This document shows, one piece after another, positions 1 through 64,000 of a DNA stretch of 64,000 nucleotides. The notes beneath the pieces are model-generated. The model saw nothing but the letters and a program-made list of their open reading frames with translations. It searched no databases and was not told the DNA's origin. Origin of the DNA: Ignavibacteriota bacterium (GTDB taxonomy: Bacteria; Bacteroidota; Ignavibacteria; SZUA-365); NCBI GenBank assembly GCA_016218045.1, contig JACRFB010000040.1, positions 124,001 through 188,000 on the forward strand, given 5' to 3'. The position numbers were made by a program, and so were the translations under genes. Numbering within the stretch: position 1 is the first letter of the stretch; every line of letters begins with the position of its first letter.

Positions 1-480
1 GAGGAAATCCTCCGCAAGGAGAAGGAACTCGAGGCGAACATCATCAAGCCGGCCGAGGCGCGCAGGGCGCAGATACAGTCCGAGGCCGAGGCCGAGAGCT
101 TCCGCGTGGGCAAGGAATCCGAAGCACGCGCATCCGCGCGGGCGCGCGAGAATGCCGTCGAGGCCGAACGTATCAAACTGCTGGGCGCCAGCGAAGCCGA
201 CGCGATGAAGGAAAAGGCGAAGGCCTACGAGCAGTACAACCAGGCCGCCATGTACCAGATGATCGTCGACATTCTTCCCGAACTGACAAAGAACGTGGCC
301 GAACCGCTTTCGCGCATCGACAAGATCACCCTTATCGGCGGCAGCGACGGCAAGCTCGGCACGTCGCAGATCACCGGACAGATCGCCGATGTGTTGTCGC
401 AGGTTCCCGAAGTTGTCAAATCGCTCACCGGAGTCGACCTCGCCAAATATCTGCGCGAGAAACTCGGCGGAGAGGCCTGA
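1..480 (+). CDS. Flotillin / SPFH-domain protein, C-terminal part (cut by window edge)
   Basis: The reading frame is open from base 1 and ends at a TGA; the N-terminal SPFH domain lies outside the window. The visible 159 residues begin with a long Ala/Glu/Arg-rich heptad-like stretch (EEILRKEKELEANI, then AEARRAQIQSEAEAE), typical of the flotillin coiled coil. A conserved-looking tail follows with MYQMIVDILPELTKNVAEPL and IDKITLIGG, as in flotillins such as FloT/YuaG. Flotillins form membrane-associated oligomers in lipid microdomains. Function here is inferred from the family. The next gene starts 105 bases downstream. Confidence 0.85.
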   Translation, partial: EEILRKEKELEANIIKPAEARRAQIQSEAEAESFRVGKESEARASARARENAVEAERIKLLGASEADAMKEKAKAYEQYNQAAMYQMIVDILPELTKNVAEPLSRIDKITLIGGSDGKLGTSQITGQIADVLSQVPEVVKSLTGVDLAKYLREKLGGEA

Positions 481-497
481 TTACACGGAGTGCCCAA

Positions 498-525
498 CTC
501 CTGTCTCCTTCCTCCTTACTCCTGA
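498..525 (+). repeat. Four pyrimidine-rich heptamers (CTCCTNN)
   Basis: Four 7-base units in register, all beginning CTCCT (CTCCTGT, CTCCTTC, CTCCTTA, CTCCTGA). They lie in the spacer between the flotillin stop and the aminotransferase fusion start. This belongs to the set of short tandem arrays described for other spacers in this window. Confidence 0.7.
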
Positions 526-585
526 CGCAGCTTTCACCCAACTACTGCACTATCACTCCATCGACTACTTTCCCGGAAGCAACCC

Positions 586-2922
586 GTGACCGCAGATAGA
601 ATCAACCTCATCGGAACCTCCCCCACCCTGAAGGTGGACGCCAAGGCCAAGGCCATGCGCGAGGAGGGAATCGACGTCGTGAACCTGAGCGTGGGCGAGC
701 CGGACTTCCCGACACCGCGCCACATCAGTGATGCGGCGAAGAAGGCCATCGACGAGAATTTCACCAAGTACACCGCGAGCGAAGGCATACTGCCCCTGCG
801 CAAGGCCATCGCGCAGCAGGTGAAGGACGAGTGCGGACTCGAGTACGAACCGTCGCAGATCATCGTCTCGAACGGCGCAAAACATTCGCTCTACAACGCG
901 ATGATGGCGCTCGTGAACGACGGCGACGAGGTGATCATTCCCGCGCCGTACTGGGTCTCGTATCCCGAGATGGTGAAACTCGCAAACGGCACGCCGGTCA
1001 TACTCAAGACGCGCGAGGAGGACGGCTTCCGCCTGAATCCCGACGCGCTGCGCGACACCATCACCGCGCGCACGCGCGCCGTGTTCCTCAACAACCCGTC
1101 GAATCCGACGGGCGGCGGCTACACGCGCGAGGAACTCGAGGCCATCGCCGATGTGATCGTGTCGGAAGACATCTACGTCATCGCCGATGAGATCTACGGC
1201 AAGCTGATGTACGACTCGCTCAAGTTCACACGCTTCGCGACACTCGGACCCGAGGTGAAAAAACGCACCATCACCATCGACGGCGTCTCGAAGGCCTATG
1301 CCATGACCGGCTGGCGCATCGGCTGGGCGGCGGGACCGAAGGACGTCATCGCGGCGATGGCGAAGGTACAGAGCCACGCCACGTCGAATCCAAGCTCCAT
1401 TTCGCAGCGCGCCGCGCTCGAGGCGTACAAGGGTCCGCAATACGAAATCTCGAAGATGGCGGCCGAGTTCGAAAAACGCCGCAACTACGTCGTGTACAAA
1501 CTGCAGAGCATCCCCGGCGTGTCGTGCCCGATGCCGCGCGGCGCCTTCTATGCGTTCCCGAACGTGTCGTCGTACTACGAAAAGGAATTCGAGGGCGTGC
1601 CGATACGCAACAGCTACGGCATGGCGTACTACCTGCTCAAACACGCGCACGTGGCGATCATCGCGGGCGAGGCGTTCGGTTCGGACGAGTTCATCCGCAT
1701 CAGCTACGCGACCTCGATGCAGAATCTCGAGAAAGGCCTCGCGCGCATCACCGATGCCCTCGCAAAACTGAAACCCGCGCCAAAACGCAAGCTCATCCGT
1801 CTCGCCAATACCGAAACCGTCGTGAAACACGAGGCACCGGTGGATGCGAAGGTGACGATCGAACGGCGCGATGCGCTGGTGGCCGAAGCCGAGGCGCATC
1901 TCCACTATTCGAGTTACCACGAGTGGAACGCGAACATCAACGGCATGATCGTGCAGCTCCGCACGAATGTCGCCCACTTGTACGACTTCTGGATGGAGAA
2001 CTGGTATCCAGCGCAGCTCGAATCCGACATCGAACCGCACGGAATCATCTACGCCGTCGACGGTGTGACCGGACGCGAGCCGCACGCCTTCTATAATTCC
2101 GACACAAAGACGGGCCTGCTCTTCAACTGCGACCATTACGGCTCGCTACGCTCGCTCGCGCTCGGCCTCACGACCGACGTGGCCGAACGGCTCTTCGACG
2201 TGCACGGTGTGCGCTGTATGTCGCTCGACATCAACGGCGCCGGCGCGCTGTTCATCGGACCCTCGGGCACAAAAAAGACCGAGCTGGTGTGGCGCATCCT
2301 TTCCGAGGAACCCGCCGCGGCACTACACGGCACCGACTACGTGTTCCTGCGTCACGGCGGCGGCATTGCGGCCGCCGACAATCCCGAGCGCAAGCTCTAC
2401 ATCCCGACCAACACCACGGCCGCGTACGAACCACTCGCGCGTCTCTTCGACAAGAGCAAGTGCGAGAACGTGACGATGAAGCCCGAGGATTGCCGGAACG
2501 AAACACACAAGCTGACGGATTCGTGTCCGCTCAACAGCGGCGCGCCGTACAGCTACGACTGCGCAAAAAAGAGCCACGCGATGCTCGATCCGTACTGGAT
2601 CGGCGGCATGAACCGCCATGTGAAACGCATCGACACGCGGTTTGTCTTCATCCTCCGCAACGATCCCGTAACAACGGCCGCGCAGAAGCTCGACGCCGAA
2701 GACGCGATGCACATCATCGAAAACGGTTATCCCGCAGGCGCCTCGGGCGGCAAGCAGGAGCCCTTCTACAACCCGCATCTGCTCTCCGCGGGCAGCGAAC
2801 GCAGCGAACTGCAGAAACGCTCCTTCAACAAGCTTTTCCGCGCGGCCGACGTGTGGCAGCTCAATGTCGGCTCGAGCACACTTACGGAACTGACACGCAA
2901 AGTGCTCGACCTTGTAAAGTAG
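586..2922 (+). CDS. Class I/II aminotransferase fused to an HPrK/PEPCK-like P-loop domain
   Basis: 778 residues from a GTG start with GGAAG about 10 bases upstream. Residues 1 to about 395 are a complete PLP aminotransferase of the aspartate aminotransferase type: LSVGEPDFPTP, NNPSNPTGG, ADEIYG, and SKAYAMTGWRIGW with the likely PLP lysine K236. After a short Pro/Lys linker, about 380 more residues form a second domain. Its motif MSLDINGAGALFIGPSGTKK (from about 545) resembles the start of the HPr kinase/PEPCK nucleotide-binding fold. The P-loop is unusual: GPSGTKKT (558-565) has Lys where the second Gly of GxxxxGK[ST] is expected. The next gene is itself PEPCK-like, so a joint role around oxaloacetate/aspartate/PEP is a reasonable inference. 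What the second domain phosphorylates or binds is unknown. No frame break was seen at the junction. Confidence 0.85.
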   Translation: MTADRINLIGTSPTLKVDAKAKAMREEGIDVVNLSVGEPDFPTPRHISDAAKKAIDENFTKYTASEGILPLRKAIAQQVKDECGLEYEPSQIIVSNGAKHSLYNAMMALVNDGDEVIIPAPYWVSYPEMVKLANGTPVILKTREEDGFRLNPDALRDTITARTRAVFLNNPSNPTGGGYTREELEAIADVIVSEDIYVIADEIYGKLMYDSLKFTRFATLGPEVKKRTITIDGVSKAYAMTGWRIGWAAGPKDVIAAMAKVQSHATSNPSSISQRAALEAYKGPQYEISKMAAEFEKRRNYVVYKLQSIPGVSCPMPRGAFYAFPNVSSYYEKEFEGVPIRNSYGMAYYLLKHAHVAIIAGEAFGSDEFIRISYATSMQNLEKGLARITDALAKLKPAPKRKLIRLANTETVVKHEAPVDAKVTIERRDALVAEAEAHLHYSSYHEWNANINGMIVQLRTNVAHLYDFWMENWYPAQLESDIEPHGIIYAVDGVTGREPHAFYNSDTKTGLLFNCDHYGSLRSLALGLTTDVAERLFDVHGVRCMSLDINGAGALFIGPSGTKKTELVWRILSEEPAAALHGTDYVFLRHGGGIAAADNPERKLYIPTNTTAAYEPLARLFDKSKCENVTMKPEDCRNETHKLTDSCPLNSGAPYSYDCAKKSHAMLDPYWIGGMNRHVKRIDTRFVFILRNDPVTTAAQKLDAEDAMHIIENGYPAGASGGKQEPFYNPHLLSAGSERSELQKRSFNKLFRAADVWQLNVGSSTLTELTRKVLDLVK

Positions 2923-2957
2923 AATGGGGTGAATGGGGTACATGGAGTACATGCACA
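2922..2957 (+). repeat. 9-base purine-rich repeat directly after a stop codon
   Basis: GAATGGGGT occurs twice in register, followed by the variants ACATGGAGT and ACATGCACA. The first unit begins on the last base of the TAG stop of the upstream gene. Confidence 0.65.
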
Positions 2958-2987
2958 CTGCATTAGATAGCATGATTCACCTCCGAA

Positions 2988-3043
2988 CTCCCAGCTCCTA
3001 GCTCCTAGCTCCCAGCTCCTCGATCCTAACTCCCAGCTCCTCT
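2988..3043 (+). repeat. Eight pyrimidine-rich heptamers (CTCCYAG type)
   Basis: Eight 7-base units in perfect register: CTCCCAG three times, CTCCTAG twice, plus CTCCTCG, ATCCTAA and CTCCTCT. The array ends 26 bases before the ATG of the PEPCK-like gene, so it would form the untranslated leader of that mRNA if the two genes are cotranscribed. Confidence 0.8.
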
Positions 3044-3069
3044 TCCACCGTCCACAAGCTCTGAATACA

Positions 3070-4920
3070 ATGGCCAAAGACATCTTTGACGTTCCGTACT
3101 ACGACAAGTTCTACGAAGAACTTCAGGACGCCCTCAAAGGTCCGAACATCCGCGAGGTCGACATCAAGTGGCTCGAGCCGCGGGCGCGGGAGTTTGCGCA
3201 GAAGACGGCGAACGGGTCACACGTGTGGCACTCGGTGCAGAGTTCGCGCCTGGCCGGCAAGACGGTGTATCTCGGGACGGAGCGTGTGCGCCTGCCCATC
3301 ACCACGCCCGAGCAGGACAAGATCATCAAGAACGCGCCGGAGGAATTGAAGAAGGTGCTCGTGTGGCTGCGCACGCTTCCCTTCGTGAAACTGACGCGGC
3401 AGATGGGCGACAATCCCGATTTCAATCCGACCTGCACGATCTACACCTGCGTGAAGGATCCGCGCAACATCCGTCTGCCGTACATGTGGGGCAGTCTGCT
3501 CTTTGATCCCGCGGGACGTCCGGGACCGAACATCACGATGATCCACATCCCCGAGGAGCACACTTCGCGGCAGCAGATCCTCACGATGCCCGAGTACAAC
3601 CTGAACATCTGCCTCGGCTCCGACTATCTCGGCGAGGAGAAAAAGGGCTTCCTGCGCCAGGCCATGTGGCTGGCGGACGAGAAGGGCATGCTCGGTCTGC
3701 ACGCGGGTTCGAAGGTGGTGGTTGCACGCGACGCGCGCACGAACGAACTCAAGAAGTACGGCGTGATCCTCTTCGGCATGACGGCGACGGGCAAGAGCAC
3801 GTGGAGCTGCCATCAGCTCGGCATGGATCACAAGCGCGGCGAGATGACGTACGTGTCGCAGGACGACATCTGCTTCCTGAAGGACGACGGATCGGCCTAT
3901 GGCAGCGAGGCGAACTACTATGTGAAGACCGACATCGTGAAGGACCAGCAGGAGGCGATGTGGCACTCGCTGGTCGACAAGAGCGCGCTGTTGGAAAACG
4001 TGATGGTGACAGCCGACGGAGCCATACAGTGGCTCGACGAATCGATGTGCGGCAACGGCCGCGCCGTCATCCGCAAGGACAAGCTGGCGGTGGAACGCGA
4101 CGGCAAACTGCTGTCGATCATGGCGAAGACCATCAACCTCCCGCCGCTCGACGAAACCGACGGGCTCATCTTCGCCTTCATCACGCGCCGCAACACCATC
4201 ATGCCCTTCGCGCAGAAGCTCACACCCGAGCAGGGCGCGCTGGCCTATCTGTTCGGCGAGAGCACGCTGAGTTTCGCCGCGAATCCGCTGAAGGCAGGCG
4301 AGTCCGTGCGCATCGTCGGCACCGACGACTTCATCATCGGCAGCCGCGCGCGCAAGGTGAACCGCTTCTACGACATCGCGATGAAACTCTCGACGCGCTA
4401 CCCCGGCAAGGTGCACTTCATGATCTACAACACCGGTGGCATGGGTGAGATCATCGAGACGCACGAGGAGAACGGCAAGACCGTCAAGAAACTCATCCGC
4501 AAGACCGACCGTGTGCCTCTCGATTTGATGGCGGCCATACAGCGCGGCGACCTGCGTGGCACGAACAAGTACGAGAAGGGTCTGCTCGGCACGCTCGAGA
4601 TCGTGGAAGCCGACGGGCGTTCGCTCGACGAGTGGAATCCGCGCAAGCTCTACACGCCCGAGCAGCTCGACTATTATGTGAAGGATCTGATCCAGGGCCG
4701 CCGCGCCTTCCTCGAGGAAGTGGCGCGCGAAGGTCTGCGTCCCGAAATCATCGCCGCCGCCGAGCGCGGCTTCCGCGCCATGGGCGAGAAGAAGGCGCCC
4801 TCCGTCGCTGTCGGCGCCGGCTTCTCCACCGCGCCCGCGCCCGCCGATCCGCGCATCATCGTAAAATCCGACGAGCCCGTCGCGCGTCCCCGCAAGCCGG
4901 GCGTGTGGCGCTGGCGTTAG
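3070..4920 (+). CDS. Divergent phosphoenolpyruvate carboxykinase (ATP-type family)
   Basis: 616 residues. The P-loop GMTATGKS (236-243) corresponds to the PEPCK kinase-1a motif. VSQDDICF and the following EANYYVKTD match the kinase-2 region (classically DD then GGCYAK). FITRRNTIMPFAQKLTPEQG followed by YLFGES resembles the family's LTPEQ...Y.F.SG.T segment. Classical ATP-PEPCK is about 530-540 residues, so this is longer and clearly divergent. The family interconverts oxaloacetate and PEP with ATP, at the entry to gluconeogenesis. The C-terminus is a Pro/Ala-rich tail. It follows the aminotransferase fusion on the same strand after a 147-base spacer filled with short repeats. PEPCK superfamily membership is well supported; substrate specificity is less certain. 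Confidence 0.8.
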   Translation: MAKDIFDVPYYDKFYEELQDALKGPNIREVDIKWLEPRAREFAQKTANGSHVWHSVQSSRLAGKTVYLGTERVRLPITTPEQDKIIKNAPEELKKVLVWLRTLPFVKLTRQMGDNPDFNPTCTIYTCVKDPRNIRLPYMWGSLLFDPAGRPGPNITMIHIPEEHTSRQQILTMPEYNLNICLGSDYLGEEKKGFLRQAMWLADEKGMLGLHAGSKVVVARDARTNELKKYGVILFGMTATGKSTWSCHQLGMDHKRGEMTYVSQDDICFLKDDGSAYGSEANYYVKTDIVKDQQEAMWHSLVDKSALLENVMVTADGAIQWLDESMCGNGRAVIRKDKLAVERDGKLLSIMAKTINLPPLDETDGLIFAFITRRNTIMPFAQKLTPEQGALAYLFGESTLSFAANPLKAGESVRIVGTDDFIIGSRARKVNRFYDIAMKLSTRYPGKVHFMIYNTGGMGEIIETHEENGKTVKKLIRKTDRVPLDLMAAIQRGDLRGTNKYEKGLLGTLEIVEADGRSLDEWNPRKLYTPEQLDYYVKDLIQGRRAFLEEVAREGLRPEIIAAAERGFRAMGEKKAPSVAVGAGFSTAPAPADPRIIVKSDEPVARPRKPGVWRWR

Positions 4921-4977
4921 ACAACTCCGTGTGAGTTGCAGCGCGGAATGACCCGCTGCAAGCTGACAGTGCCGCAC

Positions 4978-5065
4978 GTAGCAAAGTGGCCAGGTGGAAA
5001 GTACAGTCTGACCGAGTAGGTTGCAGCCTCTCTCTACCAAGCAACGTAGCAATGTGGAAGGTTCA
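4978..5065 (+). repeat. 8-base GTAGCAA/GTGGAAG-type repeats in spacer
   Basis: Two short clusters of purine-rich octamers lie between the PEPCK-like gene and ybaK. The first reads GTAGCAAA, GTGGCCAG, GTGGAAAG from 4978. The second reads GTAGCAAT, GTGGAAGG from 5046. The same unit family recurs near 33.5 and 35.6 kb. Confidence 0.6.
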
Positions 5066-5073
5066 ATCTCTCT

Positions 5074-5541
5074 GTGACAAAAACGAACGCGCTTAGAATC
5101 CTCGACGCGCACGGTGTTGCCTACGACGCCGTCGAGTACGACGTCGACGAAGACGCGCTCGACGCGGTTTCCGTCGCCGTGAAAATCGGCGCCGAACCCG
5201 AGAGTGTGTTCAAGACGCTTGTGGCACGGGGCGACAAGACGGGGCTGTGTGTGTTCGTGATTCCGGGACCCTTCGAGCTGAACCTGAAAAAGGCCGCAGC
5301 GGCCAGCGGCAACAAGAGCGTGGAGCTGATACACCTGCGTGAACTCACACCACTCACGGGCTACGTGCGCGGCGGCTGTTCACCCATCGGCATGAAGAAG
5401 CAGTACCCCACGTGGATCGACGAGACCGCGCAGCTTTTCGATCGCATCTACGCCAGCGCCGGCCAGCGCGGCTTGCAGATGTTTCTCGCCCCCGCGGATC
5501 TGCTCGGTGTTGTCGGCGCGGAGTGGGCGGATTTGTGTTAA
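5074..5541 (+). CDS. ybaK: Cys-tRNA(Pro)/Cys-tRNA(Cys) deacylase, YbaK/EbsC family
   Basis: 155 residues from a GTG start, the normal length for the family. The N-terminus (TNALRILDAHGVAYDAVEY), the central VFKTLVARGD and GLCVFVIPG segments, LNLKKAAAASGNKSVELI, and the GYVRGGCSPIGMKK block are hallmark YbaK sequences, including the conserved lysine and GxxSPxG region. YbaK proteins hydrolyse mischarged Cys-tRNA(Pro) in trans. The assignment is from sequence pattern. A hairpin with a T-run lies about 100 bases downstream. Confidence 0.92.
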   Translation: MTKTNALRILDAHGVAYDAVEYDVDEDALDAVSVAVKIGAEPESVFKTLVARGDKTGLCVFVIPGPFELNLKKAAAASGNKSVELIHLRELTPLTGYVRGGCSPIGMKKQYPTWIDETAQLFDRIYASAGQRGLQMFLAPADLLGVVGAEWADLC

Positions 5542-5604
5542 CGCTGCATGTGGATTGCGCTGGGTATGTGTGATCTGCGCCGGTGGGGAAACGGGTCCCA
5601 ACGA

Positions 5605-5618
5605 GGGACGGCCGTCCC
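5605..5618. repeat. 14-base perfect palindrome GGGACGGCCGTCCC
   Basis: Perfect palindrome in the ybaK downstream spacer. The core GGACGGCCGTC recurs near 15179. It may be a protein-binding site or part of a dispersed element. Confidence 0.5.
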
Positions 5619-5637
5619 GGTCGTCCGATCACGCGCG

Positions 5638-5665
5638 GGCGGCGTGGCCGCCTCTACGTTTTTTT
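5638..5665 (+). terminator. Likely rho-independent terminator after ybaK
   Basis: GGCGGC, loop GTG, GCCGCC, then a short spacer and seven T residues (5659-5665). It lies about 100 bases after the ybaK stop and before the next gene. The six-bases-plus gap before the T-run makes it imperfect. Confidence 0.5.
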
Positions 5666-5717
5666 GTCAGGATCGACGCGTCTCAGGTGTCGAAGGGGTA
5701 TACGACAAGGATCGAGC

Positions 5718-7397
5718 ATGTACCTCCACGTTCTGACGCGACGGATTGGCCGCGCCCTCGTCGGTCTCGGTTTCCCTGGCAGGGAGTATCACACGGATCA
5801 CGACGATCACGCAGGTCGGCGATGTCTCATCGTGGTCCTCCTCGTCGCCACGCTTCCTCTTTTCGCATGTCTGGCGCAACACTCCCCGGCGCGACAGGGT
5901 ACCGACACGCCCTGTCCCTGCGATACCGCGTCGATGATACCCTCCGTACATGCGATCTTCTGCATGTGCCTGGAGGCGCCGCGCGAGATCATTGCCGATT
6001 ACGAGCAGCTCCGCTACCGCCCGATGCCTTTCCCTCTGCGCTGCATGGTGCGGAACAGAGCCGCATCGAGCAGCGATTCCGTGTTTCTGGAACTTGAAAT
6101 CCACGCACGCTCCGGCGTTTCCAACGACCTGGTGTTGCACCCTTCGTCAGGACCGGGCGGGAAACGCAGGAGTCCGACACACGCAGCCCTTCGTGGGGGC
6201 GAAGCCGATACGATAACGTGGATGCTCTGGCATCCGATCGCGCTGGTGGCACACGAGTACACTCTCCTCGTTCGCGTGTGGTCGAAGGGCGCGGAAAGCA
6301 TCGTGGATTCCGTCGCGCTTGTCATTCCCTCCATTGAAGGCGTGGTGCTGGATCCCACGCTGACTCTTCCGGATTCGCTCCAATACCTCGAGTCCGAGGA
6401 CCGCTACACACCCAATCCGTTCACGGTCACGCTGACATGCGTGAATCGCGGAGGTGACGATGCACTCGGCGCGAGCGCGTTCCTCTCTTTGCCGAAGAAC
6501 GTCGTTCTCGCGGATACGAGCCAGCGTCTGCGCGTACAACTGCCGACGCCGCTCCATCCGTGGAGCCCCGGCGACACGGTCCCGCGCGTGTCGTGGACGC
6601 TGCGCTACGTTGATACCACCTACGCTCCATCGCCGCTCAGTGTCGCTGTTGTTGTCGGTGCCATTGCGTCGAATGGGACGCCGCTCGACAGTGTCCGTCG
6701 CAGCGCGGGCATCACCCTGCAACCACCCATCCCCCGCCTCGAGGTGGTACAGCACCTCACGTTGCCCGATTCCATTGCCGCCACACCGGACCGTCGCGCC
6801 CTCACCCCGAATCCGTTCACGGCCACCTTCGCTCTGCGCAACGCCGGGGCACGGACGTACGACGGACTATCCATCATCACACTCTCCGCGGAAACCAATG
6901 AGGGCTTGATCTTCGATGCGTCCACTCCGGCCGTGCGGTCCATTGAGCCGGGCTTTCATGCGGGCGATACCCTGCGGGTTTCATGGATCATCCAGGTCGA
7001 ACCAAGGCGCAAACGCCGCGTCGTGTGGCTCAACGTCATTGCGTATGGGAAGGACGGAACTCTCTGGCCGTTCTGTCAAAGGCTCCTCCTCATCGACGCA
7101 GTCGATACAACCACGACGGGTTTGCCGCATGAAGGAGTGCTCCCCCGCACTCCCGCGTTTGTTGTGGCGCCGCATCCTGTGACGGACGTGGCGCAAATCA
7201 CACTCTCAACGGATGCTCGCCGAGGCACACTCACACTCAGCGATCTCCTCGGACGCATCGTCGATACGCGCGCGCTGGATGCGATACACCCGGGCGCAAT
7301 CCTGCACATCGATCTCTCCGATCAGCCCCGCGGCATCTACATCGTGCACCTGCAGCACGACGGGAAAACACACACCGCGCGCATCCTCAAGCGCTGA
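5718..7397 (+). CDS. Secreted protein with C-terminal T9SS sorting domain, function unknown
   Basis: 559 residues from the ATG preceded by AAGGA at 7 bases. A hydrophobic segment (CLIVVLLVATLPLFACLAQ) begins about residue 36, after an unusually long charged N-terminus, so the signal peptide call is imperfect. The body has two similar beta-rich modules, each with a TPNPF segment (YTPNPFTVTL and LTPNPFTATF) about 135 residues apart, suggesting a duplicated Ig-like unit. The last 80 residues (VAPHPVTDVAQITLSTDARR ... GRIVDTRALD ... PRGIYIVHLQ ... ARILKR) form a type A sorting domain. The gene converges with the next one over a 32-base perfect palindrome. Confidence 0.75.
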   Translation: MYLHVLTRRIGRALVGLGFPGREYHTDHDDHAGRRCLIVVLLVATLPLFACLAQHSPARQGTDTPCPCDTASMIPSVHAIFCMCLEAPREIIADYEQLRYRPMPFPLRCMVRNRAASSSDSVFLELEIHARSGVSNDLVLHPSSGPGGKRRSPTHAALRGGEADTITWMLWHPIALVAHEYTLLVRVWSKGAESIVDSVALVIPSIEGVVLDPTLTLPDSLQYLESEDRYTPNPFTVTLTCVNRGGDDALGASAFLSLPKNVVLADTSQRLRVQLPTPLHPWSPGDTVPRVSWTLRYVDTTYAPSPLSVAVVVGAIASNGTPLDSVRRSAGITLQPPIPRLEVVQHLTLPDSIAATPDRRALTPNPFTATFALRNAGARTYDGLSIITLSAETNEGLIFDASTPAVRSIEPGFHAGDTLRVSWIIQVEPRRKRRVVWLNVIAYGKDGTLWPFCQRLLLIDAVDTTTTGLPHEGVLPRTPAFVVAPHPVTDVAQITLSTDARRGTLTLSDLLGRIVDTRALDAIHPGAILHIDLSDQPRGIYIVHLQHDGKTHTARILKR

Positions 7398-7430
7398 CGC
7401 AGCGACTGACCGTCCTTTTCATGGGAATGT

Positions 7431-7462
7431 GTGTTGCATCACGGCATGCCGTGATGCAACAC
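7431..7462. terminator. 32-base perfect palindrome between convergent genes
   Basis: GTGTTGCATCACGGCA is followed at once by its exact reverse complement, with no unpaired centre. It lies 34 bases after one stop codon and 40 bases before the stop of the opposite-strand gene. A bidirectional terminator is the simplest reading, but there is no clear T-run on either side, so a protein-binding site is also possible. Confidence 0.6.
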
Positions 7463-7501
7463 GAAGTCGGATTACCTTTGCGCCGACCGAGTACACCCGA
7501 A

Positions 7502-9139
7502 TTATCTCAGCAGAAGCAGGCGCTGCATCCGACGCTGATTTCCCGCGATACATGTGGCAAAGTATACGCCGGGCGCAATGCCGTTGAAATCCGTTTCGCC
7601 GTGCTGTGTACCTTCAGGCAATGTCCCATTCCAGAGGGTGGCCGCATGACGACCATGTACATCAAAGAGATCGATCCGCACATGCGCAGCCCGTTCCAGT
7701 GACACACTCCACAAACCGTGTCCATGAGCGGGTGTGGGCGTAAGACCGAAAGAGAATCCGGAGACACCGCCCGTTTCTCGTACCTCGGTGAGAATGGAAT
7801 CGAGCGGATTCGAATACGAGGAATCGACAAAGGCAGCAAAATGTAGTTCACGATGTCCGAAGAAGGTGCGAGTCGTCCATCGAAAAATCGCCGCCTGCGT
7901 GGCATACGCTACCGGCTCCAATAAATCCACGGTGTACCAGTCCGTGTACCATACAAGGGCCATTCGTCCGTCGAAGCGGCGCCGTCCCGTGGAGTCTATC
8001 CACTGCATCATGATAACACCAGGCGATGCGATCCACACGCCAAGCGCGCCGCCCTTCCCATCGGGCGACACACGGAGCCGTGTTTCATCGTATGGTCGTG
8101 GAGTGAAGATTGAGGCAGTGCCCCCCCACAACTCGCGGAGCCCCGGTCCGTAGCGGCGAACCGACTGCCCGTCAAACGTCAGCATCCCACCCTTGGCGTC
8201 CGAGGCAACACGTACTCCTCGTCGTGCATCGCCTAACGGAAACCCGCCGTTGGCGAGCTTCGGTTTCCCATCGTCCGTGATGTACTGGAGATACACCGCG
8301 CTGTCTTGGAGCCATGATACGATTAATCCACCGTCTCCGTCAGCAGCGAGACAGTGCAGATCCATGATCCCGGATGTGGTCCCCACAGCGATTCCCGAGT
8401 CGGACCACGTGCGCGCGCCATCGATGCCGAGCCGCTGCACGCGACACACCGATCCGCCGCCGCCCGCTGGAATCTCAATCCATCCGACATAGGCTCCTCC
8501 TCCGGGGGCAGCCACAATATCGATGTCTTGGATCGATGTCGTGGCGTGGATTGCCGAGGCCACATCAGCACCATCACCACTCCAGAGAGACGCACCTCTC
8601 CGATCAAGCATCTGTGCGCGCAGCGAGCTCGACGTGCTCCATACCAGAACCAGCCCGTCTTCGGCACCTCGCGCAACATCCATCTTGTGCGCGCCCGCTG
8701 TTCCGGGAAGCGACACACCGCCCAGGCCAAATGGTCGTTCGCCGTTTGATCTCAGCAGGTGGATATTGATGCCCGCTGTGGAACCGGTCATCGACAGCCA
8801 CACAAGAAAAGCTGCTCGCGGGCCCTGATCGACGACACGAAACACATCCTCGATCGAGAGATTGCGGATATGGAGGGCATCCTTGTCGAAATCGGAGTAG
8901 TGCGCCAGATTGACGATCGAGGTCTGCGACGGTGACGCGTTGTACTGTTTGTATGCGTACCACATACTTCCCGCACCATCGCTATGGGTGTCGTAATACT
9001 CATACTGATCCCACATGGCGTGGATCAGTATCCGCCATGCGTCGTATCGGTACGTCTGTGCGTTCAACGGCATGCAAACGAAAAAAGCGATGCAGACCAG
9101 GGCGAATTTCGATCTTTGAGAAAGGTACCACGAACACAT
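7502..9139 (-). CDS. Secreted protein with T9SS sorting domain, function unknown
   Basis: About 545 residues. The ATG at 9139 is preceded by a G-run that can act as ribosome-binding site, and it gives a clean signal peptide (FALVCIAFFVCMPLNAQ). A TTG 21 bases upstream would give a slightly longer form. The body has repeats of the type DGxGGLxVxW (GAEDGLVLVW, GDGGLIVSW, GKGGALGVW), spaced as in a WD/PQQ-like propeller. The last about 85 residues (SGFSFGLTPTPAHGHGLWSV ... VRIDLFDVHGRHAATLWNGT ... GIAPGVYFATCI ... RLLLLR) are a T9SS type A sorting domain. No enzyme motif was recognised. Confidence 0.75.
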   Translation of the reverse strand: MCSWYLSQRSKFALVCIAFFVCMPLNAQTYRYDAWRILIHAMWDQYEYYDTHSDGAGSMWYAYKQYNASPSQTSIVNLAHYSDFDKDALHIRNLSIEDVFRVVDQGPRAAFLVWLSMTGSTAGINIHLLRSNGERPFGLGGVSLPGTAGAHKMDVARGAEDGLVLVWSTSSSLRAQMLDRRGASLWSGDGADVASAIHATTSIQDIDIVAAPGGGAYVGWIEIPAGGGGSVCRVQRLGIDGARTWSDSGIAVGTTSGIMDLHCLAADGDGGLIVSWLQDSAVYLQYITDDGKPKLANGGFPLGDARRGVRVASDAKGGMLTFDGQSVRRYGPGLRELWGGTASIFTPRPYDETRLRVSPDGKGGALGVWIASPGVIMMQWIDSTGRRRFDGRMALVWYTDWYTVDLLEPVAYATQAAIFRWTTRTFFGHRELHFAAFVDSSYSNPLDSILTEVRETGGVSGFSFGLTPTPAHGHGLWSVSLERAAHVRIDLFDVHGRHAATLWNGTLPEGTQHGETDFNGIAPGVYFATCIAGNQRRMQRLLLLR

Positions 9140-9331
9140 AACCCCCCCGCGACGAATCAATGCTGTTCCGATTCAATATACTTCTCTGTCCTATGTTATT
9201 CCATTGAGGCACATCATTTTATAACACAAAGACGGATTACTTTATCCGATTCTCGCCCTTCGTCGCTCCTCGCTCGTCACCACCTCGCAGTGGCTTGCAG
9301 CGGCTTGCAATTCTGCAGCCCTCGGCCAATA

Positions 9332-9359
9332 TTGTCACGGCAATTATCCTATACTTTCG
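9332..9359 (+). promoter_or_regulatory. Candidate Bacteroidota-type promoter
   Basis: A TTG at 9332 and TACTTTCG at 9352 are separated by 17 bases, close to the TTTG/TAnnTTTG promoter described for Bacteroidota. The site is about 32 bases upstream of the lipoprotein ATG at 9391, in the AT-richer 250-base gap between divergent genes. Pattern match only. Confidence 0.35.
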
Positions 9360-9390
9360 AGAGGGCGCTTTGACGGGCAAACGGCAGTGT

Positions 9391-9807
9391 ATGTCGCGTG
9401 GTAAAGACTATCCGTTCACGGGTGTGCTGGGGTTGCTGGCGGCGTCGATGCTGCTGGCCTGCTGCACCTGCGCATCACCACCGGGTGCTTCCACGTCACG
9501 GCGCGATACCGCCACGCTACATGTGCAGGTGCGTATGCGTCTGCTGCCCGGCGTTGCGCTGCCCGACATGCCCGCACCGGAAGCGCGGCCCTGCGAAGGC
9601 GCCGCGGTCGACGTACAGGATGATGAAGGCCGTCCTATCGCACTCGGAAAATGCGACAATGACGGCATGTTCACGACCACACTGCCCGCGGGACGGTACC
9701 GCGTCACCGCGCGCTGTCTGGATGCGCAGGCGGAGAGCCGCGAGACCACCCTGCGTGCGGGCACGGCCGACACGATGCGCTTCGTCATCACCGTCGCTGC
9801 GCCATAA
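9391..9807 (+). CDS. Small lipoprotein with carboxypeptidase-regulatory-like domain
   Basis: 138 residues from the ATG at 9391. The N-terminus has a hydrophobic stretch ending in the lipobox LLAC (Cys24), so it should be lipidated and membrane anchored. The rest contains one small beta-sandwich-like repeat: GAAVDVQDDEGRPIALG, DNDGMFTTTLPAGRYRVTA, then RETTLRAGTADTMRFVI. This is the usual form of the carboxypeptidase-regulatory/prealbumin-like module in FCB envelope proteins. It lies 47 bases upstream of the giant T9SS protein and may be cotranscribed with it. Confidence 0.7.
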   Translation: MSRGKDYPFTGVLGLLAASMLLACCTCASPPGASTSRRDTATLHVQVRMRLLPGVALPDMPAPEARPCEGAAVDVQDDEGRPIALGKCDNDGMFTTTLPAGRYRVTARCLDAQAESRETTLRAGTADTMRFVITVAAP

Positions 9808-9854
9808 CACTGGTATTTCCGACTCCTCATTCATTCACATACACTGGGATCCGT

Positions 9855-12800
9855 ATGGCATCTATGCGCCGGATGTACGCGGTTGTGCTTGGTACCGCCG
9901 CCTTCCTCCTCCTGCTTCCCACGCGGAACGTTTCCGCGCAGGTCAAACCGCCCGCATCCACAAGCGACCAGTGGCGCGACACCTGGCCCGACGCGCCCGA
10001 CTGGAAAACGCAGCTCGATTCCGCGCGACAGCGCAAATCATATAAACGCATGGAGTGGTTTCTCGGACAGCGGGGACTCCTGAACATCGACGAAAAAACC
10101 AATCAGCAGTACCACGACATCCTCACCAGCGAACTGGCGAAGGAACAGGCGGCCGCGGGACGCGCGCAGAAAAAGAACCGCCTCATGACCGCGCCCGGTT
10201 CGTTGAGCTGGTCCGCGCTCGGACCGGCCGGCATCGACGGGCGCCCTGGACTCACAGGGTCGTGGTGGGGCACTTCCAGCGGCCGCGTGCGCGCGCTCGC
10301 GATACATCCCACCAACGAAAACATCGCGTACATCGGCGCGGCAGCCGGAGGACTCTGGAAAACCACCGACGGCGGATCGAGCTGGTCGGACATCGGCGCA
10401 AGTCTCGCATCCCTTACGTACGGGGCCATCGCGATCGATCCGAACAATCCCAATACCGTGTACGCGGGCGGCGGTGAGGTGCTGTATTCCACCAACCCCT
10501 GGCTGTACGACGGTCGCGGCATGTTCAAGAGCACAGACGCGGGCGCGACATGGACCAACATCACCAACGGTTTCGGTTCGCAGACACAATTCGGCGCCAT
10601 CGCTGTCAGCCGTCACAATTCCAACGTGGTGTTCGCGGCGCTCGGGAGCGGCTACTGGCATCTCGGCAATCTCACGAACGAAGGCGTGTGGCGCAGCACC
10701 GACGCAGGCACGACGTGGACACGCGTGCTGAATCAGTCCGATGCCCACGATGTGTGGGTGCATCCCGATTCCGCCGGCTACATTTACGCGGCCATCGGCG
10801 GCGCACATGCCGGATCCGGCGTGTACCGCTCCACCGACAATGGCGCCACATGGTCGCTTTCCAGCGCAGGCCTGCCCGTAGGGACCAGCATCGGTCGCAT
10901 ACAGGTCTCGCAGTCGCCCGCGCGTCCCGCCACGATGTACTCGATCATATACAACGGCACGACACGTCTATACAAAACCACCGACGGCGGCGCGGGCTGG
11001 TTTCAGGTGTCGGTCGGCACACAACTCGGCGGCAATTACGGCGGCGGCTGGAGCGATCAGGGCTGGTACGACCTCTGCGTCGCGGCACACCCGACCGATA
11101 CCAACATCGTGATGACGGGCAACATGGAGCTGTTCCGCGCCACAAACGGCGCGTCGATGAACGTGCTCCGTACAAATCCCTCGGGCGCCTGGTACAGCCC
11201 CTGCCACGTCGACTATCACATCATCCGCTTCTCACCGTCGAATCCCAATGTCGCGTATATCGGCAGCGACGGCGGCGTGTACAAATCCACGGATGCCGGC
11301 GCGACCTGGTTCGACGTCAACAACGGCATCAACACGATTCAGTTCTACCGTTTCGCCTCGCACCCTACCGACCCGAACTTCATCATCGGCGGCGCCCAGG
11401 ACAACGGGAATTACCGCACGACAAACGGCGGCTCGGGTCCCTGGGAGGGCGTGACGACCGGCGACGGCATGTACTGCGCCATCGATCCCGGCAACACGAA
11501 CATCGTGTACATGTCCACGCAGACCGGCAACCACATGAAATCCACCAACGGCGGCGCCACCTTCGGCGGCATGGTCTACACCGGGGGTGGCTGGCTCTCG
11601 CCGCTGGTGCTGCACCCGAAAAACAGCCAGACTCTGTTTGTCGCGAACACGTCCGTCCGCAAGTCCACAAATTCCGGCGCCAGTTTCACAACCATTGCGT
11701 CGAGTGTCGCGTCGGACTACATCGTCTCTCTCGATCTGAGCCCGTCGAACCCGGCACAGATGGTGTTTGCCGCCAACGACGCGTTCAGCAATCTCGGTCT
11801 CGTGCGCGTGTCGCAGGACAGCGGCGCGACATGGACCACCGTCTCGGGCAACATCCCGGGGACAACGCGGTATGTGCCGCGTGTGTACTTTCACCCGACG
11901 CAGGCGGGCACCTTTTTCGTGGTGCGTTCCGGCTTTATCGCGGGCCAAAAACTGTTCCGCACCACCGACATGGGCGCCACGTTCACGAATGTGAGCGGCA
12001 ATCTCCCGAACGTGCCGCACAACGACGTGGTGGTCGACCCCTCCTACCCCAACGAGTACTACATCGCGAACGACTTCGGCGTATACCACTCCACAGACTA
12101 CGGCGCCACGTGGACACGCGAGGGAACGGGCATGCCGTTTGTCCCCGCAATGGACATCGACATCGCCGCGTACGGCAGCACACGCTATCTGCGCGCGGCC
12201 ACACACGGCCGCGGACTGTACCAGTCGCTGATCGATCCGCCCTGCACGGTGGTGTCGGTGTCGGTCGATCCCGCGGATGCGCCCGTCTGCGTCGGCACAC
12301 AGGCGAGCTTCACCAGCGGCGCTGCCGGTTCGCCCTCGCCGTCCGTGGTCTGGGAATATCGGACAAGCAGCTCCGGTATTTGGTCCGCCTGGCCGGGAGG
12401 TATCACACCGACGCTCTCATTCACCGCGACCAGCGGCCAGAACGGCTATCAATTCCGCGCCATCTGGACGAACACCTGCAGCAGCGACACCTCGGCTGCG
12501 GCGACACTGACCACCACCGCGGCACCGCAGTTTACCGGCAATCCCGTGGGAACAGGAGTATGCGCCGGACAGCCAGCGGGATTCGCTGCAATAGCAACGG
12601 GTGCCACTGTGGGCCTGCAATGGCAGGTGGACCAAGGCAGTGGATTTACGAATCTGAGCAACACGCCGCCTTACAGCGGCGTCACCACTCCAGCGCTCGG
12701 TATTTCGGCCGTCACCACGTCGATGAACGGATACGTATTCCGCTGCGTGGCAACGGGCGCGTGTTCGCCGCCGGCAATTTCAACCCACGCGCCCTTGACC

Positions 12801-14975
12801 GTGTATACCCTGCCCTCGATCGGCAATCATCCCGCCACGGTTAACGTGTGCGCGGGTGGTGATGCGAGTTTCTCCACCACCGCATCGGGAACATCGATCG
12901 GGTATCAGTGGGAAGTCAATACCGGCTCGGGATTCACGCCACTCAGCAACACGACGCCGTATTCCAATGTCACAACCCCGACGATGAGCATTACCGGCGT
13001 TGCCTCCGGCATGGCGGGGTATCAATACCGCTGCGTTGTCACGGGCATGTGTTCTCCCCCTGCGGTCACGAATCCCGCGGTACTGAACATGTCGGTGGCG
13101 CCGACCATCACGCAGAATCCAACAAGCCAGAGCGACCTGTGCCCGGGAAGCACCGTCACGCTCACGGCGGCCGCGCTCGGATCGCCTCCCGTGCAGTGGG
13201 AAGTAAGCACAAACGGCGGAGCCAACTGGACAAACGTTTCGGGCGCCACAAATCCGACCTACTCGTTCACGTTCAGCACGGCCGATCACCTCAAACAGTT
13301 CCAGGCCCGTTTCACCTCGTCCTGCGGCACCGGTACAACAACACCGGCAACAGTCTCGAAGGATCTCGTCCTGCCGTCGCTCACCGCGCCGACCGCATTG
13401 ACACTGCCGACGGACACGCGCCAGTGCGGACGGGACGGAGGCACCGTGGTGCTCGGCACCCCCGTCGCATCTGACAATTGCACGGGACTGACGATGACAC
13501 ACAATGCGCCGTCGTTTTTCCCGAAGGGTACAACTTCGGTGTTATGGACGGCGACCGACGCCTCAGGCAACGTGCGCACCGCCACACAGCTTGTGACCAT
13601 CAACGATGTCGAACCCGCGCGATTGCTACCACCCGCGAACATACAGGCCGCGGCCGATCCGAACGCGTGTACACGCGCGGCATCGAGTCTCACGCTCGGC
13701 ACCCCCGTCGTGACGGACAACTGTCCCGGCCCGTACACCGTGACACACAACGCGCCGGCCTCGTTCCCCGTGGGCACGACACTCGTCACATGGACCGTGC
13801 GCGACGCCAGCAACAACGTCACAAACAAAACGCAGAAGGTCATCATCTTCGACGCACAGCCGCCGACGATCACGGCGCCCGTGGCCTTGTCTGCACCGAC
13901 CAGCGCCGGGCTCTGCAGCCGCCCGGCACATACACTATCCCTCGGCACACCAACCGTGTCCGACAACTGCGCAGGCGTAACCTTCTTCAACAACGCGCCT
14001 GTCTCCTTCCCGAAGGGTGTGACCACCGTCACATGGACCGCGCGCGACGCGGCGGGCAACACCGCCACCGCAACACAGACGGTCACGATCAACGACACCG
14101 AACGGCCGTCCATCACAGCACCCGTGCCAGTGACGGTGCAGAACGATCCATGGTCCTGTGCGCGTTCGTCGTCGTCGGTGTCGCTCGGCATGCCGCGCGC
14201 AACGGACAACTGCGGCGCGGTGACATTGGTCCACAATGCGCCCGCACAATTCCCCGTGGGCAACACGCTCATCACCTGGACGGCCACCGACGGTTCGGGC
14301 AACACGGCAACAGCGACGCAGCAGGTTACCGTTGTCGACACAACACGCCCCGAAATCGTGGTGCTTCTCGCGAACCCTTCGGTTCTCACACCGCCGGATC
14401 ACAGCATGCGCTCAGTACAGGCGATCATCTCGGTGACCGACAACTGCGGCAGCAGCAGCTACGCCCTGGCCTCGATCACGAGCAATGAACCGGATGCGGG
14501 AACCGGTCCGGGGGATCTGCCCAACGACATCCAGAACGCATCAGGGACGAGCTTCCAGTTGCGCGCGGAACGCGCCGATTACGGCGCGGGACGCATGTAC
14601 ACGGTCACCTACCGCGCATCGGACGCCGCATCGAACACGAGCATGCGCAGTGTGCCCGTGTTTGTGCCCTTCTACAAACAGGGGACAGTGCGCGAAAACG
14701 ACGCGGTGCCTGCCGCGCTGTCTCTCGAGCAGAATTTCCCGAATCCGTTTAATCCTTCCACCGTCATCCGCTACCGCATACCCGAAGATGGCCATGTGAC
14801 GTTGCGCGTATACGACATGTACGGGCGCGAAGTCGCAACACTTGTCAACGAAGTGCAGAGCGCCGGTGTGTACAGCGCGGGCTTCCTTGCATCGTCGCTC
14901 CCGAGCGGCATCTACATGTACCGCCTGGAACATCTCGGTCGTACTCTCCAGCGTGAGATGGCACTCGTGAAGTAG
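9855..14975 (+). CDS. Giant secreted propeller / Ig-like / HYR protein with T9SS sorting domain
   Basis: 1706 residues. A signal peptide ends near NVSAQ (about residue 29). Residues about 110-790 hold many BNR/sortilin-type repeats (WKTTDGGSSW, FKSTDAGATW, YRSTDNGATW, YHSTDYGATW), indicating one or two large beta-propellers. Residues about 795-1170 hold four Ig-like repeats, each starting with a CVG/CAG motif. Residues about 1175-1495 hold four HYR-type repeats with DNC...FPxGxT...VTWTATD...GN patterns. The end, about 1614-1706, contains NFPNPFNPST and YDMYGREVATLVN, a canonical T9SS type A sorting domain. An exported adhesin-like or surface-matrix role is inferred. No catalytic residues are apparent. 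It is followed by a strong terminator. Confidence 0.88.
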   Translation: MASMRRMYAVVLGTAAFLLLLPTRNVSAQVKPPASTSDQWRDTWPDAPDWKTQLDSARQRKSYKRMEWFLGQRGLLNIDEKTNQQYHDILTSELAKEQAAAGRAQKKNRLMTAPGSLSWSALGPAGIDGRPGLTGSWWGTSSGRVRALAIHPTNENIAYIGAAAGGLWKTTDGGSSWSDIGASLASLTYGAIAIDPNNPNTVYAGGGEVLYSTNPWLYDGRGMFKSTDAGATWTNITNGFGSQTQFGAIAVSRHNSNVVFAALGSGYWHLGNLTNEGVWRSTDAGTTWTRVLNQSDAHDVWVHPDSAGYIYAAIGGAHAGSGVYRSTDNGATWSLSSAGLPVGTSIGRIQVSQSPARPATMYSIIYNGTTRLYKTTDGGAGWFQVSVGTQLGGNYGGGWSDQGWYDLCVAAHPTDTNIVMTGNMELFRATNGASMNVLRTNPSGAWYSPCHVDYHIIRFSPSNPNVAYIGSDGGVYKSTDAGATWFDVNNGINTIQFYRFASHPTDPNFIIGGAQDNGNYRTTNGGSGPWEGVTTGDGMYCAIDPGNTNIVYMSTQTGNHMKSTNGGATFGGMVYTGGGWLSPLVLHPKNSQTLFVANTSVRKSTNSGASFTTIASSVASDYIVSLDLSPSNPAQMVFAANDAFSNLGLVRVSQDSGATWTTVSGNIPGTTRYVPRVYFHPTQAGTFFVVRSGFIAGQKLFRTTDMGATFTNVSGNLPNVPHNDVVVDPSYPNEYYIANDFGVYHSTDYGATWTREGTGMPFVPAMDIDIAAYGSTRYLRAATHGRGLYQSLIDPPCTVVSVSVDPADAPVCVGTQASFTSGAAGSPSPSVVWEYRTSSSGIWSAWPGGITPTLSFTATSGQNGYQFRAIWTNTCSSDTSAAATLTTTAAPQFTGNPVGTGVCAGQPAGFAAIATGATVGLQWQVDQGSGFTNLSNTPPYSGVTTPALGISAVTTSMNGYVFRCVATGACSPPAISTHAPLTVYTLPSIGNHPATVNVCAGGDASFSTTASGTSIGYQWEVNTGSGFTPLSNTTPYSNVTTPTMSITGVASGMAGYQYRCVVTGMCSPPAVTNPAVLNMSVAPTITQNPTSQSDLCPGSTVTLTAAALGSPPVQWEVSTNGGANWTNVSGATNPTYSFTFSTADHLKQFQARFTSSCGTGTTTPATVSKDLVLPSLTAPTALTLPTDTRQCGRDGGTVVLGTPVASDNCTGLTMTHNAPSFFPKGTTSVLWTATDASGNVRTATQLVTINDVEPARLLPPANIQAAADPNACTRAASSLTLGTPVVTDNCPGPYTVTHNAPASFPVGTTLVTWTVRDASNNVTNKTQKVIIFDAQPPTITAPVALSAPTSAGLCSRPAHTLSLGTPTVSDNCAGVTFFNNAPVSFPKGVTTVTWTARDAAGNTATATQTVTINDTERPSITAPVPVTVQNDPWSCARSSSSVSLGMPRATDNCGAVTLVHNAPAQFPVGNTLITWTATDGSGNTATATQQVTVVDTTRPEIVVLLANPSVLTPPDHSMRSVQAIISVTDNCGSSSYALASITSNEPDAGTGPGDLPNDIQNASGTSFQLRAERADYGAGRMYTVTYRASDAASNTSMRSVPVFVPFYKQGTVRENDAVPAALSLEQNFPNPFNPSTVIRYRIPEDGHVTLRVYDMYGREVATLVNEVQSAGVYSAGFLASSLPSGIYMYRLEHLGRTLQREMALVK

Positions 14976-15000
14976 TTTCCTCTCACCCCTTGTTGAAAAA

Positions 15001-15037
15001 GGGTCAGGAGCATCTTTCGGCTCCTGACCCTATTTTT
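15001..15037. terminator. Strong rho-independent terminator
   Basis: Perfect 11-base stem (GGGTCAGGAGC pairing with GCTCCTGACCC), 8-base loop, then TATTTTTT. An A-run precedes the stem, so it could also work on the other strand. It sits 26 bases after the stop of the giant T9SS protein. Confidence 0.9.
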
Positions 15038-15111
15038 TGGTGAAGAGGGAGAGCGATACAGCGACGTCGAGTCCCATTGAGCGAAGTCGAAGCGCGACGG
15101 TATCCCGTCAA

Positions 15112-15135
15112 ACGATTGGACGATTAGACGATTGG
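15112..15135 (+). repeat. Three ACGATTGG-type octamers
   Basis: ACGATTGG, ACGATTAG and ACGATTGG in perfect 8-base register within the spacer. Confidence 0.65.
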
Positions 15136-15222
15136 ATGGGGCGGCCGTCCCGCCTCATACGCATGGCGCACATTCCACGGACGGCCGTCACGAAAAGCGG
15201 CTCCTCCACCGCGGAATCTTCG

Positions 15223-15250
15223 TTGACTTTCTCGTGGAACAGGATAATAT
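15223..15250 (+). promoter_or_regulatory. Candidate sigma70-like promoter
   Basis: TTGACT at 15223 and TAATAT at 15245 are separated by 16 bases. It would give a leader of about 150 bases for the gene starting at 15410. Pattern match only. Confidence 0.4.
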
Positions 15251-15409
15251 TACAAGCACGACATTCGTAGCGGCGTCATGACGGGAGCAAACGCGATTGC
15301 GACCCCACCCCACGTTTTGCTCTGTCCTCCGCGGAACCATCCTTCACCGCACACACCGATGTCCCACTTCAGAGACGAACGGATGCGGTTCCACACCAAG
15401 GAGTATCCT

Positions 15410-16891
15410 GTGAGATTCTGCGGCACGGTTTTTCCCTGCTGCCTGCTCGTCCTGACACTCGTCACGGCGACGGCGCAGGACAGTTGCCGCTTCCCATTCC
15501 GCCCGGGAAATTTCCTGCGCTACGCGGTAGGCACGACGGGCACCGGGGAGTTCCTTCTGTCGTTCCAACCCGTCCACGGATCGTTGCCTGAGCCCGCGGA
15601 TGAACACGTCCTTGTCCTACGCACCGGGACCAGAGTCCTCGACATGGCGAACAGAGCGTACGCGCGTGTTGCTCCTGAGGGCATTCTGCAATGCACCGAT
15701 TCGGTGGCCATCCGTTATCCACTCGCCAGAGTCATCAACGAGTTTTTTCCCGTGGTCATCCCTGCGGCGGACACAATGACGCTCCGACGGTGGTATATCA
15801 CGAAAGCGTCGACCTACGTCATCTCGGAAGCCCGCATCACCGTGCTGCGGCGCTTCGACACGACGCTGTTCGGGAGCGTGGCACGCGCCTTTCGCGTGCG
15901 GAAGGTGACGAGGGAGCGGACCGAACTGCTTACCCTCGCCGACGGATACGGCATCGTCGCCATCGACGTGTACAATCCGGATGGGACGCCGAAGGTGTCC
16001 GCGGTCCTATCGGGCTGGGTGATCGACGGCCGCCGTCACAACTGGGATCCGGTGCTGCGGAACTTCCTCCCCCTGTGCGACGGCGACGTCCACCAGGCCT
16101 CCGTGCGCAACACCGCGAGGATTGGGAATCCGCCCCACGAAACGACGTTCATCATCTCCGACACCGTGCGCGCGGCCGACACGGCCCGCGGGCATCAGTG
16201 GTTCCGGCTGATGCGGACATGGATCGACGGGCCGGGTGCCCGCATGCGCGTGCGGAGCGACAGCAACGGCACATTCACTGGGACGGGACGGGATACCGGT
16301 GTGACGGAGGAACTCGTGCTCCCGAATCACGCGGTGCGCGGCTGCGTCGTCCTCGATTGGGAGGTGACCGACGTCCGGTTGGTGACCATCGACGGCATCC
16401 CGCGGACGTCCATCGCGCTCTGCGCCTTCCGCGGCGACTTTGATGTCACTTCCGGTGACGAAGGGTTCGAAGTGTGGACCGACGGCATCGGTCTCACGGA
16501 GGTGAACCTCCGTGCCTATTATTCGGAGAACCACAAGAGGGGCAGCTTCGCCTTTGCGCGTGTGTGCGGCACCGTGTATGGGACCCCGCTCAGTCAGCGC
16601 TACGCGCCCGTCGCCCCCGGCGCGGCGGCGCTGGAAGAGGTCTACCCGCATCCAATCGAACGGATGACGGGAGGCGGGGCAACTCTTCGCGCAACCTTGG
16701 CGCATGCGGGGTCAGTGACGCTCGTGGTGGTCGATCTGCACGGCGCACGCGTGGCAACGCTGTACGACGGATATCTGCTCGCCGGCGAGCACCTGTTCCA
16801 GTGGGAATCCGGCCCCCTGCCGGCCGGCCTGTACGTTGCGATCCTCCGCGCGGGACACACGCAGGCGGTCCGGACCCTGATCCTGCGCTGA
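15410..16891 (+). CDS. Secreted protein with T9SS sorting domain, function unknown
   Basis: 493 residues if started at the GTG preceded by AAGGAG at 6 bases, the best Shine-Dalgarno in the area. An ATG at 15383 is in frame. The GTG start gives a compact signal peptide (FPCCLLVLTLVTATAQ). The body contains no domain I recognise; it has beta-rich segments such as RRWYITKAST and VVLDWEVTDVRLVTIDG. The C-terminus (LEEVYPHPIERMTGG ... VTLVVVDLHGARVATLYDGY ... PAGLYVAILRAG ... TLILR) is a T9SS type A sorting domain. It converges with the next gene. Confidence 0.72.
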   Translation: MRFCGTVFPCCLLVLTLVTATAQDSCRFPFRPGNFLRYAVGTTGTGEFLLSFQPVHGSLPEPADEHVLVLRTGTRVLDMANRAYARVAPEGILQCTDSVAIRYPLARVINEFFPVVIPAADTMTLRRWYITKASTYVISEARITVLRRFDTTLFGSVARAFRVRKVTRERTELLTLADGYGIVAIDVYNPDGTPKVSAVLSGWVIDGRRHNWDPVLRNFLPLCDGDVHQASVRNTARIGNPPHETTFIISDTVRAADTARGHQWFRLMRTWIDGPGARMRVRSDSNGTFTGTGRDTGVTEELVLPNHAVRGCVVLDWEVTDVRLVTIDGIPRTSIALCAFRGDFDVTSGDEGFEVWTDGIGLTEVNLRAYYSENHKRGSFAFARVCGTVYGTPLSQRYAPVAPGAAALEEVYPHPIERMTGGGATLRATLAHAGSVTLVVVDLHGARVATLYDGYLLAGEHLFQWESGPLPAGLYVAILRAGHTQAVRTLILR

Positions 16892-16897
16892 GGGCGC

Positions 16898-16931
16898 CCG
16901 CGCGCCGTTCTCATGCGGGGAAAGCGCGCGG
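16898..16931. other. GC-rich inverted repeat between convergent genes
   Basis: CCGCGCGC and GCGCGCGG, 18-base loop, no T-run. Possible weak terminator. Confidence 0.3.
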
Positions 16932-16998
16932 TGCCGTCGCACACGATGGCCGAGCGGCAGATTTTTCCGTCGCATGCCTGCGCGTGACGTCCTGCCGC

Positions 16999-18645
16999 TC
17001 AGCGCGCAATGATCAGCGGTATCGCGACGATGGCGTTGCCAGTGACCGCCCGCAGGAAGTATACTCCCGCCGAGATGGATGCCAGGTGTGCCGTCGTGCT
17101 GAACCGGCCGGCACCGTGCCAAGCGTCGTGAATCACCGTCACTTCGCGACCAAGCTGATCCACCAGACTGATACAAATGCGCCCCTCTGAAGGGAGGATG
17201 CCGGTGATCGCCGCGGCGTGGCGGATGGGTTGAGGTTGACACACAAGTTCTAGGGCGAGACCACGCGATTCCACCACTTCACTGAAGGTGGTCCCTCCAC
17301 GTTTCTCGGCCATCGTATCAAGCGCGAGTTTCCATCCTGGATTGACGTCGCAGCAGGCGTACGCACCGCGATACGTCGCATCGTAGGGCAGCCCGTTGAA
17401 ATCCCGGTCACCGTCTGTCGCATCGGGGAACAGCGAGTCCGGCAGCGCATCGCCGCGCAGACGGGTGCAGAACGGGACGAGGTCGAGGCGTGCGATGTCG
17501 CTGGAAACGCCAACGAGAAAGAGCCCCGCCCGCCTGTACGCATCTAGCACGTTGGCGAGCGTGTCGGGAAAATTCGGCTCGATGCCATGCGCCGTGAACA
17601 CGGCGTTTGCGATGCAGGTCCGCGTGTAGGCAGGGTCGGGATTGTACAGGCGTATCCCGCCCGTTGTGCTCGCGCTCAGGATGGTGTTGTGGAAGATGTG
17701 TATCGTGCGCGGCCGGAATCCGTTCTGCGCCGTCACGCTCACGGTGGGAAATCCCGCGGGATCCTGGTGATTGACGAACACGTTCGCGTACAAATTCGTA
17801 TTGCCCGTGACCTGCAAGAGCGCCTCCACGGGATTGTCGTAGAAGAAATTGCCGTACACCTCGTACGTGTCGCGCGCCCCGGGGCCGTCGGGCGGGAAGG
17901 CGCCGAGCAGCACGTTCGGCCTCGCATTCGCGCCGGTGGACGCGTTCTGCTGCTTGCAGAACACATTGTGCCGCACGATGGTCTTCCCGTCCACCGCCGT
18001 GCCGGGAAAGACGTCGCGCACACCGGCCGCCTGATGTTTGATCTGCATGCAGTAGCCGACGGGATTCAGGATGAGGTTGTATTCGATGAGCCCGTTCACG
18101 AACGGCTTGTCGCCGTCGGAGTTACCGAGGTACAGTCCCGTGCCCGCGCCGATGATGCGGTTGCGTCGGATGACCCAGTCCCACGCATGGCATTTCGTGC
18201 TGATGCCCACGAGCTGCTGATCACCGCCGTAGCCCACGATGTTGAGGTACTCGAGCGTGATGTGATGCGCCCAGTTCCCGGCAGTGCCCTCGCCCTTCAC
18301 CGCGTCCACCTCCACGCCGTTGCCGTTCAACTCGAGATTGCGGATCACGAGGTACGAGCACTGCGTGATGCTGACCGTGTTGCAACAGGCGCGCGCGAGG
18401 AACACGGTGGTGTACCTCACGGGACTGCCCGTGATCACGATCGGCGCGTCGGCGGTGCCGTTGAGTCCGCTCAGCGCGAGATCCTGCGTGTACGTTCCCG
18501 CCGCGAGCGACAGCGTGTCTCCGGCGCGCAAGGTGCTCAGGAAGGACCGGTAGTTGGACGGATCTGCCTGAATGAGCCGCGCCTCGGCGTGTGCGCCGAT
18601 GAGCAGGAGCAGCAGGAGGGCGGGATGGATGTGGCGCGGCGACAT
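16999..18645 (-). CDS. Secreted right-handed beta-helix protein with T9SS sorting domain
   Basis: 548 residues from the ATG at 18645, which has GAGGA upstream and is followed by a clear signal peptide (HPALLLLLLIGAHAEA). The body reads like a parallel beta-helix of the pectate-lyase/NosD type: FLSTLRAGDTLSLAAGTYT, APIVITGSP, YLVIRNLELNGNG, HHITLEYLNIVGYGG, WVIRRNRIIGAG, LIEYNLILN, TIVRHNVFC, YEVYGNFFYDNP, IHIFHNTIL. These are successive turns with regularly spaced Asn and Ile/Val. The C-terminal 85 residues (LELVCQPQPIRHAAAI ... LVDQLGREVTVI ... SAGVYFLRAV) form a T9SS sorting domain. Such proteins often bind or cleave polysaccharide, but no catalytic residues were identified. An N-terminal extension upstream of 18645 is open but arginine-rich and unlikely. 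Confidence 0.82.
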   Translation of the reverse strand: MSPRHIHPALLLLLLIGAHAEARLIQADPSNYRSFLSTLRAGDTLSLAAGTYTQDLALSGLNGTADAPIVITGSPVRYTTVFLARACCNTVSITQCSYLVIRNLELNGNGVEVDAVKGEGTAGNWAHHITLEYLNIVGYGGDQQLVGISTKCHAWDWVIRRNRIIGAGTGLYLGNSDGDKPFVNGLIEYNLILNPVGYCMQIKHQAAGVRDVFPGTAVDGKTIVRHNVFCKQQNASTGANARPNVLLGAFPPDGPGARDTYEVYGNFFYDNPVEALLQVTGNTNLYANVFVNHQDPAGFPTVSVTAQNGFRPRTIHIFHNTILSASTTGGIRLYNPDPAYTRTCIANAVFTAHGIEPNFPDTLANVLDAYRRAGLFLVGVSSDIARLDLVPFCTRLRGDALPDSLFPDATDGDRDFNGLPYDATYRGAYACCDVNPGWKLALDTMAEKRGGTTFSEVVESRGLALELVCQPQPIRHAAAITGILPSEGRICISLVDQLGREVTVIHDAWHGAGRFSTTAHLASISAGVYFLRAVTGNAIVAIPLIIAR

Positions 18646-18800
18646 GCGAGTTCCTCGTGCGGGAGATGGCGGATGGCGGAAGATACCACCGCGCGCAATC
18701 CGCTGCACGTGATGCCCATCACGCGCGGCCGTGATGGAACAGCGCCTGTCATCCCCGAGATGTTCACACCGCTGAGCGACGCGGGCACACGGCCGTGGAC

Positions 18801-21479
18801 TCAATGCACAACATGGAATGACACGTGTGCACCTGTCGCGAGACGCGCGAAATATCGGCCGGAACGAAGATCTCCGATACCCAGGACAGCCGAACCGCGT
18901 CCGGCGGACGAAATCACGGACACGCGGCGCAGTTCCTGGCCGTGTATATCGTAGATTCGAACATCCGCCGCATCGGCAGGCATTCCCGACCATGCGAGTG
19001 TCAGCACATCGCGCACAGGCGAGGGATACGCGTCGAGCCGCGTGTTTCCTTCGGTCTCAGCGATAGAGAGACGCAGCACCGTTGAAACGAGGGTGGTCCC
19101 GTCAACATCGCGTTGCAGGATGCGGTACGAAACGGCGATGGGAATAACAACGCGATCCACGAAATGATCCACGAATTCGTATTCGGCGCCACCGCCCTGC
19201 GGCGCGCGCGCAGACACAAAGCCGACGGAGGTCCACGGGTTTCCTTCATCATCACCGATACGGCGCTCGATCTCGAAGCCCGCATTGTTCGTCTCGGATG
19301 CGGTACGGAAGCGCAGCTCCACGCGGCCCTCGCGCAATTCGCCCGTGAACGCGACAAATTCGACAGGCAGCGAACCCGTCGAGAGGAACGTGGCGATAAA
19401 CGCGTCCGCGTTGCCCGCATTGGCGGCCTGACTCGCGCCTGGCACGTACAGATCCGTGCTGTATGTATATCCGGGCACAACGATGGTATTTCCCGTGGTA
19501 ATCGCGGGTGAGCCGGCGTACTCGTCCGCCGATCCACCGTAATAGGTGCCCCACTGCCGGGTGCCGCTCGCGTTGTATTTCACGAGTGCGGCATCGGTGG
19601 CGCCTGCATTGGACGCCTGCTGTGGATTGAGCACGGGGAAGCCGGTACTGGTGGTTCCCGCCGTGATGACGACGTTCCCATTCGCATCGAATACCACGCC
19701 TGTACCGTAGTCTTCATCGTTGCTGCCGGGTCCGCCGCAGTAGGTTGCCCACATCCGCGTACCCGTCGGCGACATGTACACAACGGTTGCATCCGACGAT
19801 CCCGCAAGTGTGTTCTGTTGTGCATTGGCAACAGGGAAATTCGCGCTGCGTGTCATACCGACCAGCGCGATGTTGCCGCTGCCGTCGACGGCCACGCGAT
19901 TACATTCGTCAAAATCGCTGCCGCCGTAAAACGAGGCCCACTCGCGTCCGCCGTTCGAATTGAACTTGACAACAAACCCATCTCCATTCCCTCCGCCGAA
20001 AGATCCCTGGAATCCGCCAGCCACCGGGAAGGAACTGCTCTTGGTCTGTCCCGCCACGATCACGTTTGCGCTGCCGTCGAGCGTCAAACCCCATCCATAA
20101 TCATCACTCGTGCCGCCATAGTACGTGCTCCACTGGAGGACGCCGGAGGCACTGAATCTGCTCACAAACACATCGGCGGAACCGCTTGCCTGCGCGGGTT
20201 GAAACGCGTTCAGCGTCGGGAAATCTGCGCTGTATGTTCTCCCGCCCGTGTACACATTGCCGCTTCCGTCCATGCCCACACCGAAGCCCTCCTCACCGCC
20301 GCTGCCGCCGAGAAAGGTGGCCCAGAGCCGCACTCCGGCATCGTTGAACTTCACCACATACGCGTCTCCCGTCCCGCCCATGCTCGACTGCTGCGCGTTC
20401 TGCGTCGGGAAGTTTGCGCTGTATGTGCGTCCCGCTAGAGCAACATTGCCGCTGCCGTCAACGGCGATCGCGTATCCGTTTTCGATCCCCGTGCCGCCGT
20501 AGTAGGTGGACCATATCATCGTGCCGCCCGATGTGAACTTCGTCACCGTCGCATCATAGCTGCCGCCGTTCACCGTCTGCTGCGCATTGTTCACCGGGAA
20601 GTCGGCGCCGTTTGATGCGCCCGCAAGCAGAATGTTCCCTTGCGCATCCACCGCCACGGCGGCACCGCGCTCCGATCCCGCGCCACCGAAGTACGTCGCC
20701 CAGGGATCGATGACCAGCGTGGCGGCCGCGTCGTACGACGCGACACGAAAGCCCAAGGCATCCCCTTCGAGACGAAAGGCGGAGGCAACCGGCACTCTGC
20801 CGCCGTCGGCGGCAAGGAGCCAACTGACAGGCGCGTCCTCGTGTATGCCTCCTAATGGCGAGAGGACCTCGAGACCACCCGCCGCGGTAAGGGCGACAGC
20901 GTCCGCCCCTTCGTAGCGAAGGCGGATGTCGGAGGGATTCGCGCCGGGGGACACGACGAATTCGTATTTTAATCGGCCGTCCCGTTCCATAAACACCGCA
21001 TCGATGCCGCGCCAGAGATTTTCATACCGGATGGTCCGATATTGTTTCACCCCGAGCACGCCCGCGGGGCAATGCGCAGCGTAGTAGTTGCGCAGGCCGG
21101 GAGCGGGGTCCTCGGCGCGCACGTGCGGCGAGGGATTCGCCGCGTCGAAGCGGAGGTCCATCCTGTACGTGCGCAGTTCCTCGTCCGTCTCACCATGCGG
21201 CATGCCCGCTTGCGCTGGATGCGCAGCGACGCTTGCCCGCGTGAAGACGATGCTCACGCGGTCGCGCTGAAAATAGAGGCGCGCGCCTCCCGCGTCGGCG
21301 GTGTAGAGCAGGTCCGGACGCACGCGCCCCTTGCTGTCGACGAGCTGACCGTCGTTCTTGATGAAGGTGATATTCTGGGACGCGGTTTTTCCCGGTTCCT
21401 GAGCCGCGTCCGCGGCTTGCAATCCGGAGATGGTCAATATGACAACGAACACGCGTGAGAGGGCCGGAAGTGTGCGCAT
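18801..21479 (-). CDS. SBBP-repeat beta-propeller protein with T9SS sorting domain
   Basis: 892 residues; ATG preceded by AAGGA. Signal peptide to about residue 26 (LQAADAA). Residues about 35-255 match the N-terminal domain usually found with SBBP repeats (FIKNDGQLVDSKGRVRPDLL, RIRYEGADAV-like segment). From about residue 262 come seven repeats of about 55-60 residues with (S/A)TYYGG..G ... VDGSGNV.LAG.T.S.NFP, one full seven-bladed propeller. Then a fibronectin-like segment (LPVEFVAFTGELREGRVELR ... NNAGFEIERR), which in Bacteroidota typically precedes the sorting domain. The final about 90 residues (LDAYPSPVRDVLTLAW ... VRIYDIHGQELRRVSV ... RSGRYFARLAT) are the T9SS signal. Function unknown; extracellular or surface location inferred. 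Confidence 0.88.
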   Translation of the reverse strand: MRTLPALSRVFVVILTISGLQAADAAQEPGKTASQNITFIKNDGQLVDSKGRVRPDLLYTADAGGARLYFQRDRVSIVFTRASVAAHPAQAGMPHGETDEELRTYRMDLRFDAANPSPHVRAEDPAPGLRNYYAAHCPAGVLGVKQYRTIRYENLWRGIDAVFMERDGRLKYEFVVSPGANPSDIRLRYEGADAVALTAAGGLEVLSPLGGIHEDAPVSWLLAADGGRVPVASAFRLEGDALGFRVASYDAAATLVIDPWATYFGGAGSERGAAVAVDAQGNILLAGASNGADFPVNNAQQTVNGGSYDATVTKFTSGGTMIWSTYYGGTGIENGYAIAVDGSGNVALAGRTYSANFPTQNAQQSSMGGTGDAYVVKFNDAGVRLWATFLGGSGGEEGFGVGMDGSGNVYTGGRTYSADFPTLNAFQPAQASGSADVFVSRFSASGVLQWSTYYGGTSDDYGWGLTLDGSANVIVAGQTKSSSFPVAGGFQGSFGGGNGDGFVVKFNSNGGREWASFYGGSDFDECNRVAVDGSGNIALVGMTRSANFPVANAQQNTLAGSSDATVVYMSPTGTRMWATYCGGPGSNDEDYGTGVVFDANGNVVITAGTTSTGFPVLNPQQASNAGATDAALVKYNASGTRQWGTYYGGSADEYAGSPAITTGNTIVVPGYTYSTDLYVPGASQAANAGNADAFIATFLSTGSLPVEFVAFTGELREGRVELRFRTASETNNAGFEIERRIGDDEGNPWTSVGFVSARAPQGGGAEYEFVDHFVDRVVIPIAVSYRILQRDVDGTTLVSTVLRLSIAETEGNTRLDAYPSPVRDVLTLAWSGMPADAADVRIYDIHGQELRRVSVISSAGRGSAVLGIGDLRSGRYFARLATGAHVSFHVVH

Positions 21480-21671
21480 GACGGTAGTCCTTCTGTGATG
21501 CGAAATGAATAATGATCATCACAGCCGTCCATGCGGCCTTTGAACGCGCGCTCCGCCGTGCGCCACAGCGGTACGAGGAAGGGAGTATGAAAGCGGTTGA
21601 TGACCTGCCGTCAAATTACGCGGGCGCACGGCGGGCGTCAACTGAACAAATGAGCAGTTTTTAGAGGCGCG

Positions 21672-22235
21672 CTAGCGCGACAACTCCTGCGAGAGGTCTC
21701 TGAGTCTGCGTAGTCTCACGAGACGGTTTTCGCTTTCACGGATTGCGGAGGCGATACCCTCGAGATCCAGGAATGCAGAGGCATCAAGAAACGTCAGAGA
21801 TGGAAAATCGACCTGATCCGACAACATGCCCGGCGGCTGCACACTGCCCGCCGCTTCCGTTGCAGAGGGAAGGGCCGTCGGACGCGGGGGCTCCACGGCA
21901 GCTTCCTGCTGATCGCCCGGCTTCGCGGCTCGCGGCAGCGGTTCGTGCATGTGATTCACGCAGCGCTGCAGAGCGAAGAGCACTTTTTTCGAGACGCGCA
22001 CGGCGTTTCCCGAAGCGAGATTACGCACGGTGGAAGGCATCACGCCCGATCGCGCAACGATGTCGGACATGCGCAGCGACGCGAGAAGTTCGCGCGCAAG
22101 TTTTTCCGCGAGCAGAAGGTTGTCGGACTTTTCAACCGGCATCCTCTCCTCTTGGACTTCCTCGACTTCCCCTTCTTCGGGAGGGTCGGGAGGACGCACG
22201 ACAAAGCGTCCCAGAGGAACAAAATTGGTGAACAT
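21672..22235 (-). CDS. HTH and coiled-coil protein, paralogue of its neighbour (B)
   Basis: 187 residues. Residues about 35-95 (EKSDNLLLAEKLARELL, then MSDIVARSGVMPSTVRNLAS and RVSKKVLFALQRCVN) align with the same part of the preceding gene product and look like a phage-repressor-type HTH: an IVARSGVxxSTV helix-turn-helix followed by a helix. A Pro/Ala-rich linker follows. The last about 35 residues (FLDLEGIASAIRESENRLVRL) form a predicted coiled coil, also shared with the neighbour. The N-terminus adds an acidic stretch (EEGEVEEVQEER). It starts 7 bases after the upstream gene and is surely cotranscribed. I do not recognise the family; a DNA-binding dimer or heterodimer is inferred. Confidence 0.7.
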   Translation of the reverse strand: MFTNFVPLGRFVVRPPDPPEEGEVEEVQEERMPVEKSDNLLLAEKLARELLASLRMSDIVARSGVMPSTVRNLASGNAVRVSKKVLFALQRCVNHMHEPLPRAAKPGDQQEAAVEPPRPTALPSATEAAGSVQPPGMLSDQVDFPSLTFLDASAFLDLEGIASAIRESENRLVRLRRLRDLSQELSR

Positions 22236-22242
22236 GGCGGCC

Positions 22243-22713
22243 TCACAATCCCTTTGCGAGTTCGAGCAGATCTTTTAACATCACGATCCGTTTCTCGAGC
22301 CGCTCAATTTCGGATTCGATCGCTTCGAGGCGCACGTATGGCATCGCGGACAGGTCCAGCCGGTCACCCGCCGTGGCACCCATGAATCCCGAGGAAGGCA
22401 GCACCGCACCGGCGGCGCGGGGTTTGCGTCCCGGCTTGCCCCGTTCGGGACGTGCGGGCGCGGTGCCCGCCTTTACCGCGTCGTAGTACGCCTTGACGGC
22501 ATTATACACTTTGTGTGAAACGCGCTTGGCCTCGCCTTTCGCGATGTGCTGGAGTGTGAGATAATTCAAACCCGATACTTTCGCCAGAGCATAGGCCGTT
22601 GTGTTTGAGAGAAGCTCGTCGATCATGCGCTCGGTGAGCAGGACCATATCGACCTTTTCAGATCCGGTCCCGGCGCCTGCCGGGGAAGAGGAGAGATTCT
22701 TTCTGCGTGACAT
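22243..22713 (-). CDS. HTH and coiled-coil protein, paralogue of its neighbour (A)
   Basis: 156 residues. Residues about 19-78 contain EKVDMVLLTERMIDELLSNT and ALAKVSGLNYLTLQHIAKGE followed by RVSHKVYNAVKAYYD, a repressor-like HTH. A basic Pro/Gly linker (RGKPGRKPRAAG) resembles an AT-hook core. The C-terminal 33 residues (VRLEAIESEIERLEKRIVML) make a strong coiled coil. It is the first gene of a two-gene operon with its paralogue. The divergent spacer upstream carries a near-perfect hairpin at 22829-22864 that might be its operator. Family not recognised. Confidence 0.7.
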   Translation of the reverse strand: MSRRKNLSSSPAGAGTGSEKVDMVLLTERMIDELLSNTTAYALAKVSGLNYLTLQHIAKGEAKRVSHKVYNAVKAYYDAVKAGTAPARPERGKPGRKPRAAGAVLPSSGFMGATAGDRLDLSAMPYVRLEAIESEIERLEKRIVMLKDLLELAKGL

Positions 22714-22828
22714 GTGGGAATGTCCTTTTTTGCGCGTGGTACCTGATCAGGTGTTGTCGTGATGGTTGCGGGCATGTTCCCTGAGATGCCGTGATGGTCG
22801 CGAGGAGAGGATCCGTCCGCCTGCAGCT

Positions 22829-22864
22829 CACCGGGGGAAAACACCACGGTGGTGTTTCCGGGTG
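22829..22864. promoter_or_regulatory. Interrupted palindrome, possible operator
   Basis: Core AAACACCAC-G-GTGGTGTTT (22839-22857) is a perfect 9+9 palindrome. It is extended by CACC/GGTG outer arms with a small internal loop. It lies 116-151 bases upstream of the first HTH gene. Strong symmetry suggests a dimeric DNA-binding protein site or an RNA hairpin. Confidence 0.5.
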
Positions 22865-23112
22865 ATGCGAGTTTTCGGACCGTTCAGCCCGGGGCGGAAA
22901 CGTCGCGTGTGCCTCCGTACCCGTCCCGTCCGGCACGGAGGGCACGATGTCAGTGTGGAGAGAAATCCATTGTTTCCCGTCTATGGTAGTGTGGAAGGCG
23001 GACAACACAATTCCTGTGACATGTGCAGCGCTGATGGTGCGCATGCCCTCCGAGGTGTGAGCCCTCGGGCAGCGTTCCAATTCACCGTTGAATCACATGG
23101 GTGGCAGCAACG

Positions 23113-23146
23113 GCAACACACCGCACCGAATGCGGTGCTGTGTTGC
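23113..23146. other. Hairpin GCAACACA..CCGCA / TGCGG..TGTGTTGC
   Basis: Arms of 8 and 5 bases separated by a 3-base bulge on one side, 5-base loop. About 240 bases upstream of mntH. Function unknown. Confidence 0.4.
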
Positions 23147-23386
23147 GAGTCTCACGGTGCCATCCGGAGTATGTGTCGATCGCGTTTGGTTGATCCTGGG
23201 CGGGAGGATCGTCCTTGGCGGGAGGCACCGTTGTACAGACCGTTGCTATTGCAAACTTGATACATTTCCATGCGGGAGTCAAGCTTTCGAGGAGAATTCC
23301 ACCGGGTAATTCCATAATTGCTGGCTCAAATTCCGTGGTCGGTGTATATTACATCTGCAGACATCCTCATTTAACGAAAGGCCGCC

Positions 23387-25276
23387 GTGTCGCGGACCCA
23401 GGTATCACTGTCCGAAGTACACCGCTCCGTGCACATCCCGAAAGGTGTGAGCATCTGGCGTCGCATGTTCGCGTTTCTCGGCCCGGCCTACCTGATCAGT
23501 GTCGGGTACATGGATCCGGGCAACTGGGCAACCGACATCGAGGGGGGAGCGCGTTTCGGTTACACGCTGTTGTGGGTGCTTCTGATGTCGAATGCCATGG
23601 CAGTGCTGCTGCAGACGCTCTCCGCGCGGCTCGGCATTGTGGCGGGGCGTGATCTGGCGCAGGCATGCCGCGACAATTATCCGCGCCCCGTCACCTTCGC
23701 GCTCTGGGTCTTTACCGAGATCGCCATCGCCGCCACCGATCTCGCCGAAGTGCTGGGCACGGCCATCGGCCTCAACCTGCTGTTCGGTATCCCCATGATT
23801 TGGGGCGTGCTCATCACGGGCGTCGACACGATGCTCTTTCTCGCGATACAGAACATGGGGATGCGCAAATTCGAGGCGTTTATCCTTTCGTTGGTGACGG
23901 TCATCGGACTCTGTTTCATCTTCGAACTTTTTCTTTCGAAGCCCGATCTCGCGGGCATCGCGGGCGGATTTGTTCCGCGCCTGCCGGACGGCGCGCTCTA
24001 TGTGGCGATCGGCATCATCGGCGCCACGGTCATGCCGCACAATCTGTACCTTCACTCGGCGCTGGTTCAGACACGCAGCTTCGACGCGTCCGACGAAGGC
24101 AAACGACAGGCCTGCCGCTTCAATCTCATCGATTCCTCCGTCGCGCTCAACGCCGCCTTCTTTGTGAACGGCGCCATTCTTGTGCTGGCTGCGGCCGCGT
24201 TCCACCGGAACGGCATGGCCGTGACGGAACTGCAGCAGGCGCATCATCTGCTCTCGCCGCTGCTCGGCACCACGCTCGCAGGAACGGCCTTTGCGCTCGC
24301 GCTGCTCGCGGCCGGACAGTCGTCGACCATCACGGGAACTCTCGCGGGACAGATTGTGATGGAAGGATATCTGCATTTCAAGATACGTCCCTTCCTGCGG
24401 CGTCTCTTCACGCGGCTTCTCGCCATCGTGCCCGCCGTCATCGTCATCAGTTCCTCCGGCGAAGGCGGCACGTACCGGCTGCTCATTCTCAGCCAGGTGA
24501 TACTCAGTCTGCAGCTTCCGTTTGCCGTGATCCCGCTCATTCATTTCACGAGCAGCGGTCGCATCATGGGCGCGTTCGCGAACAAGCTCTGGGTGCGCCT
24601 GCTCGCCTGGCTCGTCGCCGCAATCGTGGTGTCGCTCAACATCAAGCTCGTGGCAGCCACGGTGTCGGAGTGGATATCCGGATCCGGTTCTCCGATTTTG
24701 CTCGGCTCCATTCTCGCGCCCGTGCTCGGACTTGTCGCCGCCCTGCTCCTGTACGTCACCCTGCAGCCGATGCTGCCGGGCGCCGTCACCGACCGCCTCC
24801 CCGGCTGGAAATCGCTGCGCCACCTCCTGCTCGCCGACGATGAAACGCTGCGTTTCGAGGTGCCGAAATACCGGCGCATCGGCGTGGCCGTCGACATGAG
24901 CGACGACGACCAGAAGGTGCTCGGGCACGCCTTCTCGCTCGCGCGCCATCACGACGCGCGCCTCGTGCTCTTCCACGTGGTCGAAGGCGCGGGCGGCACG
25001 GTGTTCGGACACGAGGCCTTCGACACCGAGGCGCGCGAGGACGCGGCCTACCTCGCCACACTCGCCGGAGCGCTCGCGGGCCGCGGCGTCGACGCCGACA
25101 CCGCTCTCGGCTTCGGCAATGTGCCCAAGGAAATCGTACGCCTCGCACGCCTGCACGAGATCGACGTTCTTGTCATGGGCGGACACGGACACCGCGCGGC
25201 GGCGGACTTCCTCCTCGGCAGCACCATCGAGCCCGTCAGGCACGAACTCGAAATCCCCGTTGTAATCGTGCGCTGA
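23387..25276 (+). CDS. mntH: NRAMP divalent metal transporter fused to a UspA domain
   Basis: 629 residues from a GTG start with AAAGG upstream. Residues 1 to about 460 are an NRAMP (MntH) transporter: the DPGN motif of TM1 at 43-46 and the MPHNLYLHS motif of TM6 at 216-224, both metal-binding signatures, plus eleven or so hydrophobic segments. NRAMPs import Mn2+/Fe2+ with protons. From about residue 490 a cytoplasmic universal stress protein domain follows: YRRIGVAVDMSDDDQKVLGH ... DARLVLFHVVEG ... VLVMGGHGHRAAADFLLGST. It retains the G-x2-G-x9-G(S/T) ATP-binding signature. Fusion implies nucleotide- or stress-dependent control of transport (inference). No frame break at the junction. Confidence 0.93.
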   Translation: MSRTQVSLSEVHRSVHIPKGVSIWRRMFAFLGPAYLISVGYMDPGNWATDIEGGARFGYTLLWVLLMSNAMAVLLQTLSARLGIVAGRDLAQACRDNYPRPVTFALWVFTEIAIAATDLAEVLGTAIGLNLLFGIPMIWGVLITGVDTMLFLAIQNMGMRKFEAFILSLVTVIGLCFIFELFLSKPDLAGIAGGFVPRLPDGALYVAIGIIGATVMPHNLYLHSALVQTRSFDASDEGKRQACRFNLIDSSVALNAAFFVNGAILVLAAAAFHRNGMAVTELQQAHHLLSPLLGTTLAGTAFALALLAAGQSSTITGTLAGQIVMEGYLHFKIRPFLRRLFTRLLAIVPAVIVISSSGEGGTYRLLILSQVILSLQLPFAVIPLIHFTSSGRIMGAFANKLWVRLLAWLVAAIVVSLNIKLVAATVSEWISGSGSPILLGSILAPVLGLVAALLLYVTLQPMLPGAVTDRLPGWKSLRHLLLADDETLRFEVPKYRRIGVAVDMSDDDQKVLGHAFSLARHHDARLVLFHVVEGAGGTVFGHEAFDTEAREDAAYLATLAGALAGRGVDADTALGFGNVPKEIVRLARLHEIDVLVMGGHGHRAAADFLLGSTIEPVRHELEIPVVIVR

Positions 25277-25471
25277 ACAGCACCGGCACGCGCCGATCAG
25301 ATCCCGGGGTGTTTCGAACCCGCGGGACGCTAGTTGCATTTCGGATACGAGGCGTGGTATTTTCGTCCGTCGCCACTTCTCAACACGAAATCACACGCCG
25401 TCCCCGTTCGCGCCGTTTGCGTCGCGTACGTCGCCGGCATCTCTCTCACCGTTCAGCGAAAGGATGTTTCG

Positions 25472-25765
25472 ATGATACTCGTGCGCGATGTGTTCCAACT
25501 CCATTTCGGCAAGGCGAAAGACGCGATTGCCGCGATACGCAAAGGTGCGTCGCTCTTTGAAGGTGCCTCGAGCACGTTCCGTGTTTTGTCCGATCTCACC
25601 GGACCGTACTACACCCTGGTCCTCGAAACCACCTTCACCAATCTCGCGGAATACGAGGCGATGATGCAGGAGGAAACGGGCCGGGCCGAATGGCAGCAGT
25701 GGTACGCCGGGTTTGTCCCCTACCTCGCAGGAGGGCACCGCGAGATATTCACGGTGGTCATGTGA
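25472..25765 (+). CDS. Small NIPSNAP / dimeric alpha-beta barrel protein
   Basis: 97 residues; ATG with AAAGGA 8 bases upstream, preferred over the in-frame upstream codons. The pattern MILVRDVFQLHFGKAKDAIA ... FRVLSDLTGPYYTLVLETTF ... EYEAMMQEE ... WYAGFVPYLAGGHREIFTVV is that of NIPSNAP/ferredoxin-like dimeric alpha-beta barrel proteins. No specific function can be assigned. It lies alone between mntH and a convergent T9SS gene. Confidence 0.7.
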   Translation: MILVRDVFQLHFGKAKDAIAAIRKGASLFEGASSTFRVLSDLTGPYYTLVLETTFTNLAEYEAMMQEETGRAEWQQWYAGFVPYLAGGHREIFTVVM

Positions 25766-25777
25766 CACCCTGCGATT

Positions 25778-25817
25778 AAAAAAAGAGAATCCCGGACCGA
25801 ATCGATCCGGGATTCTC
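25778..25817 (-). terminator. Strong rho-independent terminator for the minus-strand gene
   Basis: Perfect 12-base stem GAGAATCCCGGA / TCCGGGATTCTC with a 9-base loop. On the minus strand it is followed by a run of T residues. It lies 22 bases past the stop of the gene ending at 25840. It also separates the convergent NIPSNAP-like gene. Confidence 0.9.
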
Positions 25818-25839
25818 CGTTATTCGGAGGACGCCGCGT

Positions 25840-27597
25840 TTATTTCTGCAGCGTCATCGTGATTGTCTTCGAGAACGAGAGACCGCTCTCGGCTCCCACC
25901 ATCGAGATCGTTGCGATGTACTGGCCGCTGGCAAGCGCGCCCGCGTCGAAGGTCACCGTGTGTACACCGGCGTCGATAGCGTCGTCGACAAGCACCGCCA
26001 CGGTCCGCCCCGTTGCATCATGCACCGCGAGACGCACCTGGCTGCGCTCGGGAGCGCTGTAGCGGATCGACGTTGTGGGATTAAACGGATTCGGATAGTT
26101 CTGGTCCATGTCGAAGCTCTCGGTCGAGAACGAGGCGCCGCCCTTGACCACGATGCCATGCATCTTTGCCCAGTTCAGCTTCATGGCGATGTAATCGAGG
26201 TTGTTGATCACGCCGTTGCCGTCCGTGTCCATGTGGCACCCCATGGTGGTGGACCACGGAAGCGAGGGCTGTGCCGTCCACGTGAAATAGGCCAGCGGAT
26301 TCGTGGCGGCTTCCTGGCGGTAGCGCGCCGGACCGTTCAACCAGGTCGGGCTCAGATTCGCATCGCGAATGTAGGTGTTGAGCGCCTTGCGGTCGCCGTA
26401 GTTCACGAGGCCGTCGTCGTTTGCATCACCCGGCCAGACGAGGCAGAGTTCTGTTCCCGGCGCGAGTGCGAGCATCGACGTCGACAGCTTATAATCCTCC
26501 GCGGTGCCGCAATTGTTCAGCATGCGGTATGCGGCCTCGACACGGTAGAACGCGGGCGTGAGATTGATGTTCACCGCCGCGGTGCCATTGGCAACACCGG
26601 CCGGCTTGAGGATGTCGAAGTTGGCCGTGCCCGAGGGCAGACCCGAGGGATCGCCGATGCGGTAGAATCGCAGCGTCACGGGAATCGTGTAGGCTGTTGC
26701 CAGAGGATACGAGACGCTGTACTTCACGTAAATCGTGCCCGGTGTGTACACGTACTGCTGTGGGGCGCCGTTGACGTCCACGATCTCCATCGAAGCCGAA
26801 CCGCCCGGGATGTTGCAGCCCCAGGAGAAAGTCCAGCCCGAGGGCGGGGTCAGGGAGGGATTGTAGGCGCAGGACGAGGAACTGACGGTACCCGCCACCG
26901 CGGTCGGCCAGGTATGAACACCCGAGGTGACCATGCGGTTGCTGACGTTCACCATGGCGGTGGAGGATCCGCGAAGACCGACCTGGGCCGTTGTGGTGGC
27001 CGCGGTTGTGAACGTGCCGTACACGACGTCGATACGATTCGACGTCTCGTACAGGCGAATCTGGAAGTTAATGTTGTCTCCGGGATATGTGGCTGCGGGA
27101 TACGTCTTGATAGACGCCCACTGAATCGTGAAGATACGATTCGGCGCCGAACCGCTCGTAGCGTATGAGAGTGAGGGCGAAGGTGCACCGGAACGCAGGT
27201 CGAGATCGCGCGAAAGTCCGGCGATGGCACCCTGGCTTCCCTGACCGCCGGAAATGGCGCCTGTCAGACTCGTGGACCCCGACCCGAACGTCACGTATCC
27301 ATTGGTACAGACATAGATCGTATTCTGATTAAACGTGTTGTACAGGAACGGAAACGGGAGAGGAACGGTCCAGTATCCATCGTCCAACGAACCGGACGTC
27401 AAAGGCGACACCGCCGCGCCGGCATTCGCGAGGACAGTTCCACCGGAAATCGGCGTGTAGACGTCCTGAAACTGACGGAAGGGCGTCGTGGATATCTGCG
27501 CTTGAACAGAGGCGCCGAGCAGCACAACAAACAACGCGGCCGCGGTGAAACCCGCAGTTCTAACTATAGTGGATCGACGGTTGGCGGCATGTTTCAT
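25840..27597 (-). CDS. Secreted protein with dockerin-like repeats and T9SS sorting domain
   Basis: 585 residues from the ATG at 27597, preceded by a perfect AGGAGG. Signal peptide to about residue 34 (VVLLGASVQAQ). The N-terminal half has the T9SS-cargo beta-domain with LPFPFLYNTFNQNTIYVCTN and INFQIRLYETSNRIDVVYG. Around residues 385-465 two calcium-loop repeats occur: GDANDDGLVNYGD and DTDGNGVINNLD, the dockerin type I pattern. The C-terminus (MDQNYPNPFNPTTSIRY ... AVHDATGRTVAVLVDD ... SGQYIATISM) is a T9SS type A domain. A strong terminator follows, and the gene is divergent from a two-component system. Role unknown. Confidence 0.85.
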   Translation of the reverse strand: MKHAANRRSTIVRTAGFTAAALFVVLLGASVQAQISTTPFRQFQDVYTPISGGTVLANAGAAVSPLTSGSLDDGYWTVPLPFPFLYNTFNQNTIYVCTNGYVTFGSGSTSLTGAISGGQGSQGAIAGLSRDLDLRSGAPSPSLSYATSGSAPNRIFTIQWASIKTYPAATYPGDNINFQIRLYETSNRIDVVYGTFTTAATTTAQVGLRGSSTAMVNVSNRMVTSGVHTWPTAVAGTVSSSSCAYNPSLTPPSGWTFSWGCNIPGGSASMEIVDVNGAPQQYVYTPGTIYVKYSVSYPLATAYTIPVTLRFYRIGDPSGLPSGTANFDILKPAGVANGTAAVNINLTPAFYRVEAAYRMLNNCGTAEDYKLSTSMLALAPGTELCLVWPGDANDDGLVNYGDRKALNTYIRDANLSPTWLNGPARYRQEAATNPLAYFTWTAQPSLPWSTTMGCHMDTDGNGVINNLDYIAMKLNWAKMHGIVVKGGASFSTESFDMDQNYPNPFNPTTSIRYSAPERSQVRLAVHDATGRTVAVLVDDAIDAGVHTVTFDAGALASGQYIATISMVGAESGLSFSKTITMTLQK

Positions 27598-27672
27598 TAC
27601 AACCTCCTGAAGGGGAAAAACGGTAGAGGACTGCGACAGTGTACTGAATACGCTGGGGATGGCACCGAGTTT

Positions 27673-27701
27673 CAAATTTAAAGTGTTTTACACGGGTAAA
27701 A
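27673..27701 (-). promoter_or_regulatory. Candidate Bacteroidota-type promoter
   Basis: On the minus strand TAAATTTG (27680-27673) exactly fits TAnnTTTG, with a TTTT block 17 bases upstream. It would give a leader of about 70 bases for the dockerin/T9SS gene starting at 27597. Confidence 0.5.
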
Positions 27702-27831
27702 GTTCCCGTCTGTATGAATGAGATGAGGCAGAGTCCCCGCCGGTGGTAATTCTACCGTCCCATATGACCGCCCAACGGGTAATTCCGATACACAATGGCT
27801 GAATTTCGATTCATATTGCGGCTTTTCCCTC

Positions 27832-27863
27832 TTGACATGCGACCGGAGCGGGGTGTACTTTGG
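27832..27863 (+). promoter_or_regulatory. Candidate promoter of the histidine kinase operon
   Basis: A perfect TTGACA at 27832 is followed 18 bases later by GTACTTTG. It lies about 110 bases before the ATG at 27969 and inside the longer open frame from 27795, which supports 27969 as the true start. Confidence 0.4.
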
Positions 27864-27968
27864 CCTGTGCGCCATGCCTCCTCTCCGCCGCCGCACGGCG
27901 CCCACGTGAGTCTCCGGGCACAACAGATCGATAGTGCCCCGCCGGCGCACCCATGTATCGATGGACCC

Positions 27969-29078
27969 ATGAATTCCGCAACAGTGCCTCACGCTTCCAT
28001 CACATCCACTCACAGTGCTGCACATTGCGCGAGCACACCCCGGCCTCGCGCCTCGGCGTGCCTTGCGCTTATGCTCTTGCTGTCCATGGCTCCGTGCGGC
28101 CTTGGCCAGACCCCGCAACCCGTGGGCGACAGCGTTCGTCCAGCCGCCTCCGACGCGGAGTACAGGCGCAAGATCATGTCGTTGCTGGAGCAGAACGCGC
28201 AGTTAAAAGCGGACAAACATGCGATGGACGAGGAGCGGCGTCTGCTCATCATTGCCGGAGTGCTGATGATGTGTATCGCCGGATTCATCGCGTTCCGCGC
28301 CCTGCAGGGCCGGAGGCGCGAGTCCCGACTGCGTGTGGAGGCGGCGGAAGCCGAACGGCTGCGAAACACAGCCGCGAGCGCCGAGCGTGAACAGGAAATC
28401 CAGCAGATGTTTACTGAGCAACTCATCCTGTCGCAGGAGCAGGAACGCGCGCGTATCGCGCACGATCTGCATGACGGCCTGAGCCAGGGCTTGCTGGTGA
28501 TTCGGAACCGCGCGTTGACAGGGCTGCGCGGCGCACTCGAGGTTGATGCACTTGCCGCGCACCTCAGCGCTATCTCCGACCTCGCCGCGCAGGCGGTGGA
28601 TGATGTGCGCGCCATCTCGCGCGACCTGCGCCCCTCGCAGCTCGACCGCCTCGGTCTCAGCGAGACGTTGCGCGCCATGCTCACCACGGTGGCCGAGGCC
28701 TCCGAAACGCGTTTCACCTTCGACGTGGCCGATATCGACGGACTTGTTGCGCGGGAGCACGAAATCAACGTGTTCCGCGTCGTGCAGGAGGGCGTCAACA
28801 ACATGCTGAAACATGCACGCGCTCGCGAGGCGCTGGTGATGGTGTCGTGTACGGACGACTGCCTGCGTATCACGCTCGAGGACGACGGGCTGGGATTCAA
28901 CTCGACGGCACGAAACGGCCGCGGAGCGGGCTTCGGCCTCCATGGCATGCATGAGCGCGTGCGTATGCTCGGCGGCGACATCGACATTTCCACCATACCC
29001 GGCGGCGGCGGCACGGCCATACACATTGTAATCCCCGTCGAGACGGCGACGTACAGAAAGGCGGAGTCCGCCGCATGA
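27969..29078 (+). CDS. NarL-type sensor histidine kinase (HisKA_3)
   Basis: 369 residues from the ATG at 27969. An N-terminal hydrophobic segment (ACLALMLLLSMAPCGLG) is followed by a short periplasmic part and a second membrane helix (LLIIAGVLMMCIAGFIAF, from about residue 94). A coiled-coil linker leads to the HisKA_3 dimerisation helix with the H-box ARIAHDLHDGLSQG (phospho-acceptor His165). The ATPase domain has VFRVVQEGVNNMLKHA (N-box), LEDDGLGF (G1) and GAGFGLHGMHERV (G2). The periplasmic part is too short for an obvious sensor domain. Its stop overlaps the start of the response regulator (ATGA), so the two form a two-component pair. Confidence 0.92.
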   Translation: MNSATVPHASITSTHSAAHCASTPRPRASACLALMLLLSMAPCGLGQTPQPVGDSVRPAASDAEYRRKIMSLLEQNAQLKADKHAMDEERRLLIIAGVLMMCIAGFIAFRALQGRRRESRLRVEAAEAERLRNTAASAEREQEIQQMFTEQLILSQEQERARIAHDLHDGLSQGLLVIRNRALTGLRGALEVDALAAHLSAISDLAAQAVDDVRAISRDLRPSQLDRLGLSETLRAMLTTVAEASETRFTFDVADIDGLVAREHEINVFRVVQEGVNNMLKHARAREALVMVSCTDDCLRITLEDDGLGFNSTARNGRGAGFGLHGMHERVRMLGGDIDISTIPGGGGTAIHIVIPVETATYRKAESAA

Positions 29079-29737
29079 GCAACGCAGAACCCATCCACAT
29101 TCTCGTCGCCGACGACCACCCCATCTTCCGGCGCGGCCTGCGTGATGTCATCGAGGAAGACGGCCGCTACCACGTCGTGGCTGAATGCGGGGACGGACAG
29201 CAGGCCGTGTTCGAGGCCCAACGCCTGTGTCCGGCCATCGCCGTGCTCGACCTCGAAATGCCGCGTCTCGACGGCTTGGAAGCGGGCCGCATGTTGCGCG
29301 AACTCCCCGCGCCGCCCAAGCTCATCTATCTCACCATGCACGACACGGCCGCAATTTTCAAGCGCGCCTTCGACATCGGCGCCTGCGGGTACATCCTCAA
29401 GGACGGTGCCGCAGATGAAATTGTCACCGCGCTCGACGAAGTGACGGATGGCCGCGTGTTTGTGAGTCCCGCGCTCTCCGAACGTCTTGTGGCACCACGC
29501 AAGAGATCCGCCGACGATGCCGAGAGTTCGCCGCTCGCCATCTCCACACTGACGAAGGCCGAGCGACGCGTATTACATCTCATCGCCGAAAATCGCACCT
29601 CCGATGAGATCGCGACGATGCTCAACATCAGTCCGCGCACCGTCGAGGGGCATCGGTCCAACATCACGCGCAAACTCAATCTTTCCGGCTCCTACGCGCT
29701 CGTGCGATTTGCGCTGCTGCACCGCGACAAGCTCTGA
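29075..29737 (+). CDS. NarL/FixJ-family response regulator
   Basis: 220 residues. Receiver domain with VADDHPIFRRGL (acidic pocket), phospho-acceptor Asp59 in AVLDLEMPRLDG, the Thr/Ser position in YLTMHD, and Lys in GYILKDGA. A C-terminal LuxR-type HTH follows (LTKAERRVLHLIAENRTSDE, IATMLNISPRTVEGHRSNI). It overlaps the kinase stop by 4 bases. The T9SS/dockerin gene is divergent from this operon and is one candidate target, but no direct evidence is visible. Confidence 0.95.
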   Translation: MSNAEPIHILVADDHPIFRRGLRDVIEEDGRYHVVAECGDGQQAVFEAQRLCPAIAVLDLEMPRLDGLEAGRMLRELPAPPKLIYLTMHDTAAIFKRAFDIGACGYILKDGAADEIVTALDEVTDGRVFVSPALSERLVAPRKRSADDAESSPLAISTLTKAERRVLHLIAENRTSDEIATMLNISPRTVEGHRSNITRKLNLSGSYALVRFALLHRDKL

Positions 29738-30169
<432 letters not shown>

Positions 30170-30724
30170 ATGAAACTGTCGGCCGTGTTGCTGCTCTGCG
30201 CGATCACCACCACACTCTCCGCGCAGCATACGTCCGTCGGACGTATACGCGCGTATCGTTTGGAGCTGGAAGAGACGCTGGGGACGGGACCCGAAGCGGG
30301 TGGTGCGGCGCCGGGTATTGTGCGTCTCGAGCGTATCGTGCCCGGATCGGGTCCGCAAAATACCGAGATCGTGTACAGGTCGGTGGAACTCGAGGACGAA
30401 CACACCCCCTGGCGGCGCCGCAGTTCCCTGCTCACCGCCGTGCTGACACAGAATATCGCCGCGATGGCGCCACGGCGCGAGTTCTATTTTTGTGATGGCG
30501 CGATGGTGCTGTGTATCGCGCGCGCCGACACGGGAGACGCGGAGTGGGAGGAATATTACTTCGACGGGAAAAACGTACTCGGTGTGTACCGCGTGACACG
30601 AGCGGGACAGTCGGCGGTGACGACGGCCCAGGCGGGCCCGCGCGCGGCAGCCGCGCGCGAGTGCGGCGAAAGGCTCGCGGAGGCCTTCGCGGCGATGGTG
30701 AAGGCGCGCGAGCTGGTGCAATGA
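30170..30724 (+). CDS. Small exported protein of unknown function
   Basis: 184 residues from the ATG at 30170, which has GGAGGG upstream and a good signal peptide (KLSAVLLLCAITTTLSAQ). The mature part contains the segments VYRSVELEDEHTPW, REFYFCDGAMVLCIARADTG and EWEEYYFDGKNVLGVYRV, mostly beta. An Ala/Arg-rich helix ends the protein. No known domain recognised. It stands 82 bases before the P-type ATPase on the same strand and may share its transcript. Confidence 0.65.
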   Translation: MKLSAVLLLCAITTTLSAQHTSVGRIRAYRLELEETLGTGPEAGGAAPGIVRLERIVPGSGPQNTEIVYRSVELEDEHTPWRRRSSLLTAVLTQNIAAMAPRREFYFCDGAMVLCIARADTGDAEWEEYYFDGKNVLGVYRVTRAGQSAVTTAQAGPRAAAARECGERLAEAFAAMVKARELVQ

Positions 30725-30806
30725 CACACGGGCATTTGCCGATTCACACGGATAGTCGGAACTTTCGGCACACTATGCACGGTTGAATCGAGACCATGGA
30801 CAGACT

Positions 30807-33524
30807 ATGACAAAACCCTATCACGCACTCCCCATCGCCGAAGTCCTGACCGACCTCGGCACCGACGCCGAACTCGGTCTCGCTTCAGATGTCGTCGCGG
30901 CCTCGCGCCACCGCAATGGCGCCAATGAACTCCCGAAGGAAAAGAAAAAATCGTCGTTTCGTCTTTTCCTCGAACAGTTCAACAATCCGATCATCTACAT
31001 CCTCATCGGCGCGGCCATTCTCACGGGCCTGCTGGCGGATCTGGCGGACTCCATCGTCATCTTTGTGGTCGTCTTCGTCAATACTCTCATCGGCTTCTAT
31101 CAGGAGAAACGCGCCGAGGCGGCGCTCGATGCGCTGAAAAACCTCACGTCACCCAGCGCGCGCATCGCGCGCGACGGAAAACAGACCACGGTGCCCGCGA
31201 CCGAGGTGGTTGTCGGCGACGTCGTTTTTGTGGAATCCGGCACAAAGGTGCCGGCCGATATCCGCCTGCTCGACACGCAGGAACTGGTGGTGGACGAATC
31301 GATGCTCACGGGCGAATCCCTGCCGGTGACAAAAAAGGCGCTTGCCGACGTTGAAACACAGGCCGCTCTGGGGGACCGCTTCACGATGATCTACTCCGGC
31401 ACAGTGGTGCAGCGCGGACGCGGCAAGGGTGTCGTCACGTCGGTGGGAGTAAAAACGGAACTTGGCGCGATAACCAAAAACATTATCGAGGCGGGCGAAA
31501 GCATTTCGCCGCTGCAGCATCGCCTCGAGGCCTTCGGGAAAAAACTGAGTCTTGCGATCGGTGTAGCCATCCTTCTCATCTTCATCGCCGGCATGCTCGA
31601 GGGCAATTCCTTCGTGCAGATGTTTCTGACCGCCGTGGGCATGGCCGTGTCGGCCATACCGGAGGGACTGCCGGTATCGGTCACCGTCGCTCTCTCGATC
31701 GGCGTGTATGCGATGGCGAAACGCAACGCCATCATCCGCAAACTCGCCGCCGTCGAAACGCTCGGCAGCACCACCATCATCTGCACCGACAAGACGGGCA
31801 CACTCACCGCAAACGCGATGACGGTGCGAAGCATCTATACGGGGAGCCGCTGGTACAGCGTCACCGGACTCGGCTACGATCCCGCGGGCGATATCCTCGA
31901 CGAGGAGGGCGCCAAGGTGCAGATCGACGACAGGCAGTCGCCGCTCGCGTACACGCTGCGCATCGGACTCATCTGCACCGAATCCAAAATTGTGCGTGAA
32001 GACGGGGAATGGAAGCTGGTCGGCGATCCGACCGAGGGCGGACTGCTTGTATCCGCGCGCAAGGGTGGACTCGATGTCGAGGCCGAAGCGCGCGCGTTTC
32101 CCATCGTCGATCTGCGTCCCTTCGAATCCGAGAACCAGTACATGGCCGTCACCGTGCGCTCCGACGGACAAAAATATCTGCTCGTCAAGGGATCGGTGGA
32201 ACGTGTTCTCGGAATGTCGACCTCGGCCTGGACCGCACAGGGCCAGGCGCCCATAGATCACGAATCGGTGCACCGCGCCGTCGAGAAGATGTCGGGCGAG
32301 ACGCTGCGCGTGATCGCCTTCGCCTATCGCGAGATCGGCGACGGCGAGGAGGTGTTCGACGAGAACGTGTACCGCGACTGCGTGTTTGCCGGCCTGCAGG
32401 GCATGTACGATCCGCCGCGCGACGAGGCCCGGAAGGCCATTGCCGACTGCAAAACGGCGGGCATCAAAGTGATCATGATCACGGGCGACCACAAGGACAC
32501 GGCCCGCGCCATCGCGCAGCAGCTCGCGCTCGACGACGAGGCCATCGACGTGGTGACCGGCGCCGAACTCGAGGACATGAGCGACCGCCGCCTGCTGGGC
32601 ATCTGCGATGTGACCGAAGTGTACGCGCGCGTCTCACCGATGCACAAGCTGCGCATTGTGAAAGCCCTGCAGAAGCGCAATCACATCGTCGCAATGACGG
32701 GCGACGGCGTCAACGACGCTCCGGCTCTCAAAGCCGCCAACATCGGCGTGGCGATGGGCTCGGGCACCGACGTCGCGAAGGAGGCGTCAAGCATGGTGGT
32801 GACGGACGACAACTTCGCGTCCATCGCCTCGGCCGTACGCTACGGCCGCGTCATCTTCGACAATCTGCGCCACATCATTCTCTTTATTCTCAGCACTAGT
32901 TTCGGCGGTGTGCTGACGCTTGCCGCCTCCATCATCGCCGGCATGCCGCTGCCCCTGCTGCCCGCGCAGCTCCTGTGGATCAATCTTGTGACCGACGGCA
33001 TCTCCACGTTCCCGCTCGCCTACGAGAAGGAACATGGGAATGTGATGAAACGTCCGCCGCGCGAGACCAACGCGGGGCTGGTGCCGAAGGAGATGCTTGT
33101 GTCCATCATCATCGCCGGTGTGGTGATGATGATCGGCACACTCGGGGTGTACCAGTGGGCGCTGCACAACTACTCGTATTTCCTGCTCACTCCCGAACTG
33201 CAGGAGTTTGCGCTGCGCAAGGCGCGGGCCATGGCTTTTGTCACGCTCGCCTTTTTCCAGATATGGAACGTGCACAACTCGCGCTCGGTCGGCTCGTCGC
33301 TGTTCCGCATCGGCCCCTTCTCGAACCGCCCCCTGCTGCTCGTGATGCTTGCGTCTGTTACACTGCAGGTGCTGGCGATTCACCTGCCGGGCCTCAACGA
33401 TCTCATGCGTGTGAACGAACTCACACTCGACGAATGGGCCATCTGTCTCGGTGTCTCCTTCACAATCATTCTTGTGATGGAGATCAAGAAGCTGCTCCTC
33501 CGTGTCTGGGCGACAGCCCGGTAG
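30807..33524 (+). CDS. P2-type cation-transporting ATPase (Ca2+-ATPase-like)
   Basis: 905 residues from the ATG at 30807; a TTG 24 bases upstream is also open. All P-type hallmarks are present: an N-terminal cation ATPase domain, TGES (about 168) in the actuator domain, AIPEGLPV in TM4, the phosphorylation motif DKTGTLT with Asp328, MITGDHKDTA, and the hinge TGDGVNDAPALKAANIG. The C-terminal transmembrane domain contains LLWINLVTDG in TM6, matching the Ca2+-binding Asn/Thr/Asp of SERCA site II. In TM5, LSTSFGGVLTL has Ser and Gly where SERCA has Asn768 and Glu771, so only one Ca2+ site is expected, as in PMCA. Calcium export is the best guess. Confidence 0.93.
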   Translation: MTKPYHALPIAEVLTDLGTDAELGLASDVVAASRHRNGANELPKEKKKSSFRLFLEQFNNPIIYILIGAAILTGLLADLADSIVIFVVVFVNTLIGFYQEKRAEAALDALKNLTSPSARIARDGKQTTVPATEVVVGDVVFVESGTKVPADIRLLDTQELVVDESMLTGESLPVTKKALADVETQAALGDRFTMIYSGTVVQRGRGKGVVTSVGVKTELGAITKNIIEAGESISPLQHRLEAFGKKLSLAIGVAILLIFIAGMLEGNSFVQMFLTAVGMAVSAIPEGLPVSVTVALSIGVYAMAKRNAIIRKLAAVETLGSTTIICTDKTGTLTANAMTVRSIYTGSRWYSVTGLGYDPAGDILDEEGAKVQIDDRQSPLAYTLRIGLICTESKIVREDGEWKLVGDPTEGGLLVSARKGGLDVEAEARAFPIVDLRPFESENQYMAVTVRSDGQKYLLVKGSVERVLGMSTSAWTAQGQAPIDHESVHRAVEKMSGETLRVIAFAYREIGDGEEVFDENVYRDCVFAGLQGMYDPPRDEARKAIADCKTAGIKVIMITGDHKDTARAIAQQLALDDEAIDVVTGAELEDMSDRRLLGICDVTEVYARVSPMHKLRIVKALQKRNHIVAMTGDGVNDAPALKAANIGVAMGSGTDVAKEASSMVVTDDNFASIASAVRYGRVIFDNLRHIILFILSTSFGGVLTLAASIIAGMPLPLLPAQLLWINLVTDGISTFPLAYEKEHGNVMKRPPRETNAGLVPKEMLVSIIIAGVVMMIGTLGVYQWALHNYSYFLLTPELQEFALRKARAMAFVTLAFFQIWNVHNSRSVGSSLFRIGPFSNRPLLLVMLASVTLQVLAIHLPGLNDLMRVNELTLDEWAICLGVSFTIILVMEIKKLLLRVWATAR

Positions 33525-33534
33525 GGTGTTCAAG

Positions 33535-33800
33535 AAGTGGGAAAGTAGCAAGGTGGGAAGGTAGCAAAGTAGAAAACAGCCAGTCTTTTACTTTGCTACT
33601 TTGTTACATGTCCACAGTAAAAAGTGGGAAAGTAGCAAAGTTGAAAACAATCCGTTTTTTACTTTGCTGCTTTGCTACATGTCCACGGTAAAAAGTGGGA
33701 AAGTAGCAAAGTTGAAAACAATCCGTTTTTTACTTTGCTGCTTTGCTACATGTCCACGGCAAAAGATGGGAAGGGAGCAAAGTATTCCCATTGCTACTGA
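33535..33800 (+). repeat. 71-base tandem repeat with internal inverted repeats
   Basis: Units beginning ACATGTCCAC occur at 33606, 33677 and 33748, exactly 71 bases apart; a degenerate copy precedes them from about 33535 and a truncated end follows. Each unit has a purine-rich GTAGCAAAGT block and, after an A/T-rich middle, a complementary ACTTTGCT(A/G)C block, so each can fold into a hairpin with a T-run. The first, degenerate copy resolves into octamers (GTAGCAAG, GTGGGAAG, GTAGCAAA). It starts just after the P-type ATPase stop and ends just before the stop of the opposite-strand gene, so it may act as a multi-hairpin terminator. Confidence 0.85.
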
Positions 33801-33815
33801 ACCGCACACCGCTAC

Positions 33816-34202
33816 CTAATTTACTATCAGATGCTGAGGGCAGGATTTTCTCACAGTGCATTGGGTTTCTCCCAGCACAACATCACAGCCCTTCAAAGGT
33901 GGGTACACAATAACGCGGTTTCCATCTTTGTCTCGATATTCGCAGACATATTCCTTGCATGATACGACCGCAGCACGCCCAGTTGTCGACTGTGAGGACG
34001 ACAATGATTGCGGGCAACCCGACCATTCCATGCGTGTAACACGCGGCGGTACACGGAATATCACACGGGGCCCCCTACCATTCATTGCTGCAACACTTTC
34101 CAACGATCCGCGGCCAGTAGGTGCCGCAGTTGCGCAAGGAACGAAACTTGTTATAACAATTACACTGAACCCCAGAGAGAAGATGAACGATGCATGCCTC
34201 AT
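33816..34202 (-). CDS. Small secreted Cys-containing protein, function unknown
   Basis: 128 residues; ATG preceded by GGAGGAAA. Signal peptide (FIFSLGFSVIVITSFVPCATA) to about residue 27. The mature part has six or so cysteines (SGCPQ, VSCKEYVCEY, KGCDVV, TQCTVRKSCPQ), suggesting disulphides outside the cytoplasm. It lies 51 bases downstream of the T9SS gene ending at 34254 on the same strand and is probably its operon partner. Base composition here is visibly more AT-rich than the rest of the window. No family recognised. Confidence 0.65.
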   Translation of the reverse strand: MRHASFIFSLGFSVIVITSFVPCATAAPTGRGSLESVAAMNGRGPRVIFRVPPRVTRMEWSGCPQSLSSSQSTTGRAAVVSCKEYVCEYRDKDGNRVIVYPPLKGCDVVLGETQCTVRKSCPQHLIVN

Positions 34203-34253
34203 GGTTTCCTCCGTTCAATATCTATCGTAGTCACTGGAGTTGTGGGAATATTT

Positions 34254-35276
34254 CTACCGATGAATCACGAACCGCCGAACCTCCAAATCCGCTCCGTCCT
34301 CCCCTGTGATCTTTGCCAGGTAGGTGCCGGGTGCCAGATGTCGAAGTTGAACAGGAATAAGAGAAGCACCAGTGTTGAAGGGGCCGCTGAAGACTCGTCC
34401 GATGTGCTTACCATCGAGGGAATACACGGATAATATGCAACTGGCCTTCTGCTGCAAAACCACCTTAGCCCAAAAATCTCCCGAACTTGGATTGGGATAC
34501 AATACCATATCCGAAACAGGATTCACAGTGGAAGGACCACTCGTGGCCTTGTAGATCGGCTGGAAGAAATCGGAAATCTTCGTCGGGATTCCGTGCGTGT
34601 CGTTGATATTGCAGAATTGTTCCTGCCCTGAGGAGCTGATTCTGACCTTCCATACAAGGTACACCGTGTCTGCCACATCCGCATAGGAGCCCAGTTCAAT
34701 CAGGTGTTGATCGATGCATAATCCCGTTGTGCTCTGTATCCCAAACACTGGAGGTGACGAATACGTCGAGATGACCCCGGGAAGATAGCCAACGCTGTCG
34801 AGCGTCGCAATCCATGTGTCGGAACCGAATTCGCGAAGTTCGAGTGTAAAAGTGCACGTGTCGGCTATTGTATGTGCGTGCAATGTATCCATCTCTACCA
34901 TTGTCAGCATTCGGAAGAATGACAACTGCGACTGCGCATGGATCGGGAAGGGAGAGGTGCGCGACAACTCTCCGATTGCCGTCGCGGTGGTGTCTGAACC
35001 GCTGTCTCCTCCAAAGGACTCGTTCGGGATGACCCATGCACTATCATCCGACGGAAGACAAATCTCCCCATACTTGCAGCCAAGAATGATCGAGTCGTAC
35101 ATCGTGCTGATCGATCTGTAATGATACCAGTGTCGAAGAAGCACAGTGTCTGTCGGCTGTGAGACAACCATGGCATGCCGATGCTGCAAAGGTGCAGATA
35201 GCGACGAATAGAGGCCGAACCCTGTCATCAATACCACTCCAACCGCCGCGAAAAGAGCGTACCGATGCGTTTTCAT
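34254..35276 (-). CDS. Secreted protein with T9SS sorting domain, function unknown
   Basis: 340 residues; ATG preceded by GGAGGG. Signal peptide (YALFAAVGVVLMTGFGLYSS). The body shows no known domain (segments such as IILGCKYGEICLPSDDSAW and FTLELREFGSDTWIATLDSV). The C-terminus (VNPVSDMVLYPNPSSGDFWA ... CILSVYSLDGKHIGRV ... PGTYLAKITGEDG) is a typical T9SS type A domain, here with YPNPSSG rather than FPNPFNPS. With the small gene downstream it forms a two-gene secreted-protein unit in an AT-richer island. Confidence 0.8.
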   Translation of the reverse strand: MKTHRYALFAAVGVVLMTGFGLYSSLSAPLQHRHAMVVSQPTDTVLLRHWYHYRSISTMYDSIILGCKYGEICLPSDDSAWVIPNESFGGDSGSDTTATAIGELSRTSPFPIHAQSQLSFFRMLTMVEMDTLHAHTIADTCTFTLELREFGSDTWIATLDSVGYLPGVISTYSSPPVFGIQSTTGLCIDQHLIELGSYADVADTVYLVWKVRISSSGQEQFCNINDTHGIPTKISDFFQPIYKATSGPSTVNPVSDMVLYPNPSSGDFWAKVVLQQKASCILSVYSLDGKHIGRVFSGPFNTGASLIPVQLRHLAPGTYLAKITGEDGADLEVRRFVIHR

Positions 35277-35592
35277 TGTAGCCCTCCAAGAAGGAAAAGA
35301 TTAGAAACACGCACGGAGCATACCCATGCTCCTCCTAAATCTAAAATCGAACATGGCGAAAATCAAGATGTCTCAATTACTTTATTAAGTACAAAACGAT
35401 TCCCACATGTCGCCCACCGCCACACCTACAAAACGAGGATGGGGCGACAGAGGCAATCTCAGGGATTCGTCCTCCGGCTACCACCGTCTGCGCGTTTAAG
35501 ACGTATCGAAATCGCAAGGAGCGACCGTACATACGAGTAGCGTGCCTGAGGAAGCAGGCCACAATGCTACCTTGCTACTTTGCTACATTCCA
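35277..35592. other. 316-base gene-free stretch
   Basis: No credible gene on either strand; the open frames are short and Arg/His-rich. It is AT-richer near 35330-35400 and ends in the octamer repeat at 35564. It must hold the promoter of the minus-strand T9SS gene. Confidence 0.55.
35564..35592 (-). repeat. Octamer repeat (GTAGCAA type) directly after a stop codon
   Basis: On the minus strand GTAGCAAA, GTAGCAAG and GTAGCATT follow each other in 8-base register. They begin a few bases after the TAG stop of the HMA protein. The same unit is seen at 4978 and 33540. Confidence 0.65.
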
Positions 35593-35802
35593 CTATTCCA
35601 CGACTGCGTATCCGGCTTCAATGATCGCCGCGCGGATTGCTGCCTCGTCGACGCGGGTGGGATCGTATTCCACATCGGCCGCGCCTATGCGCACTTCAGC
35701 GGCGTCGAGATTTTCGAGTTTTGCGAGTTCTTTTTTTACGGCCATGACGCAGTGCTGGCACGACATGCCGGAGATAGTGTAGGTTTTTTTCACGTTATCC
35801 AT
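35593..35802 (-). CDS. Heavy-metal-associated (HMA) domain protein, copper chaperone-like
   Basis: 69 residues from the ATG at 35802, the usual length of a CopZ/Atx1-type chaperone; an upstream extension is open but unlike the family. KKTYTISGMSCQHCVMAVKK carries the metal-binding GMxCxxC motif, and the rest (LDAAEVRIGAADVEYDPTRV, IRAAIIEAGYAV) completes the beta-alpha-beta-beta-alpha-beta fold. The family binds Cu(I) and passes it to a P-type ATPase. No CopA-type ATPase is adjacent: the pump at 30.8 kb is a P2 type without the CPC motif. No strong ribosome-binding site is visible. Confidence 0.88.
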   Translation of the reverse strand: MDNVKKTYTISGMSCQHCVMAVKKELAKLENLDAAEVRIGAADVEYDPTRVDEAAIRAAIIEAGYAVVE

Positions 35803-35995
35803 CCATGATAGGGTACGTCCGAAAATAAATCTACCTGCTTCTGAGTCGTTGTGCAATGTGACGGAGTACACGGAAGCACCATGTGCTATTCAGGGCGGGT
35901 GTCTTTACTTTGACCGCTGAGTTGAATAATTTCATACCAAATTATCTCCATCCTATCCTTTCCGCTCCCCACATGTCGACCTGAACGGGTGCCGT

Positions 35996-37036
35996 ATGAT
36001 GCAGGCGATGAACCGTTTTGTTATCACTCTCCGCGCGCGCGATGTCGCTGTGCGGCTGTGTTTGTTGTGCGCCGCGCTCGTGACAGGAGTTCTGCTCTCG
36101 TCCTGCGCGTCGAGTTCGTGCGCGTACTGCGACTACGGCGACTGCCCGCCGCCCGACGCGTACATGTACAGCGTGGAGTTGCGCGATCCCGTGGCCGATC
36201 CCTGCAGCGGCGAACTGGTGCTTGCGCTCACCACTCCCTACCAGCCCTCGCTGCTGTGCGAAGTCGAGCAGCGCGTGTTGCGCGTCGACGTGCCCTGCGC
36301 AAAAGCGGGCGACTGCGAGGGCAGCGCGGGTCTGACGATACCAGAGGCGGCGGTGCTGCGCGTGTTACGCGTCTCCGACACCAAGACACACCCGCAGCCC
36401 GTCGCGCTCTACTGCCGCTGTAAAAACTGCGAGGCCGCCCGCGACGGCCTGCTGGTCTTCGACAAGGTGGAACTGCGCGCCATGGGCGCCTACCGCGGAG
36501 ATCAGACCGCGGTGTTCTATCCCGACGCCGCGGGCGGTGTGCTCTATGAACCCGAGACGTTCGGTACGGGACGCGGAGGTACAACGATCACTGTGGGAGC
36601 GGAAGCCGCATTGCTGTGGGAAGTGTTACGCTTCGGCGGCACACATGCCTTTCACCTCGGTCCTCTCGTCGGTGTATGGCCGGTGGACGGTTCGACATTC
36701 ATTCCCGTCTCCCTGCATCCGCGTATCACCTTCAACAACCGTCCAGATCCCTATGGATGCAACTGCAACGCCTGGTATCTCTTTGGCGATCTCGGCGTGA
36801 CCTTCGATGGCACCACGGGCGCGCCCATCGCCGAGGACCGGCGCATCTGGCTCGGACTCGGCATCGGCTATGAAATCCCCGTCTCCAAACAGGTCGATCT
36901 GGGCGCGGACCTCTTCGTTCGCCGCACCTGGCTGCCCCTTCCACCGCTTGAATGCTGCCCCGACATCCCCGCGGATGAACGCAATCCCGTCCGCATATCG
37001 AATCTGGTCGGACTGCGTTTCGGCGTCACATTTTAG
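35996..37036 (+). CDS. Cys-rich lipoprotein with possible beta-barrel tail
   Basis: 346 residues from ATG 35996 (or 342 from ATG 36008). Lipobox LSSC at residues 34-37, so lipidated. The first half is Cys-rich (SSCAYCDYGDCPPPD, PCAKAGDCEG, YCRCKNCEAARDG). The second half has alternating hydrophobic strands and ends in an aromatic residue (LGLGIGYEIPVSKQVDLGAD, VRISNLVGLRFGVTF), which looks like an outer-membrane beta-barrel or PorT-like end. It heads a run of three lipoprotein genes on the plus strand. Function unknown. Confidence 0.7.
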   Translation: MMQAMNRFVITLRARDVAVRLCLLCAALVTGVLLSSCASSSCAYCDYGDCPPPDAYMYSVELRDPVADPCSGELVLALTTPYQPSLLCEVEQRVLRVDVPCAKAGDCEGSAGLTIPEAAVLRVLRVSDTKTHPQPVALYCRCKNCEAARDGLLVFDKVELRAMGAYRGDQTAVFYPDAAGGVLYEPETFGTGRGGTTITVGAEAALLWEVLRFGGTHAFHLGPLVGVWPVDGSTFIPVSLHPRITFNNRPDPYGCNCNAWYLFGDLGVTFDGTTGAPIAEDRRIWLGLGIGYEIPVSKQVDLGADLFVRRTWLPLPPLECCPDIPADERNPVRISNLVGLRFGVTF

Positions 37037-37037
37037 T

Positions 37038-37086
37038 GAAAAGAGAAGAGGGAAGAGAGAAGAACAAGGAACGCAGAACGCTGAAG
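37038..37086 (+). repeat. Seven purine-rich heptamers (GAAGAGG type)
   Basis: Seven units in 7-base register: GAAAAGA, GAAGAGG, GAAGAGA, GAAGAAC, AAGGAAC, GCAGAAC, GCTGAAG. The first unit begins two bases after a TAG stop codon. Confidence 0.75.
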
Positions 37087-37100
37087 CATTCCGGAATCCC

Positions 37101-37177
37101 CCGTCCCTCGTCCCCCGTTCACCGTTCACCGTTCACCGTTCACCGTTCACCGTTCACCGTTTCCCGTTTCCCGTTTC
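37101..37177 (+). repeat. Eleven pyrimidine-rich heptamers (CCGTTCA type) before a Shine-Dalgarno
   Basis: CCGTCCC, TCGTCCC, then CCGTTCA six times and CCGTTTC three times in perfect 7-base register. The array runs into the ribosome-binding site (GGAGGAG) of the gene starting at 37188, so copy number would alter the leader directly upstream of that site. Confidence 0.9.
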
Positions 37178-37187
37178 CGGAGGAGTC

Positions 37188-39431
37188 ATGACACGTCTCG
37201 GAATATACAGTCTCCTGATCGTCGCAGGCATCCTGATCCTGAGCAGCGCCGGGTGCAAGGACGAGGTTGTGCCCGCGCAGGGCTCGAAGGAGCGTGTGTT
37301 GACGGTGCTCGCGAAGGAGGTCGATCCGGCCACGGGCGCGGTGATCGGTCCGGCGCGGCGCGCGCAGATCGTCATCTACGAGGTGCGTGCCGATGGCGAC
37401 CATGAACTCGCGCGGCTCGAAACCAACGACCAGGGCGTGGCAGTGTACAGCGCGGTGTTTCCGGCTACGGGCGTGAATCTGCGTGTGGTGGGCACCTACG
37501 ATAGCGAAAGGCAGACGACCGATCCGCCGGTCTTCCTGTTCTGCAACGATGCCACGGTCACGCTGCGCTTCGCGGGCACCTGGCCCGTGTGCTGTCCGAG
37601 CGATACACTGCTCACCTATCAGTTCATCGACGAAACAGGAAGCACAGATCTGATTCAGGGCAATCCCCCGGGTATCGCCCAGTACACGCTGACACGGACG
37701 CTCTTCCTTCTCGACTGCCCGAATCCCAACGACCGGCTGACCGTCACCGTGCCCGCGGCGCCCGCGCCGTTCAGCATCCGCGAGATGCGCGTGAACGACC
37801 GCGTCGTGACCGGGCCGAACGTCACCATCGCCAACGGCGAGGCCTTCACCATCACCTTCGCCGTGTCGACCGTGGCCGCGGGCGATTATGAAGGAGTAAT
37901 GGATCTGATTGTCCTTTGTCCCGACGGCGCGACCACCCACACCGTGCGTGTGCGCCTGCTCGCCACCGTGACGGCCTTCACGTGCACCTGCCCGCGCGAC
38001 TCCATGATCGCGCTGGAGCCCGGCGTGCAGGACGTGGAGGTGGGCAGCACGCGCGACTACACGAACCTCATAGTGTACACGAATCCGGCGAACTGCCGCG
38101 CGCTCACCGTCGACAGCGTGGTCTCGCGCGACCGCGAACGCGCGTGGGACGTGCTTGCGCCTTCCGGCGGCGAGGTTGTGCAGCCCGGCGGGAACATCCG
38201 CCTGACCGCGCGTTTCCGGCCCTTCAAGGCGGGCAACGCCGTCGACACCTTCCGCGTGTACTTCCGGCTGGCCGACGGAACGCCCTGCCGCGTGATAACC
38301 ACGCTGCGCGGCTTCGGCTGCCGCTCGATGTGTCCGTTGCTGCTGCGTCCGGGCAATCAGGAGTTCAACGCCGCGAAGCCCGTGCGAGTGGATTTTGGCA
38401 CCGTGCCCTTCTCGCCGAACGCGGCCTGCGGCGGCACGCGCAGCGCGGTGTACCAGGAAGTGACGCTGCTGCTGCCCGACACGGCGTGCTGTCCGTCACC
38501 CGCCGATGTGCGCATTGAAGTTATCGACAACGACGCGCGTCGTGTTCCGAGCAGTCTGTACGATGTGACACCCGGCAGCAGCATCCGTCTCGAGAAGGGT
38601 GTGCGTTCGAGTGTGACCGTGCGCTTCAATACGCCGACCATCGACGAGTTCGAGGCGTTGTTTGCGTCGGGCAGGCGCGTGCGTACGGGCACAGCGGCCG
38701 ACAACGAATTCAACATGCAGATACGTCTCTCGAGTCCGGGCTGCGGGAACTGCGTGCAGCTCCTCGACGTGCGCGCGTCGGTGGGCAGTTTCATCAACAT
38801 CAGCAACGTCATCACGTTGTACGCCTACGGCCAGAACACACCCAAGCTGCCCGAACCCCCGGTGCGCAAGGTGTGCCATATCGATTGCTGCACAAATCTC
38901 GACGGCTCGCTCGACATCGGCCGCCTCTTCAACATGCTGCAGCCCGTGACCAAGACCTTCCCGTATCCGCCCAATGAACACGACTTCTTTGTCGAGGTGA
39001 TGGACACCACCTCGGTGCGTGTGCCGCCGGGATCGCAGAAGCTGCAGGATCCGATGCTCTTCCGTGTCGCATCGTCGGAGTTCACACGGCTGATCCGTTT
39101 CGCGACAAACTATAACGAGAACGAATTCGCCGACGTGCGACTCATCGTGCAGCGCGTGCAAAACGCCTTGAACGCAGGCCCGAATTTCTTCTCCCAGAAT
39201 CTGCTGAACTGGGATTTCCCGCCCACGGCCTCATCGGTGAAACCGCGCCCGGGCGACGTGTTTATCATGGCATCGTCCGGCACATGGACCAGCGCGACCA
39301 CGGGACATGTGATACCGTGCAAGGTCGCATTGCTCTACATCCGGAAGATCTTCGACGGCAATCTGAACAACAGCAGCAACGATCAATCCGGCATCGAGTA
39401 CGAATTGATATTCCCGGTCATCCTCTACTGA
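37188..39431 (+). CDS. Lipoprotein with repeated beta-sandwich (choice-of-anchor-like) domains
   Basis: 747 residues; the ATG at 37188 has a perfect GGAGGAG upstream. Signal peptide with lipobox SAGC (Cys23). A CarboxypepD-like N-terminal unit (TVLAKEVDPATGAVIGPARR ... AVYSAVFPATGVNLRVVG) is followed by Ig-like/ASH-type repeats with Cys pairs (WPVCCPSD, LFLLDCPNPND, TCTCPRDSM, GCRSMCP, DTACCPSP). These resemble the anchor-D/abnormal-spindle-like repeats of FCB envelope proteins. No T9SS tail is present, so it is probably anchored by lipid. It is the second of three clustered lipoproteins, 51 bases before the next gene. Confidence 0.7.
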   Translation: MTRLGIYSLLIVAGILILSSAGCKDEVVPAQGSKERVLTVLAKEVDPATGAVIGPARRAQIVIYEVRADGDHELARLETNDQGVAVYSAVFPATGVNLRVVGTYDSERQTTDPPVFLFCNDATVTLRFAGTWPVCCPSDTLLTYQFIDETGSTDLIQGNPPGIAQYTLTRTLFLLDCPNPNDRLTVTVPAAPAPFSIREMRVNDRVVTGPNVTIANGEAFTITFAVSTVAAGDYEGVMDLIVLCPDGATTHTVRVRLLATVTAFTCTCPRDSMIALEPGVQDVEVGSTRDYTNLIVYTNPANCRALTVDSVVSRDRERAWDVLAPSGGEVVQPGGNIRLTARFRPFKAGNAVDTFRVYFRLADGTPCRVITTLRGFGCRSMCPLLLRPGNQEFNAAKPVRVDFGTVPFSPNAACGGTRSAVYQEVTLLLPDTACCPSPADVRIEVIDNDARRVPSSLYDVTPGSSIRLEKGVRSSVTVRFNTPTIDEFEALFASGRRVRTGTAADNEFNMQIRLSSPGCGNCVQLLDVRASVGSFINISNVITLYAYGQNTPKLPEPPVRKVCHIDCCTNLDGSLDIGRLFNMLQPVTKTFPYPPNEHDFFVEVMDTTSVRVPPGSQKLQDPMLFRVASSEFTRLIRFATNYNENEFADVRLIVQRVQNALNAGPNFFSQNLLNWDFPPTASSVKPRPGDVFIMASSGTWTSATTGHVIPCKVALLYIRKIFDGNLNNSSNDQSGIEYELIFPVILY

Positions 39432-39482
39432 GTGATCACGGACCCGTCCATCGGAAGCGCTCATAGACACAGGAGCTGAACC

Positions 39483-42188
39483 ATGTTTGTGCATCGCAGA
39501 ATCGCGACAGGCCTGGTGCCGGTCCTCGCCCTTGCCGCACTCGTGTGTGCCGGCTGCTCGTCCAGCACGTCGCTGCGCGATGCGCGCAGCGAGCGCTGTT
39601 GTCCGCAGGGGTCGGGTCTGCTCGGCGCGTCGGTCAACACTGCCGCCGACGAGTATGGGGCGTACCTGGAACAGCGTGCCGACGGCGCGCGGCTCTGGTT
39701 CACGAGTTCCCGCGGCGTGGACGGAAAAAAGCAGACGTCGCTGCCGAGCGATATTTTTGTGTCGAAACACGCGGGCGCGCTGTCGCCGCCCGACGTGTGC
39801 AGGAACTGGGGGAACGCCGAACGTATGCCGCAGATCGGCTCGGCCTTCGATACGTGGACAAAGGGCGCCGTGACGATGTTCGGCAACGAGGTGGTGCTGG
39901 CAGCGGAGCAGCCGGTGGACGGCAGCAACACGCTGCGGCCGGGCGCCTCCGGGTACAACCTGTTCCTGTGGAAACTTCAGCGCGGAGCGGACGGCACTCC
40001 GCGTGACGCCACACCCGTCGAAAACGTGAACCTCGCCTCGGCATGGACCTCGCAACCGGCTCTGTCGCCCGGCGGCGACACGCTGCTGTTTGCGTCCGAC
40101 CGGCCCAATCCTCTGAACCCCGCCGACACCAGCATCAACATCTGGTACGCTGTGCGGACCCGCGGTGTGTGGGGCGCACCTTCGATCGTCGCGTCGCTCG
40201 CCACACCCGTCGACGACATGTGCCCCGGCATCGACAGCTTCGGCGCGCTGTATTTTTCCACGCAGTGGGACTTTGCCTCCGGCGCGCGTTCGCGACGCGG
40301 CTTCGACGTGTACCTCGCCGGCGCGCTGCAAGACGTGCTTGCGGGACGTGCAGCAAAGCCGGTGGACATCAACACCGTCACCGCGCAGGAGGGTTTCAGC
40401 GTCAACACCGCGGCCGATGAAATCTTTCCACAGGTGTCCACGACGGAAACCGGGCAGATCATCATGTGGTCGTCGAACCGCGAAGACGGCTTCGGTGGTT
40501 TCGACATCTACGCGTGCCGCCTGCCGGTTCCGCGCATCTGGCTCTCGCCCGTCGTCACCTGTTACGAAAAGGGTAACGTAAAAGTCGAGGGGATGCGTCT
40601 CGAGGGCCGCGTCATGGGCGACCAGCGCGTGAAGGCCGTGGTGAACGGCGCGGTGACCGACATGCGCGCGGGCGAGAAGATCCAGGTGAAGGTGGGCGAT
40701 CGTGTGTCCTTCCTGCGCGCGGGCGCCGCCGACGAATGTATCACGATGAGCTGTCCCATCGTCGAGACCGTGGCAAAATTCGGCGACACGCTGCAGCTCG
40801 TCAACATCGACTGCGACTGCAATCCCAAGCCGGTCGAATCCATTCTCATCAGCGACGCGAGCGGCATCCCGTATTTTGTGACGGGATACTGGTGGCCGAA
40901 CACGAGCCGCAATCTCGCGCAGCTCAACAGGCAGGCGGGCGCGGGCACGCTCGCCCGCGCGAAGTTCATCGACCGCGGCGATTACGATTACGCCTGCGCT
41001 TCGAAGACTATCGACGATTTTTTCGCGCGCAATATTTACGACAAGATCGACAACGCGCTGCGCAAAGTGGACAATTGTTCCGAGAAGGACATCTCGCTGA
41101 TGATCACCGTGGTCGGTTACACCGACGCGTGTAATCTCGTGCAGGGTTCCTACACCGACGAAACAGTACTGATGCCCACGATGAAGATCGCCAGCGGCAC
41201 CGACATGTGGTCGAGTTCGCTGCCCTCGGCCGACGGGACGCGCAACATCCCGCTCAAGGACCGCGGCCAGTACGGCAACGTGATCCTGTCGAAGCTGCGC
41301 TCGTACTTCACGATGAAGACCATCGACCGCGACATGGGCGATCGATCTGAAACGTACAAACGTTTTCGCGATGCGGGCCGCATCGTATTCGACTACGACG
41401 GCATGGGTGTATACGAGCCGACGGCATGGCGCGGCGATGTACAGACGCAGGCCCCCGCGATGGAGAATCCCTGCCGGAAACGATCAACAAACGCCTACGG
41501 CTGCAACAATCCCGAAGGACGACGGATCGAAATCTTCATCACGCCAGTGGTTGGTGATCCGCGCACCATGCCGAGACCGCTCGAGACGGATTTTGTGCAG
41601 AAGGAACAGATCGATCCCGAGGCGCAACCGCGGTCCTGCGGCTGTGTGCGTGCCGAACATGTGTTCCGCGACAGCAGCGAGGCGGTGTTCACGAAGGCGA
41701 TGCTGCTTCAATTCACCGATCCCGCGAAGATCGTGCGCGACAGCGTGGTTGTTGTCGAGGAGACCGACGACAAGGGCGCTCGCCAGTTCCGTCTCCACAC
41801 AGGGTGCCTGCCCGCGCCGGCCGACGCACAGGAGGCCGCGCGTATCATGCACGAGGCGGTGCACAAGGCCATCACAATGCTCGAGAAATACACGCCCGGC
41901 TCGAAGTCCGCCTGCAGGCAATTCTCGCTGAGCTTCGGCACCTTCCTGTATCCGCGCAACGCGCAGATACTGCGCGACACGCTGCGCACACTGCTCGGTG
42001 CACCTGTGTGGATCGACGAAACAACTGCTCTCGACACGCACGAGAAACGGTATTCGGTGCGGAGCGGTATGTACGCCGACCGCGCCGAGGCACAGCAGAT
42101 GATGGAAGGCTACGCGGCCGTTCTGCGCAAAGTCCGCATCACGCTCGAAATGATGATCCTGCGGGAAACGCTCGGGGCTGTTGAGTGA
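39483..42188 (+). CDS. Lipoprotein with PD40 propeller, OmpA-like and SPOR-like regions
   Basis: 901 residues. Signal peptide followed by a lipobox-like VCAGC (Cys25). Residues about 40-360 hold PD40-type repeats (ARLWFTSSRG, QPALSPGGDTLLFASDRPNP, GQIIMWSSNREDGFGGFDIY), a WD40-like propeller found in TolB- and PorE-like proteins. About 450-700 resembles a stretched OmpA/MotB peptidoglycan-binding region (IPYFVTGYWWPNTSRNLAQL, SLMITVVGYTDACN, and GRRIEIFITPV near the end). The C-terminus (KRYSVRSGMYADRAEAQQMM) is SPOR-like. The layout is close to PorE of the type IX secretion system, but the regions are divergent. Peptidoglycan tethering is inferred. Confidence 0.72.
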   Translation: MFVHRRIATGLVPVLALAALVCAGCSSSTSLRDARSERCCPQGSGLLGASVNTAADEYGAYLEQRADGARLWFTSSRGVDGKKQTSLPSDIFVSKHAGALSPPDVCRNWGNAERMPQIGSAFDTWTKGAVTMFGNEVVLAAEQPVDGSNTLRPGASGYNLFLWKLQRGADGTPRDATPVENVNLASAWTSQPALSPGGDTLLFASDRPNPLNPADTSINIWYAVRTRGVWGAPSIVASLATPVDDMCPGIDSFGALYFSTQWDFASGARSRRGFDVYLAGALQDVLAGRAAKPVDINTVTAQEGFSVNTAADEIFPQVSTTETGQIIMWSSNREDGFGGFDIYACRLPVPRIWLSPVVTCYEKGNVKVEGMRLEGRVMGDQRVKAVVNGAVTDMRAGEKIQVKVGDRVSFLRAGAADECITMSCPIVETVAKFGDTLQLVNIDCDCNPKPVESILISDASGIPYFVTGYWWPNTSRNLAQLNRQAGAGTLARAKFIDRGDYDYACASKTIDDFFARNIYDKIDNALRKVDNCSEKDISLMITVVGYTDACNLVQGSYTDETVLMPTMKIASGTDMWSSSLPSADGTRNIPLKDRGQYGNVILSKLRSYFTMKTIDRDMGDRSETYKRFRDAGRIVFDYDGMGVYEPTAWRGDVQTQAPAMENPCRKRSTNAYGCNNPEGRRIEIFITPVVGDPRTMPRPLETDFVQKEQIDPEAQPRSCGCVRAEHVFRDSSEAVFTKAMLLQFTDPAKIVRDSVVVVEETDDKGARQFRLHTGCLPAPADAQEAARIMHEAVHKAITMLEKYTPGSKSACRQFSLSFGTFLYPRNAQILRDTLRTLLGAPVWIDETTALDTHEKRYSVRSGMYADRAEAQQMMEGYAAVLRKVRITLEMMILRETLGAVE

Positions 42189-42335
42189 CACGATAACGTC
42201 TCGCATGTGCGGGTCGTCCTCGGGCACCTCAGTATCGCATCGGGCCAGTGTATCGATCCGCACCTTCCACAGTGTGCTTGCGCGCGAACCATCCGCGCGC
42301 ACTGACCCCGATGGCGGCAGTGTTGCGCCGGCTGC

Positions 42336-44480
42336 TCAGGGCACCCGCAACAGCCGCAGCACTGTTACGCCGGTGCCGGTGCCGATCCTCACGAAGTAAC
42401 TTCCCTGCGGCAGGCCGCTGCCGGTGAAGGGCATCGAGTGTGTTCCCGCAGCGAACATGCCCGAGGCGAGTGAGGCGACACGGCGGCCCAGCAGATCAAA
42501 GACCTGCACGTCGACATGCTGCTTCCGCTCGAGTGTCCAGGTGACGGTGGTTGTAGTTTGGAAGGGATTCGGCCGCGCTGTCGCGGCCATATCCGGTTTG
42601 TGTACGTCATCCAGCGCGTGGAGTACCGTCTCCTCCATGCGATAGATCCCGCTGTCAACCAGTGCATACATCCTTCCATCGCGCCCCAACTCGAAGTCGC
42701 GCACGACGGGCTCGTAGTCGAATCCCTGTTCTGGTGATACAATACCAGTATTCCCGTCCTGCCAGGAATCACCGTTGTTTGTGCTGTACAGTATGCCGTC
42801 GCGATGGATATCCTCCGCTCCGAGATATACTCGACCGGCAGCATCGACAGCGAGACAGCTAAAGTGTGCGTTCCGGCTTCCGGCAGGAATTTGCAGAAAT
42901 GTTGCGCCGCCGTCTTTGCTGCGGTATACTCCGTTCGACACATCAAGTACATAGATTGTGCCTTGCGCGACTGCAAGCTGGGAACAGTGATCCGGCAGCC
43001 CCACAGATGGGAGTTCACGCCAGTGTGATCCATCATCGGTGGAAACAATCACGAACTTCTGCCTCGAAAGTGCAAAGAGATTTCCAGACTCATCCTCTTG
43101 CAGCGATCGTACATCACCCACTCCCGAGGGTGCGTTCGATTTCGTCCAGTTCACCCCATCGTCGCTACTGTGATACACTCCGTGCAGTCCGCTTATCAGC
43201 AGCGAACCGACACGAGTCTGGATACAGGAGGAGGGATGTGATGCCGGCACGGGCCGTGCTGTGTACGTGAGGCCATCATCGGTGCTGGTGAAAAGCGAAT
43301 CGGTTGTGAGCACATAAAAGGAAGCGTTGTGTCCCGCCGATATGTCAATGACGGAGAAATTCGAGATGACTTCACTTTCACTGTATCTCCACGTGTATCC
43401 GTCATCGACGCTGCGGCCGGAGGCGTCAAGCGGACCCCATGTCACCATCGTCCCGCGTGCATTCACCGCGAGTTCCGGCCATACGCCACGGAAGACTCGT
43501 GGATACAAGGAGCGTCCTCTGACGTGCGTACGCGTGGCGTTGGCAGGGTCGAAGCGAAACAAGCCATCGTAGCGGTCCCCATACAAGACGCGGCCGGCCG
43601 GATCAACATCCAAAAAATTCAGGCTACTAAATCCCACCTGATCCTGTCTGAGAACGAGGATCCACGTCCGACCACCATCCGTGCTTTGCATGAGCGTGGA
43701 ATCCCGGTCACTGAGCGCGAACAGAGGTGTGCCAGGGTGTGACACGACCGAAGTAGTCCACCCTCCCAGCGAAGCCGCCATGCTCCACGACTCACCGCCG
43801 TCGCTGCTCTGGCAGAGGTATCCCTCCGTCGTGAAGAGATACATCGTATCTTCGCCGATACTCCAGATTTTTCGGATATACCCTGCGGCGGGAGTGTGAA
43901 TGCCGCGCCAGGTGGCTCCACCATCATTGCTTCGAAACAAAGAGTCGGCCCTAGCAAGGCACATGCGGCCGGACGTTGTGATGCATACCTGCCCGAGTCC
44001 GCCTGACCCGGGAGGACCGGTGCGGTTCCAGGTGAATCCGCCATCAAGACTTATTGCGACGCCATACGCATGTGTTGCCACGAGTGTATCCCGACCTTTC
44101 GAAAGAATGGAATACACGATTCCGAGTTCAGGATTGCGCATGGTCGGAAGCCAAGAGGCCACACCTGTCTCTCGCCGATATACGCCGTCCGATGTGATCG
44201 CAAAGAGTGTTCCCGTCGGGATTGTAGTGATGGAATACACGTGTGGCGCGAATGAACCAACAATCTCCGATCTCCAATGCACGCCATCATCGATGCTGTG
44301 ATAGAGATGCGGTGTACCGTCCGCCACATACAGCGTACCGGAGGGATCCGTGGCTGCTGACCATGAGAAGCGCGACACGGAATCCAGATGCCTCCAGGAC
44401 AGCTTCTGCGCACTGCTCACTAACGGGCACAGTAAAACCAGCAACACACATATGCGGATATGAAAGATGCAACGGGGCAT
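42336..44480 (-). CDS. Propeller protein with T9SS sorting domain (paralogue 1)
   Basis: 714 residues from the ATG at 44480, preceded by GAAGAG; an ATG at 44492 is also in frame. Signal peptide (ICVLLVLLCPLVSSAQ). The body is built from BNR-like repeats with SxDDGxxW (HSIDDGVHW, SLDGGFTW, SNDGGATW, STDDGSHW), one or two beta-propellers. The C-terminal sorting domain (ATARPNPFQTTTTVTWTLER ... VQVFDLLGRRVASLASG ... PQGSYFVRIGTG) is almost identical in DNA to that of the next gene (7 differences in 173 bases), while the propellers have diverged. Role unknown. Confidence 0.85.
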   Translation of the reverse strand: MPRCIFHIRICVLLVLLCPLVSSAQKLSWRHLDSVSRFSWSAATDPSGTLYVADGTPHLYHSIDDGVHWRSEIVGSFAPHVYSITTIPTGTLFAITSDGVYRRETGVASWLPTMRNPELGIVYSILSKGRDTLVATHAYGVAISLDGGFTWNRTGPPGSGGLGQVCITTSGRMCLARADSLFRSNDGGATWRGIHTPAAGYIRKIWSIGEDTMYLFTTEGYLCQSSDGGESWSMAASLGGWTTSVVSHPGTPLFALSDRDSTLMQSTDGGRTWILVLRQDQVGFSSLNFLDVDPAGRVLYGDRYDGLFRFDPANATRTHVRGRSLYPRVFRGVWPELAVNARGTMVTWGPLDASGRSVDDGYTWRYSESEVISNFSVIDISAGHNASFYVLTTDSLFTSTDDGLTYTARPVPASHPSSCIQTRVGSLLISGLHGVYHSSDDGVNWTKSNAPSGVGDVRSLQEDESGNLFALSRQKFVIVSTDDGSHWRELPSVGLPDHCSQLAVAQGTIYVLDVSNGVYRSKDGGATFLQIPAGSRNAHFSCLAVDAAGRVYLGAEDIHRDGILYSTNNGDSWQDGNTGIVSPEQGFDYEPVVRDFELGRDGRMYALVDSGIYRMEETVLHALDDVHKPDMAATARPNPFQTTTTVTWTLERKQHVDVQVFDLLGRRVASLASGMFAAGTHSMPFTGSGLPQGSYFVRIGTGTGVTVLRLLRVP
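42378..42550 (-). repeat. Near-identical DNA segment (copy 1) coding the T9SS sorting domain
   Basis: 173 bases that match 44539-44711 with seven substitutions, six of them synonymous in the reading frame (the seventh changes Met to Ile). Confidence 0.9.
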
Positions 44481-44499
44481 ATTCTCTTCCATCGCAGTG

Positions 44500-46647
44500 T
44501 TATTGTTTGACGATCATGAACAACCGCGATCTGTCCGCGGTGCCGATCCGCACGAAGTAACTTCCCTGTGGCAGGCCGCTGCCGGTGAAAGGTATCGAGT
44601 GTGTTCCCGCGGCGAACATGCCCGAAGCGAGTGAGGCGACACGGCGGCCCAGCAGATCAAAGACCTGCACGTCGACATGCTGCTTCCGTTCGAGTGTCCA
44701 GGTGACGGTGGTGCCGGACCGGAATGGATTCGGATAGACATGTCCGATATTTGCGGGTTGTGCCTTGCTCTTATCGACACCCAGGGGCCAGTCGGAGCCG
44801 CAATAGAGCCCGCTGTCGGTGAGTGCGTACATGCGCCCGGCGGGACCGCGTACCAAATCCATCACACCCGGTTCGAACGCCCACTGATACTCGACGGAAT
44901 AAAAGCCCGAATTCTGCTTGCGCCAGCTCGCACCGAAATCGGCGCTGATATACACGCCGCCTGAAACCCACCATGCGCCCGCCGCAAACACACGGCCCTG
45001 TGCATCGGTGCTGAACGCGGTGAGCTCGTTCGGCGACATACCCGTATTCGCTGACCGGAATGTTGCACCGCCGTCATCACTCGCCGCCACGACAGGTCCC
45101 ATCCCCTTCACGGCGTACACACGTCCGGCCGCGCCGCATGCAATTTTGGTGTAGGACCCATCGAAACCTGTGGATGCGCGGATCAGCCAGGTGTTCCCGT
45201 CATCGGTGCTGACCAGCAGCCGGTTCGCATCGACAAGTGCATACACATCACCCCGCGTGTCCTGCGCAATGCCGATGACAGAGTGCGGACCGGCGGATTG
45301 TGTGACCACATTCCATGTCGCTCCCTGGTCCGTACTTCTATATATCCATTGTCTGCTTCCGAGCAGCAGAGTCCCGCTTTGCAGCGGACGCACTGTCGTA
45401 TACGTATCGGCGGGAGCAGGTGCGGCATGCCATGTTGCAGCGCCATCGGTGCTGATGTACAGAGAGTCGCTGGAAACGACGTACATGGAATGCCTCGCAC
45501 CGCCAACAAAGACGCGGTTCCCCCAGGATTGAGGGAAGGAGACGTCGGTCGGTATCCAGGTTATCCCGCCATCGTTGCTGCGGAACAGTCCGTCATGCTC
45601 TGGCAGTACTGCCATGCTGCCCGAATCGCTGATGGCAAGGCGCGAGAGAGCCATAGTAGGGAGTTCGTAATACAGCGCCCTTCCTCGAAGCGGCTCTTTG
45701 AATGAAAAATCCGGAGCGTATCGGAAGACACCGTCGAAATGGTCGCAGGTGATGAGCCGCCCTTGCGGGTCCATGGCGATACGCGTTGTGTACTCACTCC
45801 CCGGCGAATCGCTCGCAGGTACATCCGTCCACGTTGCCGCGCCGTCGTTGCTGCGTACGAGGCCTTTGGCTGCGTACATCGAGCTGTAGAGGTATCCGTC
45901 GCTTCCCGCAGCCAGCACGGAAATGTGGCCAAGCCCGGGGTACAGCGTCGTCCAGGTGATGCCCTCGTCGCCGCTCAATAACACTTTCCCGAAATTCGCT
46001 GCAGTGTACACGACTCCCCGTGTGTCCACAATGGGCGGTAGAAACGTCTCGCGCGGGCGCGCGTGGCAGACGCGCCACGTCGCGCCGGCATCAGTGCTGC
46101 GGTACAGCGTGTCGTCGGTGGAAACGATGAGCACGCCGGAACCTGTGACACATACGCCGCTGCACGGGGCGGTGCCGGGCGGACCGATCAGATCCCACCT
46201 GTTTCCCGCATTGATGCTGCGATACACCCTCATGCCGGGCAGTGCGAACAGTGTATCATCTCCGCCGGATGCAAGAACGTGGACCGGCCCTTCCGGGAGT
46301 CCGGCGGAAGCGCGCGTCCAGTGCTCCGCGCGGTCGTCGCTCCGGAACACACCGTCATTGGTCGCGGCGAACAGTCGACCCGCCGCATCGAAGTACATAT
46401 CGTGGACAGTTCTGTTCACGAGCCCTTCGTTGGCAGCAGCCCAGTGTCTACCGTCGTTGATGCTCTTGTACACGCCCGACTTCCCATCTGCCGTGAATAT
46501 CTCGCCTGCGTCACCAAAGGCGACAGACCATGAGAATCGTTCAACAGAATCCACTCTCTGCCAGAACGGCTGTTGCGCGGCCACCTCCCCGCCTGTAATG
46601 CCGCACACGCTGAAGATAACAATGAACTGAAACTTTGCCGTTTTCAT
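44500..46647 (-). CDS. Propeller protein with T9SS sorting domain (paralogue 2)
   Basis: 715 residues from the ATG at 46647, preceded by GGAGG. Signal peptide (FIVIFSVCGITGGEVAAQ). Same plan as its neighbour: BNR-like repeats (YKSINDGRHW, FRSDDRAEHW, YRSTDAGATW, YISTDGAATW) and a type A T9SS sorting domain (HVYPNPFRSGTTVTWTLERK ... FDLLGRRVASLASG). The two start with related sequences (WRHLDSVSRFSWS and WQRVDSVERFSWS), so they are tandem duplicates. The gap to the next stop is 19 bases, so they are probably cotranscribed. Confidence 0.85.
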   Translation of the reverse strand: MKTAKFQFIVIFSVCGITGGEVAAQQPFWQRVDSVERFSWSVAFGDAGEIFTADGKSGVYKSINDGRHWAAANEGLVNRTVHDMYFDAAGRLFAATNDGVFRSDDRAEHWTRASAGLPEGPVHVLASGGDDTLFALPGMRVYRSINAGNRWDLIGPPGTAPCSGVCVTGSGVLIVSTDDTLYRSTDAGATWRVCHARPRETFLPPIVDTRGVVYTAANFGKVLLSGDEGITWTTLYPGLGHISVLAAGSDGYLYSSMYAAKGLVRSNDGAATWTDVPASDSPGSEYTTRIAMDPQGRLITCDHFDGVFRYAPDFSFKEPLRGRALYYELPTMALSRLAISDSGSMAVLPEHDGLFRSNDGGITWIPTDVSFPQSWGNRVFVGGARHSMYVVSSDSLYISTDGAATWHAAPAPADTYTTVRPLQSGTLLLGSRQWIYRSTDQGATWNVVTQSAGPHSVIGIAQDTRGDVYALVDANRLLVSTDDGNTWLIRASTGFDGSYTKIACGAAGRVYAVKGMGPVVAASDDGGATFRSANTGMSPNELTAFSTDAQGRVFAAGAWWVSGGVYISADFGASWRKQNSGFYSVEYQWAFEPGVMDLVRGPAGRMYALTDSGLYCGSDWPLGVDKSKAQPANIGHVYPNPFRSGTTVTWTLERKQHVDVQVFDLLGRRVASLASGMFAAGTHSIPFTGSGLPQGSYFVRIGTADRSRLFMIVKQ
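44539..44711 (-). repeat. Near-identical DNA segment (copy 2) coding the T9SS sorting domain
   Basis: Partner of 42378-42550; see that entry. Confidence 0.9.
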
Positions 46648-46742
46648 ACATCCTCCACCCTCACAATTCCGAAACGCGGGTACAGTCAATACGTGAGACA
46701 AATCAATTCAATCATCCTGACATCACAACACCGTCAGTCCCC

Positions 46743-46792
46743 CCTTCCACCTTTCCACCTTCCACCTTCCACCTTCCACCTTCCACCTTCCA
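46743..46792 (-). repeat. Seven purine-rich heptamers (TGGAAGG type) directly after a stop codon
   Basis: On the plus strand CCTTCCA repeats seven times from 46743, with one base inserted between the first and second units. On the minus (coding) strand this reads TGGAAGG and begins three bases after the TAA stop of the MoxR gene. Confidence 0.85.
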
Positions 46793-46795
46793 CCT

Positions 46796-47791
46796 TTACC
46801 TCGCAACAACATTCCTCAGCTTCTCGACCTCCGTATCGACGAGAGCCCGCAGAACGTCCTCGCCCGCCTTGCGGTTGGCGTACACGAGGCGATGATGGAG
46901 GCCCCAGTAGGCCACGGCCTTAAAGTCGTCTTCGGTTGCGAAGGCGCGGCCCGCGACAAGCGCATGCGCCTTGATGAGTTTGAGCAGATAGATGCCCGCG
47001 CGGGTCGAGGCGCCGACATTGATTTCCTTCTTGCTCTCACGCGTCCGGTGAATGAGGTTGGTGACCGCGCGGATGATGGTTTCATCGCAGTGCACGGCGA
47101 AGGCGAGATTCTGGAGGGCGACAACTTCGTCGGCCGTGATCACCGGATGCACCTGGCCTTGCACGTCGAGGATGCGGTCGAGATCGCCGAGGATTTCGAG
47201 ATCGGTCTCATAATCGACGTAACCGAGCGGTAATTTGAAGTAGAAGCGGTCGAGCTGTGCCCAAGGCAACGGGTAGGTGCCTTCGCTGTCGATCGGATTC
47301 TGCGTCGCGACGATGAAGAACAGGTTCTCGAGTTTGTAGGTCCGTTCGTCCACCGTCACCTGTTTTTCGGCCATACATTCGAGCAGCGCCGACTGTACCT
47401 TTGGAGAGGCGCGGTTGATTTCATCGGCCAGCAGGAAGTTGCTGAACACCGGGCCCTGCTTGAATACAAACGCATTTTTCCCAGCGTCGAAAAAGTTGAA
47501 GCCGACGATGTCCATCGGCAGCAAATCCGGCGTGAATTGAATGCGCTTGAAGGTGGAAGGCGTGCCGCCGCCGCCGATGCTCAAGCTCAGGGTTTTTGCA
47601 AGTGTGGTTTTCCCGCTGCCGGGATAGTCCTCGATCAAAACGTGCCCGCCTGCGAACAGTGCGGTCAGCACGAGTTCGATGGTCGGCCGCTGTCCGCGAA
47701 TGATGAGGTTCACATTGTCGATGAGTCCTTGAATACGGGGCGCCGCTTCGGCGATGCGCGTCTCGAGCTGTTCGCGGGATGGGGTCGTCAT
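46796..47791 (-). CDS. MoxR-family AAA+ ATPase
   Basis: 331 residues. Walker A DYPGSGKT with Lys61, Walker B FLLADEINRASP (about 121-132), sensor region VATQNPIDSEGTYPLPWAQL and the MoxR-typical LDRFYFKLPLGYVDYETDLE. The C-terminal lid domain (GASTRAGIYLLKLIKAHALV) is also MoxR-like. MoxR ATPases act as chaperones for activating secreted or membrane complexes and are classically linked to DUF58 and transglutaminase-like genes, which is exactly the context here. It is the last gene of a four-gene minus-strand operon, 47 bases after the TPR-like gene. Confidence 0.93.
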   Translation of the reverse strand: MTTPSREQLETRIAEAAPRIQGLIDNVNLIIRGQRPTIELVLTALFAGGHVLIEDYPGSGKTTLAKTLSLSIGGGGTPSTFKRIQFTPDLLPMDIVGFNFFDAGKNAFVFKQGPVFSNFLLADEINRASPKVQSALLECMAEKQVTVDERTYKLENLFFIVATQNPIDSEGTYPLPWAQLDRFYFKLPLGYVDYETDLEILGDLDRILDVQGQVHPVITADEVVALQNLAFAVHCDETIIRAVTNLIHRTRESKKEINVGASTRAGIYLLKLIKAHALVAGRAFATEDDFKAVAYWGLHHRLVYANRKAGEDVLRALVDTEVEKLRNVVAR

Positions 47792-47838
47792 GGCTGTACT
47801 GGTTCTGGTGATGGGTGTCGGGATGTCTGATTCTGCGT

Positions 47839-50022
47839 TTACACGCCGGTGCTTGCCGAGGCGCCTGTTTCGCGCTCGTGTATTCTGAAGATGCCGTAGG
47901 CGATGTGTTTTGCCGCGTCGTACGGCGCGAGGGCGGGGCGGTTCTTGGTGGCGGCGGTGCTGAATTCGCCCGCCGCAATCACGGTGCCTCCGGCTTCAAC
48001 GCTGTAACGGTACAGCAGCCCGCCTTGCGCTGCTTCGATCTCGAGACGCATGCGCGGTATGCCTGCCGCGGGAGCATCCAGAAAGTCGAAGCCGTAACGC
48101 GCAAACACGTCGAGGGCTTCGTCGGCGGCTCCGCGCTGGGCTTCGTCGAGACGGCGGAACACGACTGATTCGCGGTCGAAGTACAGCGGCAGGTGCCGTC
48201 CCCACAGCGACGTGGTCTGTGGATACACGCGGTATTGCGCGGCAATGCGGGCACGCGTGTCCATGCCGAGCGACTCGAGCACGTCGATGTGCAGATCGTC
48301 GGTCATGGCCATGAATTGTTTTTCGTAGGCCGTGTCGGCCTCGGCGCGCAGGAGGCGGCCGCCGTTGTCGAGTATTCGCAACGCATCCTCGTCGCGTCCG
48401 TCCTCGTGCAGGAACAAGGCCTCGAGATAGCGCCGGAATTTCGCGGCGCGCGGACGATCGTCGTGCAGGGCGCGGACCCGTTCGAGATGCCAGCGTGGAT
48501 CGAGTCCGCGCAGCACCGAGGTGATCTGGAACGGGTCGCCGGTGGCCTCGACGTAAAACACCTTGAGATATTCCCCGCGGTCGCGGATCTGCAGATACCG
48601 GTCGGTCGCGGTGTTGCGCGCGAGAAACGCAGCGAATCGATGCCACAGGGCGTTGAAAAACCGCAGCACCGCGTTCCACAGGCGTGTGAAAAAACCCTCG
48701 CCCGGAGCGGGTTCGAATTCCAGACGGTTGGCGATGGCCTCGTGCGTGAGCGCGCGCTGCGCCTCGATCACGAGATCGTAGTTGGTGCGCGTGAGCGAGA
48801 TGTTGCCGAATATTTCCGGATATTCGGATGCGTTTGTCAGATGCCGCATCGAGGCGTCGAGATGCCCGTTCCAGTAATTCGCAGTGCCCGTGCTGATCAA
48901 GCCCCAGCCGCGCTGCTCCTGGTATTTGCGCGTGTAGTCGTCGAGGTAGGCGTAGCCCTCCTCGGGCGCGCCCTTGCAGTGCAGGAGGGTGACGTAGGCG
49001 TCGATGGCGCTGGGCTGCGAGACGTAGTCGAGCGGATCGTTGCCGACCTTGCCCACTGCCTCGAACTGGCGCTCGGCCATCCGGTAGTTGAGGTCCGCAA
49101 GGTAGAGGTAGATCCCGTTGTTGCGGATCTTCATCCACTCGGGCATCATTTCGTAATAGACGATGGCCGAGTCCAGTTCCCAGCGCGCGGCGCTCACGAT
49201 CGAGATGATGCTCGTCGCGGCGTTGTGGTACCACTCGAGATCGGAGGATTCGTTCCAGTACCGTGTCGCGACGCGCTTGTGCGCGGTGGCGGCGGCGATG
49301 CGCGCCTGGTCCTCGCGCGCGAGCCGCACGGCCTCGGCCATGTTGGCGCGCGCGTCGGGGAGCAGGAAAGACGTGTTGCCCTCGGCGGGAAAGGCGCGGT
49401 ACTTGAAGAAGATCCACGAGAGTTTGGTGCGCGTGTACATGTCCGACGCGTACCCGTCCGCCGCGAGTTCCGCGAGTATCTCGTGCGCCTCGCGCGCCTC
49501 GTTCAGCTCGAGATGCTCGTCCGCGAGCTGCTGGAGGAACTGCACATACTGCCGCGTGAGCTGGTACGTGAAATAGAGGTCGCGGTCGCGCGCGCCGGTC
49601 GGACTTTCCGCGGAGAGCACGTCGTCGAGATTCTCGCGCCGCGGGGTGTATTGCTCGAGCGGCCAGAGCCGCCGGGCCTCGAGCAGTTCGCGCTTTGCGC
49701 GTTCGTGCCCGCGCCTGTCGGTCGATACCTCGGCGAGGTAATAGCCGCGAAGCAGAGCACCGAGGAAAAATCCGGGCGCCTTGTCGCGCAGCGTCGTCCC
49801 GAGCACGTACATGTCCTGCGACTGCCGGTAGCGCAGGCCCGGAATGATGTCGGTGAAGGCGAGACGCGTGACGGAATCGCGCACGGCAGCGAAGGGCTTC
49901 TCGGCCAGCATGCGTCGCGCCTGCCGCAGCGCCTCCTCGGCCGACTGCGCGCGCAGCAGCGCCACGCCGCAGATGAGAATCGCGACCGCGCAAATACCGG
50001 ATACACGAATCCGATTTTTCAT
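47839..50022 (-). CDS. Large TPR-like exported protein of the MoxR/DUF58 cluster
   Basis: 727 residues from the ATG at 50022, preceded by GAAGGA. Signal peptide (VSGICAVAILICGVALLRAQ). Long helical repeats rich in Ala, Arg, Glu and Tyr (AEEALRQARRMLAEKPF, YLAEVSTDRRGHERAKRELL, YYEMMPEWMKIRNN, YLDDYTRKYQEQRGWGLIST), and a 20-residue hydrophobic patch with aromatic residues near the middle (LWNAVLRFFNALWHRFAAFL). Tetratricopeptide-like scaffolds of this kind often accompany MoxR/DUF58/transglutaminase genes. Its ATG overlaps the stop of the transglutaminase gene by 4 bases, so translation is coupled. Confidence 0.65.
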   Translation of the reverse strand: MKNRIRVSGICAVAILICGVALLRAQSAEEALRQARRMLAEKPFAAVRDSVTRLAFTDIIPGLRYRQSQDMYVLGTTLRDKAPGFFLGALLRGYYLAEVSTDRRGHERAKRELLEARRLWPLEQYTPRRENLDDVLSAESPTGARDRDLYFTYQLTRQYVQFLQQLADEHLELNEAREAHEILAELAADGYASDMYTRTKLSWIFFKYRAFPAEGNTSFLLPDARANMAEAVRLAREDQARIAAATAHKRVATRYWNESSDLEWYHNAATSIISIVSAARWELDSAIVYYEMMPEWMKIRNNGIYLYLADLNYRMAERQFEAVGKVGNDPLDYVSQPSAIDAYVTLLHCKGAPEEGYAYLDDYTRKYQEQRGWGLISTGTANYWNGHLDASMRHLTNASEYPEIFGNISLTRTNYDLVIEAQRALTHEAIANRLEFEPAPGEGFFTRLWNAVLRFFNALWHRFAAFLARNTATDRYLQIRDRGEYLKVFYVEATGDPFQITSVLRGLDPRWHLERVRALHDDRPRAAKFRRYLEALFLHEDGRDEDALRILDNGGRLLRAEADTAYEKQFMAMTDDLHIDVLESLGMDTRARIAAQYRVYPQTTSLWGRHLPLYFDRESVVFRRLDEAQRGAADEALDVFARYGFDFLDAPAAGIPRMRLEIEAAQGGLLYRYSVEAGGTVIAAGEFSTAATKNRPALAPYDAAKHIAYGIFRIHERETGASASTGV

Positions 50023-52634
50023 GCGGTCTTCCTTCGGTTGATGTAGCGCATGTAATTCCAGAGGTGGATCTGCCGGTACAGACGCACAGGCCAGGTGTGA
50101 GCGACACGGAGCGCCCGGTCCACTGCCGCCATGGTGTCGGTGCAGAGCTGCCGCGCATCGTCCGCGGCGCCGCGGCCGCCGTCGTATCGGTACCGCAGAT
50201 ACGCGGTGATCAACGGCGTCACATCCACGCCGTGTACCGCGCCTGTGCGCACCGCAAACTCGAGGTCGGTTTCCCGCTCGGGTGCGGTGCCGAACAGATG
50301 CAGCTTCAGCAGCAACCATTCGCGCGCGGCCGCGAGCCGGCGCGCGTCGCTGCGCGCGCGACGCGTGCGACGCGCGAGAATCCCGAGATGCAGGGCGGGA
50401 ACAAGATGCAGCAGCAGGTACCAGACCGCGACAAGCATGATCCAGAACGATGGCTTTGTCCACCACCCGTCGGGTCCCCCGCGCCGCGCCGCAAAGGCGC
50501 CGGTGGTGTCGCGCATGCGCGAGAGCGGCGCTATCGTGTGGAATTGGAACGCGCCCGATCTGCTCTCCGCAAACGCGGCATTCGATCTGCGATGCCCCGT
50601 GGCCACGACGCTGTCGCCCGCGCGCAGATCCTCCACAACGTCCGTAACGCGCGCGCGCTGATCCGACATGCCGGGCTGGGTTTCCACCGAGACGTCGAAG
50701 CGCAGCGGCACGCGGCGCTCACGCGGAAAAACGCGCAGCAGCGTGTCGCGCTCCTCGGTCCGCTCGTACACGGCCGTATGCCTGAGCGTCAGTGCGTCGC
50801 CCGCCGTTTCCACCACGCCCGTCACGCGGTACTGCGCGTCAAGCGGCATGGGCGGCTCGGGCGGCGTGGGCGACGGAGGGGGCGGACCTCCGGGAGGCCC
50901 CTCCGCAGCAGGTGTCAGATCGATGTCGATCCATCCGAGCGAGGGTCCAAGCCAGATTTCGGTCCACGCGTGCGCCTGATTGGAATAGACGTAGTACCAG
51001 CCGGGCGTCTGTTTGCTTTCCTCACCGGGCACAAAGCCGATCGCCACCCTGGCCGGGATGCCCGCCGCACGGAAAAACAGGGCGGCAGCGGTGGCGTAGT
51101 ATGTGCAGTATGCGCGTCGGTTTTTCAGAAGGAAATAATGCAACAGACTTTCGTTGGGATCCGCGGATTTTCCCGGCTTGAGCGAATAGGTGAACACAGG
51201 CTGGCCGGTGGCGTCGCGTTGTGTGAAGAAGCCGATCACGGTCTCGATCCGCTCGCGTGTGCTCTCGCGTCCGCGCAGCAGGGCGCGCATCGTGTCGAGG
51301 ATGTCCTGCTCGAGTCCATTGATGCCGAGGTACTGCTGCCGGAAGCCGCGCGGACCGCCGTCCACGTCGCCGTACTCGTCCACGCGGTCGAGCACCGCGG
51401 CGTTGTAGTCGAACTGGAAGAACTGCCCCGCCGTGCCGATCGGAATGACGTTCAGGATCGATACGCGAGAGAACAGCCGGTGCACGCCCAGTACGGGCAG
51501 GGTTTCATCGGCCACGGTCACGCTGTCGGTGGAGGAGTAGCTGACGAAGCGGTACGTGAGATTGTGCCCGAAGGTCTGGTCGGTCGACAAACGCACATTG
51601 TAGATGGTTGAACGCCCGTCGAAGCGTAATGCCTCGGGCGGCGTCACCTCGCGTCCGTCGAGTCCGACGGTGAGTTGCACCGGTTCGGCCATCGTGCGAT
51701 CGAGCGGCACCAGCCGCACGCGGTACGTGGGCGCCTCCATCTCGTCGGCGAGTCCGTTGAACTCGTTACGCGCCGGGTCGTAGGTGTGCAGCGAATGGAA
51801 TTTCAGATACGGGGCTCCGATACTGTAGCCCTGATACGACACCGCCGGCACATGCGCCGCGAATACAAGTTCCTTCGAATCGATCGGGAGTTTGAACTCG
51901 TCCTCCAGCGCCGCGCGGTCCTGCATGCGGAAACGGTCGTTCTTTTTGCTGAGCAGGCTGTACGATCCGCGCGCCGTGCCGGCGCTGTCGCCGATGCCCG
52001 ACACGGATCCGATGAAAGCCGCGACCGCCAGCACCAGGACGACGAGCAGGTAGCGCAGCACGATCTTGCGCCGATCCTGCCGCGGCATGGGCCGCCGCAG
52101 CGCGTAGTCGAAGAGAAGGACGTACAGCGAGTACACGACCACCGGTAGCGAGGCCGCTATGAGTCCTGCCGTGGTGAATTCCGTCGCAGGCAGCACGAAG
52201 GCGATCCATGTGCCGTTCACTGCCGCAACATCAGCGATGTAGAAGGCGCGCGCGGCGATGAACCAGTGGTTCACCACGCACGAAATCCACAGCAGGATGA
52301 TGAGGAACACGGCCGTCACACCCGCGACAAAGGAACCCGCCTCGGAATGCGGCGCGAGCACGGTGGCGCCGAGTATGATGAGCAGCGTAAGGCCCGCGGT
52401 CCCCGCCGCGGATATTCCGAAGCGCACGTTGCGTGACGCAAGCACGGTGTGCGCCGCCGTGAAAACGGTGTACGCGAGGAAAAACGCCGGGAGCGCGTCG
52501 TTGACCGTCGACAGCCGGACGCTCAGGTACCAGAAGATGTACGCCGCGATGCCCGCGTGCGGAAGCACGCGCCCCAGCAACAGCGTGCGCACGCCGCCGT
52601 AGTGTGGACCCGCTATCCGTTCTACCGTCGCCAT
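50019..52634 (-). CDS. Membrane transglutaminase-like protein (TgpA-like)
   Basis: 871 residues from the ATG at 52634 (AGGCAGG upstream); a GTG at 52667 overlaps the DUF58 stop. Four to six hydrophobic helices occupy the first 230 residues (AYIFWYLSVRL, FFLAYTVFTAAHTV, LTLLIILGATVLAP, FLIILLWISCVVNHW). The periplasmic part holds a transglutaminase core with a full Cys/His/Asp triad: Cys510 in YCTYYATAAALFFRAAGIPA, His555 in QAHAWTEIWLG and Asp570 in GWIDIDLTP. A last membrane helix is followed by a cytoplasmic DUF4129-like tail (ARRTRRARSDARRLAAAREW). This is the TgpA architecture of MoxR/DUF58 clusters. Cross-linking or proteolytic activity is inferred from the triad. Confidence 0.85.
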   Translation of the reverse strand: MATVERIAGPHYGGVRTLLLGRVLPHAGIAAYIFWYLSVRLSTVNDALPAFFLAYTVFTAAHTVLASRNVRFGISAAGTAGLTLLIILGATVLAPHSEAGSFVAGVTAVFLIILLWISCVVNHWFIAARAFYIADVAAVNGTWIAFVLPATEFTTAGLIAASLPVVVYSLYVLLFDYALRRPMPRQDRRKIVLRYLLVVLVLAVAAFIGSVSGIGDSAGTARGSYSLLSKKNDRFRMQDRAALEDEFKLPIDSKELVFAAHVPAVSYQGYSIGAPYLKFHSLHTYDPARNEFNGLADEMEAPTYRVRLVPLDRTMAEPVQLTVGLDGREVTPPEALRFDGRSTIYNVRLSTDQTFGHNLTYRFVSYSSTDSVTVADETLPVLGVHRLFSRVSILNVIPIGTAGQFFQFDYNAAVLDRVDEYGDVDGGPRGFRQQYLGINGLEQDILDTMRALLRGRESTRERIETVIGFFTQRDATGQPVFTYSLKPGKSADPNESLLHYFLLKNRRAYCTYYATAAALFFRAAGIPARVAIGFVPGEESKQTPGWYYVYSNQAHAWTEIWLGPSLGWIDIDLTPAAEGPPGGPPPPSPTPPEPPMPLDAQYRVTGVVETAGDALTLRHTAVYERTEERDTLLRVFPRERRVPLRFDVSVETQPGMSDQRARVTDVVEDLRAGDSVVATGHRRSNAAFAESRSGAFQFHTIAPLSRMRDTTGAFAARRGGPDGWWTKPSFWIMLVAVWYLLLHLVPALHLGILARRTRRARSDARRLAAAREWLLLKLHLFGTAPERETDLEFAVRTGAVHGVDVTPLITAYLRYRYDGGRGAADDARQLCTDTMAAVDRALRVAHTWPVRLYRQIHLWNYMRYINRRKTA

Positions 52635-52659
52635 GGTTGCCTGCCTCGCGCCCCGTACA

Positions 52660-54099
52660 TCAGGCACTCTCCGTGCAACGCGCCGCGAGCTGCATGCAGT
52701 TCATGCGCATCCGCCGCATCTGCGGCAGCACCAGCGCGCGGTCGGGCAGCGTATCGAGCAGCGACGACGCCGAACGGAACACGAGGCGCGGAGGGCGCGG
52801 CGCGCTTTCCTCGATATCACCGCCGAGCAGATACACGTGATGGAAAAGTCCGGTCTCGTCCCAGGGAATTTCCTCGAGCGCGATGAAGGGATTCAGGATG
52901 AGGATGCGCTCGTGTCCGTCGAGGCGGCGCGCGGCGACACGCTGAAAATACTGCGCGGGCGGTGTGCTGTTGTGCCACGAGGCGCTGACGAGCGCGCGTT
53001 TGAGATTCTCCTCGCGTGTCAGATTGGGATCGTCCTCGTAGGGGAATTCCGCGCTGTCGTCGGTGAACAGGCGCACCGACAGCGCGCGGCGGCGCAGCAG
53101 CCCCTCGAGAAAACGCGCGACATCCTGCACGTACGCGTCGTAGCGGCGGCGGAAGAACGGGCTGCCCGCGTAGGCGAAGGAGTTGTAAAAAAGGACGTGC
53201 AGGTCCAGATCCGCATCAACCACCGAATCGCGTTCGGGTATGCGCACTAGCAGTTCGCGCGTCCGCGCATACACCTGCCACATCAGGCGGCGGGAATCGT
53301 CCGTGGGTTCGTACCGTTTGTTGTCGAAGAAGTCCTCGGCTACCTTGAATTTCTGCTCCGACACCGACGGCACGTTTCTGCGGCGCACGAAATACGGCGC
53401 GGCGTCGGTGGAGGGCATCGCGGGCACGGAATAGATGGTGAAGTTCCTGTCGCGTTCCGCGGGATGGTATTCCTTCTCGATGATGGGCAACGAAAAGAGG
53501 CCGAGCGGATCCTCGAACTTGACGACCGAGTACCGCGTGCGATAGCGGCCGAGATGCAGGAACTCGAGCGCGAAACTGCCGATGGCGCCGCGGTCGGCCG
53601 AGTTGAACAGCTCGCCGCGCCGGCGCTGGCTGCGCAGCAGGAAGTACCAGTCGGTCGTATCGTAGTTATGGAAGACAAGGCGGAATTTGATCGTGCCCGC
53701 GACGAGACGCAGTTTACGCTGCAGAATCGCATCGACGTCGAACGACTCCCCGAGGACGCACGATTCGCGCGGAAACTTGAAGAGGATCTGGTTGCGGTCG
53801 CGGCGCAGCAGATAGTACGTGAGCACGAACCATGCGTACGGCAGTATCACCATCGCGATGTAGAACACCACCACCGCTCCGAGCAGCACCGCGGCGAAGG
53901 GGTAAAACGTGTTCGGATCAAAAAAGGTCGACAGCTCCCGCTGCTGGTCTTCGGTCAGCAGCACCGCGGCCGCCATCGCTGCGAGCACCAGCGCGCCGTT
54001 CGGCCGCACGAATGCGGCGACGTCGAACCAGAAGCGCCAGCGTTTGCCCAGGGCCGCCGCGCGCGGCAGGTAACGGGAGAGACGGGGGAATCGGATCAC
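52660..54099 (-). CDS. DUF58 domain membrane protein
   Basis: 479 residues from the GTG at 54099, or 513 from a GTG at 54201; neither has a clear Shine-Dalgarno, and the choice is uncertain. Two or three hydrophobic helices (GALVLAAMAAAVLL, FAAVLLGAVVVFYIAMVILP) are followed by a cytoplasmic von Willebrand-like part containing the DUF58 signature DNKRYEPTDDSRRLMWQVYA, with RELLVRIPE after it. It ends in a Cys/Met/Arg-rich tail. DUF58 proteins pair with MoxR ATPases and transglutaminase-like proteins. It is the first gene of this operon. Confidence 0.88.
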   Translation of the reverse strand: MIRFPRLSRYLPRAAALGKRWRFWFDVAAFVRPNGALVLAAMAAAVLLTEDQQRELSTFFDPNTFYPFAAVLLGAVVVFYIAMVILPYAWFVLTYYLLRRDRNQILFKFPRESCVLGESFDVDAILQRKLRLVAGTIKFRLVFHNYDTTDWYFLLRSQRRRGELFNSADRGAIGSFALEFLHLGRYRTRYSVVKFEDPLGLFSLPIIEKEYHPAERDRNFTIYSVPAMPSTDAAPYFVRRRNVPSVSEQKFKVAEDFFDNKRYEPTDDSRRLMWQVYARTRELLVRIPERDSVVDADLDLHVLFYNSFAYAGSPFFRRRYDAYVQDVARFLEGLLRRRALSVRLFTDDSAEFPYEDDPNLTREENLKRALVSASWHNSTPPAQYFQRVAARRLDGHERILILNPFIALEEIPWDETGLFHHVYLLGGDIEESAPRPPRLVFRSASSLLDTLPDRALVLPQMRRMRMNCMQLAARCTESA

Positions 54100-54280
54100 A
54101 GTATGCGAAAAATATGCAGACTGGGAACAAAAACGGAATGCGCCGCGTGAAAGTTGTGGATATGCAGGCGGTACCCTCCGTGCTTCCGAAGCATCGTGCA
54201 CAACGAATCAAAGTCTCAATGGCGGACCGTTTCCCTTCGGATTGCTCACAAATTTTGAACGCTATTTTCCTACCCGCGTT

Positions 54281-55129
54281 TCATCGCACCAGCAACAGAC
54301 TCACCGCCATCACCGCCATGCCGCCCATGATCCCGTACAACACCTCGTGACCGGTGGCGTACTCGCGGGCGGTGGGAAGCAGTTCGTCGAGCGAAATGTA
54401 CACCATGATGCCTGCAACGGCGCCGAAGGTGATGCCGAGCGCTTCGGGTGTCGCGAACGACGACAGGAGGAAGAAGCCGACGATGCCGCCGATCGGTTCC
54501 GAAAGCCCCGAGAGAAACGAGTGCAGAAAGGCCTTGCGCCTGCTGCCCGTCGCATAAAAGATCGGCACCGACACGGCGATTCCTTCGGGGATGTTGTGAA
54601 TCGCAATGGCGAGCCCGATCGCGATGCCAAGCTGCGGATTCTCCATCGCGGCGAGAAAGGTCGCGAGTCCCTCTGGAAAATTGTGTATCGCGATGGCCAG
54701 CGCCGAAAAGAGTCCCATGCGCATCAGCCGCTGATCTCTCGCGGGGTCGCTGCCCGGAACGGCGGACGCCCCCTGCGATTGATAGGTTGCGATTTGTGAA
54801 CGTGGTGTCAGCTCGTGGGGATTCTCGGCGTCGGGTACGAGCCGGTCGATGATCATCATCACCACGATGCCGAGGAAAAATGCGCCTGTCGTGATCCACC
54901 CCGCCGCCGGCTGTCCGTACAATTCCGCCAGGGAAGCGTCGGCCTTCGCGAGTATTTCGGTGAACGACACGTACAGCATCACACCGCCGGAAAATCCGAG
55001 CGCGAACGACAGGAAACGGAAATTCGTCCGCTTCGCGAAATACGCGATCGCGCTCCCGATGCCTGTCGAGAGTCCCGCAAACGCGGTCACGGCCAGCGCG
55101 AACAGTATGGTCGACGAATCCTGCTGCAT
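54281..55129 (-). CDS. zupT: ZIP-family metal transporter (ZupT-like)
   Basis: 282 residues from the ATG at 55129, near the usual ZupT length. About eight hydrophobic helices. Two metal-binding motifs occur in TM4 and TM5: HNFPEGLATF and HNIPEGIAV. A cytoplasmic loop follows TM3 (DAENPHELTPRSQIATYQSQ). ZIP transporters import Zn2+, Fe2+ or Mn2+. A divergent FKBP gene starts 168 bases away. The open frame upstream of 55129 is not family-like. Confidence 0.93.
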   Translation of the reverse strand: MQQDSSTILFALAVTAFAGLSTGIGSAIAYFAKRTNFRFLSFALGFSGGVMLYVSFTEILAKADASLAELYGQPAAGWITTGAFFLGIVVMMIIDRLVPDAENPHELTPRSQIATYQSQGASAVPGSDPARDQRLMRMGLFSALAIAIHNFPEGLATFLAAMENPQLGIAIGLAIAIHNIPEGIAVSVPIFYATGSRRKAFLHSFLSGLSEPIGGIVGFFLLSSFATPEALGITFGAVAGIMVYISLDELLPTAREYATGHEVLYGIMGGMAVMAVSLLLVR

Positions 55130-55297
55130 GTTTCCAGTTTCGAGACTTGTGGGGTATTCGATGTGAAGATTGTAATATCGCACACCGGCGCCTGTCCCGG
55201 AAATCGGCCGGCCTTCGGGTTTCTGCGTTTCATGCCGTACTTTGTATGGATCAGTTGCGGCGCGGCCGCTCACATTCAACAGAAAAGAGGTGCCGCG

Positions 55298-55726
55298 ATG
55301 GCGCAGGTTAAAAAGGGAGACACAGTACAGGTGCATTACACGGGTTCGCTGGCCGATGGAACCGTGTTCGACTCTTCACGCGGACAGAACCCGCTCGGTT
55401 TTATTGTCGGGCGCGGACAGGTGATCCCCGGCTTCGACAGGGCGGTGATCGGGCTCGCGGTCGGTGACTCCACACGTGTCACCATCCCGCCCGCCGAGGC
55501 CTATGGCGAATTCAGCGAATCGTACATCATCGAGGCGAAAAAATCGGACATCCCGCCCGAAATCGTTCCGGAACTCGGCATGGAACTCACGCTCCACAAC
55601 AACGACGGAAGCCAGTTCCCCGTGCGGGTCACAGAGATCACCGATACACATGTCACGCTCGATGCAAATCATCCGCTGGCCGGCAAGGAATTGACGTTCG
55701 AGATCGAAATCGTCAGCATAAAATGA
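55298..55726 (+). CDS. FKBP-type peptidyl-prolyl isomerase (SlyD-like)
   Basis: 142 residues; ATG with AAAGAGG upstream. KGDTVQVHYTGSLADGTVFD, PLGFIVGRGQVIPGFDRAVI and VGDSTRVTIPPAEAYGE are the SlyD/FKBP pattern, and the IF insert (SYIIEAKKSDIPPEIVPELG, then LTLHNNDGSQFPVRVTEITD) matches the SlyD flap domain. The His-rich metal-binding tail of E. coli SlyD is absent; the protein ends at EIVSIK. Folding helper in the cytoplasm. Confidence 0.93.
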   Translation: MAQVKKGDTVQVHYTGSLADGTVFDSSRGQNPLGFIVGRGQVIPGFDRAVIGLAVGDSTRVTIPPAEAYGEFSESYIIEAKKSDIPPEIVPELGMELTLHNNDGSQFPVRVTEITDTHVTLDANHPLAGKELTFEIEIVSIK

Positions 55727-55860
55727 TGCAGCGGTGAGCCGGACGGATGCCCCAGAGCACGGATGATCAGATACAGGACTCACATATCCGATTTTCCGGT
55801 CCGGGGCGGCGCCCGCTGCGCGGGATGCTCTCTGCCGGCGTTTTTCCTGCGGCCTGTGGT

Positions 55861-58281
55861 ATGACGGTGATACGACGCCTCTGTCTGATCCTGGCTCTTG
55901 CGGCCGCATCGTATTCGGACGTATGCGCGCAATCCGCACCCTCGGGCAGCGCCAGCGGCACGGTGCGGAACAAGGCCACGGGCCGGGCACTCGAGTTTGT
56001 GAACGTGGCCGTGCTCGCACGCGGCGACAGCGCGGTGGTGACCGGCACTGTCACGGAAAAGAACGGCGCCTTCCGCGTGACGGGGCTAGGACCGGGCGAC
56101 TATCTCTGCCGCTTCTCCATGATTGGATACGGGACCGCGTACTCGAAACCGTTCCGCATCGGTTCAGGAAAAGACGAGGAAAAACTCGGCGTTGTGATGC
56201 TCGAGGAAACCGCGGTGACACTCGATGAAGTGGTGGTGAGCCGCGAGCGGCTCGCGCAGAACAACGAGATAGACCGGAAGGTGTACACTGTGGGACAGGA
56301 CGTCGCGGCCTCCGCCGGATCCGCCAGTGACGTGCTGCAGAACATCCCCTCCGTCGAAGTCGACATCGAGGGCAACGTGAGTCTGCGCGGCTCCTCGAAT
56401 GTGCTCATCCTCGTCAACGGAAAAAATTCGCCTCTGATGGGACGCAGCAGCGCCACCGTCCTGCAGCAGATGCCCGCGGGCGCGCTCGAACGCATCGAGG
56501 TCATCACCAACCCCTCCGCCAAGTACAAGCCCGACGGCACCGCGGGTATCATCAACATCGTGTTGAAAAAGGACGCGGATCTCGGACTCAATGGTTCGGT
56601 GACGGCCAATGTCGGAAATCAGGACCGTGTCAACGCAAATCTCCGGCTCAATTACAAACCGGACGGACTGAACCTCTACGGCGGGTACGCGATACGCCGC
56701 GACGCGCGCAACCGCATCAGTGTGGATACGCGCGAACAGGGTCCCGTCTCATCGTCGCCCGGCACGTATCGCGAAGATGCAAAAACCAGCGCGCGGCCGC
56801 TCTCGCATACTGCGAGTCTGGGGCTCGAGTCCGACCTCGGTGACGGATATTCGGCGGGCATGTCGGGCGAATTCTTCCGCCACGACGTGACACGTTTTGA
56901 TCACACCACAAAAGTGTGGCGCGACGCCGCGGGGACATACACCTCCGAAAGCGCGCGCGACCGCATCGACGACGAGTACGAAATCGAATACAGCGGCAAC
57001 ACATTTTTTGAGCGCGAGTTCGGCGACGAGCACACTCTGCGCGCGGAACTTTCGACGTCGGGCGCATCGGAAGAGGAGGACAGCCGCAGCATCAACTCCT
57101 TCGTGTTTCCCGTTGCCGATCCGACGCGCGACAACACGCGCAATCACATCGACGAAAACACGACACGCCTCTCGCTCGATTACTCGCGTCCCTTCGAGGA
57201 CGGATCAAAATTCGAAACCGGTTATGAGGGGAATTTCTCATCCACCCGATCCGACTTCCGCGTGTCGCTGTTCGACGCGCTGTCGCAGCGTTTTACACCC
57301 GACACGGCGCACAGTCACATCTTCGAGTATCGCGAGGGACTGCACGCTGTGTACGCCACGTATCAATCGTCGATCGGCGCCTTGGGAATGCTTGGCGGCA
57401 TCCGCGCCGAGCAGGCGTACACACACGCCGATCTTGTCACGCTCGGCGCCGTCACGCCGGGTGAATACTTCCGGCTCTATCCCTCGCTGCATCTGTCGTA
57501 CCGGCTCGGCGAACTTTCAGAAGTGCAGGTGAATTACAGCAAGCGCACAAACCGTCCCGACGGCGACGACCTCAATCCCTTCCCCGAATACAGCGATCCG
57601 AAGACGCGCTGGGCCGGCAATCCGAAACTCCTGCCGGAATACGTGCACTCGATCGAAGGCGGCCTGAAATACGAAAGCGAGCTGTTCTCGTTCATCCCGT
57701 CGCTGTATTACCGCTACACCTACAACCGTTTCACATGGGTCACACACGTGCTTCCGGACTCCACGTTTTTTTCAACGCGCGAGAATCTCGACAGCGACGA
57801 GAGTGCGGGACTGGAGGGAATTCTCACTGCGAGCGCCGACGGCATCTTCAGTGCCACACTCTCCGGCAACGTGTTCCACAACCGCATCGACGCCACGTCG
57901 CTGGGCTTCGGCGCCGACAAGGCGACCGTGAGCTGGAGGGGTACGCTCACCTGCAACGTGCATGTGACCGCGTCCACAATGCTGCAAGCGAACGCGCGCT
58001 ACAATTCCGCGCGACTGACGCCGCAGGGTGAAAACGCGGCGACCTATGTCGTGAACCTCGGGCTGCGCCAGCAATTCCTCGACGGACGACTCACCGCCGT
58101 ACTCACCGCGGGCGACATCTTCCGCAGCATGAAACGCGAGACCTGGTTTGACACGCCCGAGCTGCGGCAGACAGTGCGCGTGACGCGCGATTCCCGCGTC
58201 GTCTATCTCGGCCTCACATGGAATTTCGGCACGCCGCCGAAGCGCAAGGACGACGCGCTGAAGTACGACGACGCGATGTAA
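55861..58281 (+). CDS. TonB-dependent receptor (outer membrane beta-barrel protein)
   Basis: 806 residues from the ATG at 55861, the first with a signal peptide (LCLILALAAASYSDVCAQ); a longer frame from 55747 is possible. Residues about 25-110 form a carboxypeptidase-regulatory repeat (SGTVRNKATGRALEFVNVAV ... GAFRVTGLGPGDY). The plug domain has VLQNIPSVEVDIEGNVSLRG, VLILVNGKNSPLMGRSS and ALERIEVITNPSAKYKPDGT. The barrel runs to the end with alternating amphipathic strands (LRLNYKPDGLNLYGGYAIRR, ARYNSARLTPQGENAA) and ends WNFGTPPKRKDDALKYDDAM. This is the large Bacteroidota outer-membrane receptor type with OMP_b-brl_3-like barrel. Substrate unknown. Confidence 0.88.
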   Translation: MTVIRRLCLILALAAASYSDVCAQSAPSGSASGTVRNKATGRALEFVNVAVLARGDSAVVTGTVTEKNGAFRVTGLGPGDYLCRFSMIGYGTAYSKPFRIGSGKDEEKLGVVMLEETAVTLDEVVVSRERLAQNNEIDRKVYTVGQDVAASAGSASDVLQNIPSVEVDIEGNVSLRGSSNVLILVNGKNSPLMGRSSATVLQQMPAGALERIEVITNPSAKYKPDGTAGIINIVLKKDADLGLNGSVTANVGNQDRVNANLRLNYKPDGLNLYGGYAIRRDARNRISVDTREQGPVSSSPGTYREDAKTSARPLSHTASLGLESDLGDGYSAGMSGEFFRHDVTRFDHTTKVWRDAAGTYTSESARDRIDDEYEIEYSGNTFFEREFGDEHTLRAELSTSGASEEEDSRSINSFVFPVADPTRDNTRNHIDENTTRLSLDYSRPFEDGSKFETGYEGNFSSTRSDFRVSLFDALSQRFTPDTAHSHIFEYREGLHAVYATYQSSIGALGMLGGIRAEQAYTHADLVTLGAVTPGEYFRLYPSLHLSYRLGELSEVQVNYSKRTNRPDGDDLNPFPEYSDPKTRWAGNPKLLPEYVHSIEGGLKYESELFSFIPSLYYRYTYNRFTWVTHVLPDSTFFSTRENLDSDESAGLEGILTASADGIFSATLSGNVFHNRIDATSLGFGADKATVSWRGTLTCNVHVTASTMLQANARYNSARLTPQGENAATYVVNLGLRQQFLDGRLTAVLTAGDIFRSMKRETWFDTPELRQTVRVTRDSRVVYLGLTWNFGTPPKRKDDALKYDDAM

Positions 58282-58311
58282 CGGAGAACCTCTCACAATC
58301 GGAGTGATGTG

Positions 58312-59166
58312 ATGCACTTCCGCAGCATTTTCCCGATTCTTGTACTAATCCTGCTCTTCCCAGGTTGCGCACAGATGTTGCGGGAAGGAAAGACGCGGGT
58401 GAGCATCGCGCCAACACAAATGTTCTTCCGTTATCCTGAACGCGTGAGTTTCCGCGTGACCATCGTGAACGGATCCGACCGCGCGATCGACGTGCCGCAC
58501 CTTATCTCCCTCGCCGATGAACCCGGCGTGCTGCGGCACGCAGCGAGCAGACGTCTGCGCGAGGCACTGCACGGACAACTCTCGCAGCGCGATATACGTC
58601 TGGCGCCGGGTGACAGTCTCGTGATGTTTCAGGATTTTGACGATGCCGGCGTGGCGGGCAACTGTGCGATCCGGCCGGTGTTGCCGCCGGGTCCGTATAC
58701 GACCGAAACATCCGTGCAATGTGTGGATGTCGAGACACGCCGCCCGATCCGCGTGTCCGCCGAATGCTCGTACAGCGTGATTGAAACACGTGTGCCGGAC
58801 GTCTTCGAAATCTTTCTGCGGCAGACCTGCGCTGTGGAAGAAAACACCGTTGGGGCGCAGGCGCGGCGCGCGGCCTTCGCTCTGCTGGAGCGGCTGGCCG
58901 ACACGGTTCTGGCGCGGAGTTCAAACACCGAGGTCGCGGCCGTGCTCGCGGAAAATCTGATCGCCTACCGCGAGCGGCGTGCGGCCGGACCGCTCGACGA
59001 GCGCCTCTTCCGCGTCCTGCTCACGGCGCGGCCATCGTCCAACACGCGCATGGTGCTCGCGCAGCTCTTCGCGCTTCAGCCGCGCTCCGCTCAGGAGATT
59101 CTGCTTGCGGAGCCGGGCAATGATCCCGTCCTGGTGCCACTCCTTCGCGCGCGGCTTGCGCCATAA
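58312..59166 (+). CDS. Lipoprotein of unknown function
   Basis: 284 residues from the ATG at 58312 with GGAG upstream. Signal peptide with a lipobox-like LFPGC (Cys19). The next about 115 residues resemble an intermediate-domain beta-sandwich (TQMFFRYPERVSFRVTIVNG, RAIDVPHLISLADEPGVLRH, PYTTETSVQCVDVETRRPIR). The rest is Ala/Arg-rich and helical (ARRAAFALLERLADTVLARS). No known domain recognised. The stop is 5 bases before the VOC gene, so they are probably cotranscribed. Confidence 0.65.
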   Translation: MHFRSIFPILVLILLFPGCAQMLREGKTRVSIAPTQMFFRYPERVSFRVTIVNGSDRAIDVPHLISLADEPGVLRHAASRRLREALHGQLSQRDIRLAPGDSLVMFQDFDDAGVAGNCAIRPVLPPGPYTTETSVQCVDVETRRPIRVSAECSYSVIETRVPDVFEIFLRQTCAVEENTVGAQARRAAFALLERLADTVLARSSNTEVAAVLAENLIAYRERRAAGPLDERLFRVLLTARPSSNTRMVLAQLFALQPRSAQEILLAEPGNDPVLVPLLRARLAP

Positions 59167-59171
59167 ACGAC

Positions 59172-59558
59172 ATGATACCCGAGACCCTGTTCATTCTGTA
59201 CGTATCCGATCAGCGGCGCAGTACCGATTTCTACGGCGCAGTGCTCGCATCCGCGCCGCGCCTCGATGTGCCCGGCATGACGGAGTTTGTCCTTCCGGGT
59301 GGCGGTGTGCTCGGCATCATGCCCGAATCCGGCATCCGCCGTCTGCTGGGGACAGCCGTTCCTGATCCCTCACTCGCGCAGGGCATCCCGCGCGCCGAAT
59401 TGTATCTGCTCCTCGACTCCATCGACGCCTTCCTCGCGCGCGCCCTTGCCGCCGGCGCCGTGCTGCTGAGCCCCGCGCAGGCACGCGACTGGGGTCACAC
59501 CGTTGTGTACCTCGCGGATCCAGATGGCCACGTGCTGGCTTTCGCCTCAGCCGCCTGA
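59172..59558 (+). CDS. Glyoxalase/VOC-fold protein
   Basis: 128 residues, the usual single-domain VOC length. FILYVSDQRRSTDFYGAVLA, LPGGGVLGIMPESGIRRLLG, and AELYLLLDSIDAFLARALAA, then VVYLADPDGHVLAFA are the repeated beta-alpha-beta-beta-beta VOC pattern. The C-terminal DPDGH segment is typical. The usual first metal ligand is not obvious, so enzyme class is open. It starts five bases after the lipoprotein stop. Confidence 0.82.
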   Translation: MIPETLFILYVSDQRRSTDFYGAVLASAPRLDVPGMTEFVLPGGGVLGIMPESGIRRLLGTAVPDPSLAQGIPRAELYLLLDSIDAFLARALAAGAVLLSPAQARDWGHTVVYLADPDGHVLAFASAA

Positions 59559-59585
59559 TCGAGCAGTCAATTTCATTCGCCGACG

Positions 59586-60572
59586 TTACCGCCCCATCCA
59601 TCCTTCGCGGCGGTACCATTCATACGTCGAAAGTATGCCCTCGGCGAGAGCCACGCGCGGTTCATACCCGATCAGCACGCGGGCCTTGTGAATCGAACAG
59701 GTCCATGCATCCTGCAGGGCTTCACGCACCTTCTGAAGATTGAAGAAAACCTCGCGGCGGAGCATACGCCCCGCTCCCTCGCCGATGGCGCCCGTCAGAT
59801 AGACCAGTGAGGCGGGGAGAGAGAATACGAGCGGCCGGCGGTCCTGCGCCATGGCGACGGCGCCGCAGATTTCGGCGGAGGTATGGTTGACCGCGTCGCC
59901 GATAAAAAACACCTCGCCCAGAGCCGCGGGATGCAGCGCTGCTGCGCGGATGCCGCGGACCACGTCGGCCACATGGACAAAGTTCAATTCCTGCGAACCC
60001 GAACGGATGAGTGGTTCGATGCCGCGATGAATCATGGTGAAGTAGCGGAAGAGGTCGCGGTCGCGCGGGCCATACACCCCGCTGGGGCGCACGATGGTGA
60101 CAGGCAGCCGGTCGGCCATGTCGAGCACCTCGATCTCCGCCAGCATCTTGCTCCGTCCATAATGCGACACAGGGTGATACGGCGTGAGTTCGGTGACCTC
60201 CTGGATTCCGAGACGCGGCCCCACTGCAGTCAGACTGCTCACATACACAAAACGCTGCAGCGATCCCGCGTGCGCGGCGCAGGTATGCAGAAAATCGCGT
60301 GTCGCGAGGTGATTGCCGCGGTAATATCCAGCCGTGTCGCGTGATCGCGTCACCCCCGCGAGATGGAACACCACATCTACATCCGCCAGCAACGGCGCCA
60401 TGGCCGCCGCATCCCTGATATCCGCAAGATGCACCCGCGCGCCCGTTGCCTCCAGCGCCGCGCTGAACATCGCGTCCTTCGAAACGACCGTCACATCCCA
60501 GCCGTCCTCGATCAAATTTTCGACAAGATGGCTCCCGATGAAACCGCTTCCGCCCGTGATGAGAGTTTTCAT
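59586..60572 (-). CDS. NAD-dependent epimerase/dehydratase (SDR)
   Basis: 328 residues. Rossmann motif TGGSGFIGSHL (6-16), VSSLTAVGP (catalytic Ser), and YGRSK with Tyr138 and Lys142. Extended SDR of the 3-beta-HSD/UDP-sugar epimerase type. It is the last gene of a minus-strand operon, 52 bases after the PAP2-like gene. Substrate unknown. Confidence 0.9.
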   Translation of the reverse strand: MKTLITGGSGFIGSHLVENLIEDGWDVTVVSKDAMFSAALEATGARVHLADIRDAAAMAPLLADVDVVFHLAGVTRSRDTAGYYRGNHLATRDFLHTCAAHAGSLQRFVYVSSLTAVGPRLGIQEVTELTPYHPVSHYGRSKMLAEIEVLDMADRLPVTIVRPSGVYGPRDRDLFRYFTMIHRGIEPLIRSGSQELNFVHVADVVRGIRAAALHPAALGEVFFIGDAVNHTSAEICGAVAMAQDRRPLVFSLPASLVYLTGAIGEGAGRMLRREVFFNLQKVREALQDAWTCSIHKARVLIGYEPRVALAEGILSTYEWYRREGWMGR

Positions 60573-60624
60573 GATGGACCTCCGTTAGGCAAATCACACA
60601 AAGGGAAAGATGAAAGACGAACCG

Positions 60625-61623
60625 TCAATGCTGAACCACCGACGACGACCCGTACATGGTCTCCGTCGTCTTGTCTTCGCCCCGGCTTTTGCGGCGGATC
60701 AATCCCAGCCGCGCATTACACCATGCCCGCGGCACGATAGTGCGCACTCCGCCTTCCGTCCCGCTGATCTTCTCCGCAAGCAGAGGATATACAATCAATC
60801 CCGCGAGTGTGATGCCCGCGAGGCCGTCCCACACGTAGTGATAACGCAAGTACACGGTTGCCGGGAATATGCTCGCGAGCAGAGGCGCGAATATCAGACC
60901 TATGGATCTTTTATTTATGAGCAGATGCGCAAGCATCACCGCGCCTGCGGCGCAGTGCGGACTCGGCAGACTCCCGCCCGGGAAGTGCAGCGTCGAGCGC
61001 ATCCATTCGCCTGCCATGGTGAAGTATCCGCCTTCGAGAGGCACCGTGTATATCGCTGAGCCAAAGTACATCTGACTCGCAACCGGGTAGAGGATGAATC
61101 CGACATCGCAGGCCAGGTACACGTATACAAGGTGCAGGAGATATCGCTCCATTGCGACCGTGCCCCCGTACCGTCGGCACAACCATGCGGTGAGCGGCAG
61201 CATCGGCACGTAGAGCACATACGCGGCCATGAGCCACTCGGTGAGAACGGGGTGCGTGATACCTTGCAAACGCTCCGACAGTTCGCCGCCGAAGAGAACC
61301 GTGTCCAGTGCGAGCAGTTCCGCGTCCTTCCAACCCGGCACCAGCAGGTGCTGTACAAAAGCGCTCGCATTAAACAACTGCCCTGTGACGAAGAGCAGAC
61401 CCGCGGCGAGCAGCAGACTGCGTCCCGCTTCCTGGAGCCGGGGCAGAATCAGACCCAGCATCAGCACGGTTGCGAGACACACGCCACAGGCACGGGTGGC
61501 CGCGGTAACATCCGTGACATGGCTCGGGAACAGCAGTACTGCGAGAAGCAGCAGCGTGGAAACGAGTGCAACAGCGGCCAGGATCCGGCGCGTGTCACGA
61601 GACAGCTTTTTCAGGGAATCCAT
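60625..61623 (-). CDS. PAP2-type membrane phosphatase / inositolphosphotransferase-like
   Basis: 332 residues from the ATG at 61623. Six or so hydrophobic helices. Two PAP2-like catalytic motifs are present: SLPSPHCAAGAV (PSxH) and YLRYHYVWDGLAG (RxHxxxD), the latter close to the RYHY...D motif of inositol phosphorylceramide synthases (AUR1-like). A role in lipid head-group transfer or dephosphorylation is inferred. The four-base gap to the CPBP gene indicates an operon. Cytoplasmic tail is Arg/Lys-rich. Confidence 0.8.
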   Translation of the reverse strand: MDSLKKLSRDTRRILAAVALVSTLLLLAVLLFPSHVTDVTAATRACGVCLATVLMLGLILPRLQEAGRSLLLAAGLLFVTGQLFNASAFVQHLLVPGWKDAELLALDTVLFGGELSERLQGITHPVLTEWLMAAYVLYVPMLPLTAWLCRRYGGTVAMERYLLHLVYVYLACDVGFILYPVASQMYFGSAIYTVPLEGGYFTMAGEWMRSTLHFPGGSLPSPHCAAGAVMLAHLLINKRSIGLIFAPLLASIFPATVYLRYHYVWDGLAGITLAGLIVYPLLAEKISGTEGGVRTIVPRAWCNARLGLIRRKSRGEDKTTETMYGSSSVVQH

Positions 61624-61627
61624 GATG

Positions 61628-62341
61628 TCACCGTGTGAGTGTAATGGCCAGATCCGTGATGATGCCGACGCCCGCATGCAGGAGCAGCGGCCAGAGCAGC
61701 GAGCGCGTGCGCAAGGCAAGCCACCCGAAGAGGAGGCCGCCCGCCACCGAGGCGTAGATTTCACTTGTTGGATATCCTATGTGCCACAGCGCCGAGGGCA
61801 GCGTCTGTATCATCACCGCCGTGGCGTCGCTCACCGTGCCGCGTAAGCCCTGAAGAAGGAAACCGCGGAACAGAAACTCCCACGCGGTGTAAAAGAGCAC
61901 GAGTCGCAGCGTGGCATGACGCAGAAAGAGAGCGGGCGAATCCATCGCGCCCGGATCGACGGGATACACACGTCGCAGCGGATCGAGTCCCGCCGGCGCG
62001 GCGAAAGTGAGAATCGCAAACCCCGCGAGCAGCAGGACTGTGAGTGGAAGCCCGAAACGCCAGTCGCCCGCACGCAGCCCGTAGTCAACCGGTTGCTCAT
62101 GCAACACGCCTCGTACGATCATCATCGGCACCGCCCCGAACAGGAAGAATGTGCAAGCATAGTACGTCCACACTCGTATGCTCATGTCGCCGAGCACTCC
62201 CGTCGCGGGCAGCGCGTCGACCGCGCACAGGTCGCGGTGCAGCAGAGTGACGAGCAGCGCGGGCAACAGCACAAACGCCACTCGCACGTCCGTCACGCCG
62301 GACTGCGGCAGTAAGCGGGGAATCGAAAGTGCGCTTTTCAT
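61628..62341 (-). CDS. CPBP-family membrane protease (CAAX protease-like)
   Basis: 237 residues from the ATG at 62341, preceded by GAAGGAGG. Six to eight hydrophobic helices. AWEFLFRGFLLQGLRG carries the E-x-x-x-R signature, with a single Glu rather than the usual EE, and ALWHIGYPTSEIYAS has the following His, as in CPBP intramembrane proteases. The stop of the upstream SDR overlaps its start by 4 bases (ATGA). Confidence 0.82.
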   Translation of the reverse strand: MKSALSIPRLLPQSGVTDVRVAFVLLPALLVTLLHRDLCAVDALPATGVLGDMSIRVWTYYACTFFLFGAVPMMIVRGVLHEQPVDYGLRAGDWRFGLPLTVLLLAGFAILTFAAPAGLDPLRRVYPVDPGAMDSPALFLRHATLRLVLFYTAWEFLFRGFLLQGLRGTVSDATAVMIQTLPSALWHIGYPTSEIYASVAGGLLFGWLALRTRSLLWPLLLHAGVGIITDLAITLTR

Positions 62342-63333
62342 GACAATGCCTCCTTCGGGCCACGCAACCATGCAACGGTTGCTCGCAGCGCCTCGTCGAG
62401 GGATGTGGGACGATATCCGAGTTCGCGTTCAGCCCGTGCGCTCGAACAGATCCAATCGTCGTAAAACACATCGACCCACGCGGGCGTGATCGCCGGATGT
62501 TTGAGGCCGATCCGCCCAAGCAACACTTCGACGGCGGCAAACATTCTCGCCGCACCGTACGGAATGCCGATAAGCACACGCTTCTTCCCCGCGGCGCGGC
62601 CGATGCTGTCATAGAACTCGCTGTACGTTGCGTTTGTACCGCCGAGTATATAATGTCCGCCGCGGACGCCTCGATCCATGGCCGCGATGCAGCCGCGCAC
62701 CACATCGTCCACAAACACATAGTTCCCGGCCGCACTGCCATTGCCCGGCATACTGCGCCATGTGCCGCGCATGTACCCGCGTATCATCAGCGACCCGGAA
62801 TTTGCCTCCGTGAGTTTCCCCGGACCAAACACGCGGGTCGGATGGACGGTCACGACATCGAGCCCTGCACGCACCGCCTGCGCCACGATCTCCTCGCCCT
62901 CGATCTTGCTGCGCTCGTATAGCGTGTCGGCGGCAGTGCTGCGTGTGGTGTCCTCGGTTATCACCGATCCGCGGCTCGGACCGTATGTCATGATCGTCGA
63001 TGTATACACCACGCGTGACACCGACTCGGCGCGGGCCGCGTCGAAGAGCATGCGCAGTGCATCAGTATTGACCCGTCGGGCGGCCGCCTCGTCGCGCGCC
63101 CAGGTTGCGGCAAACGCCGCCAGGTGATAGATGTGATCACATCCGTGCATCGCTGCACGAAGATCGGACGTCGAGTCGAGGGAGCCGCGGCGGACGTCCA
63201 CTCCGAGCGCTTCCAGCCGTGTTGTGTCGGAGCTGTGCCTGCACAGGGCAACCACAATCTCACCGTGACGAAGCAGTTCTTCGACGAGCCGGGCTCCGAT
63301 GAAGCCCGATGCTCCGGTGACCAGGGTTTTCAT
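62338..63333 (-). CDS. NAD-dependent epimerase/dehydratase (SDR), HpnA-like
   Basis: 331 residues. Rossmann motif TGASGFIGARL, HLAAFAATWARD, YTSTIMTYGP and the catalytic Tyr139/Lys143 in YERSKIEGE. The AAFAATWARDEAAARRVNTD segment resembles the hopanoid-associated sugar epimerase HpnA, but this is only a pattern likeness. It overlaps both neighbours by 4 bases (ATGA), so translation of the operon is coupled. Confidence 0.88.
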   Translation of the reverse strand: MKTLVTGASGFIGARLVEELLRHGEIVVALCRHSSDTTRLEALGVDVRRGSLDSTSDLRAAMHGCDHIYHLAAFAATWARDEAAARRVNTDALRMLFDAARAESVSRVVYTSTIMTYGPSRGSVITEDTTRSTAADTLYERSKIEGEEIVAQAVRAGLDVVTVHPTRVFGPGKLTEANSGSLMIRGYMRGTWRSMPGNGSAAGNYVFVDDVVRGCIAAMDRGVRGGHYILGGTNATYSEFYDSIGRAAGKKRVLIGIPYGAARMFAAVEVLLGRIGLKHPAITPAWVDVFYDDWICSSARAERELGYRPTSLDEALRATVAWLRGPKEALS

Positions 63334-64000
63334 TGTCCACCTCCCGCCTGTGCCGCGCGCGACCCCGTCGCGTCACCAAGCGTGCCGCGGCTCCAGCCGG
63401 GCCGCGTGCACGATTCGAGTTCTATCACGATCGATCCCAGGGCGATCTCGATTTCCGCGCGAAGTGGGATGGCCGCTGCATCGGTCGTGCACCAGAGATC
63501 GAAATTGCCGCCCATGCCGCCCGCGGATTCGTCGGTCCACGACGAGCGCACCTCCACGCGATGCGCGGGCACTTCCTCGTCGTCAAATGCCGGCACTTCC
63601 AGCGTCTCGACGGCGCGCGGGAACGAGACCCGCGAGCGCTGAATCGTGAAATCCATAAGTGTGGGCACGGTGAATGTGGCGCCACTTCCGGCATACCCTC
63701 GAAGCATCATCAGCAGTCCGGCCGCGTCGTGCGGACGCTGTGCCTCGCGCCGCTGCTGTCGCGTTGCCGGTTTCCCATCGGGTCGCAGCTCGAGGGCGAA
63801 GAGTTCGTTGAGAATGTCGTAGGTATAGTGTTTCACTTCGCGCGGATCATGCTCGCGCCGCACGAGACAGTCGCGTAGGCGCGGATCTGCCACGTCGAGC
63901 TGTGACTCCTCGCGCAGGCGCACATCGATGAACGGCAAGCCCGAGGCCGAGAGCACCGTGAGACGCACGGGGCGGATCGGCCCGCCACCCTGCGCCGGCG
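63330..64000 (-). CDS. DUF3108 domain protein, partial (cut by window edge)
   Basis: The frame is open to base 64000 on the minus strand, so the start is outside. The visible 220 or so residues include LPFIDVRLREESQLDVADPR, HYTYDILNELFALELRPDGK, LLMMLRGYAGSGATFTVPTL, and VEVRSSWTDESAGG, then WCTTDAAAIPLRAEIEIALG, the pattern of DUF3108. Such proteins are usually periplasmic. It overlaps the SDR start by 4 bases and would be the first visible gene of the five-gene operon. Confidence 0.7.
   Translation of the reverse strand, partial: PAQGGGPIRPVRLTVLSASGLPFIDVRLREESQLDVADPRLRDCLVRREHDPREVKHYTYDILNELFALELRPDGKPATRQQRREAQRPHDAAGLLMMLRGYAGSGATFTVPTLMDFTIQRSRVSFPRAVETLEVPAFDDEEVPAHRVEVRSSWTDESAGGMGGNFDLWCTTDAAAIPLRAEIEIALGSIVIELESCTRPGWSRGTLGDATGSRAAQAGGGQ

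Follow-up and report, generated by a model that had tools for sequence, protein, structure and literature searches.

Several well-described protein families meet at the locus reported here. Class I aspartate aminotransferases (AATs), exemplified by 1j32, 6f35 and the Thermus AspAT, are about 370-475 aa long in their solved relatives. ATP-dependent PEP carboxykinase (PEPCK; PckA, PF01293) and HPr kinase/phosphorylase (HprK, PF07475) belong to a common superfamily. Bacterial flotillin (FloT) operons encode a protein with Band_7 and Flot domains, and bacterial flotillin genes are usually partnered by NfeD. In the 4.77-Mb, 72-contig genome of an Ignavibacteriota bacterium, the upstream gene is likewise a Band_7 plus Flot protein, but the flotillin's partner is a class I AAT extended by a C-terminal PEPCK-fold domain (CTD) that has the appearance of a pseudo-PEPCK. 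All of these components are of known kinds; what is new is the way they are combined, together with the pseudo-PEPCK and the link to flotillin. Searches of the open-access literature turned up neither the fusion nor an operon that unites flotillin, PEPCK and AAT. The window referred to throughout is the whole 64,000-nt stretch that was analysed (G000:C40:124001-188000), and its relevant features are the following.

1..480, + strand: flotillin (SPFH/Band 7 plus Flot), of which the C-terminal 159 aa lie in the window (Pfam Flot, 1.7e-8)
586..2922, + strand: AAT::pseudo-PEPCK fusion protein, 778 aa, GTG start, single ORF
586..1779, + strand: class I AAT domain, residues 1-398 (Pfam, 7.7e-78; PDB 1j32, 6e-110)
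1780..2922, + strand: CTD, 380 aa, residues 399-778, PEPCK-fold and apparently catalytically eroded (AlphaFold2, Foldseek, hhalign)
3070..4920, + strand: divergent ATP-PEPCK-like protein, 616 aa (Pfam PEPCK_ATP, 9.2e-23; NCBIfam NF006821, 2.2e-79; hhalign with canonical PEPCK, 1.3e-12)

Results

A transaminase and a PEPCK-type domain in one reading frame

A preliminary description of this DNA had proposed that an aminotransferase is joined in one frame to a domain of the HPrK/PEPCK type, and the single ORF from the GTG at 586 to the stop at 2922 bears this out. An assembly join or frameshift is ruled out because the same fusion recurs across independent assemblies of several phyla. The search for the architecture in other genomes, proposed as a check, found both domains in one unbroken ORF of about 775-810 aa in assemblies of Ignavibacteria, Calditrichota, Aminicenantes/Acidobacteriota, Zixibacteria and TA06, and querying with the CTD recovered full-length fusions with Holophagales/Acidobacteriota among the host groups. 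Altogether the fusion is present at more than 35 loci in many bacterial phyla. Within the phylum to which the window belongs, 3 of the 395 genomes carry it, as do 23 of 199 Acidobacteriota genomes at E < 1e-90. All 35 fused rows of the tree form one group, and because the support for this grouping is weak to modest (86/53), descent from a single fusion event is likely rather than proven. Two placements appear doubtful and are probably binning errors: a contig labelled Ectothiorhodospiraceae (L005) carries a fusion 67-79% identical to that of the window, and the truncated fusion of L067/L087, binned as Thermoplasmatota, sits inside a bacterial clade of the tree.

Like the solved class I enzymes, the transaminase half is complete and motif-intact. 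Pfam Aminotran_1_2 (PF00155) matches residues 30-388 over profile positions 2-361 of 361 and hence covers the whole enzyme, and the window protein retains the PLP lysine (SKAYAMTGW) together with ADEIY, NNPSNPTG and FIRISYA. The Lys of SKAYAMTGW, the Asp of ADEIY (pyridine N) and the Arg of FIRISYA (substrate carboxylate) are kept in 17/17 fused proteins. The best of 87 NCBIfam models for this half is NF004769 (aspartate transaminase PRK06107); its 449 bits fall below the curated equivalog cut-off for aspartate transaminase (617), so that substrate specificity is something we infer. The closest other AAT relative in the same genome is merely 33% identical.

The C-terminal domain has a PEPCK-type fold

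No library model in Pfam or NCBIfam describes the CTD, which, used alone as a single-sequence query, gave no Pfam match above the cut-off and none in the PDB. It takes the family profile to reach HPrK (2qmh, 2.3e-5) and PEPCK (1ii2, 2.3e-4) structures there. In profile-profile comparisons with hhalign, the CTD family aligned with canonical PEPCK over 318 columns (E 2.2e-12), and it also matched the family of the neighbouring PEPCK-like protein (E 3.3e-10). AlphaFold2 gave a confident model of the CTD when supplied with a 56-sequence alignment (pLDDT 93.5, pTM 0.91; pLDDT 31.5 from the single sequence). The Foldseek search that had been suggested with it returned an ATP-dependent PEPCK as the best match (E 4.6e-17, query-normalised TM 0.75), and the top 50 matches listed were PEPCK throughout, without HprK. 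The HPrK model TIGR00679 scored 0.081 with the CTD alone, which is below threshold. The earlier assignment to an HPrK/PEPCK-type fold stands for the superfamily and not for HPrK specifically; by model and profile, the CTD is predicted to be a reduced PEPCK fold. Compared with PckA it is about 130-150 residues shorter, follows a transaminase in the same chain and has neither an intact Walker A nor the intact His, DD and Arg. HprK is matched by profile in the P-loop region, but the fused CTD is without HprK-type catalytic residues.

Across phyla, CTDs are about 36-73% identical to that of the window. Several residues (N74, Y120, N331 and N362) are the same in every one of the 56 sequences, whether fused or not, and Y120 aligns with the PEPCK substrate-site Tyr. 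An insert at residues 228-260 (nt 2461-2559), also present in long archaeal forms, carries up to five mostly kept Cys, with C238 and C249 found in >90% of fused forms. A metal site is possible and is not claimed here, as these Cys are absent in L005, partly shifted in the window, and several of them are missing from some members.

Unfused archaeal relatives retain an active site that is eroded in fused domains

Thermoplasmatota encode free-standing long relatives of the CTD, with open frames mostly of 407-472 aa, and shorter forms without the insert around CTD residues 229-261. The shorter PEPCK/HPrK-like proteins (about 320-350 aa; L077-L086, L099 and L101) occur in many Thermoplasmatota genomes and have an intact active site with the P-loop APSKTGKTT or APSGTGKTT. 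By sequence, unfused forms match both PF07475 (HPr kinase C; 1.4e-5 in L097, below the curated cut-off) and the PEPCK model NF006821 (9.6e-8), which ties the CTD family to the HPrK/PEPCK superfamily; they have the HG, GxxGxGK and DD motifs in common with HprK. When the window's proteins were compared by tblastn with the stretches examined around the unfused forms, no AAT, PEPCK-like or flotillin hit was obtained. One of the long forms is flanked instead by genes for an MFS transporter, a MarC protein and a methyltransferase.

The active-site columns were read across an alignment of 21 unfused archaeal and 35 fused domains, and the window differs from the unfused forms at the following sites.

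2212..2214, + strand: Arg at the site of the catalytic His (HPrK HG / PEPCK metal ligand), which is His in 21/21 unfused forms
2257..2280, + strand: degenerate Walker A GPSGTKKT, with Gly replaced by Lys before the Walker Lys (K166 of the CTD; Thr is T167)
2332..2337, + strand: Thr-Asp at the Asp-Asp site (column comparison)
2575..2577, + strand: His at the position of the PEPCK substrate/phosphate Arg (R333-type), which is Arg in unfused forms (hhalign, columns)

In the window's CTD, the ATP-PEPCK metal-ligand His, DD pair and substrate Arg are thus absent, as are the HPrK catalytic His and GxxGxGKS P-loop. Walker A (GxGKT/GKTT), DD, the His of HG and Arg are intact in all 21 unfused relatives, a point that the preliminary description had missed, and the PEPCK kinase-1a P-loop GxxGTGKT is likewise intact in 21/21 of them and in 0/35 fused domains. 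The Lys-for-Gly change noted earlier is real and typical of one branch of the fused family, a 25-row clade (support 100/99) with GTKKT, GTHKT, GTNKT or GTRKT and, in L015, GTGKQ. Elsewhere Walker A reads GTGRS (L014), GTGKA (L016) or GMGRG (L059), and an Acidobacteriota clade has Gly-x-Gly-Arg-Thr types such as GSGRT. The sites of the His, first Asp and Arg are for the most part altered in the main clade, which retains the Walker Lys and Thr and one Asp. The deep-branching fusion L014 (4783-7218) keeps His, DD and Arg, from which the loss looks stepwise; L014 and L059, deep-branching and with partly intact active sites, are useful intermediates in this respect.

Lineage-specific damage to Walker A in an otherwise conserved domain is the pattern expected of relaxed catalytic constraint, and a pseudo-PEPCK is the best reading of the CTD. 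The loss appears specific to the fused domain because the AAT motifs and the catalytic residues of the PEPCK-like protein (16/16, see below) are intact. The sensor or phosphotransfer function proposed in the preliminary description survives in its first half: a sensor or docking role is possible, and the CTD is unlikely to carry out phosphotransfer, since Walker A is broken in every fused domain examined and no common catalytic set survives among the fused lineages. Some nucleotide binding is still conceivable in the GTKKT clade, where the Walker Lys and Thr remain.

A PEPCK is a recurrent neighbour of the fusion

The PEPCK-like gene reported immediately after the fusion is indeed of the PEPCK_ATP type (81.1 bits against a cut-off of 26.5). 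NF006821 (PRK09344.1-3, a PEPCK subfamily) matches its residues 39-553 and also all 16 relatives; at 267 against a curated cut-off of 369, the protein is a divergent relative and no formal member. The catalytic positions Tyr, Lys-Lys, His, GK[ST], DD and Arg are kept in 16/16 relatives, with the P-loop TATGKS carrying Ala in place of one Gly and the Arg65-type residue (R60) matched by motif only. These residues suggest a working PEPCK.

In 21 of 36 loci the PEPCK-like gene adjoins the fusion or lies within 5 kb of it, in more than one arrangement: directly after it on the same strand in 17 and on the other strand within about 5 kb in 4. Among 199 Acidobacteriota genomes, 17 have both genes, 6 the fusion only, 4 the PEPCK-like gene only and 172 neither (Fisher p 3e-16, uncorrected for kinship). 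One of the four PEPCK-like-only genomes (G545) has flotillin and the PEPCK-like gene on one contig, and its fusion may simply be absent from the assembly. The fusion and the PEPCK-like gene do not form an exclusive pair everywhere, because one Acidobacteriota clade keeps the fusion without this partner. Different PEPCK types fill the same slot, as GTP-PEPCK is present in 5 of the 6 fusion-only Acidobacteriota genomes and a classical ATP-PEPCK lies about 3.5 kb from the CTD of the fusion in G267. That genome also has a separate class I transaminase gene before the classical ATP-PEPCK with a stop/start overlap (L021 411-3277), a second, unfused AAT-PEPCK pairing. Some PEPCK was found in 16 of the first 17 fusion genomes, the exception being a 1.5-Mb bin (G404). 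The genome of the window has no ATP-PEPCK-family member besides the PEPCK-like gene, and no GTP-PEPCK was found there. This gene is not always the only PEPCK, since five fusion genomes also carry a classical ATP-PEPCK, and it may act on a different substrate.

A flotillin gene lies upstream of nearly every fusion

The most constant neighbour, also missed by the preliminary description, is the flotillin gene. It lies immediately upstream of the fusion on the same strand, with 27-186 nt between matches, in 34 of 35 testable loci (34/36 overall; L015 was left out for too little upstream sequence), and the link holds across several phyla and divergent branches. The one testable exception, G267, is without flotillin upstream of the fusion and has no close flotillin in its whole genome. 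In the window's genome the whole gene (G000:C40:123089-124477; L020:3089-4477) encodes 463 aa with Band_7 (1.9e-25) and Flot (2e-7) domains. The gaps beside the fusion gene (497-523 and 2982-3042) contain 7-nt/21-nt tandem repeats with CTCCTAG/CTCCCAG-like and ACTCCTT units, perhaps intergenic repeats of a mobile-like kind. A YbaK/tRNA-edit family protein (PF04073, 5.9e-24) is encoded after the PEPCK-like gene at 5074-5541, with the same neighbour in L004.

Discussion

The features described above suggest to us an aspartate-oxaloacetate-PEP module, in which an active AAT carries a dead PEPCK domain that couples it to a PEPCK in the vicinity of a flotillin scaffold; we give this reading a probability of roughly one half. 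According to this view, the fusion protein would be an active aspartate (dicarboxylate) aminotransferase whose PEPCK-fold domain has no phosphotransfer chemistry of its own. The AAT half would convert aspartate and 2-oxoglutarate to oxaloacetate and glutamate, and PEPCK would then take oxaloacetate to PEP, or the flux may run in reverse. The dead domain would most likely serve as an adaptor or allosteric domain that couples the transaminase to PEPCK, either by pairing with an active PEPCK subunit or by binding a PEPCK ligand, and the flotillin encoded upstream may hold the assembly at the membrane. A more ambitious version, which we offer tentatively and with the odds against it, is a widespread and hitherto unrecorded membrane-associated assembly in which the pseudo-PEPCK docks on active PEPCK and passes oxaloacetate between the enzymes under the organisation of a dedicated flotillin.

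The main rival holds that the CTD is purely an allosteric sensor of the transaminase and does not physically touch PEPCK or flotillin: one of the PEPCK ligands, be it oxaloacetate, PEP, CO2 or a nucleotide, would bind in the old active-site cleft and adjust transamination. The conservation of N74, Y120, N331 and N362 throughout the 56 sequences, with Y120 at the substrate-site Tyr position, fits such a sensor, as does the persistence of the fusion in genomes with unrelated PEPCK types. We nevertheless consider it unlikely, as it leaves the near-invariant flotillin linkage and the PEPCK-like linkage unexplained. These linkages weigh in a similar way on a further possibility, namely that the clustering reflects history or operonic convenience, that PEPCK and flotillin are unrelated neighbours and that the CTD is a structural relic stabilising the transaminase dimer. 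Function is not provable from gene order alone, and the apparent single origin of the fused domains would accord with inheritance of this kind. The retention of the flotillin link across phyla and divergent branches argues against it, however, and so does the behaviour of the PEPCK-like gene, which changes position or strand in L014, L104, L105 and L106 yet stays local, so that we judge this explanation decidedly unlikely.

Least probable, in our estimate, is that the CTD has stayed active, as a nucleotide-dependent enzyme or a phosphotransferase whose P-loop is unusual, GTKKT for example binding nucleotide in a new way. The residues retained by the main clade and the strong conservation of the domain speak in its favour. 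Other fused lineages, however, have dispensed with the Walker Lys (GTGRS, GSGRT, GMGRG) or the Ser/Thr (GTGKA, GTGKQ), and the main clade itself is mostly without the His, first Asp and Arg.

If the proposed aspartate-oxaloacetate-PEP module exists, it would tie a PEPCK and a pseudo-PEPCK to an enzyme of amino-acid metabolism at oxaloacetate, the node at which cells balance nitrogen against gluconeogenesis and the TCA cycle. The unfused archaeal and fused bacterial forms together provide a natural series of active-site loss after fusion, repeated and in different ways. Furthermore, the clients of bacterial flotillins are mostly unknown, and the strict linkage described here offers a specific and directly testable candidate client. 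Should the membrane assembly prove true, it would represent one of the rare instances in prokaryotes of central-carbon enzymes assembled on a flotillin scaffold.
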